Positions 1 to 64,000 of a DNA stretch of 64,000 bases are shown piece by piece. The DNA is taken from NCBI RefSeq assembly GCF_963378085.1, contig NZ_OY726395.1:1612001-1676000 (forward strand). The letters are read 5' to 3'. How positions within the stretch are numbered: the first letter of the stretch is position 1; each line of letters starts with the position of its first letter. Under the pieces are notes generated by a model that saw nothing but the letters and a program-made list of their open reading frames with translations, did not search any database and was not told the DNA's origin. This DNA comes from Mycolicibacterium sp. MU0050 (GTDB lineage Bacteria > Actinomycetota > Actinomycetes > Mycobacteriales > Mycobacteriaceae). The position numbers and the translations under genes were made by a program.

Positions 1-371
1 TCGGGCAGCGGCGGCAACGGCGCCACCGCCCGGTCCCGCTCGGAGGTGCCGTTGGCGATCACCATGGCCACCACCAGACCGATCACCAGCAGCACTGCGC
101 CGCCGGCCAGCACCCACAGCCAGCGCGGCGAACGCGGGGGCTCCGGGGGTGGCGGGGGCGGCGCGTCGCCCGACGGCTGGTGCTGGGTCTGCGTCCAGTA
201 CGGCGGCAGCTCACGGGTCGCGTCCGGCGGCGGGGTGTAACTGGGGTAGCTGAACTGCCCCGCGTACGCAGGATCGGTGTACGGGGGATTCCGGTCACCC
301 AACGGCTCGGTCGGAGGTGACCAACCGGGCTGGTTCGGGTCGGACCCATAGGGTCGCCGGGGATCGCTCAT
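1..371 (-). CDS. Proline-rich single-pass membrane protein, C-terminus cut by window edge
   Basis: The gene runs off base 1, so only about 123 N-terminal residues are visible. Residues 1-80 are rich in Pro, Tyr, Gly and Asp, including a run of six prolines near residue 71, and are followed by one hydrophobic helix at about 84-106; the remainder would be outside the cell. The ATG at 371-369 has a GAGGTGG ribosome site just upstream, and a TAGCCT -10-like hexamer lies at 394-389. Position next to the TetR/accD1 locus matches Rv2507 of M. tuberculosis, a proline-rich membrane protein of unknown role. No enzymatic motif is seen in the visible part. Confidence 0.8.
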   Translation of the reverse strand, partial: MSDPRRPYGSDPNQPGWSPPTEPLGDRNPPYTDPAYAGQFSYPSYTPPPDATRELPPYWTQTQHQPSGDAPPPPPPEPPRSPRWLWVLAGGAVLLVIGLVVAMVIANGTSERDRAVAPLPPLP

Positions 372-506
372 GCCCACCTCATGAGTGCAGGCTACCCGCG
401 GGCCGGAAGTGCCGAGGATCGTGCCGGAATCCGTGAGTCGCGTCATCCCCCGTTTGCCGTGCGGCCGCCGCGGGTAGCGTGCGGATCAGACCGAGGACGA
501 GGAGTG

Positions 507-2399
507 ATGGCTGTGCGGGCGCAGGTACGCGCGATCTACGGCGCTTCGCTGTCCCCTGACGCCACCGCGTTCGCCAACATCGTCGACGACGGCGGTTATC
601 CCCGCGCGGTGCAGCGCTTCCTGCGCGGCTGGCGGGCCAGTTCCTCGCGCGACGTCGAACTTCCGGTCGAGGGCCCGGTCACCCGGGTCATCCACTCGCC
701 CGACGGGCACTGGCTGGCTTGCGAGGTCGCCCCCGACGGACGGGAGCGCACGCAGATCTGGGTGGTGACCACCGATCCCGACGACCGGGACGCGCGCCGC
801 ATCGACGCCTGGAGTACGCAGACCGACGACAGCAGCGAGGGCACCGCCGAGCTGATCGGATGGGACGGCACCCGGGTGTCGGCCATCCTGACCGGTGAGG
901 ACGGGGTCGGGCTGTCCTGCCTGATCGATCCCCGCACCGGTGCCCGGGAGGTGTTGGACCGGCGTTCCGCGGGCCGGCTGGTGGACTCCTGGGCGGGTTC
1001 GGCGCTGATCCGGGTGGGCCCGCGCGGCTATCGAGAGCTGTTGATGCTGCACGGAAACACCGAAATCGCCTTGCTCCCTTACGATCCGGGTTCCGTCACC
1101 GATGCCGGGGTGATCCTGGACGACCACATGCCGCGGCGGTTGCGGCACGGCGCCGACAGCGATGCCATGCAGCTGTATTACCCCGCCAAGGAGTACGGTC
1201 CGGACAGCACCGAGGGCTTCGTGCGCGCACTCATCCGCAGCGACAACGGCACCACGCACGCGCGGTTGCTCGAGGTGACCGTGACCGCCGACGGGGTGTC
1301 CTATCACGTGGTGGCCGAGCGGCCGGGCTTCGAACTCGACGAATTCGTCATCAGCGACGACCTCTCCACCGTGGCGCTGCTGTGGAACCTCTACGGCTGC
1401 AGCGAGTTACAGATCATGCGCTACACCGACCGGATGCTCAGCGACCCGATCCCGCTGCCTGGCCTGGTCGCCGGCGAGCTGTCCATCAGCGCGGGCGGGG
1501 CGATGGTGGCCCTGACCGTGCAGAGCCCCTCGCAGCCGCGCACGGTCGAACTCGTCGACACCCGCACCCTGGAGTGGGAGCCGGTGGACCGGGCGCCCAT
1601 GTCCGGCCCCGTCGGTACTACGCCCACGCTGGAAACCTTCGCCGCCCGAGACGGTCTGACCATCACCGGGTGGCGGTACGCGCCCCCGCCGGGGGTGCAC
1701 GACGCGGGGGCGTTCATCTACCTGCACGGCGGGCCGGAGGGGCAGTCCCGGCCCGACTACAACGAGATCTTCCCGCTGTTGTCGGACGCGGGGATCACCG
1801 TCTTCGCGCCGAACGTACGGGGCTCGGGGGGACTGGGCCGGGAGTTCATGCACGCCGACGATCGCGAGAAGCGGTTCGCCGCGATCGACGACGTCGCCGA
1901 CTGCGTCAAGTACCTGGTGTCGTGCGGCTATGCCGACCCGTCCCGGATCGCGTGCGGCGGGTGGTCCTACGGCGGCTATCTGACGTTGGCCGCGCTGACG
2001 TTCCACCCCGAGTTGTTCGCGGCCGGGGTGAGCATCTGCGGCATGAGCGATCTGAACAGTTTCTATCGCAACACCGAGGCGTGGATCGCCGCGGCGGCCT
2101 ATCCCAAATACGGGCATCCGGTCAGCGATTACGACTTGTTGGAGAGTCTTTCGCCGCTGCCGCGGGCCGACGCACTGATCGCGCCGCTGTTACTGATCCA
2201 CGGCGGAAACGACACCAATGTCCCGGTGAGTGAGTCCGAGCAGATGTACGAGGCTTTGCTGGAGCGCGGGCGAACCGTGCGGTATTTGCTGTTCGAGGAC
2301 GACGGCCACGAGATCGCCAAACGGGAGAACCGGGCGCGCATGGCCGACGAGGTGCGCAGCTGGCTGGGCATCGCCTTCTCCCGCCCGCCGGGCGCCTAG
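507..2399 (+). CDS. S9 family serine peptidase (acylaminoacyl/prolyl oligopeptidase type)
   Basis: The product is 630 residues, usual for a two-domain S9 peptidase: an N-terminal beta-propeller-like part (about 1-370) and a C-terminal alpha/beta-hydrolase domain. The catalytic triad is readable as Ser487 in GGWSYGGY, Asp569 in HGGNDTNVP and His601 in DDGHE. It should cut short peptides or N-acylated residues and has no signal peptide, so it is probably cytoplasmic. The reading frame is open from 381, but the ATG at 507 is preferred: a GAGGACGAGGAG stretch precedes it and a TAGCGT -10-like hexamer at 475-480 would give a short leader. The substrate is unknown. It is the only gene of the first 14 kb I do not recall at this place in M. 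tuberculosis. Confidence 0.88.
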   Translation: MAVRAQVRAIYGASLSPDATAFANIVDDGGYPRAVQRFLRGWRASSSRDVELPVEGPVTRVIHSPDGHWLACEVAPDGRERTQIWVVTTDPDDRDARRIDAWSTQTDDSSEGTAELIGWDGTRVSAILTGEDGVGLSCLIDPRTGAREVLDRRSAGRLVDSWAGSALIRVGPRGYRELLMLHGNTEIALLPYDPGSVTDAGVILDDHMPRRLRHGADSDAMQLYYPAKEYGPDSTEGFVRALIRSDNGTTHARLLEVTVTADGVSYHVVAERPGFELDEFVISDDLSTVALLWNLYGCSELQIMRYTDRMLSDPIPLPGLVAGELSISAGGAMVALTVQSPSQPRTVELVDTRTLEWEPVDRAPMSGPVGTTPTLETFAARDGLTITGWRYAPPPGVHDAGAFIYLHGGPEGQSRPDYNEIFPLLSDAGITVFAPNVRGSGGLGREFMHADDREKRFAAIDDVADCVKYLVSCGYADPSRIACGGWSYGGYLTLAALTFHPELFAAGVSICGMSDLNSFYRNTEAWIAAAAYPKYGHPVSDYDLLESLSPLPRADALIAPLLLIHGGNDTNVPVSESEQMYEALLERGRTVRYLLFEDDGHEIAKRENRARMADEVRSWLGIAFSRPPGA

Positions 2400-2425
2400 T
2401 CCAGCCGGTATGACGAAATTGTGAT

Positions 2426-2449
2426 GTTTGGAATATCAACGTCCGGGTA
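2426..2449 (+). promoter_or_regulatory. Candidate SigF-dependent promoter
   Basis: GTTT (2426-2429) and GGGTA (2445-2449) are separated by exactly 15 bases, fitting the mycobacterial SigF consensus GTTT-N15-17-GGGTA. It lies about 40 bases before the first of two tiny membrane-protein genes. SigF control is inferred from the motif alone. Confidence 0.55.
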
Positions 2450-2490
2450 AACCTCTGTCCGCCGGAGAGTCGAGCGAACGGAGGGTTCAC

Positions 2491-2691
2491 ATGCGAATAC
2501 TCACCGTTGTTGCAGTGGTATGGATGTTGATCGGAGCATTTGCGACCTTCCAGCGCGGGTATTTCGAGAACAGTGAAACCAATTGCGCCAGCGCGGGGAC
2601 CATTGCTTTGACGGTTCTCGCGGGGCCATTGAATTACGCCGGTGTCAATCCGAAAGTAGAGGGGTGCAGATTGCCGCAACCCAGCCCATAG
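2491..2691 (+). CDS. Small exported or membrane-anchored hypothetical protein
   Basis: A 66-residue protein with a hydrophobic N-terminal helix (about residues 3-19), a short polar part containing one Cys, a second hydrophobic stretch (about 37-50) and another Cys near the end. The two cysteines could form a disulphide outside the membrane. ATG 2491 is chosen over the upstream TTG at 2428 because an ACGGAGGG ribosome site lies just before it and because the upstream extension runs through the SigF-like promoter. The family is not recognised. It is probably co-transcribed with the next small gene 42 bases downstream. Confidence 0.6.
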   Translation: MRILTVVAVVWMLIGAFATFQRGYFENSETNCASAGTIALTVLAGPLNYAGVNPKVEGCRLPQPSP

Positions 2692-2733
2692 TCTTTTGAA
2701 TTTCGAGATCCGACTAATCGAACGGAGTCAACC

Positions 2734-2889
2734 ATGATTGTCCTGGGAATCATTCTGCTCATCCTCGGATATGTGCTGAGCATCAGCATCCTGACCACGA
2801 TCGGCATCATCCTGCTGGTGATCGGCGCCGTGCTGTGGATCCTCGGTGCCGTCGGTCGCCCGGTGGGCGGTCGAAAGTACTGGTATTAG
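2734..2889 (+). CDS. Tiny hydrophobic membrane protein (DUF6131-like)
   Basis: This 51-residue ORF is almost entirely hydrophobic: two helices, about residues 2-18 and 21-40, separated by Thr-Thr, then a short tail GRPVGGRKYWY. It resembles the small DUF6131 proteins common in mycobacteria, whose role is unknown. An ACGGAG ribosome site lies 8 bases before the ATG. Its stop codon overlaps the stop of the convergent TetR gene. It follows the SigF-like promoter, so a stress or stationary-phase membrane role is a reasonable guess, not shown by the sequence. Confidence 0.65.
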   Translation: MIVLGIILLILGYVLSISILTTIGIILLVIGAVLWILGAVGRPVGGRKYWY

Positions 2890-3515
2890 CCAGTAGCCAG
2901 CGCGGCGAGCGTCATCGCTCGCAGCACAGCCCGCGTGCGCAAGCCGGCCGGTTTCCCACCGGCCGGCTTTGTGCTGTACGGGGTCGAGTTCATCAGACCG
3001 AAGGCGGCGTGCGCCATCACCCGGGCCTCGTCCTCGTCGAGAGCGCCGTCGAGGTCGCGCAATACCCGCACCCAGATCTCGACGTACTGGCGCTGGCTGC
3101 GGCGCACCTGTCGCGCCGCGGCCGGCGGGAGGTGAATGAGGTCGCGGTCCTGGATTCGGATCAGGTCCGGCTCGCCGAGGGTGAAGTCGAGGTGAAAATC
3201 GACCAGTGCCGCCAGCGCGGCTCCGGCGTCACCGGCCGCGTCGTCGACCACCGCCCGGCCGCCCGCCAGCAGTCGGGTGCTGATCTCCACCAGCAACTCG
3301 ACCAGCAGCGCTTCCTTGTTGGGGAAGTGCCGGTAGATCGCCGGCCCGCTGACGTCGGCGGCCGCCCCGATGTCCTCGAGACGCACCGCCAGGAAGCCGC
3401 GCTCGGCGAACTGGCGCTCGGCGGCGGCCAGAAGCTGGGAGCGGCGGTCGGATTTCCGCCGGGAGCGCCGGTTGGTCACCGGTGCATCCGCATCCGATGC
3501 GGGGGGCACGGGCAT
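2886..3515 (-). CDS. bkaR: TetR-family repressor of the branched-chain acid operon (BkaR type)
   Basis: The 209-residue product has an N-terminal TetR helix-turn-helix (roughly residues 22-68) whose recognition helix region reads VSGPAIYRHFPNKEALL, followed by a ligand-binding helical domain. ATG 3515 is chosen because AGGAGG lies just upstream; the frame stays open to 3563 but that extension runs into the operator. The divergent neighbour is the accD1-bkdC operon, as for Rv2506 of M. tuberculosis, known as BkaR, a repressor of branched-chain amino-acid catabolism. The shared palindrome at 3542-3590 suggests it represses both itself and the operon. The inducing ligand, perhaps an acyl-CoA, is not evident from sequence. 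Confidence 0.8.
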   Translation of the reverse strand: MPVPPASDADAPVTNRRSRRKSDRRSQLLAAAERQFAERGFLAVRLEDIGAAADVSGPAIYRHFPNKEALLVELLVEISTRLLAGGRAVVDDAAGDAGAALAALVDFHLDFTLGEPDLIRIQDRDLIHLPPAAARQVRRSQRQYVEIWVRVLRDLDGALDEDEARVMAHAAFGLMNSTPYSTKPAGGKPAGLRTRAVLRAMTLAALATG

Positions 3516-3541
3516 CGGCCTCCTGGGGTGGGTCTGGACCT

Positions 3542-3590
3542 TTGAGTTAATGACGACTAACATACCACGAGTTAGTCGTCATTAACTCAA
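3542..3590. promoter_or_regulatory. Perfect inverted-repeat operator between TetR gene and accD1
   Basis: A 20-base arm (3542-3561) is repeated exactly in inverse orientation at 3571-3590 with 9 bases between. Each arm holds its own dyad GTTA-N8-TAAC, so two TetR dimers could bind. -10-like hexamers lie inside: TAACAT (3559-3564) toward accD1 and TATGTT on the minus strand toward the TetR gene, so bound repressor would block both promoters. Confidence 0.85.
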
Positions 3591-3593
3591 TTG

Positions 3594-5156
3594 ATGGGAC
3601 GCGCGATGGCACTTGCGACCTCGAACCGCGACGAGCATCTGGCTCTGGTCGCGCAGCTGCGATCAAAGCTCGCCGCCGTGGCGTTGGGCGGTTCCGAGCG
3701 CGCCCGGCAGCGACATGTCGAGCGGGGCAAGCTGCTGCCGCGCGAGCGCGTGGACGGCCTGTTGGATCCCGGCAGCCCGCTGCTGGAGGTCGCGCCGCTG
3801 GCGGCCGACGGCATGTACGACGACGAGTCGCCGGGGGCGGGCATGATCGCCGGGGTCGGCCGCGTCTCGGGCCGGGAATGCATGATCGTGGCCAACGACG
3901 CCACCGTGAAAGGCGGCACCTACTACCCGATCACGGTCAAGAAGCATCTGCGGGCCCAGGAGATCGCCCTGGAGAACCGGCTGCCGTGCATCTACCTCGT
4001 CGACTCCGGCGGGGCCTTCCTGCCCCGGCAGGACGAGGTGTTCCCGGACCGTGAGCATTTCGGCCGCATCTTCTACAACCAGGCGACCATGAGCGCCGCC
4101 GGCATCGCGCAGATCGCAGCGGTGCTCGGCTCGTGTACCGCCGGCGGCGCCTACGTTCCCGCGATGAGCGACGAGGCCGTCATCGTCCGCAACCAGGGCA
4201 CCATCTTCCTCGGCGGTCCGCCGCTGGTGAAGGCCGCGACCGGGGAAGTGGTCAGTGCCGAGGACCTCGGCGGCGGCGACCTGCATTCCAAGGTCTCCGG
4301 GGTCACCGACCACCTGGCGCACGACGACCGCGACGCGCTGCGCATCGTCCGGCGCATCGTCTCCACGCTCGGCCCGGTCTCCGCGCCGCCCTGGGAGGTG
4401 CGGCCCACCGTGGCGCCGATCGCCGACCAGAACGAGCTCTACGACGTGGTCCCGGTCGACTCCCGGGTGCCCTACGACGTACGCGAAGTCATCACCCGCA
4501 TCGTCGACGGCGGCGAATTCAGCGAGTTCAAGGCCGAATACGGCACCACCCTGGTCACCGGCTTCGCCCACATCCACGGCCATCCCGTCGGCATCGTCGC
4601 CAACAACGGCGTGCTGTTCGGCGAATCGGCGCTCAAGGGAGCGCATTTCATCGAACTGTGCGACAAGCGCCTGATCCCGCTGGTGTTCCTGCAGAACATC
4701 GCCGGCTTCATGGTGGGGCGCGACTACGAGGCCGGCGGTATCGCCAAGCACGGCGCCAAGATGGTCACCGCCGTGGCCTGCGCGCGGGTGCCCAAGCTCA
4801 CCATGGTCATCGGCGGCTCCTACGGCGCCGGCAATTACTCGATGTGCGGTCGGGCCTACTCGCCGCGCTTTTTGTGGATGTGGCCCAACGCGCGGATCTC
4901 GGTGATGGGCGGCGAGCAAGCCGCCTCGGTGCTGGCCACCGTGCGCGGCGACATGAGCGCCGAGGAGGAGGAAGCGTTCAAGGCGCCCATCCGCGAGCAG
5001 TACGAGCACCAGGGCAACCCCTACTACTCCACCGCCCGCCTGTGGGACGACGGGGTCATCGACCCTGCCGACACCAGAACCGTTCTTGGCCTTGCCCTTT
5101 CAGCTGTCGGTAACGCACCGGTCGAACCGGTGTCCTACGGCGTGTTCCGGATGTGA
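3594..5156 (+). CDS. accD1: Acyl-CoA carboxylase carboxyltransferase (beta) subunit AccD1
   Basis: About 520 residues, the usual length for the carboxyltransferase partner of a biotin-dependent acyl-CoA carboxylase. It contains both crotonase-like halves, with oxyanion-type glycine-rich segments such as [16 protein letters not shown] and [15 protein letters not shown]. With AccA1 it should carboxylate 3-methylcrotonyl-CoA in leucine breakdown; the M. tuberculosis AccA1-AccD1 pair is reported as a methylcrotonyl-CoA carboxylase. The start is uncertain between ATG 3594, four bases after the operator, and ATG 3606; neither has a strong ribosome site, so a leaderless or short-leader start is possible. 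It heads an eight-gene operon. Confidence 0.92.
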
Positions 5157-5164
5157 GAACCGAT

Positions 5165-7159
5165 ATGTCCTTTGACACCGTTCTGATTGCCAACCGCGGC
5201 GAGATCGCCGTGCGCGTCATCCGCACCCTCAAGCGGATGGGCATCCGCACCGTGGCCGTCTTCAGCGAGGCCGACGCGCAGGCGCGGCACGTCGCCGAGG
5301 CCGACACCGCGGTCCTGATCGGCCCCGCGCCGGCCCGGCAGAGCTACCTCGACATCGAGAAGGTGGTCGACGCCGCGGTGCGCACCGGAGCCCAGGCCGT
5401 CCACCCGGGTTACGGATTCCTCTCCGAGAACGCCGAATTCGCGGCCGCCCTGCAACGGGCCGGCATCGTGTTCATCGGGCCGCCGGCCGACGCCATCGCC
5501 ACCATGGGTGACAAGATCACCGCCAAGGCGACGGTGTCCCGGTTCGACGTGCCGGTGGTCCCCGGCATCGCCCGGCCCGGTCTCACCGATGCCGAACTGC
5601 TCGCCGCCGCCGAGGACATCGGCTACCCCGTGCTGGTCAAGCCCTCGGCCGGTGGCGGCGGCAAGGGCATGCGGATGGTGGCGGACCCCGCGGAGTTGCC
5701 CGCTGCCCTGGTCAGCGCCCGCCGCGAGTCGGCGGCCGCCTTCGGCGACGACACGCTGTTCATGGAGCGGTTCGTGCTGCGCCCCAGGCACATCGAGGTC
5801 CAGGTGCTCGCCGACGCCCACGGCAACGTGATCCACCTCGGCGAGCGGGAGTGCAGCCTGCAGCGGCGCCACCAGAAGGTGATCGAGGAAGCGCCCTCCC
5901 CGCTGCTGGACGCGCAGACCCGGGCCCGGATCGGCGCCGCGGCGTGCGACACCGCCCGCAGCGTCGACTACCGCGGCGCGGGTACCGTCGAGTTCATCGT
6001 CTCGGCCGACAAACCCGACGAATTCTTCTTCATGGAAATGAACACCCGCCTTCAGGTCGAGCACCCGGTCACCGAACTGGTGACGGGCTGGGACCTGGTG
6101 GAGTGGCAGGTCCGCATCGCCGCCGGCGAACAGTTGCCGGTCGGCCAGGACGGCATCGAGATGCGCGGGCACGCCGTCGAGGCCCGGGTCTACGCCGAGG
6201 ACGCCGCCCGCGGCTTCCTGCCGACCGGCGGGCCCGTCCTGGCGCTGGCCGAACCGGAGTCCGTGGGCGTGCGGATCGACTCCGGCCTGCGGGCCGGCGC
6301 GGTCGTCGGCAGCGACTACGACCCGATGCTGGCCAAGGTGATCGCCCACGGACCCGACCGGGACGCGGCGCTGGCCGGCCTCGACCGCGCGTTGACGCAG
6401 ACCGCGGTGCTGGGTGTCGTCACCAACATCGACTTCCTGCGGTTCCTGCTGGCCGACCCCGACGTGGCCGCCGGCCGACTCGACACCGGACTGCTGGACC
6501 GCCGCGTCGGTGATTACCACGCGCCGGTGACCGACGATCGGGAGCTGATCGCGGCGGCGGCCTACCGCTGGCTGCAGCGCTGGGCCCAGGGCGCGGACTC
6601 GCTGTGGAGCGTGCCCTCGGGGTGGCGAATGGGAGAAGCGGCGGCCACCGTGCTGCGACTGCGCTCCGGGGACCGCACCGACCACGTGGCGATCACCGGC
6701 ACCCCCGACGCCGCCACCGCCGTCGTCGTCGAACAGGGGGAGCGGCGCACGCTGCACGCCGCCCTCGAGGCCGACGTGTTGACCGTGGTGCTCGACGGGC
6801 TGCGCACGCAGTACCGGGTGGCCGAGTCCGACCACCAGATCTGGCTGGCCGGCCCGGCCGGGGTGATGATGGCCGAGGAGGTCCGCGAGGCGCCGGTGCG
6901 TCCCGACGACGAGCACAGCGGGGACGCCGAACTCGTCAGCCCCATGCCGGGTGCGGTGGTGGCGGTCAACGCGGCCGACGGCGATCAGGTCAGCGCGGGT
7001 GCGGTGGTGGTCGCGGTGGAGGCCATGAAGATGGAGCACTCGTTGAGCGCACCGGTGGACGGTGTGGTGGAAATTCTTGTCGCCGTGGGCGATCAGGTGA
7101 AGGTGGGTCAGCCGCTGGCCCGCATCACCGCAACTCAGAAGGAAGCAACAAATGACTGA
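5165..7159 (+). CDS. accA1: Biotin carboxylase/biotin carrier (alpha) subunit AccA1
   Basis: A 664-residue protein beginning with the biotin-carboxylase signature [14 protein letters not shown]. An ATP-grasp domain with [11 protein letters not shown] follows, then the carboxylase C-domain with [14 protein letters not shown], and a C-terminal biotinyl domain with EAMKMEHS, where Lys622 should carry biotin. It carboxylates biotin with ATP and bicarbonate and passes the carboxyl group to AccD1, most likely for 3-methylcrotonyl-CoA. A GTG at 5153 overlapping the accD1 stop is also in frame; ATG 5165 is preferred because it starts at the family's usual N-terminus. It overlaps fadE19 by 8 bases. 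Confidence 0.93.
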
Positions 7160-8312
7160 TTACCTGTCGACCGGCAACCTGCCCGACGACTACGCCGAAC
7201 TGGCCAAGACCGTGCGCGACTTCGCCCAGAACGTCGTCGCGCCGGTGGCCGCCAAACACGATGCCGAACACAGCTTCCCGTACGAAGTGGTGGCCGGGAT
7301 GGCCAACATGGGGTTGTTCGGCCTGCCGTTCCCGGAGGAGTACGGGGGCATGGGTGGCGACTACTTCGCGCTGTGCCTGGCGCTGGAGGAACTCGGCAAG
7401 GTCGACCAGAGCGTCGCGATCACCCTGGAGGCGGGCGTGTCGCTCGGCGCGATGCCCGTCTACCGGTTCGGCACCGAGGAACAGAAACAGGCCTGGCTGC
7501 CGCAGCTGACCAGCGGGCAGGCGCTCGGCGCGTTCGGGCTGACCGAGGCCGGCGGCGGCAGCGACGCCGGCGCCACCAAGACCACCGCGCGTCTCGACGA
7601 CGGGCACTGGGTGATCAACGGCTCCAAGCAGTTCATCACCAACTCCGGCACCGACATCACCAAGCTGGTCACCGTCACGGCGGTCACCGGCGGCACCCCG
7701 GACAAGCCCGAGATCAGCTCGATCCTGGTTCCGGTGCCCACCGCGGGCTTCACCGCCGAACCCGCCTACAACAAGGTCGGCTGGAACGCCTCGGACACCC
7801 ACCCGCTGAGCTTCGACGACGTTCGGGTGCCCGAGGAGAACCTGCTCGGCGAGCGGGGCCGCGGCTATGCGAACTTCCTGCGCATCCTCGACGAGGGGCG
7901 CATCGCGATCGCGGCGCTGTCGGTCGGTGCGGCGCAGGGCTGCGTGGACGAGAGCGTCAAGTACGCCAAGGAACGCTCGGCGTTCGGGCAGCCCATCGCC
8001 AACTATCAGGCCATCGAGTTCAAGCTGGCCCGGATGGAGGCGCGCGCTCACGCCGCCCGCACCGCCTACTACGACGCAGCCGCGCTGATGCTCGCGGGCA
8101 AGCCGTTCAAGAAGGAGGCCGCGGTGGCCAAGATGGTGGCCAGCGAGGCTGCGATGGACAACGCGCGCGACGCCACGCAGATCCACGGTGGCTACGGATT
8201 CATGAACGAGTACGCGGTCGCGCGGCACTACCGCGACAGCAAGATCCTGGAGATCGGCGAGGGGACAACCGAAGTGCAGCTGATGATCATCGCGCGACAG
8301 ATGGGAATCTGA
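7152..8312 (+). CDS. fadE19: Acyl-CoA dehydrogenase FadE19 (likely isovaleryl-CoA type)
   Basis: The 386-residue protein has the full acyl-CoA dehydrogenase layout: an N-terminal helical domain, the FAD-binding middle part with [14 protein letters not shown], and the C-terminal helical part with [12 protein letters not shown] and [10 protein letters not shown]. It should oxidise a short branched acyl-CoA to the 2-enoyl-CoA, feeding electrons to electron-transfer flavoprotein. Lying between methylcrotonyl-CoA carboxylase and the MaoC/CitE genes, isovaleryl-CoA dehydrogenase is the most fitting activity. That substrate is inferred from operon context. The start ATG lies inside the end of accA1, consistent with translational coupling. 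Confidence 0.92.
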
Positions 8313-8314
8313 GA

Positions 8315-8803
8315 ATGACGGAGCCGGAGAAGGTCGTCCACCAGCGCGGCCTGTGGTACGAGGAGTTCGAGATCGGCGTGCGGTACGTGCACGCGCCCGG
8401 CCGGACCATCACCGAGGCCGACAACGTGCTGTTCACCACGCTGACGATGAACACCCAGGCGCTGCACCTCGACGCCGCGTTCTCCGACGCGCTGCCGCCG
8501 TTCAACCAGCGCCTGGTGAACTCGATGTTCACGCTGTCGACGCTGGTGGGCCTGTCGGTCACCCAGCTGACCCAGGGCACCATCGTCGGCAACCTCGGCT
8601 TCTCCGACATCGCCTTTCCGAAGCCGCTGTTCCACGGCGATACCCTGTACGCCGAGACCGTCGTCACCGACAAGCGGGAGTCCAAGAGTCGACCCGGGGA
8701 GGGCATCGTCACCTTCGCCCACACCGCCCGCAACCAGCACGGTGATGTGGTGGCCACGGCCTCGCGAAAGACCATGGTGCGCAAGAAACCTCAGGAGGAC
8801 TAG
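8315..8803 (+). CDS. MaoC-like hotdog enoyl-CoA hydratase (Rv2499c type)
   Basis: A 162-residue single hotdog-fold protein of the MaoC dehydratase family; the first part, GRTITEADNVLFTTLTMN, matches the family's characteristic opening. MaoC hydratases give R-configured 3-hydroxyacyl-CoA. In this operon the natural substrate would be 3-methylglutaconyl-CoA, giving (R)-HMG-CoA for the following CitE lyase; this is inference. It starts 2 bases after fadE19 and its TAG overlaps the GTG of citE. M. tuberculosis Rv2499c occupies the same position. Confidence 0.85.
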   Translation: MTEPEKVVHQRGLWYEEFEIGVRYVHAPGRTITEADNVLFTTLTMNTQALHLDAAFSDALPPFNQRLVNSMFTLSTLVGLSVTQLTQGTIVGNLGFSDIAFPKPLFHGDTLYAETVVTDKRESKSRPGEGIVTFAHTARNQHGDVVATASRKTMVRKKPQED

Positions 8804-9603
8804 TGCCACTCGACAACGCCGGACCCGCCTGGCTGTTCTGCCCGGCCGACCGACCCGAGCGCTTCGAGAAGGCCGCCGCGGCCGCCGACATCGTCATCCT
8901 CGACCTCGAGGACGGCGCCGGCGACAAGGCCGCCGCCCGCGAGGCGTTGCTGAGCACGCCGCTGGATCCGCGCCGCACCGTGATCCGGATCAACGCCGGC
9001 GACTCGCCGGAACAGAAACTCGATCTCGAGGCGCTGTCCCGCACCGAGTACGACACCGTGATGTTGCCGAAATGCGAGTCCGCGCAGCAGGTGAGCGCGC
9101 TGGCTCCGCTGGAGGTCGTGCTGATCGTCGAGACCCCGCTGGGTGCGCTCAAGGTCGACGAGACTGCCGCCGCGGACAACACCGTCGGCGTGATGTGGGG
9201 AGCCGAGGACCTCTTCGGTTTCCTGGGCGGCACCGCGAACCGCTTTCCCGACGATTCCTACCGGGACGTCGCCAAGTACGTGCGGTCGCGGTCGCTGCTG
9301 GCCGCCAAGGCGTTCGGCAAGCAGGCCCTGGACTCGGTGTACATCGACATCAAGAACCTCGACGGGCTGCGGCGCGAGGTCGACGACGCGGTGGCCGTCG
9401 GCTTCGACATCAAGGTGGCAATCCATCCCAGCCAGGTCGCCGTCATCCGGGAGGGCTACGCGCCGTCCGCCGAACAGGTGCAGTGGGCGCGACACGTCCT
9501 GGCCGCCGCCGAACAACAGCGCGGTGCTTTCGCTTTCGAGGGCATAATGGTGGATGCGCCAGTGCTAAGGCGAGCAGAGCGAATCGTGCAGCTCGCGCCC
9601 TGA
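8803..9603 (+). CDS. citE: CitE-like beta-hydroxyacyl-CoA lyase
   Basis: The 266-residue protein belongs to the short CitE/HpcH-HpaI TIM-barrel lyases: WLFCPADRPERF near the start, ILDLEDGAGDKA for an acidic metal-site strand, and AIHPSQV near the C-terminus. It has no citrate-lyase alpha or gamma partners, so it is a stand-alone CoA-thioester lyase. The orthologue Rv2498c is reported to cleave (R)-HMG-CoA and itaconate-derived citramalyl-CoA, which fits the last step of leucine breakdown to acetyl-CoA and acetoacetate. GTG 8803 overlaps the maoC stop. A 114-base gap follows before bkdA. Confidence 0.88.
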   Translation: MPLDNAGPAWLFCPADRPERFEKAAAAADIVILDLEDGAGDKAAAREALLSTPLDPRRTVIRINAGDSPEQKLDLEALSRTEYDTVMLPKCESAQQVSALAPLEVVLIVETPLGALKVDETAAADNTVGVMWGAEDLFGFLGGTANRFPDDSYRDVAKYVRSRSLLAAKAFGKQALDSVYIDIKNLDGLRREVDDAVAVGFDIKVAIHPSQVAVIREGYAPSAEQVQWARHVLAAAEQQRGAFAFEGIMVDAPVLRRAERIVQLAP

Positions 9604-9717
9604 CACTCGGACGCTGGCTGGCATACCGCCACAAGCGGATGCTCGACTGGCCCCGCGCTGGAGCTGACCTAAGGGTCTGACGGCCAAACATGTCGTCGGC
9701 GACCTAAAGGAGGCGCT

Positions 9718-10818
9718 ATGGCTGGGTCTGCTCACGCACCGGTGTCCGACGGCACCGCCGGGATCGAACCGGTGCAGCTCATCGCACCCGATGGTGCCTC
9801 GACCAGCCAGCGGCGTTACCGCCGCGATCTGCCGCCGGAGACGTTGTCCTGGCTCTACGAGATGATGGTCCTCACCCGCGAACTCGACATCGAGTTCGTC
9901 AATCTGCAGCGCCAGGGAGAGTTGGCGCTGTACGCCTCGTGCCGAGGTCAGGAGGCCGCGCAGGTGGGCGCGGCGGCCTGCCTACGCAAGACCGACTGGC
10001 TGTTCCCGCAGTACCGTGAGCTCGGCGCCTTCCTGATCCGCGCCATCACACCGGCGCAGATGGGTGCGATGTGGCGGGGCAGCTGGCACGGCGGGCTCGG
10101 TTTCACCGACAAACGCTGCGCGCCCATCTCCATCCCGATCGGCACGCAGCAGCTGCACGCCGTCGGGGCCGCGATGGCCGCCCAGCGCCTCGGCGAGGAC
10201 TCGGTGACGGTGGCCTTCCTCGGCGACGGCGCCACCAGCGAGGGCGACGTGCACGAGGCCCTCAACCTGGCATCGGTGTTCAACGCCCCGTGCGTGTTCT
10301 ACGTGCAGAACAACCAGTGGGCGATCTCCGTTCCGGTGGCGCAGCAGGTGGCCGGGCCGTCGATCGCGCATCGCGCCGCCGGGTACGGGATGCCCGGCGT
10401 CCGCGTGGACGGCAACGACGTGCTGGCCTGCTACGCGGTGATGGCCGAGGCCGCCCAGCGCGCGCGGGACGGCGGCGGCCCGACCCTGATCGAGGCGGTG
10501 ACCTACCGGATGGGCCCGCACACCACCTCCGACGATCCGACGCGCTACCGCGACGAGGACGAAGTGCGGCAATGGGCGGCGCGCGACCCGATTTCGCGAT
10601 ACCGCAGCCATCTGCAACGCATCGGGGTGTACAGCGATCGGCTCGAGGCACGGGTGGCCGCCCGCGCCGAGCGCATGCGCACCGAGTTGCGCGACGCGAT
10701 CGTCGGCGCGCCCGATCCCGACGTCACCGAGATGTTCGACACCGTCTACGCCGAGATCACCCCGGCGTTGGCCGAACAACGCGAGCAGTTGCGCATCGAG
10801 TTGGCGAAGGAGGCGTGA
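9718..10818 (+). CDS. bkdA: Branched-chain 2-oxoacid dehydrogenase E1 alpha subunit
   Basis: A 366-residue E1-alpha protein with the thiamine-diphosphate motif starting GDGATSEGD and ending in QNNQW. It decarboxylates branched-chain 2-oxoacids together with BkdB and passes the acyl group to the lipoyl domain of BkdC. An excellent AAAGGAGG ribosome site lies just before ATG 9718. The 114-base gap from citE may contain its own promoter, but no convincing one was found. Equivalent to Rv2497c. Confidence 0.93.
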   Translation: MAGSAHAPVSDGTAGIEPVQLIAPDGASTSQRRYRRDLPPETLSWLYEMMVLTRELDIEFVNLQRQGELALYASCRGQEAAQVGAAACLRKTDWLFPQYRELGAFLIRAITPAQMGAMWRGSWHGGLGFTDKRCAPISIPIGTQQLHAVGAAMAAQRLGEDSVTVAFLGDGATSEGDVHEALNLASVFNAPCVFYVQNNQWAISVPVAQQVAGPSIAHRAAGYGMPGVRVDGNDVLACYAVMAEAAQRARDGGGPTLIEAVTYRMGPHTTSDDPTRYRDEDEVRQWAARDPISRYRSHLQRIGVYSDRLEARVAARAERMRTELRDAIVGAPDPDVTEMFDTVYAEITPALAEQREQLRIELAKEA

Positions 10819-10819
10819 G

Positions 10820-11884
10820 ATGACCCAGATCTTCGACCGGCCGCCGATGGCCGACGACGACGCACCCGCACCCCGGGGGCCGCTGCTGCGACCGGTGCCG
10901 TCGGACACCGAGGTCACCATGGTCAGCGCCATCAACCGGGCGCTGCACGACGCGATGGCCAACGACGACCGCGTGCTGGTGTTCGGCGAGGACGTCGCCC
11001 GCCTCGGCGGGGTGTTCCGGGTCACCGAGGGGCTCAGCGAAACCTTCGGTGAGTCAAGGTGTTTCGACACCCCGCTCGCCGAATCCGCGATAGTCGGGGT
11101 GGCGATCGGCATGGCGATCCGCGGGCTGCGGCCCGTGCCCGAGATCCAGTTCGACGGCTTCAGCTACCCGGCGTTCGACCAGATCGCGAGCCATCTCGCG
11201 AAGTATCGGATGCGCACCCGCGGGGGCGTCGACATGGCCGTGACCCTGCGGATCCCGTCGTTCGGCGGCATCGGGGCGGTCGAGCACCATTCCGAATCGA
11301 CCGAGACCTACTGGGCGCACACCGCCGGACTCAAGGTCGTGGTGCCGTCGACCCCGTCGGACGCCTACTGGCTGTTGCGACACGCGATCGCCGGCCGGGA
11401 CCCGGTGATCTATCTGGAACCCAAGCGGCGGTACTGGACCCGCGGACCCCTGGACACCACGGTGCCCGCGGAACCGATTGGGCGCGCGGCCATCCGGCAC
11501 CCCGGCACCGACGTCACGGTCGTGACCTACGGCCCGCTGGTCGACACCGCGGTCAGCGCCGCCGGACTGGCGGCCGAGACCCAGGGGTGGAGTCTGGAGG
11601 TCCTCGACCTGAGGTCGTTGAATCCGTTGGACTTCGACACCGTCGCGGATTCGGTGCGCAGGACCGGGCGGTGCGTCATCATGCACGAGGGCCCGCGCAC
11701 CCTCGGCTTCGGCGCCGAGTTGGCCGCCCGGGTGAGCGAGGAGTTGTTCTACGAGCTGGAGGCGCCGGTGTTGCGCGCCACCGGGTTTGACACCCCGTAT
11801 CCGCCGGCCCGGCTGGAGAAGGCGTGGTTGCCGGGGCCGGACCGATTGCTGGACTGCGTCGAGAAGGTCATGAGTCTGCCATGA
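10820..11884 (+). CDS. bkdB: Branched-chain 2-oxoacid dehydrogenase E1 beta subunit
   Basis: A 354-residue transketolase-type E1-beta subunit; the pyrimidine-binding part includes [19 protein letters not shown] and the C-terminal part [11 protein letters not shown]. It forms the heterotetrameric E1 with BkdA. The start lies one base after the bkdA stop, with an AAGGAGG ribosome site inside bkdA, and the stop overlaps the bkdC start as ATGA. Equivalent to Rv2496c. Confidence 0.93.
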
Positions 11885-13080
11885 CTGCCGGGGAGGGTTC
11901 GCTGCGGGATTTCCTGGTGCCCGACCTGGGGGAGGGACTCGAGGACGCCACGGTGATCGGGTGGAGTGTCGCCGTGGGGGACGAGGTCGAACTCAACCAG
12001 ACGCTGTGCACGTTGGAGACCGCCAAGGCGCAGGTCGAGATCCCCAGTCCGTACGCCGGCCGGATCGCCGAATTGGGCGGAGCCGAAGGCGATGTGCTGC
12101 CCGTCGGCGGGGTGCTGGTGCGCATCGACACCGGTGCCGCCGCACCGAGCAGTTCGGCAACTCCGCCCGCGGCCCCGGCGGCCGGTCCGTCTCCGGCGCG
12201 CAGCCCGGTGCTGGTGGGCTACGGCGCCGACGCCGGCTTCGACACCAGTCGCCGCCGCGACGGCAGGCCGCGGGCGAAGCCGTCGGTGCGCAAGCTGGCC
12301 GCCGAACTCGGCGTGGACCTCGCCGGGTTGAGCCCGGATGCCGACGGGGTGATCTCCCGCGAGGCCGTGCTCGCCGCCGCCGATGGTCCCCCGGGCAACG
12401 CCGATGATCACATCACCGAGGTGCGTGGCGTGCAAGCCGAGATGGCCAAACGGATGGCCTTGTCGCGCAGTCAGATTCCTGACGCCCACGGCAGCGTCAC
12501 GGTGGACTGCACGCGGCTGCTGGAGCTCGGCGAGCGCCTGGGTGTGACGCCGTTCGTCGTGATGTTGCGCCTGCTGGTGTTGGCGTTGACGCACCACGGC
12601 GTCTTCAACTCGACCTGGGTGGACGGGCCCGACGGCCCGCGGCTGCACACGCATCCGGGCATCCACCTCGGGATCGGTGTGGCCGCCCCGCGCGGACTGC
12701 TGGTCCCGGTGGTGCACGACGCCCAGGAGTTGAGCACCCGGGAGCTGGCCGAGGTGGTCCGCCGGCGGGTGGACAGCGCCCGGGCGGGCACGCTCAAACC
12801 CGTTGAGCTGCAAGGTTCGACATTCACGGTGTCGAATTTCGGCGCGCTGGGTCTGGACGAGGCCGTGCCGGTGATCAACTATCCGGAGGCCGCGATCCTG
12901 GGGATCGGGTCCATCAAGCCCCGCGCCATCGTCATCGACGATGCGGTGGTCGCGCGCCCGACGGCAACCCTGACCTGCGCCTTCGACCACCGCATCGCCG
13001 ATGGTGCGCAGCTGGGAGCGTTTCTGGGCGAGCTGCGGGGCCTGATCGAGCTGCCCGAAACCGCGTTGCTGGACCTCTGA
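11881..13080 (+). CDS. bkdC: Branched-chain 2-oxoacid dehydrogenase E2 (dihydrolipoyl acyltransferase)
   Basis: 399 residues with three parts: one lipoyl domain (about 8-80) whose Lys49 in ETAKAQVE should be lipoylated, a peripheral subunit-binding domain (about 133-165), and the C-terminal acyltransferase core ending with the catalytic FDHRIADG motif. It transfers the acyl group from lipoamide to CoA. No E3 gene follows, so the complex must share the cell's dihydrolipoamide dehydrogenase, as in M. tuberculosis. Its stop codon directly abuts the stop of the convergent echA14, with no intergenic base. Confidence 0.92.
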
Positions 13081-13836
13081 CTACTTGCGTTGCGCGGCCT
13101 GCAGGCGGGCCTGGAATTCCGGTGACTGGATCGACTTCGCCTGCGGGCCAAGCTCGGTGCGCATGGCGGTGTGGTGCAGCTCGGTATCGACCGAACCGGG
13201 AGAAGCGGTGGCGCGCATGGTCGCCTTGGTGGCCAGCACCACCTCGCGCGGAGCTGACGCCGGTCCGGCGGCCAGCTCCAGGGCGGCGGCCACCGGGTCG
13301 TCGGCGACCTGCAGGGCCAGACCGTGGGCGACGGCCGACTGGGCGTCGAACCGCATGCCGAACAGCAGGGCGGCGCGGGCGGCCTGCGGGCCCACGCCGC
13401 GCTGCAGCATCCAGGTGGCGCCGCCGCCGGGGTGAATACCCAGCTTCTGGAACCGGGGGTCGAACATGGCGTGCGGGCCCGCGATGCGGACGTCGGCCGC
13501 CAACGCGAGGTTCAGCCCGGCCCCCACCGCGGCGCCGTTGACGGCGGCGATCGTCGGCAGGGCGCAGTTGGCGACCGCCATGAAGCCGTCGTAAATGCGC
13601 AGCAGCCCCTCCTCGGCGGCCGACCCGAGCGCGCTGAGGTCGGCGCCCGCGCAAAATGCCTTACCGGCGCCGGTGACGACCAGTGCGTGCACGTCGGTGT
13701 CGGCCTCGGCACGGTCGACGGCCGCGCGGAGGCCGGCCGACATGTCGTCGGTGACGGCGTTGCGCCGGTCGGGATCGTTGACGGTGACCAGCGCGACGCG
13801 GTCGGTGACGGAGTAGAGCACGAGGTCAGAACTCAT
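13081..13836 (-). CDS. echA14: Crotonase-family protein (EchA14-like) lacking canonical catalytic glutamates
   Basis: The 251-residue product has crotonase landmarks: the oxyanion segment [13 protein letters not shown] and [23 protein letters not shown]. Aligned by eye with rat enoyl-CoA hydratase, the positions of the two catalytic glutamates hold Phe129 (FDPRFQKLG) and Ala155. It is therefore unlikely to be a normal 2-enoyl-CoA hydratase and may be an isomerase, hydrolase or non-catalytic member. It is convergent with bkdC; an echA14 gene (Rv2486) also lies between the bkd operon and lipQ in M. tuberculosis. Confidence 0.8.
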
Positions 13837-13905
13837 GGCCGAGACGTTACTCGCCGGCGCGTCGCCGGCCCGCCCTCGGGTTCCTCGACCTGCCGGCCGC
13901 CGCCA

Positions 13906-14667
13906 TTACGGTTGCGACCTGACGATCGCTGTGCCGCTGAGGGGACAGTCACCGCAGGTGCGTCGCGCGGCCGTGCGGTAGTAGAGGCAGCAACTGCGAC
14001 GTTTGATTGCCCCGATGATGTCCCCGTCGAGACGCCCAGACAGAGGCGGCGTGGCCAGGATCTGCCGCGATATCGCGTCCACGTCATGGTGATGGTGCTC
14101 TCCCCGACCCAAAAGCGTATTCGTCACCAGCACCAGTGCAGCGGCGGCGTTGCCCCACAGCAGACCCGCGGCCACCTCGGTGACGGACTTCAGCGCGATG
14201 TGCGCCGAGGTCAACTGATTGATGACGAGATCGGCGACAAGTGCCGCAGTTTCGGCCGGTGTGGCGCCGGGGCGCTCGAGTGCGGTGGGGATTGGAAGAT
14301 GAAATCTGACATGCCCCGCCGGAGATCTTCCGTAAGTCACGGCATGTAGGTCGGGTATCAGCCCGTCCGTCACCCAAGCCCCTAACGTCACGGCCCAAAG
14401 GCGTTCCGCAAGTTCGTACTGCAACGACGACACCGCGACGCGCGGCTCAGTTGTGTCCAGGCGGTGCGCTACGTCCTCGACGAGTTGACGCAAGTGGGGC
14501 TGTGAAAAGAACTCCTCGGCACTGACCCCAGGAGACGTTGGGTCGAGGCGGATCACGAAGTGCGGGCCGATGCCCCCGGTGGCGCGCAGTGCGCGGCGCG
14601 GCCGATCGCCGCTGATGGATTCCCAGCTGTTCACCTGACCGCCAAGGTGCCTCGGGGGTGCCGCCAC
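13906..14667 (-). CDS. FhuF-like 2Fe-2S protein (possible ferric-siderophore reductase)
   Basis: A 253-residue protein whose C-terminus holds the FhuF-type cluster motif: Cys226-Cys227, then Cys238 and Cys241 in CCLYYRTAARRTCGDC. FhuF proteins reduce ferric siderophores in the cytoplasm through a 2Fe-2S centre. The N-terminal 220 residues fit the poorly conserved FhuF body. GTG 14667 is taken as the start; an internal GTG at 14634 is an alternative. It is the last gene of the minus-strand block downstream of the cobalamin riboswitch and starts 51 bases after the ferredoxin gene ends. Iron or corrinoid reduction are both possible roles; the sequence does not decide. Confidence 0.72.
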   Translation of the reverse strand: MAAPPRHLGGQVNSWESISGDRPRRALRATGGIGPHFVIRLDPTSPGVSAEEFFSQPHLRQLVEDVAHRLDTTEPRVAVSSLQYELAERLWAVTLGAWVTDGLIPDLHAVTYGRSPAGHVRFHLPIPTALERPGATPAETAALVADLVINQLTSAHIALKSVTEVAAGLLWGNAAAALVLVTNTLLGRGEHHHHDVDAISRQILATPPLSGRLDGDIIGAIKRRSCCLYYRTAARRTCGDCPLSGTAIVRSQP

Positions 14668-14718
14668 GGTCGCGGTCTATTCGGATGAAGACCGGCTAGG
14701 GAGAGGCTAGCGATCTGC

Positions 14719-15126
14719 TCAATCACGTTGCCGACGCTGCCGTTTCGGTCTATCGAAGCGGTACGGCGTGAGTGCGGCCGGGAGTGCGGCAAGACCGGGA
14801 CCGCCGTCCCACAGCCAGCCGGCGATGTCGGCTGCCGCGGTCTCGTCCAGGACGAAACCCAACCATGTCGACCGTCCGCCGATTCGGTGTCCCTGACCCG
14901 ATGGCGAGACCACGAGTACGTTCGACCGCTCGCAAGGTCCCAGGCAATCCGTGGTCCGAAAGTTGGATATTCCCTGTAGTAGCTCGCGCAGGGTTGTCAC
15001 CTGGGCCTCGTGGTCGAACGTCGGGTGCTTCCTCGTCGTACCGCAGCAGCAACCACGGCACATGGTGACGGTCGGTTTGGACTGGTCCAACGCCACGATG
15101 TCTGCGCCTTTCGAATTCGTCTTCAC
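14719..15126 (-). CDS. Thioredoxin-like 2Fe-2S ferredoxin
   Basis: 135 residues; a cysteine-rich start (Cys23, Cys26-Cys28 in MCRGCCCGTTRKHP) and a second pair, Cys61 and Cys65 in DCLGPCERSN, fit the thioredoxin-fold 2Fe-2S ferredoxins common in actinobacteria. It probably carries electrons to a partner, the obvious candidate being the FhuF-like protein encoded just downstream. The start is GTG 15126, overlapping the stop of the folP-like ORF as GTGA. The C-terminus is Arg/Lys/Gln-rich. The partner assignment is inferred from adjacency only. Confidence 0.72.
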   Translation of the reverse strand: MKTNSKGADIVALDQSKPTVTMCRGCCCGTTRKHPTFDHEAQVTTLRELLQGISNFRTTDCLGPCERSNVLVVSPSGQGHRIGGRSTWLGFVLDETAAADIAGWLWDGGPGLAALPAALTPYRFDRPKRQRRQRD

Positions 15127-15395
15127 GTTGCGCGTCCATTCGGCGTCAGCCCCCAGATGGCGTTCAGCATCGCAACGCGGTCAAGTTCCTCGTCCACTGA
15201 CACCGGGACAGCGTGGGGCCGGGCGGATTCGCCTCCGACGTCGACCGCTCGTGCACCGTCATCGAACATCTTCCGGCCCGCGCTCGGCGCCCGTTCCAGC
15301 GTCTCGAATCTGCTTCTGGTCCAGAAGGAGTCGGGCGTGACATTCACCATTCCCATCACGCGCAGCGGCGTGCCACGGGGTCGGCTCCGATTCAT
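15123..15395 (-). pseudogene. Truncated dihydropteroate-synthase-like ORF (N-terminal part only)
   Basis: The 90-residue ORF matches the start of dihydropteroate synthase: VMGMVNVTPDSF (residues 13-24) and ARAVDVGGESARPHAVPVS, which are the first pterin/phosphate-binding segments. A full FolP is about 270-280 residues, and nothing resembling the rest was found nearby in any frame. It cannot be a working synthase on its own. Both ends are tightly coupled: its ATG overlaps the MTHFR stop (ATGA) and its TGA overlaps the ferredoxin GTG (GTGA). Either a larger gene was deleted internally or the short domain is retained as a small pterin-binding protein. Confidence 0.65.
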
Positions 15396-16282
15396 GATTG
15401 CGGCGACCAGTAGTCGAGCATCTCGGCGAAGGTGTCGAAAGCCGGCTTCGAGACACCGTAGGGCGCCTCGAAGTGCAAACTGAGCGGATAGCCCAATTCG
15501 GCCACCCCATCGATCACTCGCTTGTACAAGTCGAGGAGCCGACGGCGTTTGATTTCGGGTTCACTTGCGGCAAGGCCTCGGACGAACTCCTGCTCCGCAG
15601 CGACCGCCGGGTTGCCGGGATCCTGTATCAGCCAATCGATCAGGCGGACTTTGCTTTCCAGCTTCGGCACGAAGCCGAACGACAGCAGAATCTCGGGCCG
15701 GTGCTCGCTGATTCGCGAGTATTCGGAGAGGAAATCGACGATCGCATCGGAATAGAGCAACTGCGTCATCCAGAAGGTGGCGCCGTGATCGCATTTGAAA
15801 TCAAAACGTCCCTGCTCGCCATCGCGCGTCGGGATCAGGATGACGCCCCGGTTCGGTACCACGTCGTCGAACTTCGACAGAGCGTCCGTGGGTGCGACAC
15901 CGCCGCCCTCCCCGTCGTTCATCGTGCGAGGGACACCGACGAAGATGATGCCGTCGAATCCCGCTTCGCCCAGACCTGTGAGCCGGCTGCGAAGCGCAGA
16001 TTCGTTCAGGAACGAGGTGACCTGCGTGCACATACCTTGGACGCCGGGAAGTTCCGGATGGATGGCCGACCAATAATCCAAGACGTCAAGTTTGGGCTTC
16101 AACTCGATGGGGCGATCGGCGTCCTCCGCGATCATCCCGGGGATCGTGACGTGCCCAATGCGACCCGCGATGCCGGCCTCAGCGGAATACTGTAGGACCT
16201 CACGCGCCTCGTCGCGAGCGTACTCGGCCCCGCGGTCGGTGTTGGGTGGTACCAGTTCCAACGCGATGGTGTTCAGGGGCAC
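15392..16282 (-). CDS. Mycobacterial-type methylenetetrahydrofolate reductase
   Basis: 296 residues resembling the noncanonical mycobacterial MTHFRs (Rv2172c, MSMEG_6649 type) rather than FAD-dependent MetF: LNTIALELVPPNTDRG at the start, VPRTMNDGEGGGVAPTDAL, and PEILLSFGFVPKLESKV. It should reduce 5,10-methylene-THF to 5-methyl-THF, the methyl donor for methionine synthesis. GTG 16282 is chosen because CGGAGG lies 7 bases before it; the frame is open 19 codons further but without a start signal. It sits downstream of a cobalamin riboswitch and a metE remnant, consistent with a methionine/B12-responsive operon. Confidence 0.82.
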   Translation of the reverse strand: MPLNTIALELVPPNTDRGAEYARDEAREVLQYSAEAGIAGRIGHVTIPGMIAEDADRPIELKPKLDVLDYWSAIHPELPGVQGMCTQVTSFLNESALRSRLTGLGEAGFDGIIFVGVPRTMNDGEGGGVAPTDALSKFDDVVPNRGVILIPTRDGEQGRFDFKCDHGATFWMTQLLYSDAIVDFLSEYSRISEHRPEILLSFGFVPKLESKVRLIDWLIQDPGNPAVAAEQEFVRGLAASEPEIKRRRLLDLYKRVIDGVAELGYPLSLHFEAPYGVSKPAFDTFAEMLDYWSPQS

Positions 16283-16308
16283 CGGGAACCTCCGATTTCG
16301 TATGGGTG

Positions 16309-16345
16309 GACACGTTGCCCCAGGGTTGTTGGGGCGCAACGTGTC
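16309..16345 (-). terminator. Strong hairpin between metE remnant and MTHFR gene
   Basis: GACACGTTGC at 16309-16318 pairs perfectly with GCAACGTGTC at 16336-16345, with an inner CCC/GGG extension after a one-base bulge. On the minus-strand transcript no U-run follows, so it is either a U-less terminator/attenuator or a processing hairpin that separates metE' from MTHFR expression. Confidence 0.45.
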
Positions 16346-16351
16346 AGGGGA

Positions 16352-16555
16352 TCAGGCGTTGGTGCGAATCTGCTTGGCGGCCTCGGCCATGTTGCGCAGC
16401 CTGGCGTCGACTTCATCGGTCTTGCGGGTCTTCAAACCGCAGTCCGGGTTGGCCCAGAGCCGGTCGGGACGGACGGCGGACAACTCAGCGCGAAGTGCGT
16501 TACGGGGCCGTTGCGTGGCGATCTCAATGTCGTCGCAGTGAACGGCGGGACGGTA
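16352..16555 (-). pseudogene. metE: C-terminal remnant of a metE-like methionine synthase
   Basis: A 67-codon open stretch bounded upstream by an in-frame TAG (16556-16558) and ending in TGA. Its last 45 codons read as the C-terminus of cobalamin-independent methionine synthase, including [13 protein letters not shown], whose Cys is a zinc ligand in MetE, and [13 protein letters not shown]. The other roughly 90 percent of the expected 750-residue enzyme is missing. The remnant lies 140 bases downstream of a cobalamin riboswitch, the usual regulator of mycobacterial metE, so a deletion has joined the riboswitch region to the tail of the gene. Confidence 0.75.
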
Positions 16556-16689
16556 CTAGACACGGCGGGCGTCCTTCACACGATGGGATGCTCATCGCCA
16601 TCGGACGTCTGCCAGTGCAGTCGGGTGACCGCTGGGTGACTTCCGCCCATTCCGCGAGGCGATGCGCCGCTGGACGCGGCGCGCCCAGC

Positions 16690-16858
16690 ACAACTGGCAG
16701 GTCTTCGGACTCGCGGGCACGCACCGGTTCGGTGCTCCTAGTGGCCGTCGCTTCCCGGTCATGGTGACCAGTGCCATTGACGGCGGTCGTTCCTGCATAC
16801 CGCTGCGGGACAGTCCCGGGTTCTCACCGGGTTCCCTCTCACATCACACCTAGACCAG
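16690..16858 (-). promoter_or_regulatory. Cobalamin riboswitch
   Basis: Read on the minus strand, the conserved blocks come in the right order: AGGGAACCCGGTGAGAACC, GGGACTGTCCCGCAGCGGTA, then GGGAAGCGACGGCCACTAGG, and finally the B12-box-like AGTCCGAAGACCTGCC. GC stems lie between them. A further hairpin, CGATGG with CCATCG, sits at about 16578-16600 and could belong to the expression platform. Adenosylcobalamin binding would be expected to switch off downstream genes, here the metE remnant and the MTHFR block. Edges are approximate. Confidence 0.85.
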
Positions 16859-16873
16859 CGTGGGACGTTCGAT

Positions 16874-16895
16874 GTGGCGACCAGGAGGTCGCCAC
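16874..16895. other. Perfect 9-bp hairpin upstream of the riboswitch
   Basis: GTGGCGACC and GGTCGCCAC flank a 4-base AGGA loop. It lies in the 192-base stretch between riboswitch and tRNA-Arg, where no gene is supported. It could be a terminator protecting the riboswitch promoter or an operator. No U-run follows on either strand. Confidence 0.4.
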
Positions 16896-17087
16896 AGACC
16901 AGTTGCGCCGCTCAGACTACTCTGCGGCGATATCGGGGGAGCAGCACCGCCGACCCAGGGCCGCTAGAGGTATCTGGGCCGGATCCATGGCCGTGGCTGA
17001 ACTTCTCGAACAAGCCGTCACCGACAAACTCGGCTCCGCCACAAACGCCGAGATTACTCAGCACGGCTGAATAAATCCTGATCGAGC

Positions 17088-17160
17088 GCCCCCGGCAGGA
17101 ATCGAACCTGCGACCTAGAGATTAGAAGGCTCTTGCTCTATCCAACTGAGCTACGGAGGC
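17088..17160 (-). tRNA. tRNA-Arg (anticodon TCT)
   Basis: A 73-base cloverleaf on the minus strand: acceptor GCCTCCG paired with CGGGGGC, D-arm GCTC/GAGC, anticodon loop CTTCTAA giving TCT, and T-arm GCAGG-TTCGATT-CCTGC. No CCA is encoded. Reads AGA codons, which are rare in this GC-rich genome. It stands between the riboswitch block and lipQ. Confidence 0.93.
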
Positions 17161-17345
17161 AATGTGCAGGTAGTTTAGCCAACCCCGCGGTCCGGGCCCA
17201 GCGTGCGCCACGCGCCGGGACAAATGCGTTTGGATGGCAGTGGAGTTGGCTACTGTGTGAGTCACGACACAACGCGGTCCGAGTGGGCCGCGCCGGGTCG
17301 TGGCGGGCGACGACGCCCATGCCGGAATGCGAGGGTGTTGTTGCG

Positions 17346-18587
17346 ATGACGCTGGTGACGGACGCGGCCCAACCCGCCGCCCGCCCAGGGCCGCTGCAGG
17401 CGGCGTTGGGCCTGATGGCCAATCCCGTTGGAACCTTCCAGGCGGCCTCGGTGCTGCTGCGAGGCGCTCCCTCGCTGGCCGGGTGGCTGGCCGGCTGGGC
17501 CGTCACCGAGTTCCCGCTGCGGGTGCTCACCGGGCACGCGCTGTCTTCGGTGAACGCCGCGCCGGTGAACCGCTTCACCGCCGGCCTGGCTGCACAGCGC
17601 GCCGACAGCGTGCTGCAGGACGCCCTCGTCGAGGCGCACGGACCCGACTACGCCGAGCAGGTGTCGCACCCGGTCACCGACCCCACCGTCCGCCGGCACA
17701 GCGTCGCCGGGGTATGGCGCGCCACCCAACGCAGCCGATACGCCACCGTCACCCGCAATGTGTCCTACGGTCCGGGCGGTCGCGATCATCTGCTCGACAT
17801 CTGGCGTCGCCCCGACGTCACCCCGGACGCCAAGGTTCCGGTCCTGCTGCAGGTGCCCGGCGGCGCGTGGGCGCTCAGCGAAAAACGCGGCCAAGCCGTG
17901 CCATTGCTCAGCCGGATGGTCGAACTCGGCTGGATCTGCGTGACCATCAACTACAGCCGGAGCCCGTTCAGCGCGTGGCCGGCGCACATCATCGACGTCA
18001 AGCGGGCCATCGCCTGGTTGCGGGAAAACATCGCCGAGCACGGTGGCGACCCGGATTTCATCGCGATCACCGGCGGCTCGGCCGGCGCGCACATCGGTTC
18101 GCTGGCGGCGCTGACCGCCAACAACGCCGCGCTGCAACCCGGGTTCGAGGACGTCGACACCAGCGTGGCCGCCGCGGTGCCGTATTACGGCGCCTACGAC
18201 CTCACCGACCCGGCGAACATGTGCGAGTTGATGCTGCCGTTCCTGGAGAACTTCGTGATGCGCGCCCGCCTGGCCGATGCTCCCGGTCTGTACCGGGACG
18301 CGTCGCCGATCGCCCACGTGCATCGTGACGCACCGCCGTTCTTCGTCCTGCACGGACGCAACGATGCGGTCATCCCGCACACCCAGGCGCAGATCTTCGT
18401 CGACGCGCTGCGGGGCGTCGGCGCCGCCACCGTCGCACACGCCGAACTTCCCAACGCGCACCACGCTTTTGACACCATCGCCACGGTGCGATCGCAGATG
18501 GTCACCGACACCGTCGCCGATTTCCTCGGCATCACCTACGGCCGGCACCGCCTGGGACTGGACCGCCTCGTCCACCACGTAGGGTGA
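17346..18587 (+). CDS. lipQ: Alpha/beta-hydrolase, LipQ-like carboxylesterase
   Basis: The 413-residue protein has an N-terminal helical part and a C-terminal alpha/beta-hydrolase domain with triad Ser245 (ITGGSAGAH), Asp340 (HGRNDAVIP) and His372 or His373 (NAHHAFD). It looks like the hormone-sensitive-lipase group, but the oxyanion motif HGGG is altered to PGGAW (residues 171-175). ATG 17346 follows a long upstream open stretch that overlaps the tRNA and is not coding. A TACTGT hexamer at 17251-17256 is a possible -10. The position matches Rv2485c. It would hydrolyse short-chain esters; the natural substrate is unknown. Confidence 0.83.
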   Translation: MTLVTDAAQPAARPGPLQAALGLMANPVGTFQAASVLLRGAPSLAGWLAGWAVTEFPLRVLTGHALSSVNAAPVNRFTAGLAAQRADSVLQDALVEAHGPDYAEQVSHPVTDPTVRRHSVAGVWRATQRSRYATVTRNVSYGPGGRDHLLDIWRRPDVTPDAKVPVLLQVPGGAWALSEKRGQAVPLLSRMVELGWICVTINYSRSPFSAWPAHIIDVKRAIAWLRENIAEHGGDPDFIAITGGSAGAHIGSLAALTANNAALQPGFEDVDTSVAAAVPYYGAYDLTDPANMCELMLPFLENFVMRARLADAPGLYRDASPIAHVHRDAPPFFVLHGRNDAVIPHTQAQIFVDALRGVGAATVAHAELPNAHHAFDTIATVRSQMVTDTVADFLGITYGRHRLGLDRLVHHVG

Positions 18588-18634
18588 CGCCGCGGCGATC
18601 CTCGGAATCGCTCTCGCCGAACCGTTGCTGAGAC

Positions 18635-18640
18635 TAGCGT
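18635..18640 (+). promoter_or_regulatory. -10 hexamer for a leaderless WS/DGAT transcript
   Basis: TAGCGT ends 6 bases before the GTG at 18647, the spacing expected when transcription starts at the start codon. No clear -35 element is seen. Confidence 0.45.
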
Positions 18641-18646
18641 GGGTAA

Positions 18647-20215
18647 GTGATCGGGGCCGCTCGTGGCGCGATGACGACTGACATTACGGAGGATTTGAGG
18701 GTATTGGTGAGTGAGTCCTTCGACGCGTCCGCGTTCTCCGATGAGCTCAGCGCCGTGGATCAGTTGCTGCACCGCGGCGAGGCCAACCCGCGCACGAGGT
18801 CGGGCATCATGGCGGTCGAGTTGCTCGACGCCACCCCGGACTGGGAGCGGTACCGCACCACCTACGAAAACGCTTCGCGGCGGGTGCCGCGGCTGCGACA
18901 GAAGGTCGTCATGCCGACGTTGCCCACGGCCAACGCCCGCTGGGTCATCGACCCCGATTTCGACCTCGACTTCCACGTCCGGCGGGTTCGGGCCCCCGAA
19001 CCGGGCGGCATCCGTCAGGTCTTCGACATCGCCGAGGTCATCCAGCAATCACCGTTGGACATCACCCGCCCGCTGTGGAGTGCGACGCTGATCGAAGGGC
19101 TCGAAGGGGGCCGCGCCGCGCAGATCCTGCACCTGAGTCACGCGGTGGCCGACGGCGTGGGCATGGTCGCGATGTTCACCGAGATCTACGATCTGGAACC
19201 CGACGCGCCGCCGCGGCCCGCGGCACCGCTGCCCATCCCGCAGGACCTCTCACCCAACGACCTGATGCGCTCCGGGCTCAACGCCTTGCCCGGGTCCATC
19301 GTCGGCGGGGTCCGGGGCGCGCTCTTCGGCGCTCTCGGCGTGGTGGGCAAGGCCATCACCCACCCCGGTTCGGTGGTCTCCGGAGCGCTCGACTACGCCG
19401 GTTCCAGCCGACGGATCGTGCGCCAGGCCGCGCCACCGTCACCCCTGTTGCGCCGGCGCAGCCTCTCGACGCGCACCGAGGCGATCGAGATTCCGCTCGC
19501 CGACCTGCATCGAGTGGCCAAGACGGCCGGCGGCTCGATCAACGACGCCTATCTGGCCGGGCTCTGCGGTGCGTTGCGGCGCTACCACGAGGCCCTCGGT
19601 GTGCCCGTCCCCACGCTGCCGATGGCGGTGCCGGTCAACCTGCGGGCCGACTCCGACCCCGCCGGCGGAAACCGGTTTGCCGGCGTCAACATCGCCGCGC
19701 CCATCGGCACGGTCGATGCCGCGGCGCGCATGCACAAGATCCGCGCGCAGATGACCCAGCGCCGCGAAGAGGCGGCGCTCGACGTGCTCGGCGTGGTCGC
19801 CCCGGTGCTCTCCTTGCTGCCCGACCCGGTGCTGGAGTCGATGACCGGTGCGGTGATCGCGTCGGACGTGCAGGCCAGCAACGTGCCGGTGTATCCGGGC
19901 GACAGCTTCATCGCCGGGACAAAAGTGTTGCGGCAGTTCGGAATCGGCCCGCTGCCGGGGGTGGCCATGATGGTCGTGCTGGTGTCCCGCGGCGGGTACT
20001 GCACCATCTCGGCGCGCTATGACCGCGCCGCGATCACCGACGAGGCGTTGTTCGCACGCTGTTTCGCCGCCGGCTTCGACGAGGTGCTGGCGCTGGCCGG
20101 GGACCCGGATCTGCGCGTCACCCCCGTCTCGTTCGCCGCCCCCGACACCGGCACCGACAACGGCGGCGGCGACGCGGAACCGACAGACCCCTCAAGCAAC
20201 GGATCGGCGGTGTGA
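18647..20215 (+). CDS. Wax ester synthase/diacylglycerol acyltransferase (WS/DGAT, Rv2484c type)
   Basis: 522 residues of the WS/DGAT family that makes triacylglycerol or wax ester from acyl-CoA. The catalytic HHxxxDG-type motif reads HLSHAVADG, with His165 and Asp169; the usual second His is Ser here. A C-terminal WES acyltransferase domain follows, with PVNLRADSDPAGGNRFAG. GTG 18647 fits a leaderless start after TAGCGT; an ATG at 18671 is the alternative. The stop overlaps the start of plsC, and the following genes plsC and plsB2 make phosphatidic acid, so the trio looks like a glycerolipid operon. The last 40 residues are Asp/Gly/Asn-rich and look disordered. Confidence 0.88.
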   Translation: MIGAARGAMTTDITEDLRVLVSESFDASAFSDELSAVDQLLHRGEANPRTRSGIMAVELLDATPDWERYRTTYENASRRVPRLRQKVVMPTLPTANARWVIDPDFDLDFHVRRVRAPEPGGIRQVFDIAEVIQQSPLDITRPLWSATLIEGLEGGRAAQILHLSHAVADGVGMVAMFTEIYDLEPDAPPRPAAPLPIPQDLSPNDLMRSGLNALPGSIVGGVRGALFGALGVVGKAITHPGSVVSGALDYAGSSRRIVRQAAPPSPLLRRRSLSTRTEAIEIPLADLHRVAKTAGGSINDAYLAGLCGALRRYHEALGVPVPTLPMAVPVNLRADSDPAGGNRFAGVNIAAPIGTVDAAARMHKIRAQMTQRREEAALDVLGVVAPVLSLLPDPVLESMTGAVIASDVQASNVPVYPGDSFIAGTKVLRQFGIGPLPGVAMMVVLVSRGGYCTISARYDRAAITDEALFARCFAAGFDEVLALAGDPDLRVTPVSFAAPDTGTDNGGGDAEPTDPSSNGSAV

Positions 20216-21888
20216 TGACGTCACCTCGGGATTTGCGACTGCCGGGCTCGGTGGCCGAGGTCAAGGCCAGCCCACCGGGACCGAAGATCGGTGCGTTCTT
20301 CGACTTGGACGGCACCCTGGTCGCCGGGTTCACCGGAGTCATCCTGACCCAGGAGCAGTTTCGGCGCCGCGAGCTCGGCCTCGGCGACCTGATCGGCATG
20401 ATCCAGGCCGGCCTGAACCACCAACTGGGGCGTTCCGAGTTCGAGGACCTCATCACCTCGGCGACCTCGGTGATGCGGGGTCGGTCGATCACCGACATGG
20501 ACCAGGTGGGCGAGCGGCTGTTCAAGCAGCACATCGAGGCCCGCATCTACCCGGAGATGCGCGACCTGGTGCGGGCCCATCTGGACCGCGGCCACACCGT
20601 GTGCCTGAGCTCGTCGGCGTTGACCATCCAGGTGGAGCCGGTCGCGGAATTTCTCGGCATCCCGAACACGCTGACCAACCAGTTCGAGCTCGACGAGGAC
20701 GGGACGCTCACCGGGCAGGTGGTGCGGCCCATCCTGTGGGGGCCCGGCAAGGCGAACGCGGTGCAGAAGTTCGCCGCCGAACGCGGAATCGACCTGAAGG
20801 ACAGTTACTTCTACGCCGACGGCAACGAGGACGTCGCGCTGATGTACCTGGTGGGCCATCCGCGCCCGACCAACCCCGAGGGCAAGATGGCCGCGGTGGC
20901 GCGTCAACGCGGTTGGCCCATCCTCAGATTCACCAGCCGCGGCGGCCCCAGTCTCACCGGCGCGCTGAAGACCATCGCCGGGCTCGGCTCCGTGGTCCCG
21001 ATCGCCGCCGGCGCCATCGGCTGGGGGATGCTGACCCGCAGCCGACGCCGCGGCATCAACTTCTTCACCAGCAACTGGGGCTCGATCCTGTTGGCCTCCA
21101 ACGGGGTCAAGCTGAATGTCCTGGGCCGGGAGAACCTCGACAAGCAGCGGCCGGCGGTGTTCATCTTCAACCACCGCAACAACTTCGACCCGATCATCAC
21201 CAGTGCTCTGGTGCGGGACAACTTCACGGGGGTGGGCAAGAAGGAACTGGCCGACGACCCGATCGCGGGCACGCTGGGCAAGCTGATGGACGCGGTCTTC
21301 ATCGACCGCGACAACACCGAGTCCGCCGTCGCCTCGCTGAAGCAGGTCGAGGATCTGGTGCGTAAGGGGCTGTCCATCGTGATGGCCCCGGAGGGCACCC
21401 GGCTCGACACCACCACCGTCGGCCCGTTCAAGAAGGGCCCGTTCCGCCTGGCGATGTCGGCCGGGATTCCCATCGTCCCGGTGGTGATCCGCAACGCGGA
21501 GGTCATCGGTTCTCGGGACGCCACCTTGATGCGACCCGGCACGGTGGATGTCGTGGTGTTCCCGCCGATTTCGGTGCAGGACTGGACCGTCGAGAATCTC
21601 GAGGAACGGATCGCGCAGGTGCGGCAGCTCTACCTCGACACCCTGCAGTCCTGGCCCGAGGGGGAGGTGCCCGAGGTCGCGCTCGGCGCGCCCAAGAAGG
21701 CGGGGCCCAAGAAGGCCGCGGCGAAGAAGCCTGCGAAGAAGGCGGCCAAAAACACGGCGAAGAAGGCGGCGGCGAAGAAGGTGGCCAAGGCCGCGAAAAA
21801 CTCTGCCGCCACGAAGAAGTCGGCGGCGAAGAGCCCCGGATCGGCCGCTGAGTCCGGGGCGCCCCCACCGGTGCAGGGCCGGCCATGA
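20215..21888 (+). CDS. plsC: PlsC: HAD phosphatase fused to 1-acylglycerol-3-phosphate acyltransferase, with Lys/Ala tail
   Basis: A 557-residue fusion. The N-terminal HAD domain has the DxDGT motif (Asp30, Asp32) and could dephosphorylate a lipid or serine-type phosphoester. The C-terminal acyltransferase domain has NHRNNFD (Asn319, His320, Asp325) and APEGTRLD (Glu393 in EGTR), so it should add the second acyl chain of phosphatidic acid at the membrane. From about residue 492 to 545 the protein becomes a histone-H1-like tail of AKK/KKA repeats, then ends in a Ser/Gly/Pro stretch. The start overlaps the WS/DGAT stop and the stop overlaps plsB2 as ATGA. Corresponds to Rv2483c. Confidence 0.9.
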
Positions 21889-24221
21889 CGAGCCGCAACG
21901 GTGGCGCGGAGCTGCCGGAGGTCACCATCGACGGCGGCGCGTTGGTGCTCGCCTCGGTGGCCTCCCCGGCCGAACTCGACCTGCTCACCGACTGGTTGCG
22001 GACTCAGCGCGCCGCCCACCCGGGAGCCGACATCGAGGTGGTGCAACTGCCCGCCGACGAGCCCCCACCCGGGGTCCTCGCCGAACTGGTCGAGCAACTC
22101 GAGACCGGCGACGACCGCGAGGTGGTCCCGGTGCGGGTGTTCTGGGTCCCCGGCGGGCTACCGACCCGCGTCAAGATCGTCGGGCTCCTTCAGGGCCGCG
22201 ACACCTACCGGCCACCGGAGAAGTTGCAGCGGCGCATCCTGCGCCGGGACAAGTCGCGGGCCACCGTCGTCGCCGGCGAACCCGCCAAGGTTTCCGAGCT
22301 GCGCCAACAGTGGCAGGACACCACCGTCGCCGACTCACCGCGGGACTTCGCCCGGTTCGTGCTGCGCCGGGCCTCGCTGGCCATCGAACGCATCGAACTA
22401 CGGCTGCTCGGACCCGAGTACAAATCGCCGCGGCTGGTCAAGCCGGAGATGCTGGCGTCCAACCGATTTCGAGACGGACTGGCCCAGATCCCAGGTGCCA
22501 CGGTCGAACAGGCCGGCGAGATGCTCGACGAACTGGCCACCGGGTGGAGCCGGTTCTCCGTCGATCTGATGCCCAACCTGGGCCGGGCGATCTTCAGCCG
22601 AGGATTCGATCCCAACATCGACTACGACGCCGCCGAGATCGAAGCCCTGCGCGGCGCGCTGGAACGCCACCCCGCGGTGCTGCTGTTCTCGCACCGTTCC
22701 TACCTCGACGGCGCGATCGTGCCGGTGGCCATGCAGGAGAACCGGCTGCCGCCCGTGCACACCTTTGCCGGCATCAATCTGTCGTTCGGCTTCATGGGGC
22801 CGTTGATGCGCCGCTCCGGGGTCATCTTCATCCGCCGCAAGCTCGACGACCCGCTGTACAAGTACGTGCTGCGACAGTTCGTCGGCTACATCGTCGAGAA
22901 GCGATTCAACCTCAGCTGGTCCATCGAGGGCACGCGGTCACGCACCGGAAAGATGTTGCCGCCCAAGCTCGGTCTGCTCGCCTACGTCGCCGACGCCTAC
23001 CTGGACGGCCGCAGCGACGACATCCTGTTGCAGCCGGTGTCCATCACTTTCGACCAGCTCCACGAGACCCGCGAGTACGCCGCGTATGCCCGCGGCGGGG
23101 AGAAGACGCCGGAGGGACCCAGCTGGCTGTACAACTTCATCAAGGCGCAGGGGGAGCGCAACTTCGGCAAGATCTACGTCCGCTTCCCGGCGGCGGTGTC
23201 GATGCGCGACTACCTGCACCTGGAGCCCGGCGAGGCGGAGATGGACCCCGCGGCCAAACGTCTTGCGCTGCAGAAGATGGCGTTCGCGGTGGCGTGGCGG
23301 ATTCTCGAGGCCACCCCGATCACCGCCACGGGGCTGGTGTCGGCGCTGTTGCTGGTGACCCGCGGCGTCGCGCTGACCCGTGACCAGGTGCACCACACCC
23401 TGCGGGATGCGTTGGATTACTTGGACCGCAAGGGCACCCCGGTGACCGAGTCCACCCGTCGGCTGCGCAGCCCCGAGGGCGTCCAGGCGGCGTTGGACGC
23501 GTTGTCCGGCGGCAATCCCGTCACGCGCGTCGACGGCGGCCGCGAGCCGGTCTGGCGGATCGCGCCCGAAGACGAGCACGAGGCGGCGTTCTACCGCAAC
23601 TCGATCATCCACGCGTTCCTGGAGACCTCGATCGCCGAACTGGCGCTGGCCTACGCCGGGCGGGCGTCCGGGGATCGGCTCGAGGCGTTCTGGTCGCAGG
23701 TGATGCGGCTGCGCGACCTGTTGAAGTTCGAGTTCTACTTCGACGAGTCCGCGGCCTTCCGGGACCACATCGCCGAGGAGATGACCTGGCTCGACGACTG
23801 GGAGTCCCGCCTGGCCGACGGCGCCGACGTCGAGGCGATGCTCTACGACATGCGCCCGCTGATGGCGCACGCGATGTTGCGGCCGTTCATCGAGGCCTAC
23901 GAGATCGTCGCCGATGTCCTGCTCGAGGCTCCGGCGCAGATCGACGAGAAGGAGCTGACCCAGCGCGCGCTCGGGGTGGGCAGCCAGCGACTCGCTCAGC
24001 GGCAGGTGCGCAGCAACGAATCGGTGTCGGCGCTGCTGTTCGCGACGGCCCGGCAGGTGGCCGCCGACCAAGGGTTGCTGGACCCGGCTGCCGATCTGAC
24101 CGAACGGCGTCAGGCGTTCCTGACCGAACTGCGCGGCATCCTCGCCGACATGCACCAGGTGCACATGATCTCTCGGCGGCAGTTCCTCGAGCGGGAGGCC
24201 GCCGCGGACAAGACCGCTTAG
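21885..24221 (+). CDS. plsB2: Glycerol-3-phosphate acyltransferase PlsB2
   Basis: The 778-residue product is of PlsB length. The acyltransferase motif FSHRSYLDG supplies His270 and Asp275; later motifs are [18 protein letters not shown] and [13 protein letters not shown]. It acylates position 1 of glycerol-3-phosphate, the first step of phospholipid and triacylglycerol synthesis, at the inner membrane. It is translationally coupled to plsC, which performs the next step. Corresponds to Rv2482c. The C-terminal 250 residues are the usual PlsB helical extension. Confidence 0.93.
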
Positions 24222-24242
24222 CGGCGGGATTCGGTCTGGTCA

Positions 24243-24248
24243 TACCCT
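24243..24248 (+). promoter_or_regulatory. -10 hexamer for a leaderless CopD-CtaG transcript
   Basis: TACCCT ends 6 bases before the GTG at 24255, consistent with transcription starting at the start codon. No clear -35 is visible. Confidence 0.4.
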
Positions 24249-24254
24249 GGTGCG

Positions 24255-26258
24255 GTGACCTCCTCAGTTACCGGACAACGCACCGCGGTGTGGCCGGTGC
24301 TGCTCGGAGTGGGCCTGCTGGCCGGCTGCACGGCCGCGGGGCTGGCTGCGTTGGCGCTTGCCGACGCGCTGACCGCGACCGGACTGCCGGATCCGGGCCC
24401 GGTGACCACCCTCGGCCTGCCGTTCGTGCGGGCCGCCGGGGAGATCGCCGCGACCCTGGCCGTCGGGTCCTTCCTGTTCGCGGCATTCTTCGTCCCGCCG
24501 CAGGCCAACGGGGTGCTCGACGTCGGTGGTTACCGTGCCGTGCGCACCGGCACCGTGGCCGCGGGGGTGTGGGCCGTGTGCGCGGCGCTGCTGGTCCCGC
24601 TGACGGTTTCCGACGTGTCCGGTCAGCCGCTGCTCGATCACCTCAGTCCGGTGGACATCTGGTCGGCGGCCAGTCTGATCGACACCGCCGATGCGTGGCG
24701 CTGGACGGCGTTCCTGGCGGCCGGGGTGGCCCTGGCCGCCATCCCCGTACTGCGCTGGTCGTGGACCCCGATCCTGTTCCTCGGCTCGCTGGTGACGTTG
24801 ATCCCGCTGGGCCTGACCGGGCATTCGGCCGCCGGCGGCTCGCACGACGTCGGCACCAACAGCCTGCTGATCCACCTGGTGGCCGCGGCGCTGTGGGCCG
24901 GTGGCCTGTTCGCGCTGCTGGCCCACGCGCTGCGCGGCGGTGAGCACGGCGCGTTGGCCGCCCGCCGGTTCTCCTCGGTGGCGTTGTGGTGCTTTGTCGC
25001 CATGGCGGTCTCCGGCGTGGTGAACGCGCTGATCCGGGTGCGGCCCGGGGACCTGATCAACACCCCCTACGGCGCGCTGGTCGGTGCGAAACTGCTGGCG
25101 CTGTGCCTGCTGGGGTTCTTCGGGTGGCGACAACGCCGCTCCGGTCTGGTGGCACTCGACGCCGACCCGACCGCCCGCGGACCGCTGATCCGGCTGGCCC
25201 TGACCGAGGCGGTCATCCTCGGCCTGACCTTCGGGGTGGCGGTGGCGCTGGGCCGCACCCCGCCGCCCCCGCCGCGGGTGCTCAACCCGTCGATCGCTGA
25301 AGTGGAGATCGGCTACAACCTCGACGGCCCGCCGACACTGGCCCGGGTGCTGTTCGACTGGCGCTTCGACATGATCTTCGGCACCGCGGCCATCATCTTC
25401 GCGCTGGTGTACATCGCCGGGGTGTGGCGGCTGCGCAAGCGCGGCGACGCCTGGCCCCCCGGGCGCACCGTGGCCTGGCTGCTGGGCTGCGCGGCGCTGC
25501 TGTTCGCGACGTCGTCGGGCCTGGGCCGCTACATGCCGGCGATGTTCAGCATGCACATGGGCGCGCACATGCTGATGTCGATGCTGGTGCCGATCCTGCT
25601 GGCGCTCGGCGGCCCGGTGACGTTGGCGCTGCGCGCGCTGCCGGCCGCCGGCCGTGGACAGCCGCCGGGCATGCGGGAATGGCTGCTGGCGGCGCTGCAC
25701 AGCCGGTTCTCGAAGTTCCTCACCAACCCGATCATCGCGACGGCGCTGTTCATCGCCGGCTTCTACGGGCTGTACTTCGGCGGCATCTACGACGCGGCCG
25801 CCAGCGATCACGCCGGGCACGTGGCGATGAACTTCCACTTCCTGGCGACCGGCTACCTGTTCTACTGGTGCGTCATCGGCGTGGACCCGACGCCGCGGCC
25901 GCTGCCGCCGCTGGCGAAACTGGCGATGGTGTTCGGCTCGCTGCCGCTGCACGCCTTCTTCGGAGTGGTGCTGATGGGCATGAACACCGTCCTCGCCGAG
26001 AGGTTCTACGGGTCGCTGCAACTGCCCTGGGACATCGACCTGCTCCAAGATCAGAAGCTCGGCGGCGGCATCGCCTGGGCGGCCGGCGAGGTGCCGCTGG
26101 TCATCGTCATGATGGCGCTGCTGATCCAGTGGTCGCGCAGTGACCGGCGCACCGCCAAACGCCTGGACCGCGCCGCCGACCGCGACGACGACGCCGAGCT
26201 GGCGGCCTATAACAACATGCTCGCCGAGATGGCGCGGCGGGAGAAGCAGGGGCGCTAG
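24255..26258 (+). CDS. CopD-CtaG fusion membrane protein (copper uptake/cytochrome oxidase assembly)
   Basis: A 667-residue polytopic protein. The N-terminal half (about 1-330) is a CopD-like copper-resistance membrane domain with the GLTGHSAAGGSHD histidine region; the C-terminal half (about 360-640) is a CtaG (caa3-type) domain with MFSMHMGAHMLMSMLVP and DHAGHVAMNFHFL. Many Met and His residues in membrane segments suggest copper handling, probably delivery to the Cu sites of cytochrome aa3 oxidase. It resembles Rv0102 of M. tuberculosis, which lies elsewhere there. The C-terminal tail is charged and cytoplasmic. Confidence 0.83.
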   Translation: MTSSVTGQRTAVWPVLLGVGLLAGCTAAGLAALALADALTATGLPDPGPVTTLGLPFVRAAGEIAATLAVGSFLFAAFFVPPQANGVLDVGGYRAVRTGTVAAGVWAVCAALLVPLTVSDVSGQPLLDHLSPVDIWSAASLIDTADAWRWTAFLAAGVALAAIPVLRWSWTPILFLGSLVTLIPLGLTGHSAAGGSHDVGTNSLLIHLVAAALWAGGLFALLAHALRGGEHGALAARRFSSVALWCFVAMAVSGVVNALIRVRPGDLINTPYGALVGAKLLALCLLGFFGWRQRRSGLVALDADPTARGPLIRLALTEAVILGLTFGVAVALGRTPPPPPRVLNPSIAEVEIGYNLDGPPTLARVLFDWRFDMIFGTAAIIFALVYIAGVWRLRKRGDAWPPGRTVAWLLGCAALLFATSSGLGRYMPAMFSMHMGAHMLMSMLVPILLALGGPVTLALRALPAAGRGQPPGMREWLLAALHSRFSKFLTNPIIATALFIAGFYGLYFGGIYDAAASDHAGHVAMNFHFLATGYLFYWCVIGVDPTPRPLPPLAKLAMVFGSLPLHAFFGVVLMGMNTVLAERFYGSLQLPWDIDLLQDQKLGGGIAWAAGEVPLVIVMMALLIQWSRSDRRTAKRLDRAADRDDDAELAAYNNMLAEMARREKQGR

Positions 26259-26490
26259 GACCGCGGTGCTGCCCGCGGCCACCTAGGCAGGGGTGTGTCT
26301 GCAGGCCCACGCGCCGCTTCTGGCACCCCGCTCGGATGCGACTGGTCGGGTTTTGATGCCAAAGGATCTCGACCTGGTCGTGATCAACATGATGTCGCGG
26401 TCACCGTCTGTTCGGCGATCGATGGTTCGGCGACGGGCGCTCGTCACTGCCCCAGGTCGGGCTGAAGACAAACCCGCCCGACGCACCCCG

Positions 26491-27735
26491 CTAGTTCGGT
26501 GCCGGGGGTGGTTGGGGTTGGAAGGGTTGGTACCACCACCAGTCGGCGCGTTCGCCGGTGGGTCCGGGGTACGGCGGGACGTCCGGTGGTGGGTTTTGCG
26601 GAGGTCGGGCCAGTGTGCCGGAATGTAGTGGCCGGCCGTCGGAGTCGGTGACGACGAGGTGGTCGGCGGGTCCGGTGAGGGTGATCAGCCCGGTGTGGTG
26701 GGCGCGATGGTGGTAAGGGCAGACCAGCACGAGGTTGTCGAGTTCAGTGGGGCCGCCGTGTTCCCAGTGGATGAGGTGGTGGGCGTGCAGGCCGCGGGTG
26801 GCCCCGCAGCCGGGCACCACGCAGCAGTCGTCACGGTGTTCGAGGGCGCGGCGCAGGCGGCGGCCGATGGTGCGGGTGGAGCGGCCGGCCCCGATCGGGC
26901 GGCCGTCGCGCTGGAACCAGATTTCGGCGGTGGCGTCGCAGGTCAGGTAGCGGCGTTCGGCGTCGGTGAGCAGGGGACCGAGGTGCAGGTCGGCGATCCG
27001 GTCGGCGATGTCGAGGTGCACGACGATGGTTGTGCGTTGGCCGTGGGGGCGGCGCGTGGCTTCGGCGTCCCAGCTGTCTTCGATTAAGCGCATGAAGGCG
27101 TCGAGGGTGGTTGGCATGGGCGGCCGCTGCTCGGCGGGAGCGGTGGTGTGGTTGCTTTTCCAGTCGGTGATCAGGGCGTCGTGGTGGGATTGGAGGGCGG
27201 CGTCGAAGGTGGCTGCGGCCAGCGGGGACAGGCGGAGGCGGTAGTCGACGTGGTCGCCGCGGTCGGTTCTGGTGAGCGCCGGCGGCGATGCGGGCCCCGG
27301 GTCGGGGTCGGGGCGTGGTTCGAGTTTGATCGCGGTGCGGAGTTGGGTGACGGTGGCGCTGCGGGCCAGTTCGGCGTAGTGGGCGTCGGAGCCTTCGGCG
27401 GCGCGTGCGGCGATGACGCCGACTTGATCGAGGGAGAGCCGCCCCTCGCGTAGGCCTTGGGTGCATTCGGGGAAGTCGTCGCGGCGATGGGCGATCGTGG
27501 CCAGGGTTTCGGCGTTGTTGGGGGTGACTCCGGTTTTCCAGGCGATCAGTGCGCGGATCGAACGGGCGCCGGTGTTGCCCCAGAGGCCGTCGTGGTCGAT
27601 TTCGGCGACGATGTCGACGATGCGTCCGTCGATGGCGTTGCGTTGCCCGGTCAGCTCAGCGAGTTCTTCAAAGAGCACCTCGAGACGATCAGCCGGGCTC
27701 GCGTCGGCCGGCGCGGTAGCCGTGACTGAGGACAT
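26491..27735 (-). CDS. 13E12-family DUF222/HNH endonuclease-like protein
   Basis: 414 residues: an N-terminal DUF222 helical domain (about 10-290) and a C-terminal HNH nuclease domain with CCVVPGCGATRGLHAHHLIH and LVLVCPYHHRAHH. The tail is very rich in Pro, Trp and Tyr. This is the multi-copy 13E12-repeat family of mycobacteria, often variable between strains; members in M. tuberculosis carry phage attachment sites. ATG 27735 is preferred over an upstream open stretch that looks non-coding. It stands alone, antisense to the flanking lipid and ssb genes, with a 232-base gap (26259-26490) in which nothing else is supported. Confidence 0.85.
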   Translation of the reverse strand: MSSVTATAPADASPADRLEVLFEELAELTGQRNAIDGRIVDIVAEIDHDGLWGNTGARSIRALIAWKTGVTPNNAETLATIAHRRDDFPECTQGLREGRLSLDQVGVIAARAAEGSDAHYAELARSATVTQLRTAIKLEPRPDPDPGPASPPALTRTDRGDHVDYRLRLSPLAAATFDAALQSHHDALITDWKSNHTTAPAEQRPPMPTTLDAFMRLIEDSWDAEATRRPHGQRTTIVVHLDIADRIADLHLGPLLTDAERRYLTCDATAEIWFQRDGRPIGAGRSTRTIGRRLRRALEHRDDCCVVPGCGATRGLHAHHLIHWEHGGPTELDNLVLVCPYHHRAHHTGLITLTGPADHLVVTDSDGRPLHSGTLARPPQNPPPDVPPYPGPTGERADWWWYQPFQPQPPPAPN

Positions 27736-27935
27736 GACCGCAGCATCTGAGGGTGGTCCGACATCTGGCACGTGCGTGAGGCCACCGTGGCGCGCAAACC
27801 CTTCGCCTATCCACAGTCCCGACTTCATCCACAGCCCGGTCCCGGTCCGGAGCGGTCTGCGGGCGCACCGTCGGACCCGCCGGGCTGACTGGCACTCGCA
27901 CAAGCCAGTGCACCCCGCACCGAAAGGACCGAACC

Positions 27936-28412
27936 ATGAATGACACCCCGCTGACCGTTGTCGGACGACTCGTGAATGCCCCCGTCCTGCGCCGGGTGGG
28001 CGACGCCCAGGTGGCCAACTTCCGGCTGGCCAGCAACTCCCGGCGACGCACCCCGGACGGCACCTGGGAACAGGGCAACTCGCTGTTCTTGAACGTGAGT
28101 TGCTGGGGCAAGCTGGGCACCGGCGTCGCTGCCAGCCTGGGCAAGGGCGACGCGGTGGTGGTCACCGGCTCCGTCTACACCAACGAGTACGACGACCGGG
28201 AAGGCAACCGCCGGTCCTCGTTCGAGATGCGGGCCAACGCCGTCGGCCCCGATCTGACGTACTACGTGGTCAAGCTAGGCCGCGTCGTCGAGAACGAATA
28301 TTCCGGCGCAGTGGCGAATCCCGGCGACCAGTCCGGTGCCGACGACGACGTCGCCGCCTCGGACCTGCAGGACGTCGACTTCTCGGAGGAACCGGACCCG
28401 GTCCCGGCATGA
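27936..28412 (+). CDS. ssbB: Second single-stranded DNA-binding protein (SsbB type)
   Basis: A 158-residue protein with an OB-fold in the first 110 residues: NDTPLTVVGRLVNAPVLRRV, then VANFRLASNSRR and LNVSCWGKLG. It is the Rv2478c-type paralogue, not the essential Ssb beside rpsF. The acidic tail ends in EEPDPVPA and lacks the DDDIPF tip that recruits repair and replication partners, so it should coat single-stranded DNA with different partners. The ribosome site GAAAGGA lies 8 bases before the ATG. A tandem repeat follows it. Confidence 0.88.
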   Translation: MNDTPLTVVGRLVNAPVLRRVGDAQVANFRLASNSRRRTPDGTWEQGNSLFLNVSCWGKLGTGVAASLGKGDAVVVTGSVYTNEYDDREGNRRSSFEMRANAVGPDLTYYVVKLGRVVENEYSGAVANPGDQSGADDDVAASDLQDVDFSEEPDPVPA

Positions 28413-28440
28413 GGTGCCCGCGCCACGGCGAATAGGTCGC

Positions 28441-28571
28441 CGCATCGTCGCCCCCGGGGTCTGCGAGGCGGGCTCCCCAGCGGGGCTCGTCCCTCGCCCC
28501 GCATCGTCGCCCCCGGGGTCTGCGAGGCGGGCTCCCCGGCGGGGCTCGTCCCTCGCCCCGCATCGTCGCCC
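28441..28571. repeat. 59-bp tandem repeat, about 2.2 copies
   Basis: Unit 1 (28441-28499) and unit 2 (28500-28558) differ at one position (A/G at unit base 39); a third copy breaks off after 13 bases (28559-28571). It fills most of the 233-base gap between ssbB and ettA. Each unit contains an inverted motif around GGGCTCCCC. It resembles VNTR/MIRU-type intergenic repeats and may vary in copy number between strains. Confidence 0.85.
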
Positions 28572-28645
28572 GCCTAGGATGGTCAGAAGCGTTGCCTCGA
28601 GCAACCCCCGAAACTCCTGCAAGACCAGAAAGGCGACACTGCGGC

Positions 28646-30319
<1,674 letters not shown>

Positions 30320-30399
30320 TCTGACGGCTGCGTGCCGCTGAGCCGCAGCAGCGGCGACTCCAACGGCGGAGCGGTACGGCGCTGAGTCAGGAGTGGCGC

Positions 30400-33300
30400 A
30401 TGGCGATGAATCAGCCCGAGGCCCACGCGGCGAGCACGCAGCAGCGTTCAGGTGCGACACCGCAACTGGCCGCGACACTGCGCGGCGCGCTGGAGAAGAC
30501 CTACCGGGGTCCCGGCGGCGACGCCGATCACCGCGACGGCGATTGCGCCGACACCGCGGCGGTGCGCCGCGCCGACCGCGACGGGATCGTCGACGACGCC
30601 GCGCTGGCCGCTCAGTTGGACCTGGGCAGCCGGCGCGCCCGCGGCGAGACCAAGGTCGCCTACCTGCCGGGTCCGGACTCCGCGCTGCTGATCGTGACCG
30701 ACCACTCGCCGATGTTGATGGATTCGGTCACCGTGCTGATGCACCGGCTCGGGGTGTCCTACACCGCCATCATGACCCCCGTCCTGCACGTGCAGCGCAG
30801 CGACGACGGCCAGTTGCGGGGGCTCGAGCCGATCCCCGACGACAGCACCGGTGACACCGCCGACGACGTCGAGACGTGGATCCACATCCAGCTCGCGCCG
30901 ACCGCGGACCGCAAAGCCGTGGCCGAGGTCGAGAAGCTGATTCCCAACGTGCTCAACGACAGTCGGCAGGTGGCGGCCGACTCGGCCGCGATGGCAACCG
31001 AACTACGCCAGCTGGCCGAACATCTCGATGCCGCGGGCGCCGAGTCGACCGACTCCGAGGCCGACCGCCGCGACGTCGCCGAGTGGTTGCGGTGGCTGCT
31101 CGACGGCAACTTCGTGTTGTTGGGCTACCAGCGCTGCGCGATCACCGACGGGCGGGCCGCGGTCCAGGATTCCAGCCGGCTGGGCGTGCTGCGGTGGCGC
31201 GACGAGGTGCTGCCCGAGCTCACCGACGACGGTGACCTGCTGGTGCTCGCCCAAGCCACCGCGCCGAGCTATCTGCGCTACGGCGCCTACCCCTATGTGG
31301 TGGTGGTGCGCGATCACGACGGCCCCACCGCGGCCGAGCACCGCTTCGTGGGGTTGTTCACCATCGCCGCCATGAACGACAACGTCCTGGACATCCCGCT
31401 GATCTCCCGCCGCGTCCAGGAAGCGTTACGGCTGGCGGGGCAGGATCCCGGCCGCCCCGGACAACTGCTGCTCGACGTCATCCAGACCGTGCCGCGATCA
31501 GAGCTGTTCGCGTTGTCCGCCCAGCAGCTGCTGGACATGGCGATGACGGTGATCGACCTCGGCTCCCGTCGCCACACACTGTTGTTTGCCCGCGCCGACC
31601 GGCTCGGGCATTTCGTTTCCAGCCTGGTGTATCTGCCCCGGGACCGCTACACCACCGCCGTGCGATTGGAGATGCAGGACATCCTGGTGCGCGAGTTCGG
31701 CGGCACCGGCATTGAGTACTCCGCGCGGGTCAGCGAATCCCCTTGGGCGCTGGTGCATTTCACCGTCAAACTGCCGCAGGGAACCCGCCCCCGCGACGTC
31801 GACGTCTCGCCGGAGAACAAGGCCCGCATCCAGGGGCTGCTGACCCAGGCCGCCCGTACCTGGGGCGACCGCTTCCTGGGGGCCGTCGCCGGCGACACCA
31901 TCGACCAGGACACCGCCGAGCACTACGCCACCGCCCTGCCGGAGGCCTACCGCCAGGCCGTCAGCCCGGTGGACGCCATCGCCGACATCGGCATCATCGA
32001 AGCTCTCGACGACGGCCGGGTACAACTGGTCTTCGCCGGCGACACCGACACCCGAATCCACCGGCTGACGTGGTATCTCGGCGGACGGTCGGCGTCGCTG
32101 TCCGAGCTGCTGCCCATGTTGCAGTGCATGGGTGTGGTGGTGCTCGACGAGCGCCCGTTCACCGTGGCGCGTCCCGACGGGCTGCAGGTGTGGATCTACC
32201 AGTTCCGCATCTCGCCGCACCCCACAGTCCCGCCGGCCGACATCGACGAGATCGACGACGTCGCACAGCAATTCGCGGATTCGGTCACCGCCATCTGGAA
32301 GGGCTGGGTCGAGATCGACCGGTTCAACGAGCTGGTGTTGCGCGCCGGTCTGACCTGGCGGCAGGTGGTGGTCCTGCGCAGCTACGCCAAGTACCTGCGG
32401 CAGGCGGGATTCCCCTACAGCCAGGCGCACATCGAGTCGGTGCTCAACGACAACGCGCACACCGCGCGCTCCCTGATCGAGCTCTACGAGGCCGTCTTCG
32501 ACCCGGCGGCCAGCGAGGGCGAGACCGAGACCGGTCGGTCGCAGGCCGCGCAGGCGGCCGCGGCGGCGGTGGCCGCTGACATCGATGCGCTGGTCAGTCT
32601 GGACACCGACCGGGTGCTGCGCGCGTTGGCCTCCCTGATCCAGGCGACGCTGCGGACCAATTACTTCGTCACCGCCGACGGTTCGGCGCGCAGCCAAGGC
32701 GTGCTGGCCACCAAGCTCAACCCCGGACTGATCGACGAATTGCCGCTGCCCCGGCCGAAATTCGAGATCTTCGTCTACTCGCCGCGCGTCGAAGGGGTCC
32801 ATCTGCGATTCGGTGCGGTTGCCCGCGGCGGTCTGCGGTGGTCGGACCGCCGCGAGGATTTCCGCACCGAGGTGCTGGGTCTGGTCAAGGCGCAGGCGGT
32901 CAAGAACGCCGTCATCGTCCCGGTGGGCGCCAAGGGCGGCTTCGTGGTCAAGAACCCGCCGCTGCCCACTGGCGACCCCGCCGCCGACCGCGACGCCACC
33001 CGCGCCGAGGGGGTCGCGTGCTACCGGCTGTTCATCGGCGGACTGCTCGACCTGACCGACAACGTCGACACCGCCTCCGGCGCGGTGCTCCCGCCGCCGC
33101 AGGTGGTGCGCCGCGACGGCGACGACTCCTACCTGGTGGTGGCCGCCGACAAGGGCACCGCCACGTTCTCCGATATCGCCAACGACGTCGCCAAGTCCTA
33201 CGGCTTCTGGCTGGGCGACGCGTTCGCCTCCGGCGGCTCGGTCGGCTACGACCACAAGGCGATGGGCATCACCGCCAAGGGTGCCTGGGAGAGCGTCAAA

Positions 33301-35274
33301 CGGCACTTCCGCGAGCTGGGGCTGGACACCCAGGCCGAGGACTTCACCGTCGTCGGCGTCGGGGACATGAGCGGCGACGTGTTCGGCAACGGCATGCTGC
33401 TCTCGCCGCACATCCGGCTGGTGGCGGCGTTCAACCACCTGCACATCTTCATCGACCCGCAGCCGGACGCGACGCGTTCCTGGGAAGAGCGCAAGCGCCT
33501 GTTCGATCTACCCCGATCCAGCTGGGACGACTACGACAAGTCGCTGATCTCCGCCGGTGGCGGGGTGTTCAGCCGGCAGCAGAAGTCGATTCCGATCAGC
33601 CAGGAGATCCGGGCGGCGCTGGGGATTTCCGACGAGGTCACCGAGATGACGCCGCCGGCACTGGTCAAGGCGGTGCTCAAGGCGCCGGTGGATCTGCTGT
33701 GGAACGGTGGCATCGGCACCTACGTCAAGGCCGAGGCGGAATCCGACGCCGAGGTCGGTGACCGCACCAACGACCTGCTGCGGGTGAACGCAAACCAGGT
33801 GCGCGCGAAGGTGATCGGCGAAGGCGGCAACCTCGGCGTGACGCCGCGAGGCCGGGTCGAGTTCGACTTGAGCGGGGGCCGGATCAACACCGACGCCCTG
33901 GACAACTCCGCCGGGGTGGATTGTTCGGATCACGAGGTGAACATCAAGATCCTGGTCGACTCGCTGGTCACCCAGGACAAGGTGCGCCCGGATCAGCGTT
34001 CGGCGCTGCTGGAGTCCATGACCGAAGAGGTCGGCGCCCTGGTGCTGGCCGACAACGCCGCGCAAAACGACCTGATGGGCACCAGCCGCACCAACGCGGC
34101 CAGCCTGCTCAATGTGCATGCCCGGCAGATCAAGGAGCTCGAGGACACCGCCGGGCTCAACCGCGAGCTCGAAGTGCTGCCCGCCGACAAGGAGATTCGC
34201 CGCCGGATCGAGGCCGGGCTGGGACTGACCTCACCCGAGTTGGCGACGCTGATGGCGCACGTGAAATTGGCCCTCAAGGACGAGGTGCTCGCCTGCGAGC
34301 TACCGGATCAGGACGTGTTCGCCTCGCGGCTGCCGGCGTACTTCCCGGCGCAGCTGCGGGAGCGGTTCTCCCCGGAGATCCGGCACCATCAGCTGCGCCG
34401 CGAAATCATCACGACCATGCTGGTCAACGACGTCGTCGACACCGCCGGAATCAGCTTCGCCTACCGGGTCACCGAGGACACCGGCGTCAGCTACGTCGAC
34501 GCGGTCCGCAGTTACGTCGCGACCGACGCCATCTTCGGTATCGGCGACACCTGGCGGAAGATCCGCTCGACTGCGCTGGAAACCGGTATGGCCGTGGAGG
34601 TTTCGGACCGTATGACGCTGGATCTGCGTCGGCTCATCGACCGTTCGTGCCGGTGGCTGCTGAACAATCGGCCGCAGCCGCTGGCCGTCGGTGCCGAGAT
34701 CAACCGGTTCGGCGCCAAGGTGGCCGCCCTGCGGCCGCAGATGCCGCAGTGGCTGCGCGGCGATGACCGCGCGATCGTGGCCACCGAAGCCGGCGAGTTC
34801 ACCGACCAGGGCGCCCCAGAGGATTTGGCCTACCTGGTGGCCACCGGCCTGTATCAGTACAGCCTGCTCGACGTCATCGACGTGGCCGACATCGTCGACC
34901 GTGACGAAGCCGAGGTCGCCGACACCTACTTCGCGTTGATGGACGCCCTCGGCGCCGACGGGCTGCTGACCGCGGTCTCCGAGCTGGCCCGCGACGATCG
35001 CTGGCATGCGCTGGCACGCTTGGCGATTCGCGACGACATCTACAGTTCGTTGCGTCAGCTGACGCTGGACGTGCTGGCCGTCGGCGAACCGGACGAAAGC
35101 GGCGAGGAGAAGATCGCCGAGTGGCAGCAGACCAACGCGTCGCGACTGGGCCGGGCCCGTCGTACCCTGACCGAGTTGCGTGCTCACGAGTCTCACGACC
35201 TGGCGACCCTGTCGGTGGCCGCGCGCCAGATCCGTAATATGACCCGAGCTAGTGGAACAGGAGCTTCCGGATAA
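30400..35274 (+). CDS. gdh: Large NAD-dependent glutamate dehydrogenase
   Basis: A 1624-residue protein of the L_180 class of NAD-glutamate dehydrogenases, which have long N-terminal ACT-like regulatory regions and a central catalytic domain. The catalytic part shows [35 protein letters not shown] with the active-site Lys, and the NAD-binding [16 protein letters not shown]. It oxidises glutamate to 2-oxoglutarate and ammonium; in mycobacteria this enzyme is controlled by the FHA protein GarA. The start is ATG 30400, with ATG 30406 as an alternative. Its TAA overlaps the ATG of the thioesterase gene. Corresponds to Rv2476c. Confidence 0.94.
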
Positions 35275-35687
35275 TGGGCGAGCGTTACATCACACCGGTC
35301 CCGGTGCGTTGGTCGGACATCGACATGTACCAGCACATCAACCACGCGACGATGGTGACCATTCTCGAGGAGGCCCGGGTCCCGTTCCTGTCGGATGCCT
35401 TCGGTCCCACCATCACCACGACGGGGTTGTTGATCGCCGAGGTCAAGGTGTCCTACAAGGGGCAGCTGCGGCTGGTGGATTCGCCGTTGCAGGTGACAAT
35501 CTGGGTGAACCGGCTGCGCGCGGTCGACTTCACCCTGGGCTACGAGGTCCGGTCGGTCAACGCCGACCCCGATTCGCGACCCGCCGTCATCGCCGAAACC
35601 CAGTTGGCGGCTTTCGATATCGACGAGCAGAAGCTGGTTCGGCTGTCCGCGGATCACCGCGAGTATCTCCAGCGGTGGCTGCGGTGA
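35274..35687 (+). CDS. Hotdog acyl-CoA thioesterase (4HBT type, Rv2475c)
   Basis: 137 residues, a single hotdog domain with the 4-hydroxybenzoyl-CoA thioesterase signature WSDIDMYQHINHATMV, where the Asp and His are the family's catalytic or binding residues. It should hydrolyse an acyl-CoA of unknown chain. ATG overlaps the gdh stop (TAATG) and a GGAGC ribosome site lies inside gdh. Its stop overlaps the next gene's GTG, so the three genes are one coupled unit. Confidence 0.87.
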   Translation: MGERYITPVPVRWSDIDMYQHINHATMVTILEEARVPFLSDAFGPTITTTGLLIAEVKVSYKGQLRLVDSPLQVTIWVNRLRAVDFTLGYEVRSVNADPDSRPAVIAETQLAAFDIDEQKLVRLSADHREYLQRWLR

Positions 35688-36379
35688 CGTTGTCCCCCGG
35701 GGCGTCGGTCGGCGGCGGGCCCGCCGAGGCGGAGCGGGGGCTCTGGCTGGCCGGTGCGCCCGACCGTACCGACCTCGCCATCTTCACCGACCGTGCCCTG
35801 CGGCTGGACGACGCCGCCGTGATCCGGCTACGCACCCGTACCGACGACAGTGTGATTGCCTGGGTGGCAACAGGTTTCGACGTGCTGGCCAGCCGGGTTG
35901 TGGGTGGGCGAGTCACGCCGAGGGATCTGTCGGTCGGCGCCGACGCGTTGGCTCGGGGGCTGGCGTCCGGGTCCGGACCGGGCCACGTCGACCCCGGGTT
36001 TGCGATGGACTCGGCGTGGCACGGCGCGTTGCCACCGGACTCCGGTTTTGTGCACCTCGACGACGTCCCGGCCCGGGTGATGCTCGACCTGGCCGAGCGC
36101 GGCGCGGAATTGGCCCGTGAGCACGGCAGCGCCCACGGCCCGCCGGCGTCACTGCTGGATCAGGAGGTGCTGGCGGTCAGCGCAGGTGACCTCAGCGTCG
36201 GTGTACCGATGCGGTGCGTCTTCGCCCTGACCGCGATGGGGTTTTTGCCGCAGTCGGGCCAGGACGCGGGGGCCGACGAGATTGTGCGGGTCCGGGTGCA
36301 GCCGGCCTGGCTGCGCATCGATGCCCGGTTCGGGTCGGTCTGCCGGCGCCGCGGCGATCCGTCGCTGGTGCTGCGCTGA
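35684..36379 (+). CDS. Conserved mycobacterial hypothetical protein (Rv2474c type)
   Basis: A 231-residue protein starting at GTG 35684, which overlaps the thioesterase stop as GTGA. No signal peptide, membrane helix or recognised domain was seen. It is Ala/Asp/Arg-rich, with a conserved-looking core around HLDDVPARVMLDLAERGAEL. Position after gdh and the thioesterase matches Rv2474c. It is convergent with glbO, 118 bases away; that gap shows no strong terminator. Confidence 0.72.
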   Translation: MTLSPGASVGGGPAEAERGLWLAGAPDRTDLAIFTDRALRLDDAAVIRLRTRTDDSVIAWVATGFDVLASRVVGGRVTPRDLSVGADALARGLASGSGPGHVDPGFAMDSAWHGALPPDSGFVHLDDVPARVMLDLAERGAELAREHGSAHGPPASLLDQEVLAVSAGDLSVGVPMRCVFALTAMGFLPQSGQDAGADEIVRVRVQPAWLRIDARFGSVCRRRGDPSLVLR

Positions 36380-36497
36380 CTCGGCCTCTCGGGCCCGCGA
36401 AGGGCCACTGTTGTACGCATTTTGGCCCTGGGTTCAAGGGGTGGATGCAACAGCCTCTAGCTGAGGGGTTCAGGTGGGGCCCGGTGGTGAAGGGCGC

Positions 36498-36899
36498 TCA
36501 GAAGGGGGCGTTCACCATCGCCTCGGCGGCCATCTCCAGATAGTCGAGCAACTCGCGCCGGTGCGCGTCGTCCAAGGTGGCCGAGTCGACCTCGGCGACG
36601 GCGGTGCGCATGCAGCGCAACCACGCGTCGCGTTCGATGAAGCCGATGCGGTACGGGACGTGGCGCATCCGCAGCCGCGGATGGCCCCGCTGATCGGAGT
36701 AGGTCCGCGGCCCGCCCCAGTACTGCTCGAGGAACATCCGCAGCCGGTGTTCGGCGCCTTCGAAATCGTCCTCCGGGTAGAGCGGGCGCAGGATCTCGTC
36801 CTCGCGCACCAGCTGATAGAACCGGGAGACGATCTTGTCGAAGGTGGGGTGCCCACCGACGGCGTCATAGAACGACTGTGTCTGGTCCATCTCTCCCAT
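36498..36899 (-). CDS. glbO: Group II truncated haemoglobin GlbO (trHbO)
   Basis: 133 residues, the expected length. The family signatures [36 protein letters not shown] and [10 protein letters not shown] are all present; the last contains the proximal haem His. It binds oxygen and is linked to oxygen delivery to terminal oxidases and to NO or peroxide handling. The first ATG (36899) is used; an ATG 9 bases later is possible. It lies 6 bases downstream of the DUF4190 gene on the same strand and is probably co-transcribed with it. Confidence 0.93.
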
Positions 36900-36905
36900 T
36901 GTGGC

Positions 36906-38018
36906 TCAGGAGGGGATTCGCGCCAGGATGCGGTCGGCGAGGCTGCCCGCCTCGTCGGCCACCAGGGGTGAGACGAGACTGACCTCGATCACCGTCTTGC
37001 CGCGGACCGCCATGATCCGGCCCTGGGGAACGCCGGGCCCGGTGGCGATGGTGTTGTCCAGCGTGACCCGGTCCGCGGTCCCGCCGGGCGTGCCGATCTC
37101 CCAGGTCAACGTGCCGCCCGACGACGTGACGGTGAATGTCTTGCCCGCACATTCGCGCCACTGCGCCCGGTTCTCGGCGATGAAGTCGCGCGCCGCGGCC
37201 GCGGTCGGGAACTCGGCGGCGAGCTGCTCGACCATGGTCGCCGAGCTGGTGTCGCTGAAGCTGGAGCGCTGGAACCCGACGGCGCCGCTGCGGTCGTAGA
37301 CCGTGTCGATGCCCGGCGCCACCGCGCCGACGCACTCGGCGGGACTCGCGTCGGCATCGCCTTCGGCATCCCCGGAGCCGCCGCCGGAGCCGGACTGGGT
37401 CTCACTGAGCCCCGGCATGTCCAGCAGGGACCGCACCTCCTCGAGGCTGAGCAACACGGGCTGGGCCGCCGGCAGCGGGCGCCGGGTGCCCGGCGCTCTC
37501 GGCTGGGTGGGCTGAGTGGGGGAGACCACGCCGTCGGGACTCGTCGCGGTCACCGACGAGGTGTCCCGCGGGCCGCTCGCCATGATCAGGGACAACGTCA
37601 GCCCGACGACGGCGACCGCGATGAGCGCATACGACAGCGTCACGCCGATCAGGGCGCGGTCGCGACCGCGTTCCCCGGTGCGGGCGATCTGACCCAGCGC
37701 CAGGTGCCCGAGCACCGCGCCGACGGGCGCGAAGACGAAGGCGAACACGATCGACAAGGTGGCCAACGAGTTCGTCTGAGCGGGCGGGTACGGCGGCGGC
37801 CCACCCGGGCCACCAGGGTAAGGCGGCGGGTAGCCGCCGGGGCCGGGCGGGTAGGGCGGGTAGACACCGGAGCCGGGCGGCGGTCCGTACGGGCCGTACT
37901 CCGGGTAGGGCTGCTCGGACGGGTAGGGCACACCGGACGGCGGCGGCCCATACGGATACTGGGGCCCCGGCGGACCCGTGTATTCAGGACCTCCCGGGTT
38001 GTAGTTGCCGTAGGTCAT
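36906..38018 (-). CDS. Membrane protein with DUF4190 and PknH-like extracellular sensor domain
   Basis: 370 residues. An N-terminal 80-residue Pro/Tyr/Gly-rich cytoplasmic part is followed by two membrane helices (DUF4190 layout, about 85-150). The C-terminal part (about 190-370) resembles the PknH extracellular sensor fold, with ECVGAVAPGIDTVYDRSG and Cys in QWRECAGKTF forming the usual disulphides. It is probably anchored in the plasma membrane and senses or binds something outside. ATG 38018 is used because the longer frame upstream overlaps the divergent HNH gene's promoter. glbO follows 6 bases downstream. Confidence 0.78.
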   Translation of the reverse strand: MTYGNYNPGGPEYTGPPGPQYPYGPPPSGVPYPSEQPYPEYGPYGPPPGSGVYPPYPPGPGGYPPPYPGGPGGPPPYPPAQTNSLATLSIVFAFVFAPVGAVLGHLALGQIARTGERGRDRALIGVTLSYALIAVAVVGLTLSLIMASGPRDTSSVTATSPDGVVSPTQPTQPRAPGTRRPLPAAQPVLLSLEEVRSLLDMPGLSETQSGSGGGSGDAEGDADASPAECVGAVAPGIDTVYDRSGAVGFQRSSFSDTSSATMVEQLAAEFPTAAAARDFIAENRAQWRECAGKTFTVTSSGGTLTWEIGTPGGTADRVTLDNTIATGPGVPQGRIMAVRGKTVIEVSLVSPLVADEAGSLADRILARIPS

Positions 38019-38162
38019 ACCGCCATTCAAGCCGATTGCGTTTGAGCGTGGGACACCGGGCGACTTGCGCGATACCCGCTGTTCACTCGATTGACCTGCG
38101 AACACGTCAGAATTGTCGTGCGTTCGTGGCCGATCCGTGGTGGACTGTCCGACGGAGGACCA

Positions 38163-38822
<660 letters not shown>

Positions 38823-38863
38823 CTTTTGGGCCGCCCTGCTCCGCGTAGCGATCGGCGGTGGGT

Positions 38864-38869
38864 TAAGTT
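38864..38869 (+). promoter_or_regulatory. -10 hexamer for a leaderless small-membrane-protein transcript
   Basis: TAAGTT ends 6 bases before the GTG at 38876. The spacing fits transcription starting at the start codon. Confidence 0.4.
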
Positions 38870-38875
38870 GAACGC

Positions 38876-39112
38876 GTGAGTGCCACGCTTACCTGGACAG
38901 TCATCATCGGTAGTTCGTTGGCCGTTGCCGCGTTCTTCGCGCTGGTGACGTTGCCGAAGAAGGGCCCGCGGCCGCCGTCGTACAAGTTGCCCGAGGAGTG
39001 GACGCACGGTCCGCTGCTTTGGGCCGCGGTCGACGAGCAGGTCGGCAGCGCCGGTCACGGCCACGGAGCCGAAGAATTCAGTGTGGGAGGTGGCGCAAGT
39101 GGCAAGTGGTGA
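38876..39112 (+). CDS. Small single-helix membrane protein upstream of DUF5130 gene
   Basis: A 78-residue protein starting with GTG, with one hydrophobic helix at about residues 6-24 and a polar tail that ends in a Gly/His-rich stretch. No family is recognised. Its end overlaps the start of the next gene by 14 bases, so the two are probably translated together. Confidence 0.6.
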
Positions 39113-39578
39113 ACACAGCACACAGGTGGTTCCGGTAGATCCGGACTCGCTGCCGTACGGCTGGGCGATCACGTCCAGCGGCCGGTTGTCGGGCGTGGTC
39201 GAGCCGGGCGAGATCTCCCAGTACGACCCGTTCTCCATCAAGGAGCTCGTCGAGGTCGACGAGGCGCTGAAGTGGGGCTCGCGGGCGGCGAAGGCACGGT
39301 TCGCGGTCTACCTCGGTGACCTCGGTCCGGATCCGGCGGCCGAGGCCCGCAAGCTGCTGGCCCGGGTGCCCACCCCCAACGACGCGGTGCTGATCGCCGT
39401 GTCGCCCAACCAGAAGGCGATCGAGGTCGTCTACGGTGCGGGCGTGCGGGGCCGCGGCGCCGAAGCCGCCGCTCCGTTGGGCGTCGCTGCGGCCGCGTCG
39501 GCGTTCAAGGAAGGCAACCTGATCGACGGCCTGGTGAGCGCGATCCGCGTGCTGAGCGCGAGCATCTCCCGCCCCTAG
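39099..39578 (+). CDS. DUF5130-family protein (Rv2468c type)
   Basis: 159 residues starting at GTG 39099, which has GGGAGG 8 bases upstream. The central part, [20 protein letters not shown] and [19 protein letters not shown], resembles the TPM-like fold assigned to DUF5130. It has no signal peptide; the preceding small membrane protein, overlapping by 14 bases, could anchor it. The role is unknown. A strong terminator follows 8 bases after the stop. Confidence 0.78.
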
Positions 39579-39586
39579 TTCGTTCG

Positions 39587-39627
39587 AAAAGCCCGGCCCG
39601 CTCGAACACGAGCGGGCCGGGCTTTTT
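39587..39627. terminator. Bidirectional intrinsic terminator
   Basis: An 18-base perfect stem (39587-39604 with 39609-39626), 4-base AACA loop, with A-run on the left and T-run on the right. It serves both the DUF5130 gene and the convergent pepN. Confidence 0.93.
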
Positions 39628-39639
39628 CGTGTGACGGGC

Positions 39640-42228
39640 TCAGCCCGCGTCGGTCTGGCGGGCCCGCAGCGCCCGCACCACCCCGGCGCGACCCTCGAGG
39701 ACCAGCCGCCGCAGCGCCGGCGGCAACTCGGGATCGGCGAGGAACCTGTCCGCGGCGTCGACGGCGTCTTGGCTGATGTCCCAGCCCGGGTACAGCCCGA
39801 TGACGACGGTCTGGGCGACCTCGCTGGAGCGCCGCGCCCACACGCCGCGGATCGCCTCGAAGTAGCGCTGCGAGTAATCGCGCAGCAGCTCGGCCTGGCC
39901 GGGCGCGACGAATCCGGTGATGATGGCGCGGGCGGTGATGTTGGCCAGGGTGTCGTCCTCGATCACCTGCTGCCAGGCGGCGCCCTTGACGGCGGCCTGC
40001 GGTCGCGCCGCGGAGGCGGCCGCCGCGCTGCGTCGACCGGCCGCGGTGTTGTCCCGCTCGGCTTCGGCGTCGATGAACGGCGTCTCGGGCCCGTCGGCGT
40101 CGACCCGGCCCGCACCCGCCAGCGCGGTGACGATGCGCCAACGCAGGTCGGTGTCGACCTCGAGGCCGGCCAGCCCGTGCGCGGCGGGATCGGAGTCCAG
40201 CAGCGCGGCCAGCAGATCGGCGTGCTGGCTCGAAAGCACCGACGTGCACAGCGAATTGACGAACGCCAGCTGATGATCCGACCCGGGCTCGGCCGACCGC
40301 GCCAGCTCCACCAGACGGTCGGCGAAGGCGGGCCAGCCCTCGGACTTGGCCCAGCCGGGCTCGGCGTAGGAACCCAGCGCGGTCTGTGCCTGCAACAGTA
40401 GCCGTTGCGCCACACCGACTTCGGTTTCGGCGCCGATGCCGCGCAGCACCAGCGCAATGAAGTCGCGGGCCTTCAACTCGGCGTCGCGGGTCATCTCCCA
40501 GGCCGCCGACCACGCCAGCGTGCGCGGCAGCGGGTCGGCGATGTCCGCGATGCGGTTCAGCAGGGTCTGCAATGACTCCGGATCCAGCCGCAACGAGCAG
40601 TAGGTCAGGTCGTCGTCGTTGACGATGATCAGCTTGCCCCGCGAAACGCCCTGCAGTTCGGGGATTTCCGTCGTAGGTCCCTCGACGTCCAGTTCGTGGC
40701 GGTGCACCCGCACCAACTTGCCGGAGCCGTCGTCGTCGTAGATGCCGACCGCCAGTCGGTGCACCCGCGTCTCGCCGGCGCCGGGCGCCGCACCGCTCTG
40801 CTGGATGGCGAAGCGGGTGAACCTGCCCTCGGCGTCGACGTCGAAATCGGGGCGCAGAGTGTTGAGCCCGGTGGTCTTGAGCCACTGCTGTCCCCACTGC
40901 GACAGGTCGCGGCCCGAGGACTTCTCCAGCGCGCCCAGCAGATCGGCGAAGGTGGCGTTGCCGAAGGCGTGGTCGCGGAAGTAGTCCCGCAGACCGGCCA
41001 GGAAGGGTTCTTCCCCGACGTAGGCCACCAACTGCTTGAGCACGCTGGCGCCCTTGGCATAGGTGATGCCGTCGAAGTTGACCTCGACCGCGGCCAGATC
41101 AGGAATCTCGGCAGCCACCGGGTGGGTCGACGGCAGCTGATCCTGCCGGTAGGCCCAGGACTTTTCGACATTGGCGAACGTCGTCCACGCCTCGGTGTAT
41201 TCGGTGGCCTCGGCCTGGCAGAGCACCGAGGCGAATGTCGCGAAGGATTCGTTGAGCCACAGGTCGTCCCACCAGGTCATGGTGACCAGGTCGCCGAACC
41301 ACATGTGGGCCATCTCATGCAACAGGGTCTCGGCGCGACGCTCGTAGGAGTACCGCGTCACCTTGGACCGGAACACGTAGTCCTCGAGGAACGTGACCGC
41401 GCCCGCGTTTTCCATGGCGCCGGCGTTGAACTCCGGGACAAACAACTGGTCGTACTTGCCGAACGCGTACGGAATGCCAAAGTTCTTGTGGTAGAAGCCA
41501 AATCCTTGCTTGGTCTCGGTGAACAGCCGCTCGGCGTCCATGTACTGCGCCAGCGAGGCGCGGCAGAACAGGCCGAGCGGAATCTCGCCGTGTTCGTCGG
41601 AGTACACGTCGCGCCACACCGCGTACGGCCCGGCGATCAGCGCCACCAGGTAGGTGCTCATCCGCGGGGTGGTGGCGAAGGTGTGCACCTTGGCGCCGTT
41701 CGGGCCGTCCTCGACCAGGGTGGTGGCGCCGTTGGAGATCACCTCCCAGTGCGCGGGTGCGGTGACCGCGATGTCGAAGGCGGCCTTCAGGTCGGGCTGG
41801 TCGAAGCAGGCGAACATGCGCTTGGCGTCGGCGGTCTCGAACTGCGAGTACAGATACACCTCGCCGTCGACCGGGTCGACGAACCGATGCAAGCCCTCGC
41901 CGGTGTTCGAGTACAGGCAGTCCGCGTCGACGACGACGACGTTGTGCTCGGCGAGGCCGCGCAGCGGGATCCCGGTGGACTCGTCGTAGGCGGACACGTC
42001 GATGTCGCGGCCGTTGAGGGTGGCGCTGCGAATTCGCTCCGCGGCGATGTCCAGGTAGCTGTCCGCGCCGGCCAGGGCGTCGAATTCCACGGTGGTGATC
42101 GACCGGAACGTGCGTTCGCCCGGCGCGCCGTTGCCGTCGGTGACGTCCAGCGTGATGCGGTAGCTGTCGACGGTGATCAGCGCGGCCCGTTCGATGGCCT
42201 GGTCATGAGTCAGATTGGGAAGTGCCAC
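39640..42228 (-). CDS. pepN: Aminopeptidase N (M1 metallopeptidase)
   Basis: 862 residues, the length of mycobacterial PepN. The exopeptidase motif GAMENAG and zinc motif [13 protein letters not shown] are present, followed by [10 protein letters not shown] with the third zinc ligand Glu. A C-terminal helical ERAP-like domain fills residues of about 540-860. It releases N-terminal amino acids from peptides in the cytoplasm. GTG 42228 matches the known N-terminus ALPNLT; the frame stays open another 111 codons, but that extension overlaps the divergent reductase gene. Corresponds to Rv2467. Confidence 0.94.
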
Positions 42229-42325
42229 GCTCGCCAACATTAGTCGGCACCGGGGAACACTTGCCGGGTACACGAGGTTGTGTGAACCGGGGGAGTGGCC
42301 CCCAAGCCGTCGGAAAGGATGCTTC

Positions 42326-42934
42326 GTGCCTGCCAAAGATGTCGCTGAATTCTGGTTCGACCCGCTGTGCCCGTGGTGCTGGATCACCTCGCGCTGGATC
42401 CTCGAGGTGGAGAAGGTCCGTGACATCGAGGTCAAATTCCATGTGATGAGCCTCGCGGTGCTCAACGAGGGCCGGGACCTGCCGGAGGAGTACCAGGAAC
42501 GGATGAAGCAGGCGTGGGGCCCGGTGCGGGTCGCGATCGCCGCCGAGCAGGCAAAGGGCAACGAGATCCTGCGTCCGCTCTACACGGCCATGGGCACCCT
42601 GATCCACAACAAGGACAACAAGGACTTCGACGACGTCATCGCCAAGTCGCTCGCCGAGGTCGGTCTGCCGGCCGAGTTGGCCGAGGCGGCCGGGTCCGAC
42701 AAGTACGACGAGGCACTGCGCAAGAGCCATCACGCCGGGATGGACGCCGTGGGCGAGGACGTCGGCACGCCCACCATCCACGTCAACGGGGTGGCGTTCT
42801 TCGGTCCGGTGCTGTCGCGGATCCCGCGCGGTGAAGAGGCCGGAAAGCTGTGGGACGCGTCGGTGATCTTCGCGGCGTATCCGCACTTCTGGGAGCTGAA
42901 GCGGTCCCGCACCGAATCACCCGAGTTCGACTAG
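42326..42934 (+). CDS. Mycothiol-dependent DsbA-like reductase (Rv2466c/Mrx2 type)
   Basis: 202 residues of the DsbA/FrnE thioredoxin-like class. The active site is CPWC (15-18) in [12 protein letters not shown], and the cis-Pro loop is GTPTIHVNG. Rv2466c is a mycothiol-dependent nitroreductase/mycoredoxin induced by oxidative stress through SigH and known to activate the prodrug TP053. GTG 42326 is chosen since AAAGGA lies 7 bases upstream. It is divergent from pepN, 97 bases away, and followed by a strong hairpin. Confidence 0.88.
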
Positions 42935-42942
42935 GTGCCGCC

Positions 42943-42974
42943 TCGCCGCCGGCGTGTGGACGCGCCGGCGGCGA
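42943..42974 (+). terminator. GC-rich hairpin terminator without U-run
   Basis: A perfect 12-base stem, TCGCCGCCGGCG with CGCCGGCGGCGA, 8-base loop, starting 9 bases after the reductase stop. No T-run follows, as is common for mycobacterial terminators. Confidence 0.65.
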
Positions 42975-43007
42975 AACCGGTCGTTGACAACCGCAGCAAA
43001 TTCCACG

Positions 43008-43039
43008 CACAATCTGAGAACATTGGTTATCAGATTGTG
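43008..43039. promoter_or_regulatory. Inverted-repeat operator over the promoter of the MpaB-type oxygenase gene
   Basis: CACAATCTGA (43008-43017) and TCAGATTGTG (43030-43039) are exact inverse copies with 12 bases between. A TTGACA -35 box lies at 42984-42989, and CACAAT, 18 bases further, would serve as -10 inside the left arm. A TetR- or MarR-type repressor is expected; none is encoded next to it. Confidence 0.7.
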
Positions 43040-43047
43040 AGGACACC

Positions 43048-43998
43048 ATGAGCGTGCCGATCCGCAGCCGGACCCGTCCCCGCGCCCGGCGCCGAGCGCC
43101 GCGAGAGTTGCGGGATCTGATGACCACGATCGGTCTGGCCAACGGTGTGGCGAACATCATCATGCAGCTGTCGTTGCCGCCGGTCGGCCATGGCGTCAGC
43201 GAGAGCCGCGTCCAATCCGGCAGCCCGCGGCGGTACCCGCTCAAGCGGGCGCGGACCACGGGCCAATACCTGGCGCTGTCGGTGCTGGGCAGCGACGAGG
43301 ACCGCGACGCCATGCGCGCCGCGGTCGCCGAGGTGCACAAGGAGGTGTACTCGCGGGCCGACAGCCCGGTGCGCTACAGCGGCAACAGCCGTGAACTGCA
43401 GGTCTGGGTCGCCATGTGCCTGTTCAAGTACTACCTGGACCAGTACACCTTCATTTACGGCCCGCTCGATGATGCGACGCTGGACACCCTGACCAAGGCG
43501 GCCGAACCGCTGGCCACCGGCGTCAACGTGCAGGCCGCCGAGTGGCCCCAGACATGGGCGGAATTCTGCGCCCGCTGGGACGCCATGCTGCCGGAGCTGT
43601 CCATCGACCCCGTCGTGCATCGCGAATTCGAGACGCTGTCGGACCTGACGTTCGTAGGTGAGGCCTGGGGCACGATCGGCTACGCGCTGGCGAAGGTGCC
43701 CGGGCCGGTCTATCGATTCATGACCCGCGCGACGCTGCCGCCGGAGTTTCGCGACCTGATGGGCTGGGACTGGAGCGCGGCTGACCAGCGCCGATTCGAC
43801 CGGGTGCTGGCGGTGTTGCGCTGGGTCGACCCGGTGATCAACCCGTTCGCGATGCAGCTGTTCTACCGGCTGTACGTGGCCGATTTCCGGCTGCGTCGGC
43901 GGTTGGGGCTGCCGGTGCTGGGTTCGCTGAAGGTCAGCGCGACCCCGATCCGCGACGGCGGCGGGCTGCGGCGGCTGGCTCGGCGCGCGGCGAGCTGA
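43048..43998 (+). CDS. MpaB-type haem oxygenase (DUF2236)
   Basis: 316 residues of the DUF2236 family, whose characterised members include the rubber oxygenase Lcp and fungal MpaB. Conserved features include GHGVSESRVQSG near the start, then LQVWVAMCLFKYYLDQYTF. Such proteins cleave double bonds in isoprenoid or fatty chains using b-type haem. The N-terminus is Arg-rich and may bind membrane. The gene stands alone behind a palindromic operator and TTGACA promoter, suggesting induction by its substrate. I do not recall it at this place in M. tuberculosis. Confidence 0.8.
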   Translation: MSVPIRSRTRPRARRRAPRELRDLMTTIGLANGVANIIMQLSLPPVGHGVSESRVQSGSPRRYPLKRARTTGQYLALSVLGSDEDRDAMRAAVAEVHKEVYSRADSPVRYSGNSRELQVWVAMCLFKYYLDQYTFIYGPLDDATLDTLTKAAEPLATGVNVQAAEWPQTWAEFCARWDAMLPELSIDPVVHREFETLSDLTFVGEAWGTIGYALAKVPGPVYRFMTRATLPPEFRDLMGWDWSAADQRRFDRVLAVLRWVDPVINPFAMQLFYRLYVADFRLRRRLGLPVLGSLKVSATPIRDGGGLRRLARRAAS

Positions 43999-44038
43999 GG
44001 CTCGGTCCAGCGCATTCGGGCTGAGCGGGAGCAGCGGT

Positions 44039-44044
44039 TAGGGT
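44039..44044 (+). promoter_or_regulatory. -10 hexamer for a leaderless rpiB transcript
   Basis: TAGGGT ends 7 bases before the rpiB ATG at 44052, and no ribosome-binding site is visible between. Transcription probably starts at or next to the A of the ATG. Confidence 0.45.
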
Positions 44045-44051
44045 TACCGCC

Positions 44052-44525
44052 ATGCGCGTCTACCTCGGTGCCGATCACGCCGGCTACGAACTCAAAGCAG
44101 CCATCGTCGACCACCTCAAGGCCAACGGTCATGAACCGATCGACTGCGGCGCCTTCGAGTACGACGCCGACGACGACTACCCCGCGTTCTGCATCGCGGC
44201 CGCGGAGAAGACCGTCGCGGACCCGGGCAGCCTCGGCATCGTCCTCGGCGGTTCGGGCAACGGTGAGCAGATCGCGGCGAACAAGGTGCCCGGCGCCCGC
44301 TGCGCGCTGGCCTGGAGCGTCGAGACCGCCGAACTCGCCCGGCAGCACAACAACGCCCAGCTGATCGGTATCGGCGGGCGGATGCACACCGAAGAGGAGG
44401 CGTTGGCCATCGTCGATGCGTTCCTGGCCACGCCGTGGTCGGAGGCCGAGCGGCATCAGCGCCGCATCGACATCCTGGCCGACTACGAGAAGACGCACGT
44501 CGCGCCCGCGGTCCCCGGCGCCTGA
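44052..44525 (+). CDS. rpiB: Ribose-5-phosphate isomerase B
   Basis: 157 residues beginning MRVYLGADHAGYELK, with the phosphate-binding GIVLGGSGNGEQIAANK and ARCALAWS segments of RpiB. It interconverts ribose-5-phosphate and ribulose-5-phosphate in the pentose-phosphate pathway. The usual length and position (Rv2465c) agree. nei2 starts 9 bases after its stop, so they form a two-gene unit. Confidence 0.94.
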   Translation: MRVYLGADHAGYELKAAIVDHLKANGHEPIDCGAFEYDADDDYPAFCIAAAEKTVADPGSLGIVLGGSGNGEQIAANKVPGARCALAWSVETAELARQHNNAQLIGIGGRMHTEEEALAIVDAFLATPWSEAERHQRRIDILADYEKTHVAPAVPGA

Positions 44526-44534
44526 CACCTACGG

Positions 44535-45341
44535 ATGCCCGAGGGCCACACCCTGCACCGGCTCGCCCGGTTGCACCAGCGTCGCTACGGCCGCGCCCCG
44601 GTGCGCGTCGGCAGCCCGCAGGGGCGCTTCACCGAAGGTGCGGCGTCGGTCGACGGCCGCGTGTTCCGCAAGGCCGACGCGTGGGGCAAACACCTGTTCC
44701 ACCACTACGCGGGAGCCAAGGTGGTGCACGTCCACCTCGGCATCTACGGCACTTTCACCGAGTTCGCGGCTTCGGATCCGGAGCTGATCCCCGACCCGGT
44801 GGGGCAGGTCCGGATGCGGATGATCGGCGCGGAGTACGGCACCGACCTACGCGGCCCGATGATCTGCGAGGTGATCGAGGAGGCCGAGGTGGGCGACGTG
44901 GTGGCCCGGCTCGGCCCCGATCCGCTGCGACCCGACGCCGACCCGTCGCGCGCCTGGCAGCGAATCAACAAGTCCCGCAGGCCGATTGCAGCTCTACTGA
45001 TGGATCAGTCGGTGCTGGCCGGGGCCGGCAACATCTACCGCAGCGAACTGCTGTTCCGGCACGGCATCGACCCGTACCGGCTCGGAACATCGATCACCGC
45101 CGACGAGTTCGCGCAGATGTGGGCGGACCTGGTCGCACTGATGAAGATCGGGGTGCGGCGCGGCAAGATCATCGTGATCCGCCCGGAGGACGATCACGGC
45201 GCGCCCGCCTATGGGCCGGGACGGCCGCGGACCTATGTGTATCGCCGCGCCGGGGAGGCTTGCAGGCTCTGCGGGACCGAGGTGCGTACCGCGGTGTTGG
45301 AGGGTCGCAACCTGTTCTGGTGTCCGACCTGCCAGTCCTGA
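44535..45341 (+). CDS. nei2: Endonuclease VIII-like DNA glycosylase Nei2
   Basis: 268 residues with the Fpg/Nei N-terminus MPEGHTLHRLAR: Pro2 is the catalytic nucleophile and Glu3 assists. The helix-two-turn-helix part holds LAGAGNIYRSELLFRHGIDP. A C-terminal four-Cys zinc finger, CRLCG and FWCPTC, closes the protein. It removes oxidised pyrimidines and cleaves the abasic site in base-excision repair. Corresponds to Rv2464c; M. tuberculosis Nei2 is reported to prefer single-stranded or fork DNA. Downstream lies a repeat array rather than a terminator. Confidence 0.92.
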   Translation: MPEGHTLHRLARLHQRRYGRAPVRVGSPQGRFTEGAASVDGRVFRKADAWGKHLFHHYAGAKVVHVHLGIYGTFTEFAASDPELIPDPVGQVRMRMIGAEYGTDLRGPMICEVIEEAEVGDVVARLGPDPLRPDADPSRAWQRINKSRRPIAALLMDQSVLAGAGNIYRSELLFRHGIDPYRLGTSITADEFAQMWADLVALMKIGVRRGKIIVIRPEDDHGAPAYGPGRPRTYVYRRAGEACRLCGTEVRTAVLEGRNLFWCPTCQS

Positions 45342-45361
45342 GGGTGCTTCGGGGGCCAGGT

Positions 45362-45516
45362 TATCGAGGCTGCGCTCAGCGAGGTGTGTTCTCGCATTTT
45401 CTCGCGGTGAGCGCTGTCTCGGTGAGGCTCGCCATCGAGACTGCGGTCAGCGTGCTGTTTGCTCGCGGTTCCTCACGGTGAGCGCTGTCTCGGTGAGGCT
45501 CGCCATCGAGACTGCG
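45362..45516. repeat. 71-bp direct repeats, about 2.5 copies
   Basis: A 41-base segment at 45405-45445 recurs exactly at 45476-45516 (period 71); the sequence from 45362 to 45404 is a degenerate copy of the spacer part (ATCGAG-CTGCG-TCAGCG and a CTCGC/TTCTC section). The array fills the gap between nei2 and the convergent DUF1542 gene. No hairpin with a T-run is seen. It resembles interspersed VNTR/MIRU-type elements. Confidence 0.75.
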
Positions 45517-45542
45517 CTGAGCGCTACGTCAACGAGACGAAC

Positions 45543-46337
45543 CTAGAAGTCGAAACCGCCGAAGTCGCCGCCGCCGAAGTCGCCCCAGCCGCCGCCATCG
45601 CCGCCGCCGAAATCACCCCAGCCACCACCGTCGCCGAAGTCGCCGCCGGCGTCACCACCGAAGTCACCGCCCTCGTCGAAGCCGCCGCCGGCGCCGCTCT
45701 CGAAGGCCTGCGCGTCATAGCCCACGCCGCTCATCCCGGAGAACATCGCGCTGAACAGCAGGACCGAACCCATGCCCCAGGCGCCGGCCACCAGCGCGGG
45801 CTTCCACCACGGCTCGGAGTACCAGCCCGCCGGAACGGGTCGCCCGGCCACGCGGCCGCCGGGGTAGTAGTTGGGCGTGTTGGGTGTCGGCTCGGGGGAG
45901 GCCTCGATCTGGCGGCCTTCGAACTCGATGCGGCGGTCCTCGGTCACCCGGCCGGCGGCGGACTGCCCGGCCAGCGATTCGAGCTCCGGACCGGGGTCCA
46001 TCCCCATCGCGGTGCGCGCGGCCCGCACGTAGTAGAGGCCCTCGAGCGCACTTTCCTTGGCGAGCATCGCCTGCTTGGGGGTGTTGGCCTGTTCGATCGC
46101 CGACGACGCTGCCGTGTATCGCTCGGAGGCGTCGGCCATGGCCTGCCTGGAGGCGTCGTCGTTGCCCGACAGGTTCAGCACTTGGCCGCCGAGACGCTCG
46201 ATCAGACGGCGGGCGTCGGCCTTGGCGTCGTCCAGCGAGACCTCCGCCCGGCGCCCGGAAGCCTGCGAGGAGCTGTAGACGACCAGCCCGATCGCAGCGA
46301 CAACGACAAGAAGCAGGATCAGCAGGGCGCCGTTCAT
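45543..46337 (-). CDS. DUF1542-like membrane protein with Gly/Asp-rich tail
   Basis: 264 residues. One N-terminal helix (about 4-22) anchors the protein; a helical segment (about 30-110, with VSLDDAKADARRLIERLGG) resembles DUF1542; a second hydrophobic segment lies at about 185-205. The last 50 residues are low-complexity, with repeated GGGWGDFGGGD-type units of Gly, Asp, Phe and Trp. The function is unknown; the tail looks disordered and adhesive. The ATG overlaps no neighbour. The stop lies just beyond the 71-bp repeats. Confidence 0.72.
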   Translation of the reverse strand: MNGALLILLLVVVAAIGLVVYSSSQASGRRAEVSLDDAKADARRLIERLGGQVLNLSGNDDASRQAMADASERYTAASSAIEQANTPKQAMLAKESALEGLYYVRAARTAMGMDPGPELESLAGQSAAGRVTEDRRIEFEGRQIEASPEPTPNTPNYYPGGRVAGRPVPAGWYSEPWWKPALVAGAWGMGSVLLFSAMFSGMSGVGYDAQAFESGAGGGFDEGGDFGGDAGGDFGDGGGWGDFGGGDGGGWGDFGGGDFGGFDF

Positions 46338-46397
46338 GGGACCAGACTACCGAGCGGTGAAGGCGATTTCGCTGAGCGCGGACAGCGGCGCACTCGA

Positions 46398-47585
46398 TCA
46401 GCCCGTGCCGATGCCCAACGCGGCGTACACCTCGTCGGACAGCGCCACGGTGCGCGGGTCGGCGTTGCACTTGGTGGCGTCGAAATAGTTCATGACGTAG
46501 GCGTAGCCGATGCGGTGCTCGAGATCGACGAAGGCGTACGACCCGCCCGAGCCGCCGTGGCCGAAGCTGCGCAGGTTCGGGCCGGCCACGCCGCGCTGGT
46601 TGAGCATGTACCCGAGGCCCCACCCGTGGTCGGCCACCCGCGGACCGAGCACCAGGTCGGCGTCGAAGCCGCCCTGTGACAGGCGAATTCGTTGCATGTG
46701 CTCGCGGCTGAGCAGCTTCTCGCAGGCCAGCGCGTTGTACACGGTCGACATGCCCAGCGCCGATACGTGCGCGTTGGTGCTCGGGAATTCCGCACTGCGC
46801 CACGTGTCGATGGCGTGGACGCCCAACTCGTCGTCGGGGACGAAGTTCATCGACACCGCCCAGCCGGCCATCGGGTGATCACCGAGTGAACGCGGCGGAT
46901 CGGTGAGCCCTGCGTCGGTCAACAGGTTGCGGACCGTCGGCTTGTTCACCATCTCGGCGCAGCGCCGGTGTTCGCGGGCGGGCAACCCGATGTGCACATC
47001 GGCGCCGATCGGTTCGGCGATCTCGGTGCGCAGGTACTGGCCCAGGGTGCGGCCCGTGACCCGGCGCACCACCTCGCCCAGGATGAAGCCGAAGGTCACC
47101 ACCTGATAGCCCTGCGCGGTGCCGGGTGCCCACCACGGTTCGGCCGCCGCGATCCGCGCGCAGACGGCGTCCCAGTCGGCGACCTCGCGCCAGTCCATCG
47201 GTTGGTCGGGCCCGATTACCCCGGAGCGGTGACCGAGCACCATCGCGACGGTGATGTCCTCCTTGCCCGCCTGGGCGAACTCGGGCCAGTAGCGGGCGAC
47301 GGGGGCGTCGAGGTCGATCTCGCCGCGATCGGCCAGCAGGTGCACGCATGTGCTGGTGAGCCCCTTGCTGCCGGAGAACACGCTGGCCAAGGTGTTCTGC
47401 CGCCACGGGCGGCGCCGCGCGGCGTCGGCGTGGCCGCCCCACAGGTTGACCACCAACTGGCCGTCGACCCACACCGCGACCGCGGCGCCGACCTCGTGGC
47501 CATCGGCGAAGTTGCGTGCAAAAGCCCTACGGACACCGTCGAATTCGGGCGCGCAATAACCGGACGTGCTGACATGGTCAGGCAT
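46398..47585 (-). CDS. lipP: Serine hydrolase of beta-lactamase/esterase fold (LipP)
   Basis: 395 residues of the class C beta-lactamase/EstB esterase group. The nucleophile motif SxxK reads SGSK (Ser71, Lys74), and late motifs include FGHGGSGGSYAFVDLEHR. No signal peptide is present, favouring a cytoplasmic esterase over a secreted beta-lactamase. ATG 47585 is chosen; the frame is open to 47816 but that part overlaps the promoter of the divergent methyltransferase. Position matches Rv2463. Confidence 0.85.
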   Translation of the reverse strand: MPDHVSTSGYCAPEFDGVRRAFARNFADGHEVGAAVAVWVDGQLVVNLWGGHADAARRRPWRQNTLASVFSGSKGLTSTCVHLLADRGEIDLDAPVARYWPEFAQAGKEDITVAMVLGHRSGVIGPDQPMDWREVADWDAVCARIAAAEPWWAPGTAQGYQVVTFGFILGEVVRRVTGRTLGQYLRTEIAEPIGADVHIGLPAREHRRCAEMVNKPTVRNLLTDAGLTDPPRSLGDHPMAGWAVSMNFVPDDELGVHAIDTWRSAEFPSTNAHVSALGMSTVYNALACEKLLSREHMQRIRLSQGGFDADLVLGPRVADHGWGLGYMLNQRGVAGPNLRSFGHGGSGGSYAFVDLEHRIGYAYVMNYFDATKCNADPRTVALSDEVYAALGIGTG

Positions 47586-47823
47586 CCCACCGAAGGTACG
47601 GACGGTGTCGACGCGACACGATGGCTCGCAGCCAATTGGAAGCGTTTCGAGATGTCGCCGTGACCGTCGCAATTCGTTTCCGGTTGCCGCCTCGGCGCCC
47701 GAGCCGCCTTCGAGCAGTGGGCGAAAACATCCCGATCTCAACAGAACTCGCCACCAGCGGCCGCGAGGTCGGAGCAGGAAATACAGATTTCCATTTCGGC
47801 GCGCGCTGACCAGCATGTTGCTC

Positions 47824-47829
47824 TAGATT
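47824..47829 (+). promoter_or_regulatory. -10 hexamer for a leaderless O-methyltransferase transcript
   Basis: TAGATT ends 6 bases before the GTG at 47836, with no ribosome site between. Confidence 0.45.
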
Positions 47830-47835
47830 CAGCTG

Positions 47836-48924
47836 GTGAATTCACCTGGCGTGCCACCGGCGAAGGTTGCCCGGCTGGCAGAGCGTGTCCGGCATGTGTT
47901 GTCCCGTCTGCATCAACGCAGCGCACCCCCGCCGGCCGCGATGTTGGAGGTGATCCTCGGTGCCTGGGTGTCCCAGGCCGTCGCCGTGGCCGCCGAGTTG
48001 CGCGTCGCCGACGAACTGGCGCATGGGCCCTTGGCCATCGAGGAGTTGGCCCGGCGGGTCGGGGCCGACCCGGACGCCTTGGGTCGGCTGCTGCGGGCGC
48101 TGATCGGCGAGGGCATCTTCACGCAGCGGCGCGACGGTCGCTACGCCCTGAACGCGCTGGCCGAAACACTGCGTCGCGACGCGCCGGTGTCGGTGGCGGG
48201 GATGGCCCGGTTCGTGGGTTCGCCCGAGCACCGCGAGCATTGGAGCCACCTGATCGACGCGGTCCGCACCGGCGACGCCGTGGTCCCCGCGCTGCGGGGC
48301 AAACCCGCCTTCGAGTACCTGCACGGCGAGTCCACGCTGTCCGAGATCTTCAACGACGCGATGACGAGCATGTCGGAGCTGGCGATCGCACCCGTCGTCG
48401 CCGCCTACGACTTCACCGCCTATCCGACGATCGTCGATGTCGGCGGCGGTCACGGACGGCTGCTCGCGGCGATCCTCGGCGCCGCGCCGGCCGCCCGCGG
48501 CGTCCTCTACGACCTGCCCCCGGTGGTCGCCGGTGCGCCCGCTCTGCTGGCCGAACACGGCGTCGTCGACCGGGTCCGGATCGAGAGCGGATCGTTCTTC
48601 GATTCCGCGCCGCCCGGCGGTGACCTGTACGTGCTCAAGAGCATCATCCACGACTGGCCCGACGAGCAGGCCGCCCAGATTCTGGGCAACGTCCGCGCCG
48701 CGGGCGGTACGGGCGCCACGCTGGTCCTGGTGGAACCCGTGATCCCGCTGCATCGACGGGCGTTTCCGGGCAAGTGGACGGACCTGGAGATGCTGGTCAA
48801 CCTCGCGGCGCGGGAGCGGACGGCCGATGAGTACGCCACCTTGTTGCAGCGGGCCGGATTCCGGATGACCCGCGTGGTCCCGACCGCCTCGCCGCTGAGC
48901 CTGGTCGAGGGCAAAGCCATCTGA
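47836..48924 (+). CDS. SAM-dependent O-methyltransferase (plant/caffeate family type)
   Basis: 362 residues. An N-terminal winged-helix dimerisation domain (about 30-115) precedes a Rossmann methyltransferase domain with the SAM motif IVDVGGGHGRLLAAIL and the catalytic His in LKSIIHDWPDEQ. It should methylate a hydroxyl on a phenolic, quinone or polyketide-like acceptor; the substrate cannot be told. GTG 47836 follows TAGATT directly, suggesting a leaderless transcript. It stands alone between lipP (divergent) and tRNA-Gly (convergent) and is not one of the genes I recall in the M. tuberculosis order. Confidence 0.82.
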   Translation: MNSPGVPPAKVARLAERVRHVLSRLHQRSAPPPAAMLEVILGAWVSQAVAVAAELRVADELAHGPLAIEELARRVGADPDALGRLLRALIGEGIFTQRRDGRYALNALAETLRRDAPVSVAGMARFVGSPEHREHWSHLIDAVRTGDAVVPALRGKPAFEYLHGESTLSEIFNDAMTSMSELAIAPVVAAYDFTAYPTIVDVGGGHGRLLAAILGAAPAARGVLYDLPPVVAGAPALLAEHGVVDRVRIESGSFFDSAPPGGDLYVLKSIIHDWPDEQAAQILGNVRAAGGTGATLVLVEPVIPLHRRAFPGKWTDLEMLVNLAARERTADEYATLLQRAGFRMTRVVPTASPLSLVEGKAI

Positions 48925-48951
48925 GGGCGGCCGGAGTCGCGCAGCGCGGCA

Positions 48952-48993
48952 AAACAACAGGTCAGGCCGTGAAAACGGCCTGACCTGTTGTTT
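48952..48993. terminator. Bidirectional intrinsic terminator between methyltransferase and tRNA-Gly
   Basis: A perfect 19-base stem (48952-48970 with 48975-48993) with a GAAA tetraloop, A-run at left and T-run at right. It serves the O-methyltransferase gene and the convergent tRNA-Gly. Confidence 0.93.
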
Positions 48994-48999
48994 CTGTGG

Positions 49000-49070
49000 A
49001 GCGGGCGACGGGAATCGAACCCGCGTAGCTAGTTTGGAAGACTAGGGCTCTACCATTGAGCTACGCCCGC
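49000..49070 (-). tRNA. tRNA-Gly (anticodon TCC)
   Basis: A 71-base cloverleaf: acceptor GCGGGCG/CGCCCGC, D-arm GCTC/GAGC, anticodon loop CTTCCAA, T-arm GCGGG-TTCGATT-CCCGT. CCA is not encoded. Reads GGA/GGG glycine codons. Confidence 0.94.
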
Positions 49071-49217
49071 ATGTGCTGCTCGAGCCGAAACTGTACGGCC
49101 CGTCCCAGATCTTAGCCAATTCGGATCCGGACAGGCCGCAGGCCGTCCTGTGACTTGGCCCTGGCCCGCATGTAGGCCGTAGGATGCCGAGGGCCTTTTA
49201 GCTTCGTGGAGGGCCAT

Positions 49218-49296
<79 letters not shown>

Positions 49297-49335
49297 GCAC
49301 CACCCCGACCGAACAGAAACGTTTTAGGAGTACCC

Positions 49336-50751
49336 GTGAAGAGCACTGTCGAGCAACTGAGCCCCACGCGGGTACGTCTGAACGTGGAGGTGCCGTTCGC
49401 CGAGCTCGAACCCGATTTCGACCGCGCGTTCAAGCAGCTCGCCCAGCAGGTTCGGCTGCCCGGCTTCCGTCCCGGCAAGGCGCCGCGCAAGCTGCTCGAG
49501 GCCCGCATCGGTCGCGGCGCCGTGCTCGAGCAGGTCGTCAACGACGCCCTGCCCAGCCGCTACAGCGAGGCCGTGACCACCACCGACATCAAGCCGCTGG
49601 GCCAGCCCGAGATCGACATCACCAAGATCGAGGACGGCGAGGAACTGGTCTTCACCGCCGAGGTCGACATCCGCCCGGAGATCGCGCTGCCGGATCTGAG
49701 CGCGCTGAAGATCACCGTCGACCCGATCGAGGTCAGCGACGAGGACGTCGACAAGGAACTGCAGTCGCTGCGCGCCCGGTTCGGCACGCTGACCGGCGTC
49801 GACCGCCCGATCGTCGACGGCGACTTCGTCTCGATCGACCTGTCGGCCACCGTCGACGGCGAGGACGTGCCGGAGGCCAAGACCGAGGGGCTGTCCCACG
49901 AGGTCGGGTCCGGTCAGCTGATCGACGGCCTCGACGAGGCGCTGGTCGGGATGTCCGCCGAGGAGTCCAAGACCTTCACCACCACGCTGGTCGCCGGCCC
50001 GCATGCAGGCAAGGAGGCCGAGGTCACCGTCACCGTGGCGTCGGTCAAGGAGCGCGAGCTGCCCGAGGCCGACGACGAGTTCGCCCAGCTGGCAAGCGAA
50101 TTCGACACCATCGACGAGTTGAAGGCCGACCTCACCGAGCAGGTCAAGCGGCTCAAGCGCATCCAGCAGGCCGAGAAGATCCGCGACAACGCCCTGGAGG
50201 CCCTGCTCGAGCAGGTCGAGGTGCCGCTGCCGGAGAACATCGTGCAGGCCCAGATCGACGACACCCTGCACAACGCGATCCACGGCCTGGACCACGACGA
50301 GGCAAAGTTCGAGGAGGCGCTCAAGGAGCAGGGCTCCTCGCGCGAGGAGTTCGACGCCGAGTCCCGCACCAACGCGGAGAAGGCCGTCAAGACCCAGCTG
50401 CTGATGGATGCGCTGGCCGACGACCTGGAGATCCAGGTCGGGCAGAACGACATCACCGAGCGTCTGGTGCTGATGTCGCGGCAGTACGGCATCGAGCCGC
50501 AGCAGCTCATCCAGGTGCTGCAGCAGAACAACCAGCTGCCGGCGATGTACGCCGACGTGCGCCGGGGCCTGACCGTGGCCGCGGTGGTCGAGGCCGCCAC
50601 CGTCACCGACACCGACGGCAACGTCATCGACACCAGCGAGTTCTTCGGCCGGGCCGAGGACGGCGAGTCGGCCGAGGCCAGTGAGGCCGCTGCCGCCGCC
50701 GACGCTGGTGAGGACGCTGCCGAGACCGCCGAGGACGCCGAGGCGAAATAA
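49336..50751 (+). CDS. tig: Trigger factor
   Basis: 471 residues in the usual three parts: the ribosome-binding domain (1-110) with the loop [18 protein letters not shown], a FKBP-type prolyl-isomerase domain (about 160-245), and the SurA-like C-terminal arm. The last 40 residues form a long acidic Ala/Glu/Asp tail. It shields nascent chains at the ribosome exit. GTG 49336 has AGGAG in front; the longer frame runs into tRNA-Pro. It lies upstream of clpP1P2, linking folding with proteolysis. Corresponds to Rv2462c. Confidence 0.95.
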
Positions 50752-50845
50752 CGCCTAGAGCGAAAGCGCGCGTCCTGCGGAACGCGCGGTGTCGCGGTTT
50801 GGTTAGTGTCGAGCAATACCCATACGAGAAAGCAGGTAACCCGTC

Positions 50846-51439
50846 GTGACTGACATGCGTTCCGGTGGCATGGGCTTGAACCTCACCGACTCGGTCTATG
50901 AGCGGTTGCTGGCCGAGCGGATCATCTTCCTGGGCACCCAGGTCGACGACGACATCGCCAATCGGCTCTGCGCGCAGATTCTGCTGCTCGCCGCCGAGGA
51001 TCCGACCAAGGACATCAACCTCTACATCAACTCGCCCGGTGGTTCGGTGACCGCGGGCATGGCCATCTACGACACCATGGTGTTGGCGCCGTGCGACGTC
51101 GCCACCTACGCGATGGGCCTGGCGGCCTCGATGGGTGAGTTCCTGCTCGCCGCCGGGACCAAGGGCAAGCGCTTCGCCCTGCCGCACGCGCGGATCATGA
51201 TGCATCAGCCGTCGGCGGGCATCGGCGGTAGCGCCGCCGACATCGCCATCCAGGCCGAGCAGTTCGCGCTGACGAAGAAGGAGATGAACCGGCTCAACGC
51301 CGAGTTCACCGGCCAGCCCCTGGAGCGGATCGAGGCCGACGCCGACCGCGACCGTTGGTTCACCGCTCAGGAAGCCCTCGAGTACGGCTTCGTCGACCAC
51401 ATCATCACCCGCGCCCACACGAACGGGAGTGCCTCATGA
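50846..51439 (+). CDS. clpP1: ATP-dependent Clp protease proteolytic subunit 1
   Basis: 197 residues with the ClpP triad Ser95 (GLAASMGE), His120 (MMHQPSAG) and Asp169 (DRDRW). In mycobacteria ClpP1 and ClpP2 form one mixed tetradecamer that needs both subunits. A TAGTGT -10-like hexamer (50804-50809) with a start about 30 bases before the GTG is a plausible promoter. A weak 7-bp hairpin at 50767-50788 may end tig. The ATGA overlap with clpP2 gives coupled translation. Corresponds to Rv2461c. Confidence 0.95.
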
Positions 51440-52089
51440 CCCAGCCCGCCCACGGCGCCGCCGTGAATCCGATGCAGTCGCGCTACATCCTGCCGTCGTT
51501 CATCGAGCACTCGAGCTTCGGCGTCAAGGAATCCAACCCGTACAACAAGCTCTTCGAGGAGCGCATCATCTTCCTCGGCGTGCAGGTGGATGACGCCTCG
51601 GCCAACGACATCATGGCCCAGTTGCTGGTGCTCGAGTCGCTGGATCCCGACCGTGACATCACCATGTACATCAACTCCCCGGGTGGCTCGTTCACCTCGT
51701 TGATGGCGATCTACGACACCATGCAGTACGTCCGGGCCGACATCCAGACGGTGTGCCTCGGCCAGGCGGCCTCGGCCGCGGCTGTCCTGCTGGCCGCCGG
51801 CACCCCGGGCAAGCGGATGGCGCTGCCGAACGCCCGCGTGCTGATCCATCAGCCGGCCGTCGGCGGAGCGATCCAGGGCCAGGTCTCCGACCTCGAGATC
51901 CAGGCCGCGGAGATCGAGCGGATGCGGACCCTGATGGACACCACCCTGGCCCGCCACACCAACAAGACGCCCGAGCAGATCCGCAAGGACACCGACCGCG
52001 ACAAGATCCTGACGGCCGAGGAGGCCAAGGAGTACGGGATCATCGACACGGTGCTCGAGTACCGGAAGCTCTCGGCGCAGACGGCCTGA
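51436..52089 (+). CDS. clpP2: ATP-dependent Clp protease proteolytic subunit 2
   Basis: 217 residues; the active site shows Ser113 (GQAASAAA) and His138 (LIHQPAVGG), with Asp in DTDRDKIL. ClpP2 carries the face that docks ClpX and ClpC1. Its N-terminal 12 residues are a propeptide-like segment. The ATG overlaps the clpP1 stop. A 230-base gap (52090-52319) follows before clpX; it carries a TAGCGT -10-like hexamer at 52263-52268 but no gene. Corresponds to Rv2460c. Confidence 0.95.
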
Positions 52090-52319
52090 CCGCCGGGCGG
52101 GTCCGTGGCACGCATCCCAAACGGGTAACCGCGGCGACACGCCAGGGACACGGCAGCGCGTTGCGCACGCGACGGAGCGCCCAAGGCGATATGTTTCGTG
52201 CCACACAGGAATACCAACGGCGCTATTCGCTTCATCGGTCGCCCGTACTCGGGTCCAGCGGGTAGCGTCGGGATCAACACCTACCGACATTCGGCTACAG
52301 GAAGTAGGACACCACCACT

Positions 52320-53603
<1,284 letters not shown>

Positions 53604-53621
53604 CCGACTCGAGATTGCTCA

Positions 53622-53664
53622 CAGGGTCGTGATCCCGCCGGGGTCACGACCCTGAGTGCATTTT
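53622..53664. terminator. clpX terminator
   Basis: An 11-base perfect stem, CAGGGTCGTGA with TCACGACCCTG, 11-base loop, then TTTT at 53661-53664. It lies between convergent clpX and fdhD. Confidence 0.85.
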
Positions 53665-53716
53665 CGGCCCGGGACCGCGAGCCGGCCAGGCCCGGGAGCG
53701 CCGATCCGGCCCCGGC

Positions 53717-54541
53717 TCAGCTGTGCTTGATCCGGTCGGGCCGGCTGTAGACGTTCATCGAGTCGCCGCGCAGGAACGCCACCAGCGTCAGCCCCGACTG
53801 CCGGGCCAGGTCCACCGCCAGCGACGACGGCGCCGACACCGCGGCCAGCACCGGCACCCCGGCCATGACGGCCTTCTGCGTCAGCTCGAAGGAGGCCCGG
53901 CTGCTGACCAGCAGCACCGTGCCCGTCAGCGGGATCCGGTTCTGCTCGACGGCCCAGCCGAGCACCTTGTCGACGGCGTTGTGCCGGCCGATGTCCTCGC
54001 GGGCCACCAGCAGTTCACCGGCCGCGGTGAACAGCCCCGCGCCGTGTAGTCCGCCGGTGCTCGCGAAGACCTTCTGCGCGCGCCGAAGTTGTTCGGGTAG
54101 GCCGGCGACGACGGCACTGTCGATCACCGTCGGGTCGTCGCCGGGGCCGTAGCGGCTGACCGTCGCAATGGCGTCCAGCGCGGCCTTCCCGCACACCCCG
54201 CACGACGAGGTGGCGTAGAAGTTGCGGCGCATGTCGACATCGGGCGCCGGCACGTCGGGCGCCAGCGTGACGTCCAGGACGTTGTAGGTGTTGGCGCCAT
54301 CGACCTCGCCGCGGCAGTACCGCACCGTGGCAACGTCGTCGCGGTCGCCGATGATGCCTTCGGTCAGCAGGAAACCCTGCGCCAGTTCGACGTCCGACCC
54401 CGGCGTGCGCATGGTGACCGTCAGCGCGGTGCCGTTCAGCCGAATCTCCAACGGCTCCTCGACCACCAGCGTGTCGGGACGCTCGGTGATCTGCTCGGAG
54501 GTCAGATGCGAGATCCGCCGCCGAGTGGTTACCCGGCCCAT
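53717..54541 (-). CDS. fdhD: FdhD sulfurtransferase for formate dehydrogenase
   Basis: 274 residues. The active-site cysteine pair lies in [13 protein letters not shown], and [16 protein letters not shown] is the family's conserved core. FdhD passes sulfur from a cysteine desulfurase to the molybdenum cofactor of formate dehydrogenase. ATG 54541 overlaps the end of fdhF by 13 bases, so the two are coupled. In M. tuberculosis the pair (Rv2899c-Rv2900c) lies elsewhere. Confidence 0.92.
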
Positions 54542-56862
54542 GCCGACCCCGTCGCGGGTTCCAACCGGATCACGACGGCCTTGGACGCCGGCGTATTGGA
54601 CTTGGCCGCGGTGTGATCCAGCGGAACCAGCGGATTCGTTTCCGGGTAGTAGGCCGCCGCGTTGCCCCGGGGGGTGGCGAACGGCACCACCAGGAAATCG
54701 GCGGCGCGCCGCTCCTGCAGAGCCCCGTCGGCGCCGGTGAACTCCGAGACCAGGTCCACCCGGGCGCCGTCCGGGATTCCCAGGGCGGCGATGTCGGCGG
54801 GGTTGACGAACACCACGCGGCGCCCGCCCTTGACGCCGCGGTAGCGGTCGTCGAGGCCGTAGATGGTGGTGTTGTACTGGTCGTGGCTGCGCAGGGTCTG
54901 CAGCACCAGCCGTCCCGGCGGCACCGGCACCCACTCGAGCGGATTGACCGCGAAGTTGGCTTTGCCTGTGACGGTGGGGAATTCGCGGGAGTCCCGCGGC
55001 GGGTGGGGGAGCTGGAAGCCGTCGGGTTGGCGAACCCGGGTGTTGTAGTCGGCGCATCCCGGGACCACGTCGGCGATCGCGTCGCGGATCCGGTCGTAGT
55101 CCTCGACGAACGACTCCCAGGGCACCGGGTGCTCAGGCCCCAGCAGGGTGCGGGCCAGCTGGCAGACGATGGCGACCTCGCTGCGCAACTCGTCGCTGGC
55201 CGGGCGCAGCCGCCCGCGCGACAGATGGACCATGGACATCGAATCCTCCACGGACACCAGCTGTTTGCCGCTGGCCTGCACGTCGCGGTCGGTGCGGCCC
55301 AGGGTGGGCAGGATCAGCGCGGTGCGGCCGTGCACCACGTGGCTGCGATTGAGCTTCGTCGAAACCTGCACGGTGAGCTCGCAATTGCGCAGCGCGGCCT
55401 CGGTGACCTCGGTGTCGGGGGAGGCCGAGACGAAGTTGCCCCCCATCGCGACAAACGTCTTGGCCCGGCCGTCGCGCATGGCGCGGATCGCCTCGACGGT
55501 GTCCATTCCGGGTTCGCGCGGTGTGGTGATGCCGAACCGCGCGTCGAGGGCGTCATGGAACTCCGCGGGCATCTTTTCCCAGATGCCCATCGTCCGGTCG
55601 CCCTGCACGTTGGAATGCCCGCGCACCGGGCAGACGCCGGCGCCGGGCTTGCCGATCATGCCGCGCAACAACAACACGTTGGTGGCCTCGCCGATGGTCG
55701 CCACGGCGTGCCGGTGCTGGGTCAGCCCCATCGCCCAGCAGAAGACCGTGCGCTCCGAGGCCATCAGCATCTGCGCCACGCGCTCGAGCTGGGCGCGGGG
55801 GATGCCGGTGGCCTCGGTGACGGTGTCGAGGTCCACGGCGCGGGTCTGTGCGGCGTAATCGTCGAATCCGGCGCAGTGCGCATCGATGAAGGTCCGGTCG
55901 AGGACCGTCCCCGGGGCGCGGTCCTCGGCTTCGAGCAACAACTTGCCCAGGCCGGCGAACAGCGCCATGTCGCCGCCGAGGCGGATCTGCACGAATTCGT
56001 CGGCGATGGGCACGCCGTGACCGACCACGCCGTGGACCTTCTGCGGATCCTTGAATCGCATCAGCCCCGCCTCCGGCAGCGGATTGACGGCGATGATCTT
56101 CGCGCCGTTGGCCTTCGCTTTCTCCAGCACCGAGAGCATCCGCGGGTGGTTGGTCCCCGGGTTTTGACCGGCGATCAGGATGCAATCGGCGTGTTCGAGA
56201 TCGAGGACGCTCACCGAGCCTTTGCCCACGCCGATCGATTCGGTCAGCGCGGTCCCGGAGGACTCGTGGCACATGTTCGAGCAGTCGGGCAGGTTGTTGG
56301 TGCCGAAGCTGCGCACCAGCAGCTGGTAGAGGAACGCGGCCTCGTTGCTGGTGCGGCCGGAGGTGTAGAACACCGCCTGGTCGGGGTGCTCGAGCGCGTT
56401 GAGATGTTCGGCGATCAACCGGTAGGACTCGTCCCAGGTGATCGGTCGGTAGTGGGTGTCGCCGGGCCGCAGCACCATCGGATGGGTCAGGCGGCCCTGC
56501 TGGGACAGCCAGTATTCGGGCTTGCGGGCCAACTCGGCGACCGAGTGCAGGGCGAAGAACTCCGGGCCGACGGTGCGCTTGGTCGCCTCTTCGGCGACGG
56601 CCTTGGCGCCGTTCTCGCAGAACTCGGCGGGCCGGCGGCCGCCGGGCTCCTCGGGCCACGCGCAGCCCGGGCAGTCGTACCCGTGTCGCTGATTGAGCCG
56701 GGCCAGCGTGGTCGCCGTGCGGAGCAATCCCATCTGTTCGACGCCGCGGCGCAGCGCCACCCACACCGCCTTGACCCCCGCGGCCTCGCCGGCGCGGTCG
56801 GTGATGACGACGTCATGTTCGTCGAAATCGGCGTTGACGTGGGAATGCTCGGAGGTCGTCAT
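54529..56862 (-). CDS. fdhF: FdhF/YdeP-family molybdopterin oxidoreductase
   Basis: 777 residues of the YdeP-like branch of formate dehydrogenase alpha subunits: N-terminal CPGCAWPEE for an Fe-S cluster, then [28 protein letters not shown], and the C-terminal molybdopterin-guanine-dinucleotide domain with [20 protein letters not shown]. No in-frame TGA (selenocysteine) appears. It probably oxidises formate or a related small compound in the cytoplasm; the electron acceptor is not encoded here. ATG 56862 has GGAG 3 bases upstream and a TAGGCT hexamer 6 bases before it, so it could also be leaderless. Confidence 0.88.
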
Positions 56863-56926
56863 GACTCCAGCCTAAGCAGCATTGCAAACCGACCGGGTTA
56901 CAGCCGCGGGCATGCATTAGGCAGGC

Positions 56927-56932
56927 TAAGAT
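56927..56932 (+). promoter_or_regulatory. -10 hexamer for a leaderless DUF732 transcript
   Basis: TAAGAT ends 7 bases before the ATG at 56940, with no ribosome site between, so transcription probably starts at the ATG. Confidence 0.5.
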
Positions 56933-56939
56933 ATCCACC

Positions 56940-57326
56940 ATGAAGGCAGTCACGATTGCGTTTGCCGCTGTTGCTGTGGCACTGGGTTTGGCCGCGCCGG
57001 CGAACGCCGATCCGGATACCGACTTCACCAATGCGCTGCATATCCACGGCATCTACGGGCAGAAGGACTACAACGCCTGGATCGCCAAGATTGCTTGTAA
57101 GCGCCTTGACCGCGGTTTGGACAAGGACGCGTATGCATCGGCGGAGTTCGTCTCGGAGCAGCTGAGCCGGGACAGCACCACCGATCAGGCCTGGCAGTTC
57201 CTCGGTCTGGCGATCCCGATTTATTGCCCGGCCAAGCAGTACGTCCTGCAGCAGGCCGCGGGGCAACCCGTGCCGCCGCCTGCTGACCCCGCGGGGCCGG
57301 CCCTGCCTGCCGAGCAAGTCGGCTGA
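56940..57326 (+). CDS. Secreted DUF732 protein
   Basis: 128 residues: a signal peptide (1-23, cut after ANA), a helical DUF732 domain with DTDFTNALHIHGIYG and two cysteines (IACKRL, IYCPAK) likely to form a disulphide, and a Pro/Ala tail. DUF732 proteins are small, exported and abundant in mycobacteria; their role is unknown. The gene is divergent from fdhF and followed 29 bases later by another secreted protein. Confidence 0.83.
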   Translation: MKAVTIAFAAVAVALGLAAPANADPDTDFTNALHIHGIYGQKDYNAWIAKIACKRLDRGLDKDAYASAEFVSEQLSRDSTTDQAWQFLGLAIPIYCPAKQYVLQQAAGQPVPPPADPAGPALPAEQVG

Positions 57327-57355
57327 CCGTCCATTCTCGACCGTCTGGAGACGTG

Positions 57356-57826
57356 ATGTTCAATCGCAAACGATCCAAGGGCTGGCTGCGCGCGGGAGTG
57401 GGCGCGCTGGCCGCCGGCGCTCTGCTCGCGACCACGCCCGGCCTCGCCGGTGCCGACGCGACGGACAACTATCCGATCCCGAATCGGATGCTGAAGACCA
57501 CGTGCACCGTCGACCAGTACATGGCGGCGGCCCGCGACACCAGCCCGGTGTACTACGAGCGCTACATGATCGACTACAACAACCGGCCCCTCGACGTTCA
57601 GCAGGGCGCCCGCGATCGGATCTACTGGTTCTTCTCGCTGGATTACCCGGCCCGCCGCCAGTACTCGGAGAACACCGCGACCAACGTGTACTACGAGCAG
57701 ATGGCGACCCGGTGGGGCAACTGGGCCAAGCTGTTCTTCAACAACAAGGGTGTCGTGGCGCACGCCACCGACGTCTGCAACGAGTACCCGGCCTCCGACC
57801 CGACGGTGTGGACCTGGATGCTGTAG
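57356..57826 (+). CDS. Secreted DUF5078-like protein
   Basis: 156 residues: a signal peptide of about 35 residues ending near AGA, then a compact domain with TTCTVDQYMAAARDTSPVYY and a second Cys in ATDVCNEYP. The domain is rich in Tyr, Trp and Asn. It resembles DUF5078, a mycobacterium-specific exported family of unknown role. ATG 57356 is 5 bases after GGAG; the adjacent GTG at 57353 is too close. It probably shares a transcript with the DUF732 gene and ends at a strong terminator. Confidence 0.75.
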   Translation: MFNRKRSKGWLRAGVGALAAGALLATTPGLAGADATDNYPIPNRMLKTTCTVDQYMAAARDTSPVYYERYMIDYNNRPLDVQQGARDRIYWFFSLDYPARRQYSENTATNVYYEQMATRWGNWAKLFFNNKGVVAHATDVCNEYPASDPTVWTWML

Positions 57827-57850
57827 GCCTTCGAAGACCAACGAAACTCA

Positions 57851-57889
57851 CGTGGGGCCGGCGTGATGCCGGCCCCACGGAGTTTTTTG
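57851..57889 (+). terminator. Intrinsic terminator after the two secreted-protein genes
   Basis: A perfect 12-base stem, CGTGGGGCCGGC with GCCGGCCCCACG, 5-base loop, then a run of six T (57883-57888). Confidence 0.93.
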
Positions 57890-57962
57890 TTGGGCGCTGA
57901 AACGCACGAGCACCCTCGCCCGGTTGCGGGGGAGGGTGCTCGCGGAGTCCGAGGGCGGGGGC

Positions 57963-58250
57963 CTACCCGCCGCCGGTGACCGGGTTGGAGGTCAGCGGAA
58001 TGAAGTAGCCGTTCTTCCAGATGCCCCAGCGGCCACCCCAACCCGAGATCCAGACGACGGGTTCGCCGTTCCAGAACTCGGCGGGCTTCGGCGGGGCCCA
58101 GTGCGGCGGGATCTCCCCGGGCGGGGGCGAGGGCACCGGCGGGGGCGGCACCGGTCCGGCGATCGCCACCGCGGCACCGAGTCCCAACGACGCCGCGGCC
58201 AGCGCTCCGGCCACCGCGAAGGCGGAAAGAGAGGTCTTGATCGAGATCAT
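57963..58250 (-). CDS. Small secreted Pro/Trp-rich protein
   Basis: 95 residues: a signal peptide (about 1-31, ending AIAG), then a short mature part with Pro runs (PVPPPPVPSPPPG) and a Trp/Gly-rich segment WISGWGGRWGIWKNGYF. No family is recognised. GGAGA lies 8 bases before the ATG. It lies 45 bases downstream of mmpL on the same strand and may be co-transcribed with mmpS-mmpL, perhaps as an envelope partner. Confidence 0.68.
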   Translation of the reverse strand: MISIKTSLSAFAVAGALAAASLGLGAAVAIAGPVPPPPVPSPPPGEIPPHWAPPKPAEFWNGEPVVWISGWGGRWGIWKNGYFIPLTSNPVTGGG

Positions 58251-58295
58251 GTGCGTGTCTCCTGCGTTGATGTCGTCGTGGGCGTTCGGGGCCGG

Positions 58296-61178
58296 TCAGA
58301 CCGACGCGGGCTCTTCGCTCTGCCGGGGCCACTCCGAGGGGAGGGGCCGCTGACGCACCCGCTGCGGCCACCAGAACCACTTGCCCAGCAGGGCGGCGAT
58401 CGACGGCGTCATGAATGCGCGGATCACCAGGGTATCGAAGAGCAGACCCATCCCGATCGTCGTGCCGACCTGGCCGATCACGATCAGTTCGCTGACCGCC
58501 ATGGACATCATGGTGAACGCGAACACCAGTCCGGCCGAGGTCACCACCGAGCCGCTGCCACCCATGGCTCGGATGATCCCGGTGTTGAGTCCGGCGTGTA
58601 TTTCCTCCTTCATTCGAGCCACTAGTAGCAGGTTATAGTCGGCGCCCACGGCGAGAAGCACAATGAGCGCCATTGGTAGCACCATCCAGTGCAATTCGAT
58701 CCCGATGAGGTGCTGCCAGATGAGTACCGAGATGCCGAAAGCGCTACCCAGCGAGAAGATCACCGTGCCCACGATCACCGCCGCGGCCACGATCGCCTTG
58801 GTGATCAGCAGCATGATGATGAAGATCAGGCACGCCGCGGCGATACCGGCGATCATCAGGTCGTAGTTCGCGCCCTCCTGCATGTCCTTGAAGGTCGCGG
58901 CCGTGCCGGCGAGATAGATCCTGGAGCCTTCCAGCGGGGTGCCCTTGATGGCCTCTTTGGCGGCGAGCTTGATGGCATCGATGTGCTTGATGCCCTCCGG
59001 GCTCATCGGGTCGCCCTCATGGCTGATGATGAAGCGCACCGAGTGGCCGTCCGGGGACAGGAACATCTTCATGCCGCGCTTGAAGTTCGGGTTCTCGAAC
59101 GTCTCCGGCGGCAGATAGAACGAGTCGTCGTTCTTCGACTCGTCGAACGCCTTGCCCATGGCGGTCGAGTTCTCCTGCATGGCCGACATCTGATCCTGCA
59201 GGCCCTTCTGGCTCTGATACATGGTCAGCATGTAGGTCTTCATGTTCTTCATCGTCGCGATCATCGACGGCATGAGCGCGACCATCTGCGGCATCAACTC
59301 GTCCAGCCGCTCCATGTCAGGCATGAGGTCCTGAATGTTGTCGGTCATGGTGTCGATGCCGTCGAGCGTGTCGAAGATGGACCGGATCGACCAGCACACC
59401 GGGATGTTGTAGCAGTGCGGTTCCCAGTAGAAGTAGTTGCGGATCGGCCGGAAGAAGTCGTCGAAGTTCGAGATGTTGTCCCGCAGTTCGGCGATGTCCA
59501 ACGTCATGGTCTTCATCTTGGTGACCATGCTGTGGGTGGTCTCGGCCATCTGCACGGTGATGCCCTGCATCTTTTCCATGTTGTCGATGGTGGCCTGCAT
59601 GTCGTCGGCCTGCTTGAGCATGTTGCTCATCATGTCCTGCTGGTACTTCTCGTTCATCTTCTGCGTCACGCCCTGCATCGAGATCTGGAACGGGATGGAC
59701 GTGTGCTCGATGGGAGTGCCCTGCGGGCGGGTGATGGCCTGCACCCGGCCCACGCCGGGCACCCGGAAGATGCTCTTGGCGACCTTGTCGATGACCAGGA
59801 AGTCCGACGAGTTGCGCAGGTCGCGATCGCTTTCGATCAGCAACAATTCGGGGTTCATCCGCGCCTGCGAGAAGTGCCGATCCGCGGCCGCATAGCCGAC
59901 GTTGGCGGGGAGGTCGTCCGGCAGGTAATCGCGGTCGTTGTAGTTGGTGATGTAACCCGGCAGCGTCAGCAGACCCACCAGGGACAGCGCGATCGTGGCG
60001 ACCAGGATCGGACCGGGCCAGCGGACGACGGCGGCGCCGATCTTGCGCCAACCCCGCACCCGCATGGCCCGTTTGGGTTCCAGCAGGTTCCCGAACCGGC
60101 TTGCGGTGGTGATGATCGCCGAACCGAGGGTCAGGCCGGTGACGACCACCACCGTCATGCCGATGGCGAGGGGGACGCCCAAGGTTTGGAAGTAGGGCAT
60201 CCGGGTGAAGTGCAGACACAGCATCGCCCCGGCAATGGTCATGCCGGAGCCCACGATGACGTGGGCGGTGCCCCGGAACATGGTGTAGTACGCCTGTTCC
60301 CGGGTTTCGCCCGCGCCGCGGGCTTCCTGATATCGACCGGTCAAGAAGATGCCGTAGTCGGTCGACAGCGCGATCGCCAGCGTCACCAGCAGGCTGGTGG
60401 CGAACGTGGACAGTCCGATGAACTCGTGATAGCCGAGGAACGCGACCACGCCGCGCGCCGACATCAGCGACAGCACCACCATCACCAGGGTGAGCAACAC
60501 GGTGGTGATGGAGCGGTAGACCAACAGCAGCATGGTGATGATCACCACGAAGGTCAGCGCCTCGATCATCCGCAGGCTGCGGTCGCCGGCGATCTGCTGG
60601 TCGGCCGCCAACGCGGCCGGGCCGGTGACGTAGGCCTGCACGCCGGCCGGCGGCTCCACACTGGCGACGATGTCCTGGACGGCCTCGATCGACTCGTTCG
60701 CCAGCGCCTCACCCTGGTTACCGGCGGTGTAGACCTGAACGTAGGCGGCCTTGCCGTCGGGGCTCTGCGCACCGCTGGCGGTCAGCGGGTCGCCCCAGAA
60801 GTCCTGGACGTGTTCGACGTGCTTGGAGTCGGCCTCGAGCTTGTCGATGATCTCGTCGTAGTAATCGTGGGCGGCGTCGCCGAGCTGATCCTCGCCTTCC
60901 AGCACGATCATGGCCGAGCTGTTGGAGTCGAACTCCTCGAAGACCTGGCCGACGCGCTTCATTGCGATCACCGACGGCGCGTCGTCGGGCGACATCGACA
61001 CCGAACGCATTTGCCCGACGGTCTCGAGTTGCGGCACCGAGACGTTGAGGACGACGATCAGCGCGACCCAGCCGAGGATGATCGGCACCGCCAGGGCGCG
61101 GATGGTTCTCGCCAGGCGGCTACGGGTGTCGCCCTGGACCGCCCCGAAGGAATCGGTGGGTGCGTCGTGAGAACTCAT
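58296..61178 (-). CDS. MmpL-family RND transporter (MmpL4/MmpL5 type)
   Basis: 960 residues, the size of MmpL4/5: 12 predicted membrane helices in two halves, with the proton-relay Asp-Tyr pairs in [12 protein letters not shown] and [12 protein letters not shown]. The second periplasmic loop (about 480-690) is a long Met-rich coiled coil containing the Cys pair of [15 protein letters not shown], as in the siderophore/drug exporters MmpL4 and MmpL5 and unlike MmpL3. It should export a lipid, siderophore or drug with its MmpS partner. The ATG overlaps the mmpS stop (ATGA). Confidence 0.9.
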
Positions 61179-61600
61179 GCAGATTTCACCAAGCAGAAGG
61201 TCTGGGCGCTCACGCCGGTGGTGGTCTTCTCGTCCTTGATCTCGTCATCGACGGTGATCCGACAGGTGATCGAGCTGCTGTCGCCCTGGGCCACGATGTT
61301 GGGGAAGACCGACGGCGAGGTGGACTCCAACCGCAGCGTCCACGGCAGGCCTGCACCGTCAACCCGCTGGGGTTCGGCGTCGAGGTCGAGGTAGTTGATG
61401 TCCGCGTAGGTCCCGTTGCCCCAGATTTCATAGGTGACGACCTTCGGGTCGAACGGCTCGGTGTCCTCGATGGGGGTGGAGGTCCCGATGTCGTCCTGGG
61501 CGCCGAAGAAGGTTCGGATGCGGGAGACCGTCAGGCCACCCACCACCAGGACGATCACGATCACCAGGGGGATCCAGACTCGCTTCAGCAGACTGAACAT
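61175..61600 (-). CDS. MmpS-family membrane accessory protein
   Basis: 141 residues: one N-terminal membrane helix (about 8-25), then an exported beta-sandwich domain with [19 protein letters not shown] and two cysteines ([18 protein letters not shown]) forming the usual disulphide. It is the partner of the MmpL encoded next. ATG 61600 has GGGGAG 5 bases upstream. The upstream 590 bases (61601-62190) hold no other supported gene but contain a perfect palindrome at 61840-61865. Confidence 0.88.
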
Positions 61601-61839
61601 TGAACTCCCCACACCGTTGGCCGTGCCACATGCACCCTTACGTCGGTATTTGCTTCGATGATTCACCGCAGACAGCCCGGTCAACGGACCCGTTAGACCA
61701 TATAACAGAGTTGCAGGAGAATCGTAGGCACCATTACCGCAACTGGACTCATTCCGCCACTTCAGCCGCCTTTTTTGGCCTGCGCTGGGCGTTCAACGAG
61801 CAGCTTGGCGGGAAAAGCGGAGGAGCTCACACTGCCGGG

Positions 61840-61865
61840 TGAATAGTGATCTGAATCACTATTCA
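61840..61865. promoter_or_regulatory. Perfect palindromic operator candidate upstream of mmpS-mmpL
   Basis: TGAATAGTGAT and ATCACTATTCA are exact inverse copies with 4 bases (CTGA) between. It lies 240 bases before mmpS and 325 bases before the divergent haemophore-like gene. A TetR- or MarR-type regulator is likely, as for other mmpS-mmpL pairs, but none is encoded beside it. The absence of a T-run argues against a terminator. Confidence 0.6.
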
Positions 61866-62190
61866 GCGATCTTTCGCCTCGGCCTACCCGTCCGGGAAGT
61901 TTGCTGGAGCATCCAGTGGAAGACCGTCCAAGCGATCCGGGCCGGCGCCTGTCACGAATCGGTCATAGATCACGGCGCGCTAAGAATCGGGGGCGCTCTC
62001 TGAGAAAGCCGTTCGCCCACGGTGAATTCCGGGCCCATCGGGGCGCGAAATGCGGCGCATCTCACGCCGCGGGGACGTAACGTTCGCGCGCTGTTCGCGT
62101 GGGTGTTTTCCGCCCGGAGATGCGCCGATTTCGCGCACGTACCTTGGTTTTTGGGACGGGGAAAGCAACACTCGAAGAGGAACAACGATC

Positions 62191-62583
62191 ATGAAATTCA
62201 ACCGTGGAATCAGCCGAGTCGCCGGCATCTCAGCGGGTGCTCTGCTCGGGGGAGCCGTTGCGGCGGTCGTCGCGATCCCGACCGCTTCGGCGGCACCGGA
62301 TTGCAGCCCCGGCGGCGTCGCCAACACCGTCAGCAACGTGCACGCCTCGGCGCTGTCCTATCTGGACGGGCACCCCGGCGCGAGCCAGGCCGTGACGTCC
62401 GCGCGCGGCAAGGCCCCGGCTCAGGCCGAGGCGGACCTGCGGGCGTACTTCAACGCCAACCCGGGGGAGTATTACGAACTCCGGGGCATCCTGGCTCCCA
62501 TCGGGGAGACCCAGAGCCAGTGCAACGTCTCGGCGCTGCCGCCATCGCTGTCGGCCGCGTATGACGTGTTCATGGCCGGCTGA
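62191..62583 (+). CDS. Haemophore-like secreted haem-binding protein (Rv0203 type)
   Basis: 130 residues: a signal peptide (about 1-35, cut near ASA-AP), then a helical domain with Cys38 and Cys111 for the family disulphide. Tyr57 and His61 in LSYLDGHPG have the spacing of the Tyr59/His63 haem ligands reported for Rv0203; the third ligand, His89 there, is not obvious here. It should bind haem outside the membrane. ATG 62191 follows AAGAGGAACAACGATC. It is divergent from mmpS-mmpL with 590 bases between. Confidence 0.8.
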   Translation: MKFNRGISRVAGISAGALLGGAVAAVVAIPTASAAPDCSPGGVANTVSNVHASALSYLDGHPGASQAVTSARGKAPAQAEADLRAYFNANPGEYYELRGILAPIGETQSQCNVSALPPSLSAAYDVFMAG

Positions 62584-62600
62584 GTTCGCTCAGAAGTAGT

Positions 62601-62638
62601 CGAGGCTGCGGTTGCCGTGTGTGGCGGCCGCAGCCTCG
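62601..62638 (+). terminator. Hairpin terminator after the haemophore-like gene
   Basis: CGAGGCTGCGG pairs with CCGCAGCCTCG (11 bases) with an inner GCC/GGC stem; only a weak T-rich stretch follows. Confidence 0.6.
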
Positions 62639-62693
62639 TCGTTTCTCCACCGGTGTCCGGGCTCATCGTGGCCCATACAACATTCCGAGGTGA

Positions 62694-62720
62694 TACTGTA
62701 ATGCTGAGCGATCGCTCAGC
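62694..62720 (+). promoter_or_regulatory. TACTGT -10 element abutting a perfect 18-bp palindrome
   Basis: TACTGT (62694-62699) is followed at once by GCTGAGCGATCGCTCAGC (62703-62720), a gapless perfect palindrome covering the expected transcription start. A TetR-like repressor bound there would block transcription toward korA. Confidence 0.5.
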
Positions 62721-63138
62721 AGGGGTTGGGCGAAGTTACTCGCGGGTATTCCCAGGTTCTTAGAGTTTGGCCGGTGGCGAAAGTGAGGAAAACCACAAAC
62801 ATGACGTGGATTACGTCGACCCAAGGCCCTGAACTGCGCGTTCTGGTGCTCAGTGGCGGCGTGTCGGCACACCCCACCGTCTCGGCTCACCTAAGAGAAG
62901 TGCAATAATCGTGACTACCAGTGACACCAAATTGCGGATCGTCGGTTATAACGACGCGCCCGCATTCGGGAGGCGATGCTCGGGAGACCCCCGGACACAG
63001 CCGAGTCCAGGGTCATACAAGCACACATAGGCGCATGTAGACACGTACGTAGGTCTAGATCCAACAAGATCAAGCCCCCAGAAAAACAGATCAAAAGCCA
63101 ACGCAGCAACGCAGACAGTGCAGAGGAAAGGCGGAGAC
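62721..63138 (+). other. Long untranslated stretch before korA
   Basis: About 420 bases without a convincing gene. Short ORFs (62800-62907, 62911-63030) have no recognisable product or good ribosome site. The part from 63050 to 63130 is unusually A-rich for this genome. If transcription starts at 62706, this would be an unusually long korA leader. Confidence 0.5.
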
Positions 63139-64000
63139 GTGGGTCCAAGCGGCAGCACTCCGGTCGACGGGACTCCGAGCGTCAACGGTTCGGCGACACA
63201 CCCAAGGCAGAAACTGGAAAAGGTCGTCATCCGGTTCGCCGGTGACTCTGGCGACGGCATGCAGCTCACCGGAGACCGGTTCACCTCCGAGGCCGCGTTG
63301 TTCGGCAACGACCTCGCGACGCAGCCCAACTACCCGGCGGAGATCCGCGCGCCGCAGGGCACGCTCCCCGGCGTCTCGTCCTTCCAGATCCAGATCGCCG
63401 ACTTCGACATCCTGACCGCGGGCGACCGCCCCGACGTGCTCGTTGCGATGAACCCCGCGGCGCTCAAAGCCAACATCGGGGACCTGCCGCGCGGCGGCCT
63501 CGTCATCGCCAACTCCGACGAGTTCACCAAGCGGAACCTGGCCAAGGTCGGCTACGACGCGAACCCGCTGGAGAACGACGACCTGTCCGACTACGTGGTG
63601 CAGGCCGTCCCGATGACGACGCTGACGCTGGGCGCGGTCGAGGAGATCGGCGCCACCAAGAAGGACGGCCAGCGCGCCAAGAACATGTTCGCGCTCGGGC
63701 TGTTGTCGTGGATGTACGGCCGTCCGATCGAGACCAGCGAGACGTTCATCCGGGAGAAGTTCGCCCGCAAGCCCGACGTGGCCGAGGCCAACGTGCTGGC
63801 GCTGAAGGCCGGCTGGAACTACGGCGAGACCACCGAGGCGTTCGGCACCACCTATGAGATCGCCCCCGCCAAGCTGCCCCCGGGCGAGTACCGGCAGATC
63901 TCGGGTAACACCGCGCTGGCCTACGGGCTGGTTGCCGCCGGGCACCTCGCCGACCTGCAGGTGATGCTGGGCAGCTACCCGATCACCCCGGCCTCGGACA
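63139..64000 (+). CDS. korA: 2-oxoglutarate:ferredoxin oxidoreductase alpha subunit, 3' end outside window
   Basis: The visible 287 residues hold the gamma-like domain at the N-terminus (KVVIRFAGDSGDGMQLTGD, then FGNDLATQPNYPAEIRAPQG) and the beginning of the alpha domain (ISGNTALAYGLVAAGHL, GSYPITPASD). KorAB oxidises 2-oxoglutarate to succinyl-CoA with ferredoxin and sustains an alternative TCA cycle in mycobacteria. GTG 63139 has AAAGGCGGAGAC directly before it and matches the start of Rv2455c. korB should follow beyond base 64000. Confidence 0.92.
   Translation, partial: MGPSGSTPVDGTPSVNGSATHPRQKLEKVVIRFAGDSGDGMQLTGDRFTSEAALFGNDLATQPNYPAEIRAPQGTLPGVSSFQIQIADFDILTAGDRPDVLVAMNPAALKANIGDLPRGGLVIANSDEFTKRNLAKVGYDANPLENDDLSDYVVQAVPMTTLTLGAVEEIGATKKDGQRAKNMFALGLLSWMYGRPIETSETFIREKFARKPDVAEANVLALKAGWNYGETTEAFGTTYEIAPAKLPPGEYRQISGNTALAYGLVAAGHLADLQVMLGSYPITPASD

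What the first reader, a model, noticed from the sequence alone, without database searches (positions are those of the whole stretch)
13906..16858. Cobalamin riboswitch driving a rearranged one-carbon/Fe-S cluster after loss of metE
In sequence: a minus-strand cobalamin riboswitch, then only the last 67 codons of a metE-like gene, then MTHFR, a folP-like piece, a 2Fe-2S ferredoxin and a FhuF-like protein. Known: mycobacterial metE is often controlled by such a riboswitch. Inference: a deletion has left the riboswitch controlling a new set of genes, so methyl-folate supply and an Fe-S redox pair may respond to B12. This is the strongest candidate for an undescribed system in the window.
Basis: partly seen in the sequence, partly recalled or inferred. 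Interest (0 to 1): 0.75.

Follow-up and report, generated by a model that had tools for sequence, protein, structure and literature searches.

The report
Relocated B12-switch operon that lost metE
A vitamin-B12-sensing RNA switch in this mycobacterium heads a moved copy of a methionine operon whose metE and folP genes were cut down, leaving a methyl-folate enzyme and two iron-sulphur proteins whose relatives elsewhere often lie behind B12 switches.

Summary
In detail: a cobalamin riboswitch (RF00174, 90 bits) heads a minus-strand run of metE remnant, MTHFR, folP stub, [2Fe-2S] ferredoxin-like and FhuF-like genes. The inference needs correcting. (1) metE is not lost: the genome has an intact riboswitch-metE-MTHFR operon elsewhere, and metH. 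(2) MTHFR, folP and the ferredoxin are no new set: M. asiaticum and M. sphagni keep riboswitch-metE-MTHFR-folP-ferredoxin beside pyc/prpC. The window copy lies between tRNA-Arg and an enoyl-CoA hydratase gene, a site empty or otherwise filled in 7 relatives that could be judged. It lost about 2.1 kb of metE and 180 folP codons; FhuF now adjoins the ferredoxin. (3) B12 control without metE has natural parallels: a riboswitch directly before MTHFR-ferredoxin (L094) or MTHFR (L085, L101), and each Fe-S family recurs behind riboswitches with BtuFCD-like genes. Best reading: a relocated, trimmed B12-OFF operon, probably still B12-repressed (inferred, not measured). Boldest: a B12-repressed Fe-S pair that reduces corrinoids.

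The parts
17087..17160 (-). tRNA-Arg(TCT); its 3' end borders the cargo
   Evidence: Rfam tRNA 65.9 bits; homologous tRNA called Arg(tct) by ARAGORN in relatives
16914..16919 (-). candidate -10 box TAGTCT upstream of the leader (inferred by eye)
   Evidence: TAnnnT at the same place in 5 of 5 aligned leaders; the consensus scan found no promoter
16679..16900 (-). cobalamin riboswitch aptamer
   Evidence: RF00174 90.3 bits; 88% identical over 204 nt to the one before the host's intact metE
16432..16563 (-). metE start with about 19 original codons, running into a 43-codon frame-broken ORF
16352..16495 (-). 3' end of metE, about 47 codons and stop, in another frame
16309..16345 (-). stem-loop after the metE stop; a hairpin is found at this place in all relatives folded
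15392..16282 (-). MTHFR (PF19345; flavin-independent type by homology), intact frame; keeps the catalytic Glu9
15123..15395 (-). folP (DHPS) stub with an in-frame deletion of 180 codons
14719..15126 (-). [2Fe-2S] ferredoxin-like protein with a CRGCCCGT ... CLGPC motif; relatives start near residue 11
14656..14694 (-). probable 39-nt scrap of the 5' part of pyc (antisense)
   Evidence: 84.6% over 39 nt, E 2.9e-6; shorter matches at the same part of pyc in two other loci are not significant alone
13906..14634 (-). FhuF-like [2Fe-2S] protein, 242 aa
   Evidence: PF11575 over cut-off; fold match to E. coli FhuF 7qp5
13081..13836 (-). enoyl-CoA hydratase gene, host flank of the cargo
   Evidence: PF00378 and PRK05870; flanks the same tRNA in relatives

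Best explanation
The locus is a relocated, trimmed copy of a mycobacterial B12-OFF operon (riboswitch - metE - MTHFR - folP - ferredoxin). A copy most like that of M. asiaticum came to lie at the 3' end of tRNA-Arg (place shown by synteny; donor and mechanism inferred). Deletions removed most of metE and 180 codons of folP (shown) and probably a stretch beginning in pyc, which set a FhuF-like gene next to the ferredoxin (inferred). Leader, aptamer and metE start region are kept (shown). Expected working: with little adenosylcobalamin the leader is open, a 43-codon peptide is made, and MTHFR (own GGAGG), ferredoxin and FhuF are transcribed; with much cobalamin the metE start is masked and transcription ends in or near the leader, as reported for the M. 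tuberculosis metE switch (PMC11260477, passages), so the survivors are shut off too (inferred). MTHFR would add methyl-folate when MetE is needed; the two Fe-S proteins would serve electron transfer in B12 acquisition or reactivation (inferred).
For: Parent operon in M. asiaticum and M. sphagni. Two empty sites and five sites with unrelated cargo among the 7 relatives where the tRNA was in the stretch. MTHFR tree: the 5 metE-linked rows form one group (98/94), window with M. asiaticum (95/94), host housekeeping copy elsewhere. Leader 87% identical to M. asiaticum and well conserved in 5 aligned leaders. Riboswitch directly before MTHFR-ferredoxin in L094 and before a separate MTHFR in L085 and L101. 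Pairwise dN/dS 0.10-0.18 for MTHFR, 0.21-0.32 for the ferredoxin, 0.20 for FhuF (window against relatives).
Against: No expression data. Pairwise dN/dS mostly reflects time before the insertion. Broken metE translation could change polarity in either direction. The pyc scrap is short. 0 of 80 ferredoxin loci have a FhuF-like match within about 8 kb, so the Fe-S pair is not an old fixed unit; most ferredoxin loci showed no riboswitch by pattern search.
Confidence: 0.55

Rival explanations
1. A decaying relic: the segment duplicates host functions (intact metE and MTHFR, and pyc/prpC, stand at the host's own locus), so it is being deleted piece by piece; what remains is not yet lost but no longer matters.
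For: metE, folP and probably pyc cut; host keeps metE-MTHFR and a third MTHFR. In M. komossense (L084) the same operon is cut by a TrwC-relaxase gene that leaves 33 residues of MTHFR.
Against: MTHFR, ferredoxin and FhuF frames, MTHFR Glu9 and the leader are intact; the ferredoxin has no second copy in the genome; the host's other FhuF-like protein is only 33% identical.
Confidence: 0.33
2. Transcription from the riboswitch ends at the hairpin, and MTHFR to FhuF are read from a separate promoter without B12 control.
For: A strong hairpin at 16309-16345; metE translation is broken.
Against: The same kind of hairpin lies inside relatives' operons before MTHFR or ferredoxin genes; no terminator-like site at it and no consensus promoter in 13800-17200. 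Consensus scans are weak evidence in mycobacteria.
Confidence: 0.07
3. As to origin only: an old duplication within the lineage rather than transfer from an M. asiaticum-like donor.
For: The host's canonical metE-linked MTHFR lies in the same group of the tree, on a long branch of unsure place.
Against: The window MTHFR is 84% identical to M. asiaticum and 76% to the host's canonical copy; GC 64% against 69-70% in the flanks; the two closest sampled relatives carry other cargo at the site.
Confidence: 0.2

Closest known systems
metE cobalamin riboswitch of M. tuberculosis and M. smegmatis (PMC11260477, PMC8088520; passages read)
   Same: Same Rfam family before the metE start; leader and start region kept
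   Different: Here metE is a frame-broken remnant and the intact genes behind it are MTHFR, ferredoxin-like and FhuF-like
Riboswitch-metE-MTHFR-folP-ferredoxin operon of M. asiaticum (L083) and M. sphagni (L118)
   Same: Gene order and sequence (about 83-87% DNA identity to M. asiaticum in matched parts)
   Different: The window copy lost most of metE and folP, gained FhuF as neighbour and lies at tRNA-Arg, not beside intact pyc/prpC
Riboswitch-MTHFR-ferredoxin unit of Mycobacterium sp. 236(2023) (L094)
   Same: Riboswitch commands MTHFR and ferredoxin without metE; metE has its own riboswitch elsewhere
   Different: Lies beside pyc/prpC, riboswitch ends 73 nt before MTHFR with no metE remnant found, MTHFR 70% identical
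Flavin-independent mycobacterial MTHFR (PF19345; 8bgr, 8qpj; Rv2172c, MSMEG_6649)
   Same: 526.6 bits to PF19345; best solved match 8bgr; Glu9 kept
   Different: Belongs to the metE-linked group, not with the host's other copy at C1:4747791
E. coli FhuF (7qp5)
   Same: FhuF_C domain, CC...CxxC end, Foldseek E 2.9e-4, TM 0.67
   Different: Below the TIGR03951 FhuF equivalog cut-off; many relatives lie in riboswitch-headed loci, several with BtuFCD-like genes

Membership tests
Cobalamin riboswitch (RF00174) | Covariance-model score over the gathering cut-off, full-length match | tested here: met
   90.3 vs 31.5 bits, positions 1-189
Cobalamin riboswitch (RF00174) | Binds cobalamin and controls expression | not testable with these tools
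   needs in-line probing or reporters
MetE | Full-length two-domain enzyme | tested here: not met
   about 19 + 47 codons left of about 758, frame broken; 53 vs 929.95 bits for TIGR01371
Mycobacterial MTHFR (PF19345) | Family score over cut-off over the whole length | tested here: met
   526.6 vs 27 bits, positions 1-294 of 295
Mycobacterial MTHFR (PF19345) | Catalytic Glu9 of the M. hassiacum enzyme | tested here: met
   aligned Glu9 (residue from PMC11094777, passages)
Mycobacterial MTHFR (PF19345) | NADH-dependent activity without flavin | not testable with these tools
   reported for Rv2172c (PMC8765232, passages)
Dihydropteroate synthase (FolP) | DHPS equivalog score | tested here: not met
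   72 vs 162.6 bits in the window; 257 bits for the M. asiaticum gene
FhuF ferric-siderophore reductase | FhuF 2Fe-2S C-terminal domain (PF11575) | tested here: met
   27.7 vs 20.5 bits; cysteines invariant in 46 sequences
FhuF ferric-siderophore reductase | FhuF equivalog score (TIGR03951) | tested here: not met
   28.5 vs 63.85 bits, so it is filed as FhuF-like only
FhuF ferric-siderophore reductase | FhuF fold | tested here: met
   7qp5_B E 2.9e-4, TM 0.67
FhuF ferric-siderophore reductase | Reduces ferric siderophores | not testable with these tools
   needs enzyme assay
Thioredoxin-like [2Fe-2S] ferredoxin | Thioredoxin-like ferredoxin fold with cluster cysteines | tested here: inconclusive
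   best Foldseek hit 9jn8 at E 4.2e-3, TM about 0.5, none at E <= 0.001; NF041613 21.9 vs 195 bits; C27, C28, C61, C65 invariant and C23, C26 nearly so in 41 sequences

The most novel reading that the evidence does not exclude
The ferredoxin-like and the FhuF-like protein are a B12-repressed Fe-S pair that reduces imported or inactivated corrinoid (Co(III) towards Co(II)/Co(I)), as FhuF reduces ferric siderophores. Each recurs separately behind cobalamin riboswitches, often with BtuFCD-like transporter genes, in actinobacteria, and this locus has brought them together with MTHFR into one B12-OFF unit. B12-dedicated MTHFR units without metE have arisen more than once in mycobacteria.
Probability: 0.3. 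Interest if true: 0.75.

Novelty: new variant of a known kind. Interest (0 to 1): 0.52.

Why it matters
It shows a riboswitch operon being moved and pruned while the switch and part of its regulon survive. It points to a B12-OFF module in mycobacteria (MTHFR, DHPS and a ferredoxin behind metE) for which I found no description in the papers searched. And it gives a testable lead for what reduces corrinoids in actinobacteria: two Fe-S families that recur behind cobalamin riboswitches and BtuFCD-like transporters.

Tried and rejected
Selenocysteine: 6 of 13 ferredoxin matches were flagged with one TGA; the translations show these are ordinary terminal stops. Rejected.

'No metE in the genome': rejected.

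Hairpin as terminator: rejected as a discriminator. A hairpin follows metE in 10 of 10 segments folded, two of which are identical; the only terminator-like site in 13800-17200 lies inside MTHFR, where shuffles give 2.4 on average.

FhuF within 1.5 kb of a riboswitch: 5 of 20 loci, all 5 among the closer homologues, looked like a sharp split. With about 7 kb flanks two distant homologues (L263, L265) also had one upstream, so the split is not clean and I use the wider counts.

Pattern search for riboswitches in the 80 ferredoxin loci found 9 or, with another pattern, 8, with no hit in shuffled loci; Rfam showed that the patterns miss some (L090, L094; the second also L155), so these are lower bounds. 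The patterns found none in the FhuF loci where Rfam found them.

FhuF beside the ferredoxin elsewhere: 0 of 80 ferredoxin loci, against the two being an old fixed pair.
Full report
WHAT IS THERE. Rfam finds one cobalamin riboswitch in the window, 16679-16900 (-), 90.3 bits. Behind it on the same strand come a metE remnant, MTHFR (PF19345), a 90-aa folP stub, a 135-aa ferredoxin-like ORF and a FhuF-like protein. The metE start codon (GTG 16563) and about 19 codons are kept, about 2.1 kb is missing relative to M. asiaticum, and about 47 codons of the end remain in another frame; the ORF from the GTG is 43 codons long. folP lost 540 nt (180 codons) in frame.

THE GENOME HAS NOT LOST metE. The window is G000:C1:1612001-1676000. 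The same genome holds metE at C1:4916954-4917922 (domain match, in an 824-aa open frame), followed by an MTHFR 76% identical to the window's and preceded by its own cobalamin riboswitch. It also has a metH-type gene at C1:2150144 and a third MTHFR at C1:4747791, 68% identical. Seven cobalamin hits were found in the genome, six over the cut-off.

THE PARENT OPERON. The ferredoxin was used as a marker: 12 of 198 genomes of the genus have it, the own genome included. In genome contigs 376 stretches encode a relative and the best 80 were kept. In M. asiaticum (L083) and M. sphagni (L118) the order is riboswitch, metE, MTHFR, full-length folP, ferredoxin, then pyc and prpC on the other strand. The M. 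asiaticum folP scores 257 bits for DHPS, cut-off 162.6. Of the 80 loci, 7 have a near full-length metE upstream of the ferredoxin (L083, L085, L090, L091, L095, L101, L118), 4 of these with MTHFR between (L083, L090, L091, L118). Two more metE matches (L088, L098) are fragmentary or weak and were not counted. folP was found in 3 of 80 (L083, L084, L118). Rfam places a riboswitch before metE in L083, L085, L091, L095, L101, L118 and L036; in L090 the only hit (40 bits) lies about 1.7 kb before metE.

HOW THE WINDOW COPY DIFFERS. Against M. asiaticum it matches at 87% (riboswitch to metE start), 85% (metE end to folP) and 83% (ferredoxin), with the metE and folP interiors missing. A 39-nt piece between ferredoxin and FhuF matches the 5' part of pyc in the expected orientation (E 2.9e-6); matches to the same part of pyc in M. 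sphagni and the host are shorter and not significant alone. In M. sphagni the closest FhuF-like gene among the sampled genomes (76%) lies about 13 kb from the ferredoxin, beyond pyc and prpC. A deletion from pyc to FhuF in a segment with that order would give the window's arrangement; this is inference from one short scrap. GC is 64% in the insert against 69-70% in the flanks.

THE SITE. The cargo lies between tRNA-Arg and an enoyl-CoA hydratase gene. Of 12 relatives inspected, 7 show the tRNA: 2 have it 97 and 178 nt from the hydratase gene (empty) and 5 have 2.8-10.7 kb there; in the other 5 the tRNA was not in the stretch. None of the 12 matches the window's cargo at E 1e-5. In one (L194) the tRNA is called on the opposite strand. 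In a coarser look 7 of 30 loci, own included, had tRNA-Arg within 1.5 kb upstream of the hydratase gene. The two closest sampled relatives by that gene (G165, G040) carry other cargo. In the MTHFR tree of 27 rows the five metE-linked rows form one group (98/94) and the window row pairs with M. asiaticum (95/94), while the host's third MTHFR falls with G165 and G040 at lower support (85/64, 90/84). Arrival from an M. asiaticum-like donor fits best; an old duplication is not excluded, as the host's canonical copy is a long branch.

DOES B12 STILL CONTROL IT? Not measured. The leader is well conserved in 5 aligned sequences up to the metE start; the host canonical stretch was cut short. For M. 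tuberculosis, B12 masks the metE start and an about 3-kb transcript is replaced by one under 500 nt (PMC11260477, passages), which would not need an intact metE. In M. smegmatis metE is strongly attenuated by endogenous cobalamin (PMC8088520, passages). Natural parallels: in Mycobacterium sp. 236(2023) (L094) a riboswitch (88.7 bits) ends 73 nt before MTHFR, followed by the ferredoxin, and no significant metE match is in the locus. A borderline second hit (32.7 bits) lies on the other strand just before it. That genome's metE (813-aa frame) lies about 16 kb away with a second riboswitch. In L085 and L101 a weaker hit (40.1 and 42.5 bits) lies about 145 nt upstream of a separate MTHFR.

THE TWO FE-S PROTEINS. 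FhuF-like: of 9 loci with several-kb flanks around the 9 best matches in other genomes, 7 hold a cobalamin riboswitch on the FhuF strand at or upstream of the gene; L074 and L078 do not. Of 10 further loci, 4 hold one, 3 upstream on the same strand and 1 downstream. At the host's density 0.37 would be expected in the 279 kb scanned, against 11 loci; several genomes are close kin, so that comparison overstates independence. Earlier, 5 of 20 loci with 1.5 kb flanks had one. FecCD, ABC or periplasmic-binding genes adjoin FhuF in L075, L076, L079, L081 and L082. The host's second FhuF-like gene follows a riboswitch at C1:5010306. Ferredoxin: in two Rhodococcus loci (L096, L098) a riboswitch lies about 3 kb upstream; in L098 FecCD, ABC and binding-protein genes fill the gap by Pfam, and L096 looks alike by ORFs. 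In a Nocardioides (L155) the riboswitch ends 76 nt before the ferredoxin match. Against a strict link: by pattern search only 8-9 of 80 ferredoxin loci had a riboswitch, a lower bound, and no Streptomyces locus did. AlphaFold models: ferredoxin pLDDT 87, best hit a thioredoxin-like ferredoxin at E 4e-3; FhuF-like pLDDT 90, best hit E. coli FhuF.

SELECTION. Pairwise dN/dS (window against relatives): MTHFR 0.18, 0.10 and 0.18 (M. asiaticum, M. sphagni, host canonical), ferredoxin 0.21 and 0.32, FhuF 0.20. These are long-term values and cannot tell what happened after the insertion.

LITERATURE. One held paper has FhuF, cobalamin and riboswitch together; its single FhuF passage is about cobalt and Fe-S enzymes. 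Searches listed 5 and 3 papers on MTHFR, metE and riboswitch terms; none of the titles describes such an operon. Of these I read only passages of PMC5070874. The 2025 review PMC12713380 has no FhuF or MTHFR in its main text.

VERDICT. What is most interesting is not the loss of metE but the recurrence of MTHFR and the two Fe-S families behind cobalamin riboswitches.

Noticed in passing
L072 (G000:C1:5001000-5020000): A cobalamin riboswitch precedes a second FhuF-like gene (33% identical), and about 2.6 kb on another riboswitch precedes a FecCD gene.
   Followed up: partly
L015 8891-9078 (G000:C1:1604890-1605077, about 7 kb before the window): A cobalamin riboswitch followed by a 558-aa ORF that looks like a PPE protein (recalled likeness, not tested).
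   Followed up: no
L084 2477-8378 (M. komossense): The same operon is cut by a TrwC-relaxase gene whose frame runs into the last 33 residues of MTHFR; folP and ferredoxin follow. A mobile gene thus sits in this operon.
   Followed up: partly
L094 6625-6966: Two cobalamin hits back to back on opposite strands (88.7 and 32.7 bits) before MTHFR.
   Followed up: no
window 16309-16345 and metE ends in relatives: A strong stem-loop of changing sequence follows metE in every relative folded; its role is unknown.
   Followed up: partly
window 13837-17086; L193-L195, L197, L198: The gap between tRNA-Arg and the hydratase gene looks like a cargo hotspot, 97 nt to 10.7 kb.
   Followed up: partly
P0140, P0167, P0178: Some FhuF-like homologues carry the source name 'iron complex transport system ATP-binding protein'; two are 326 and 421 aa, perhaps fusions to a transporter ATPase.
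   Followed up: no
G000:C1:4051787-4051921: A sub-threshold cobalamin hit, 30.2 bits.
   Followed up: no
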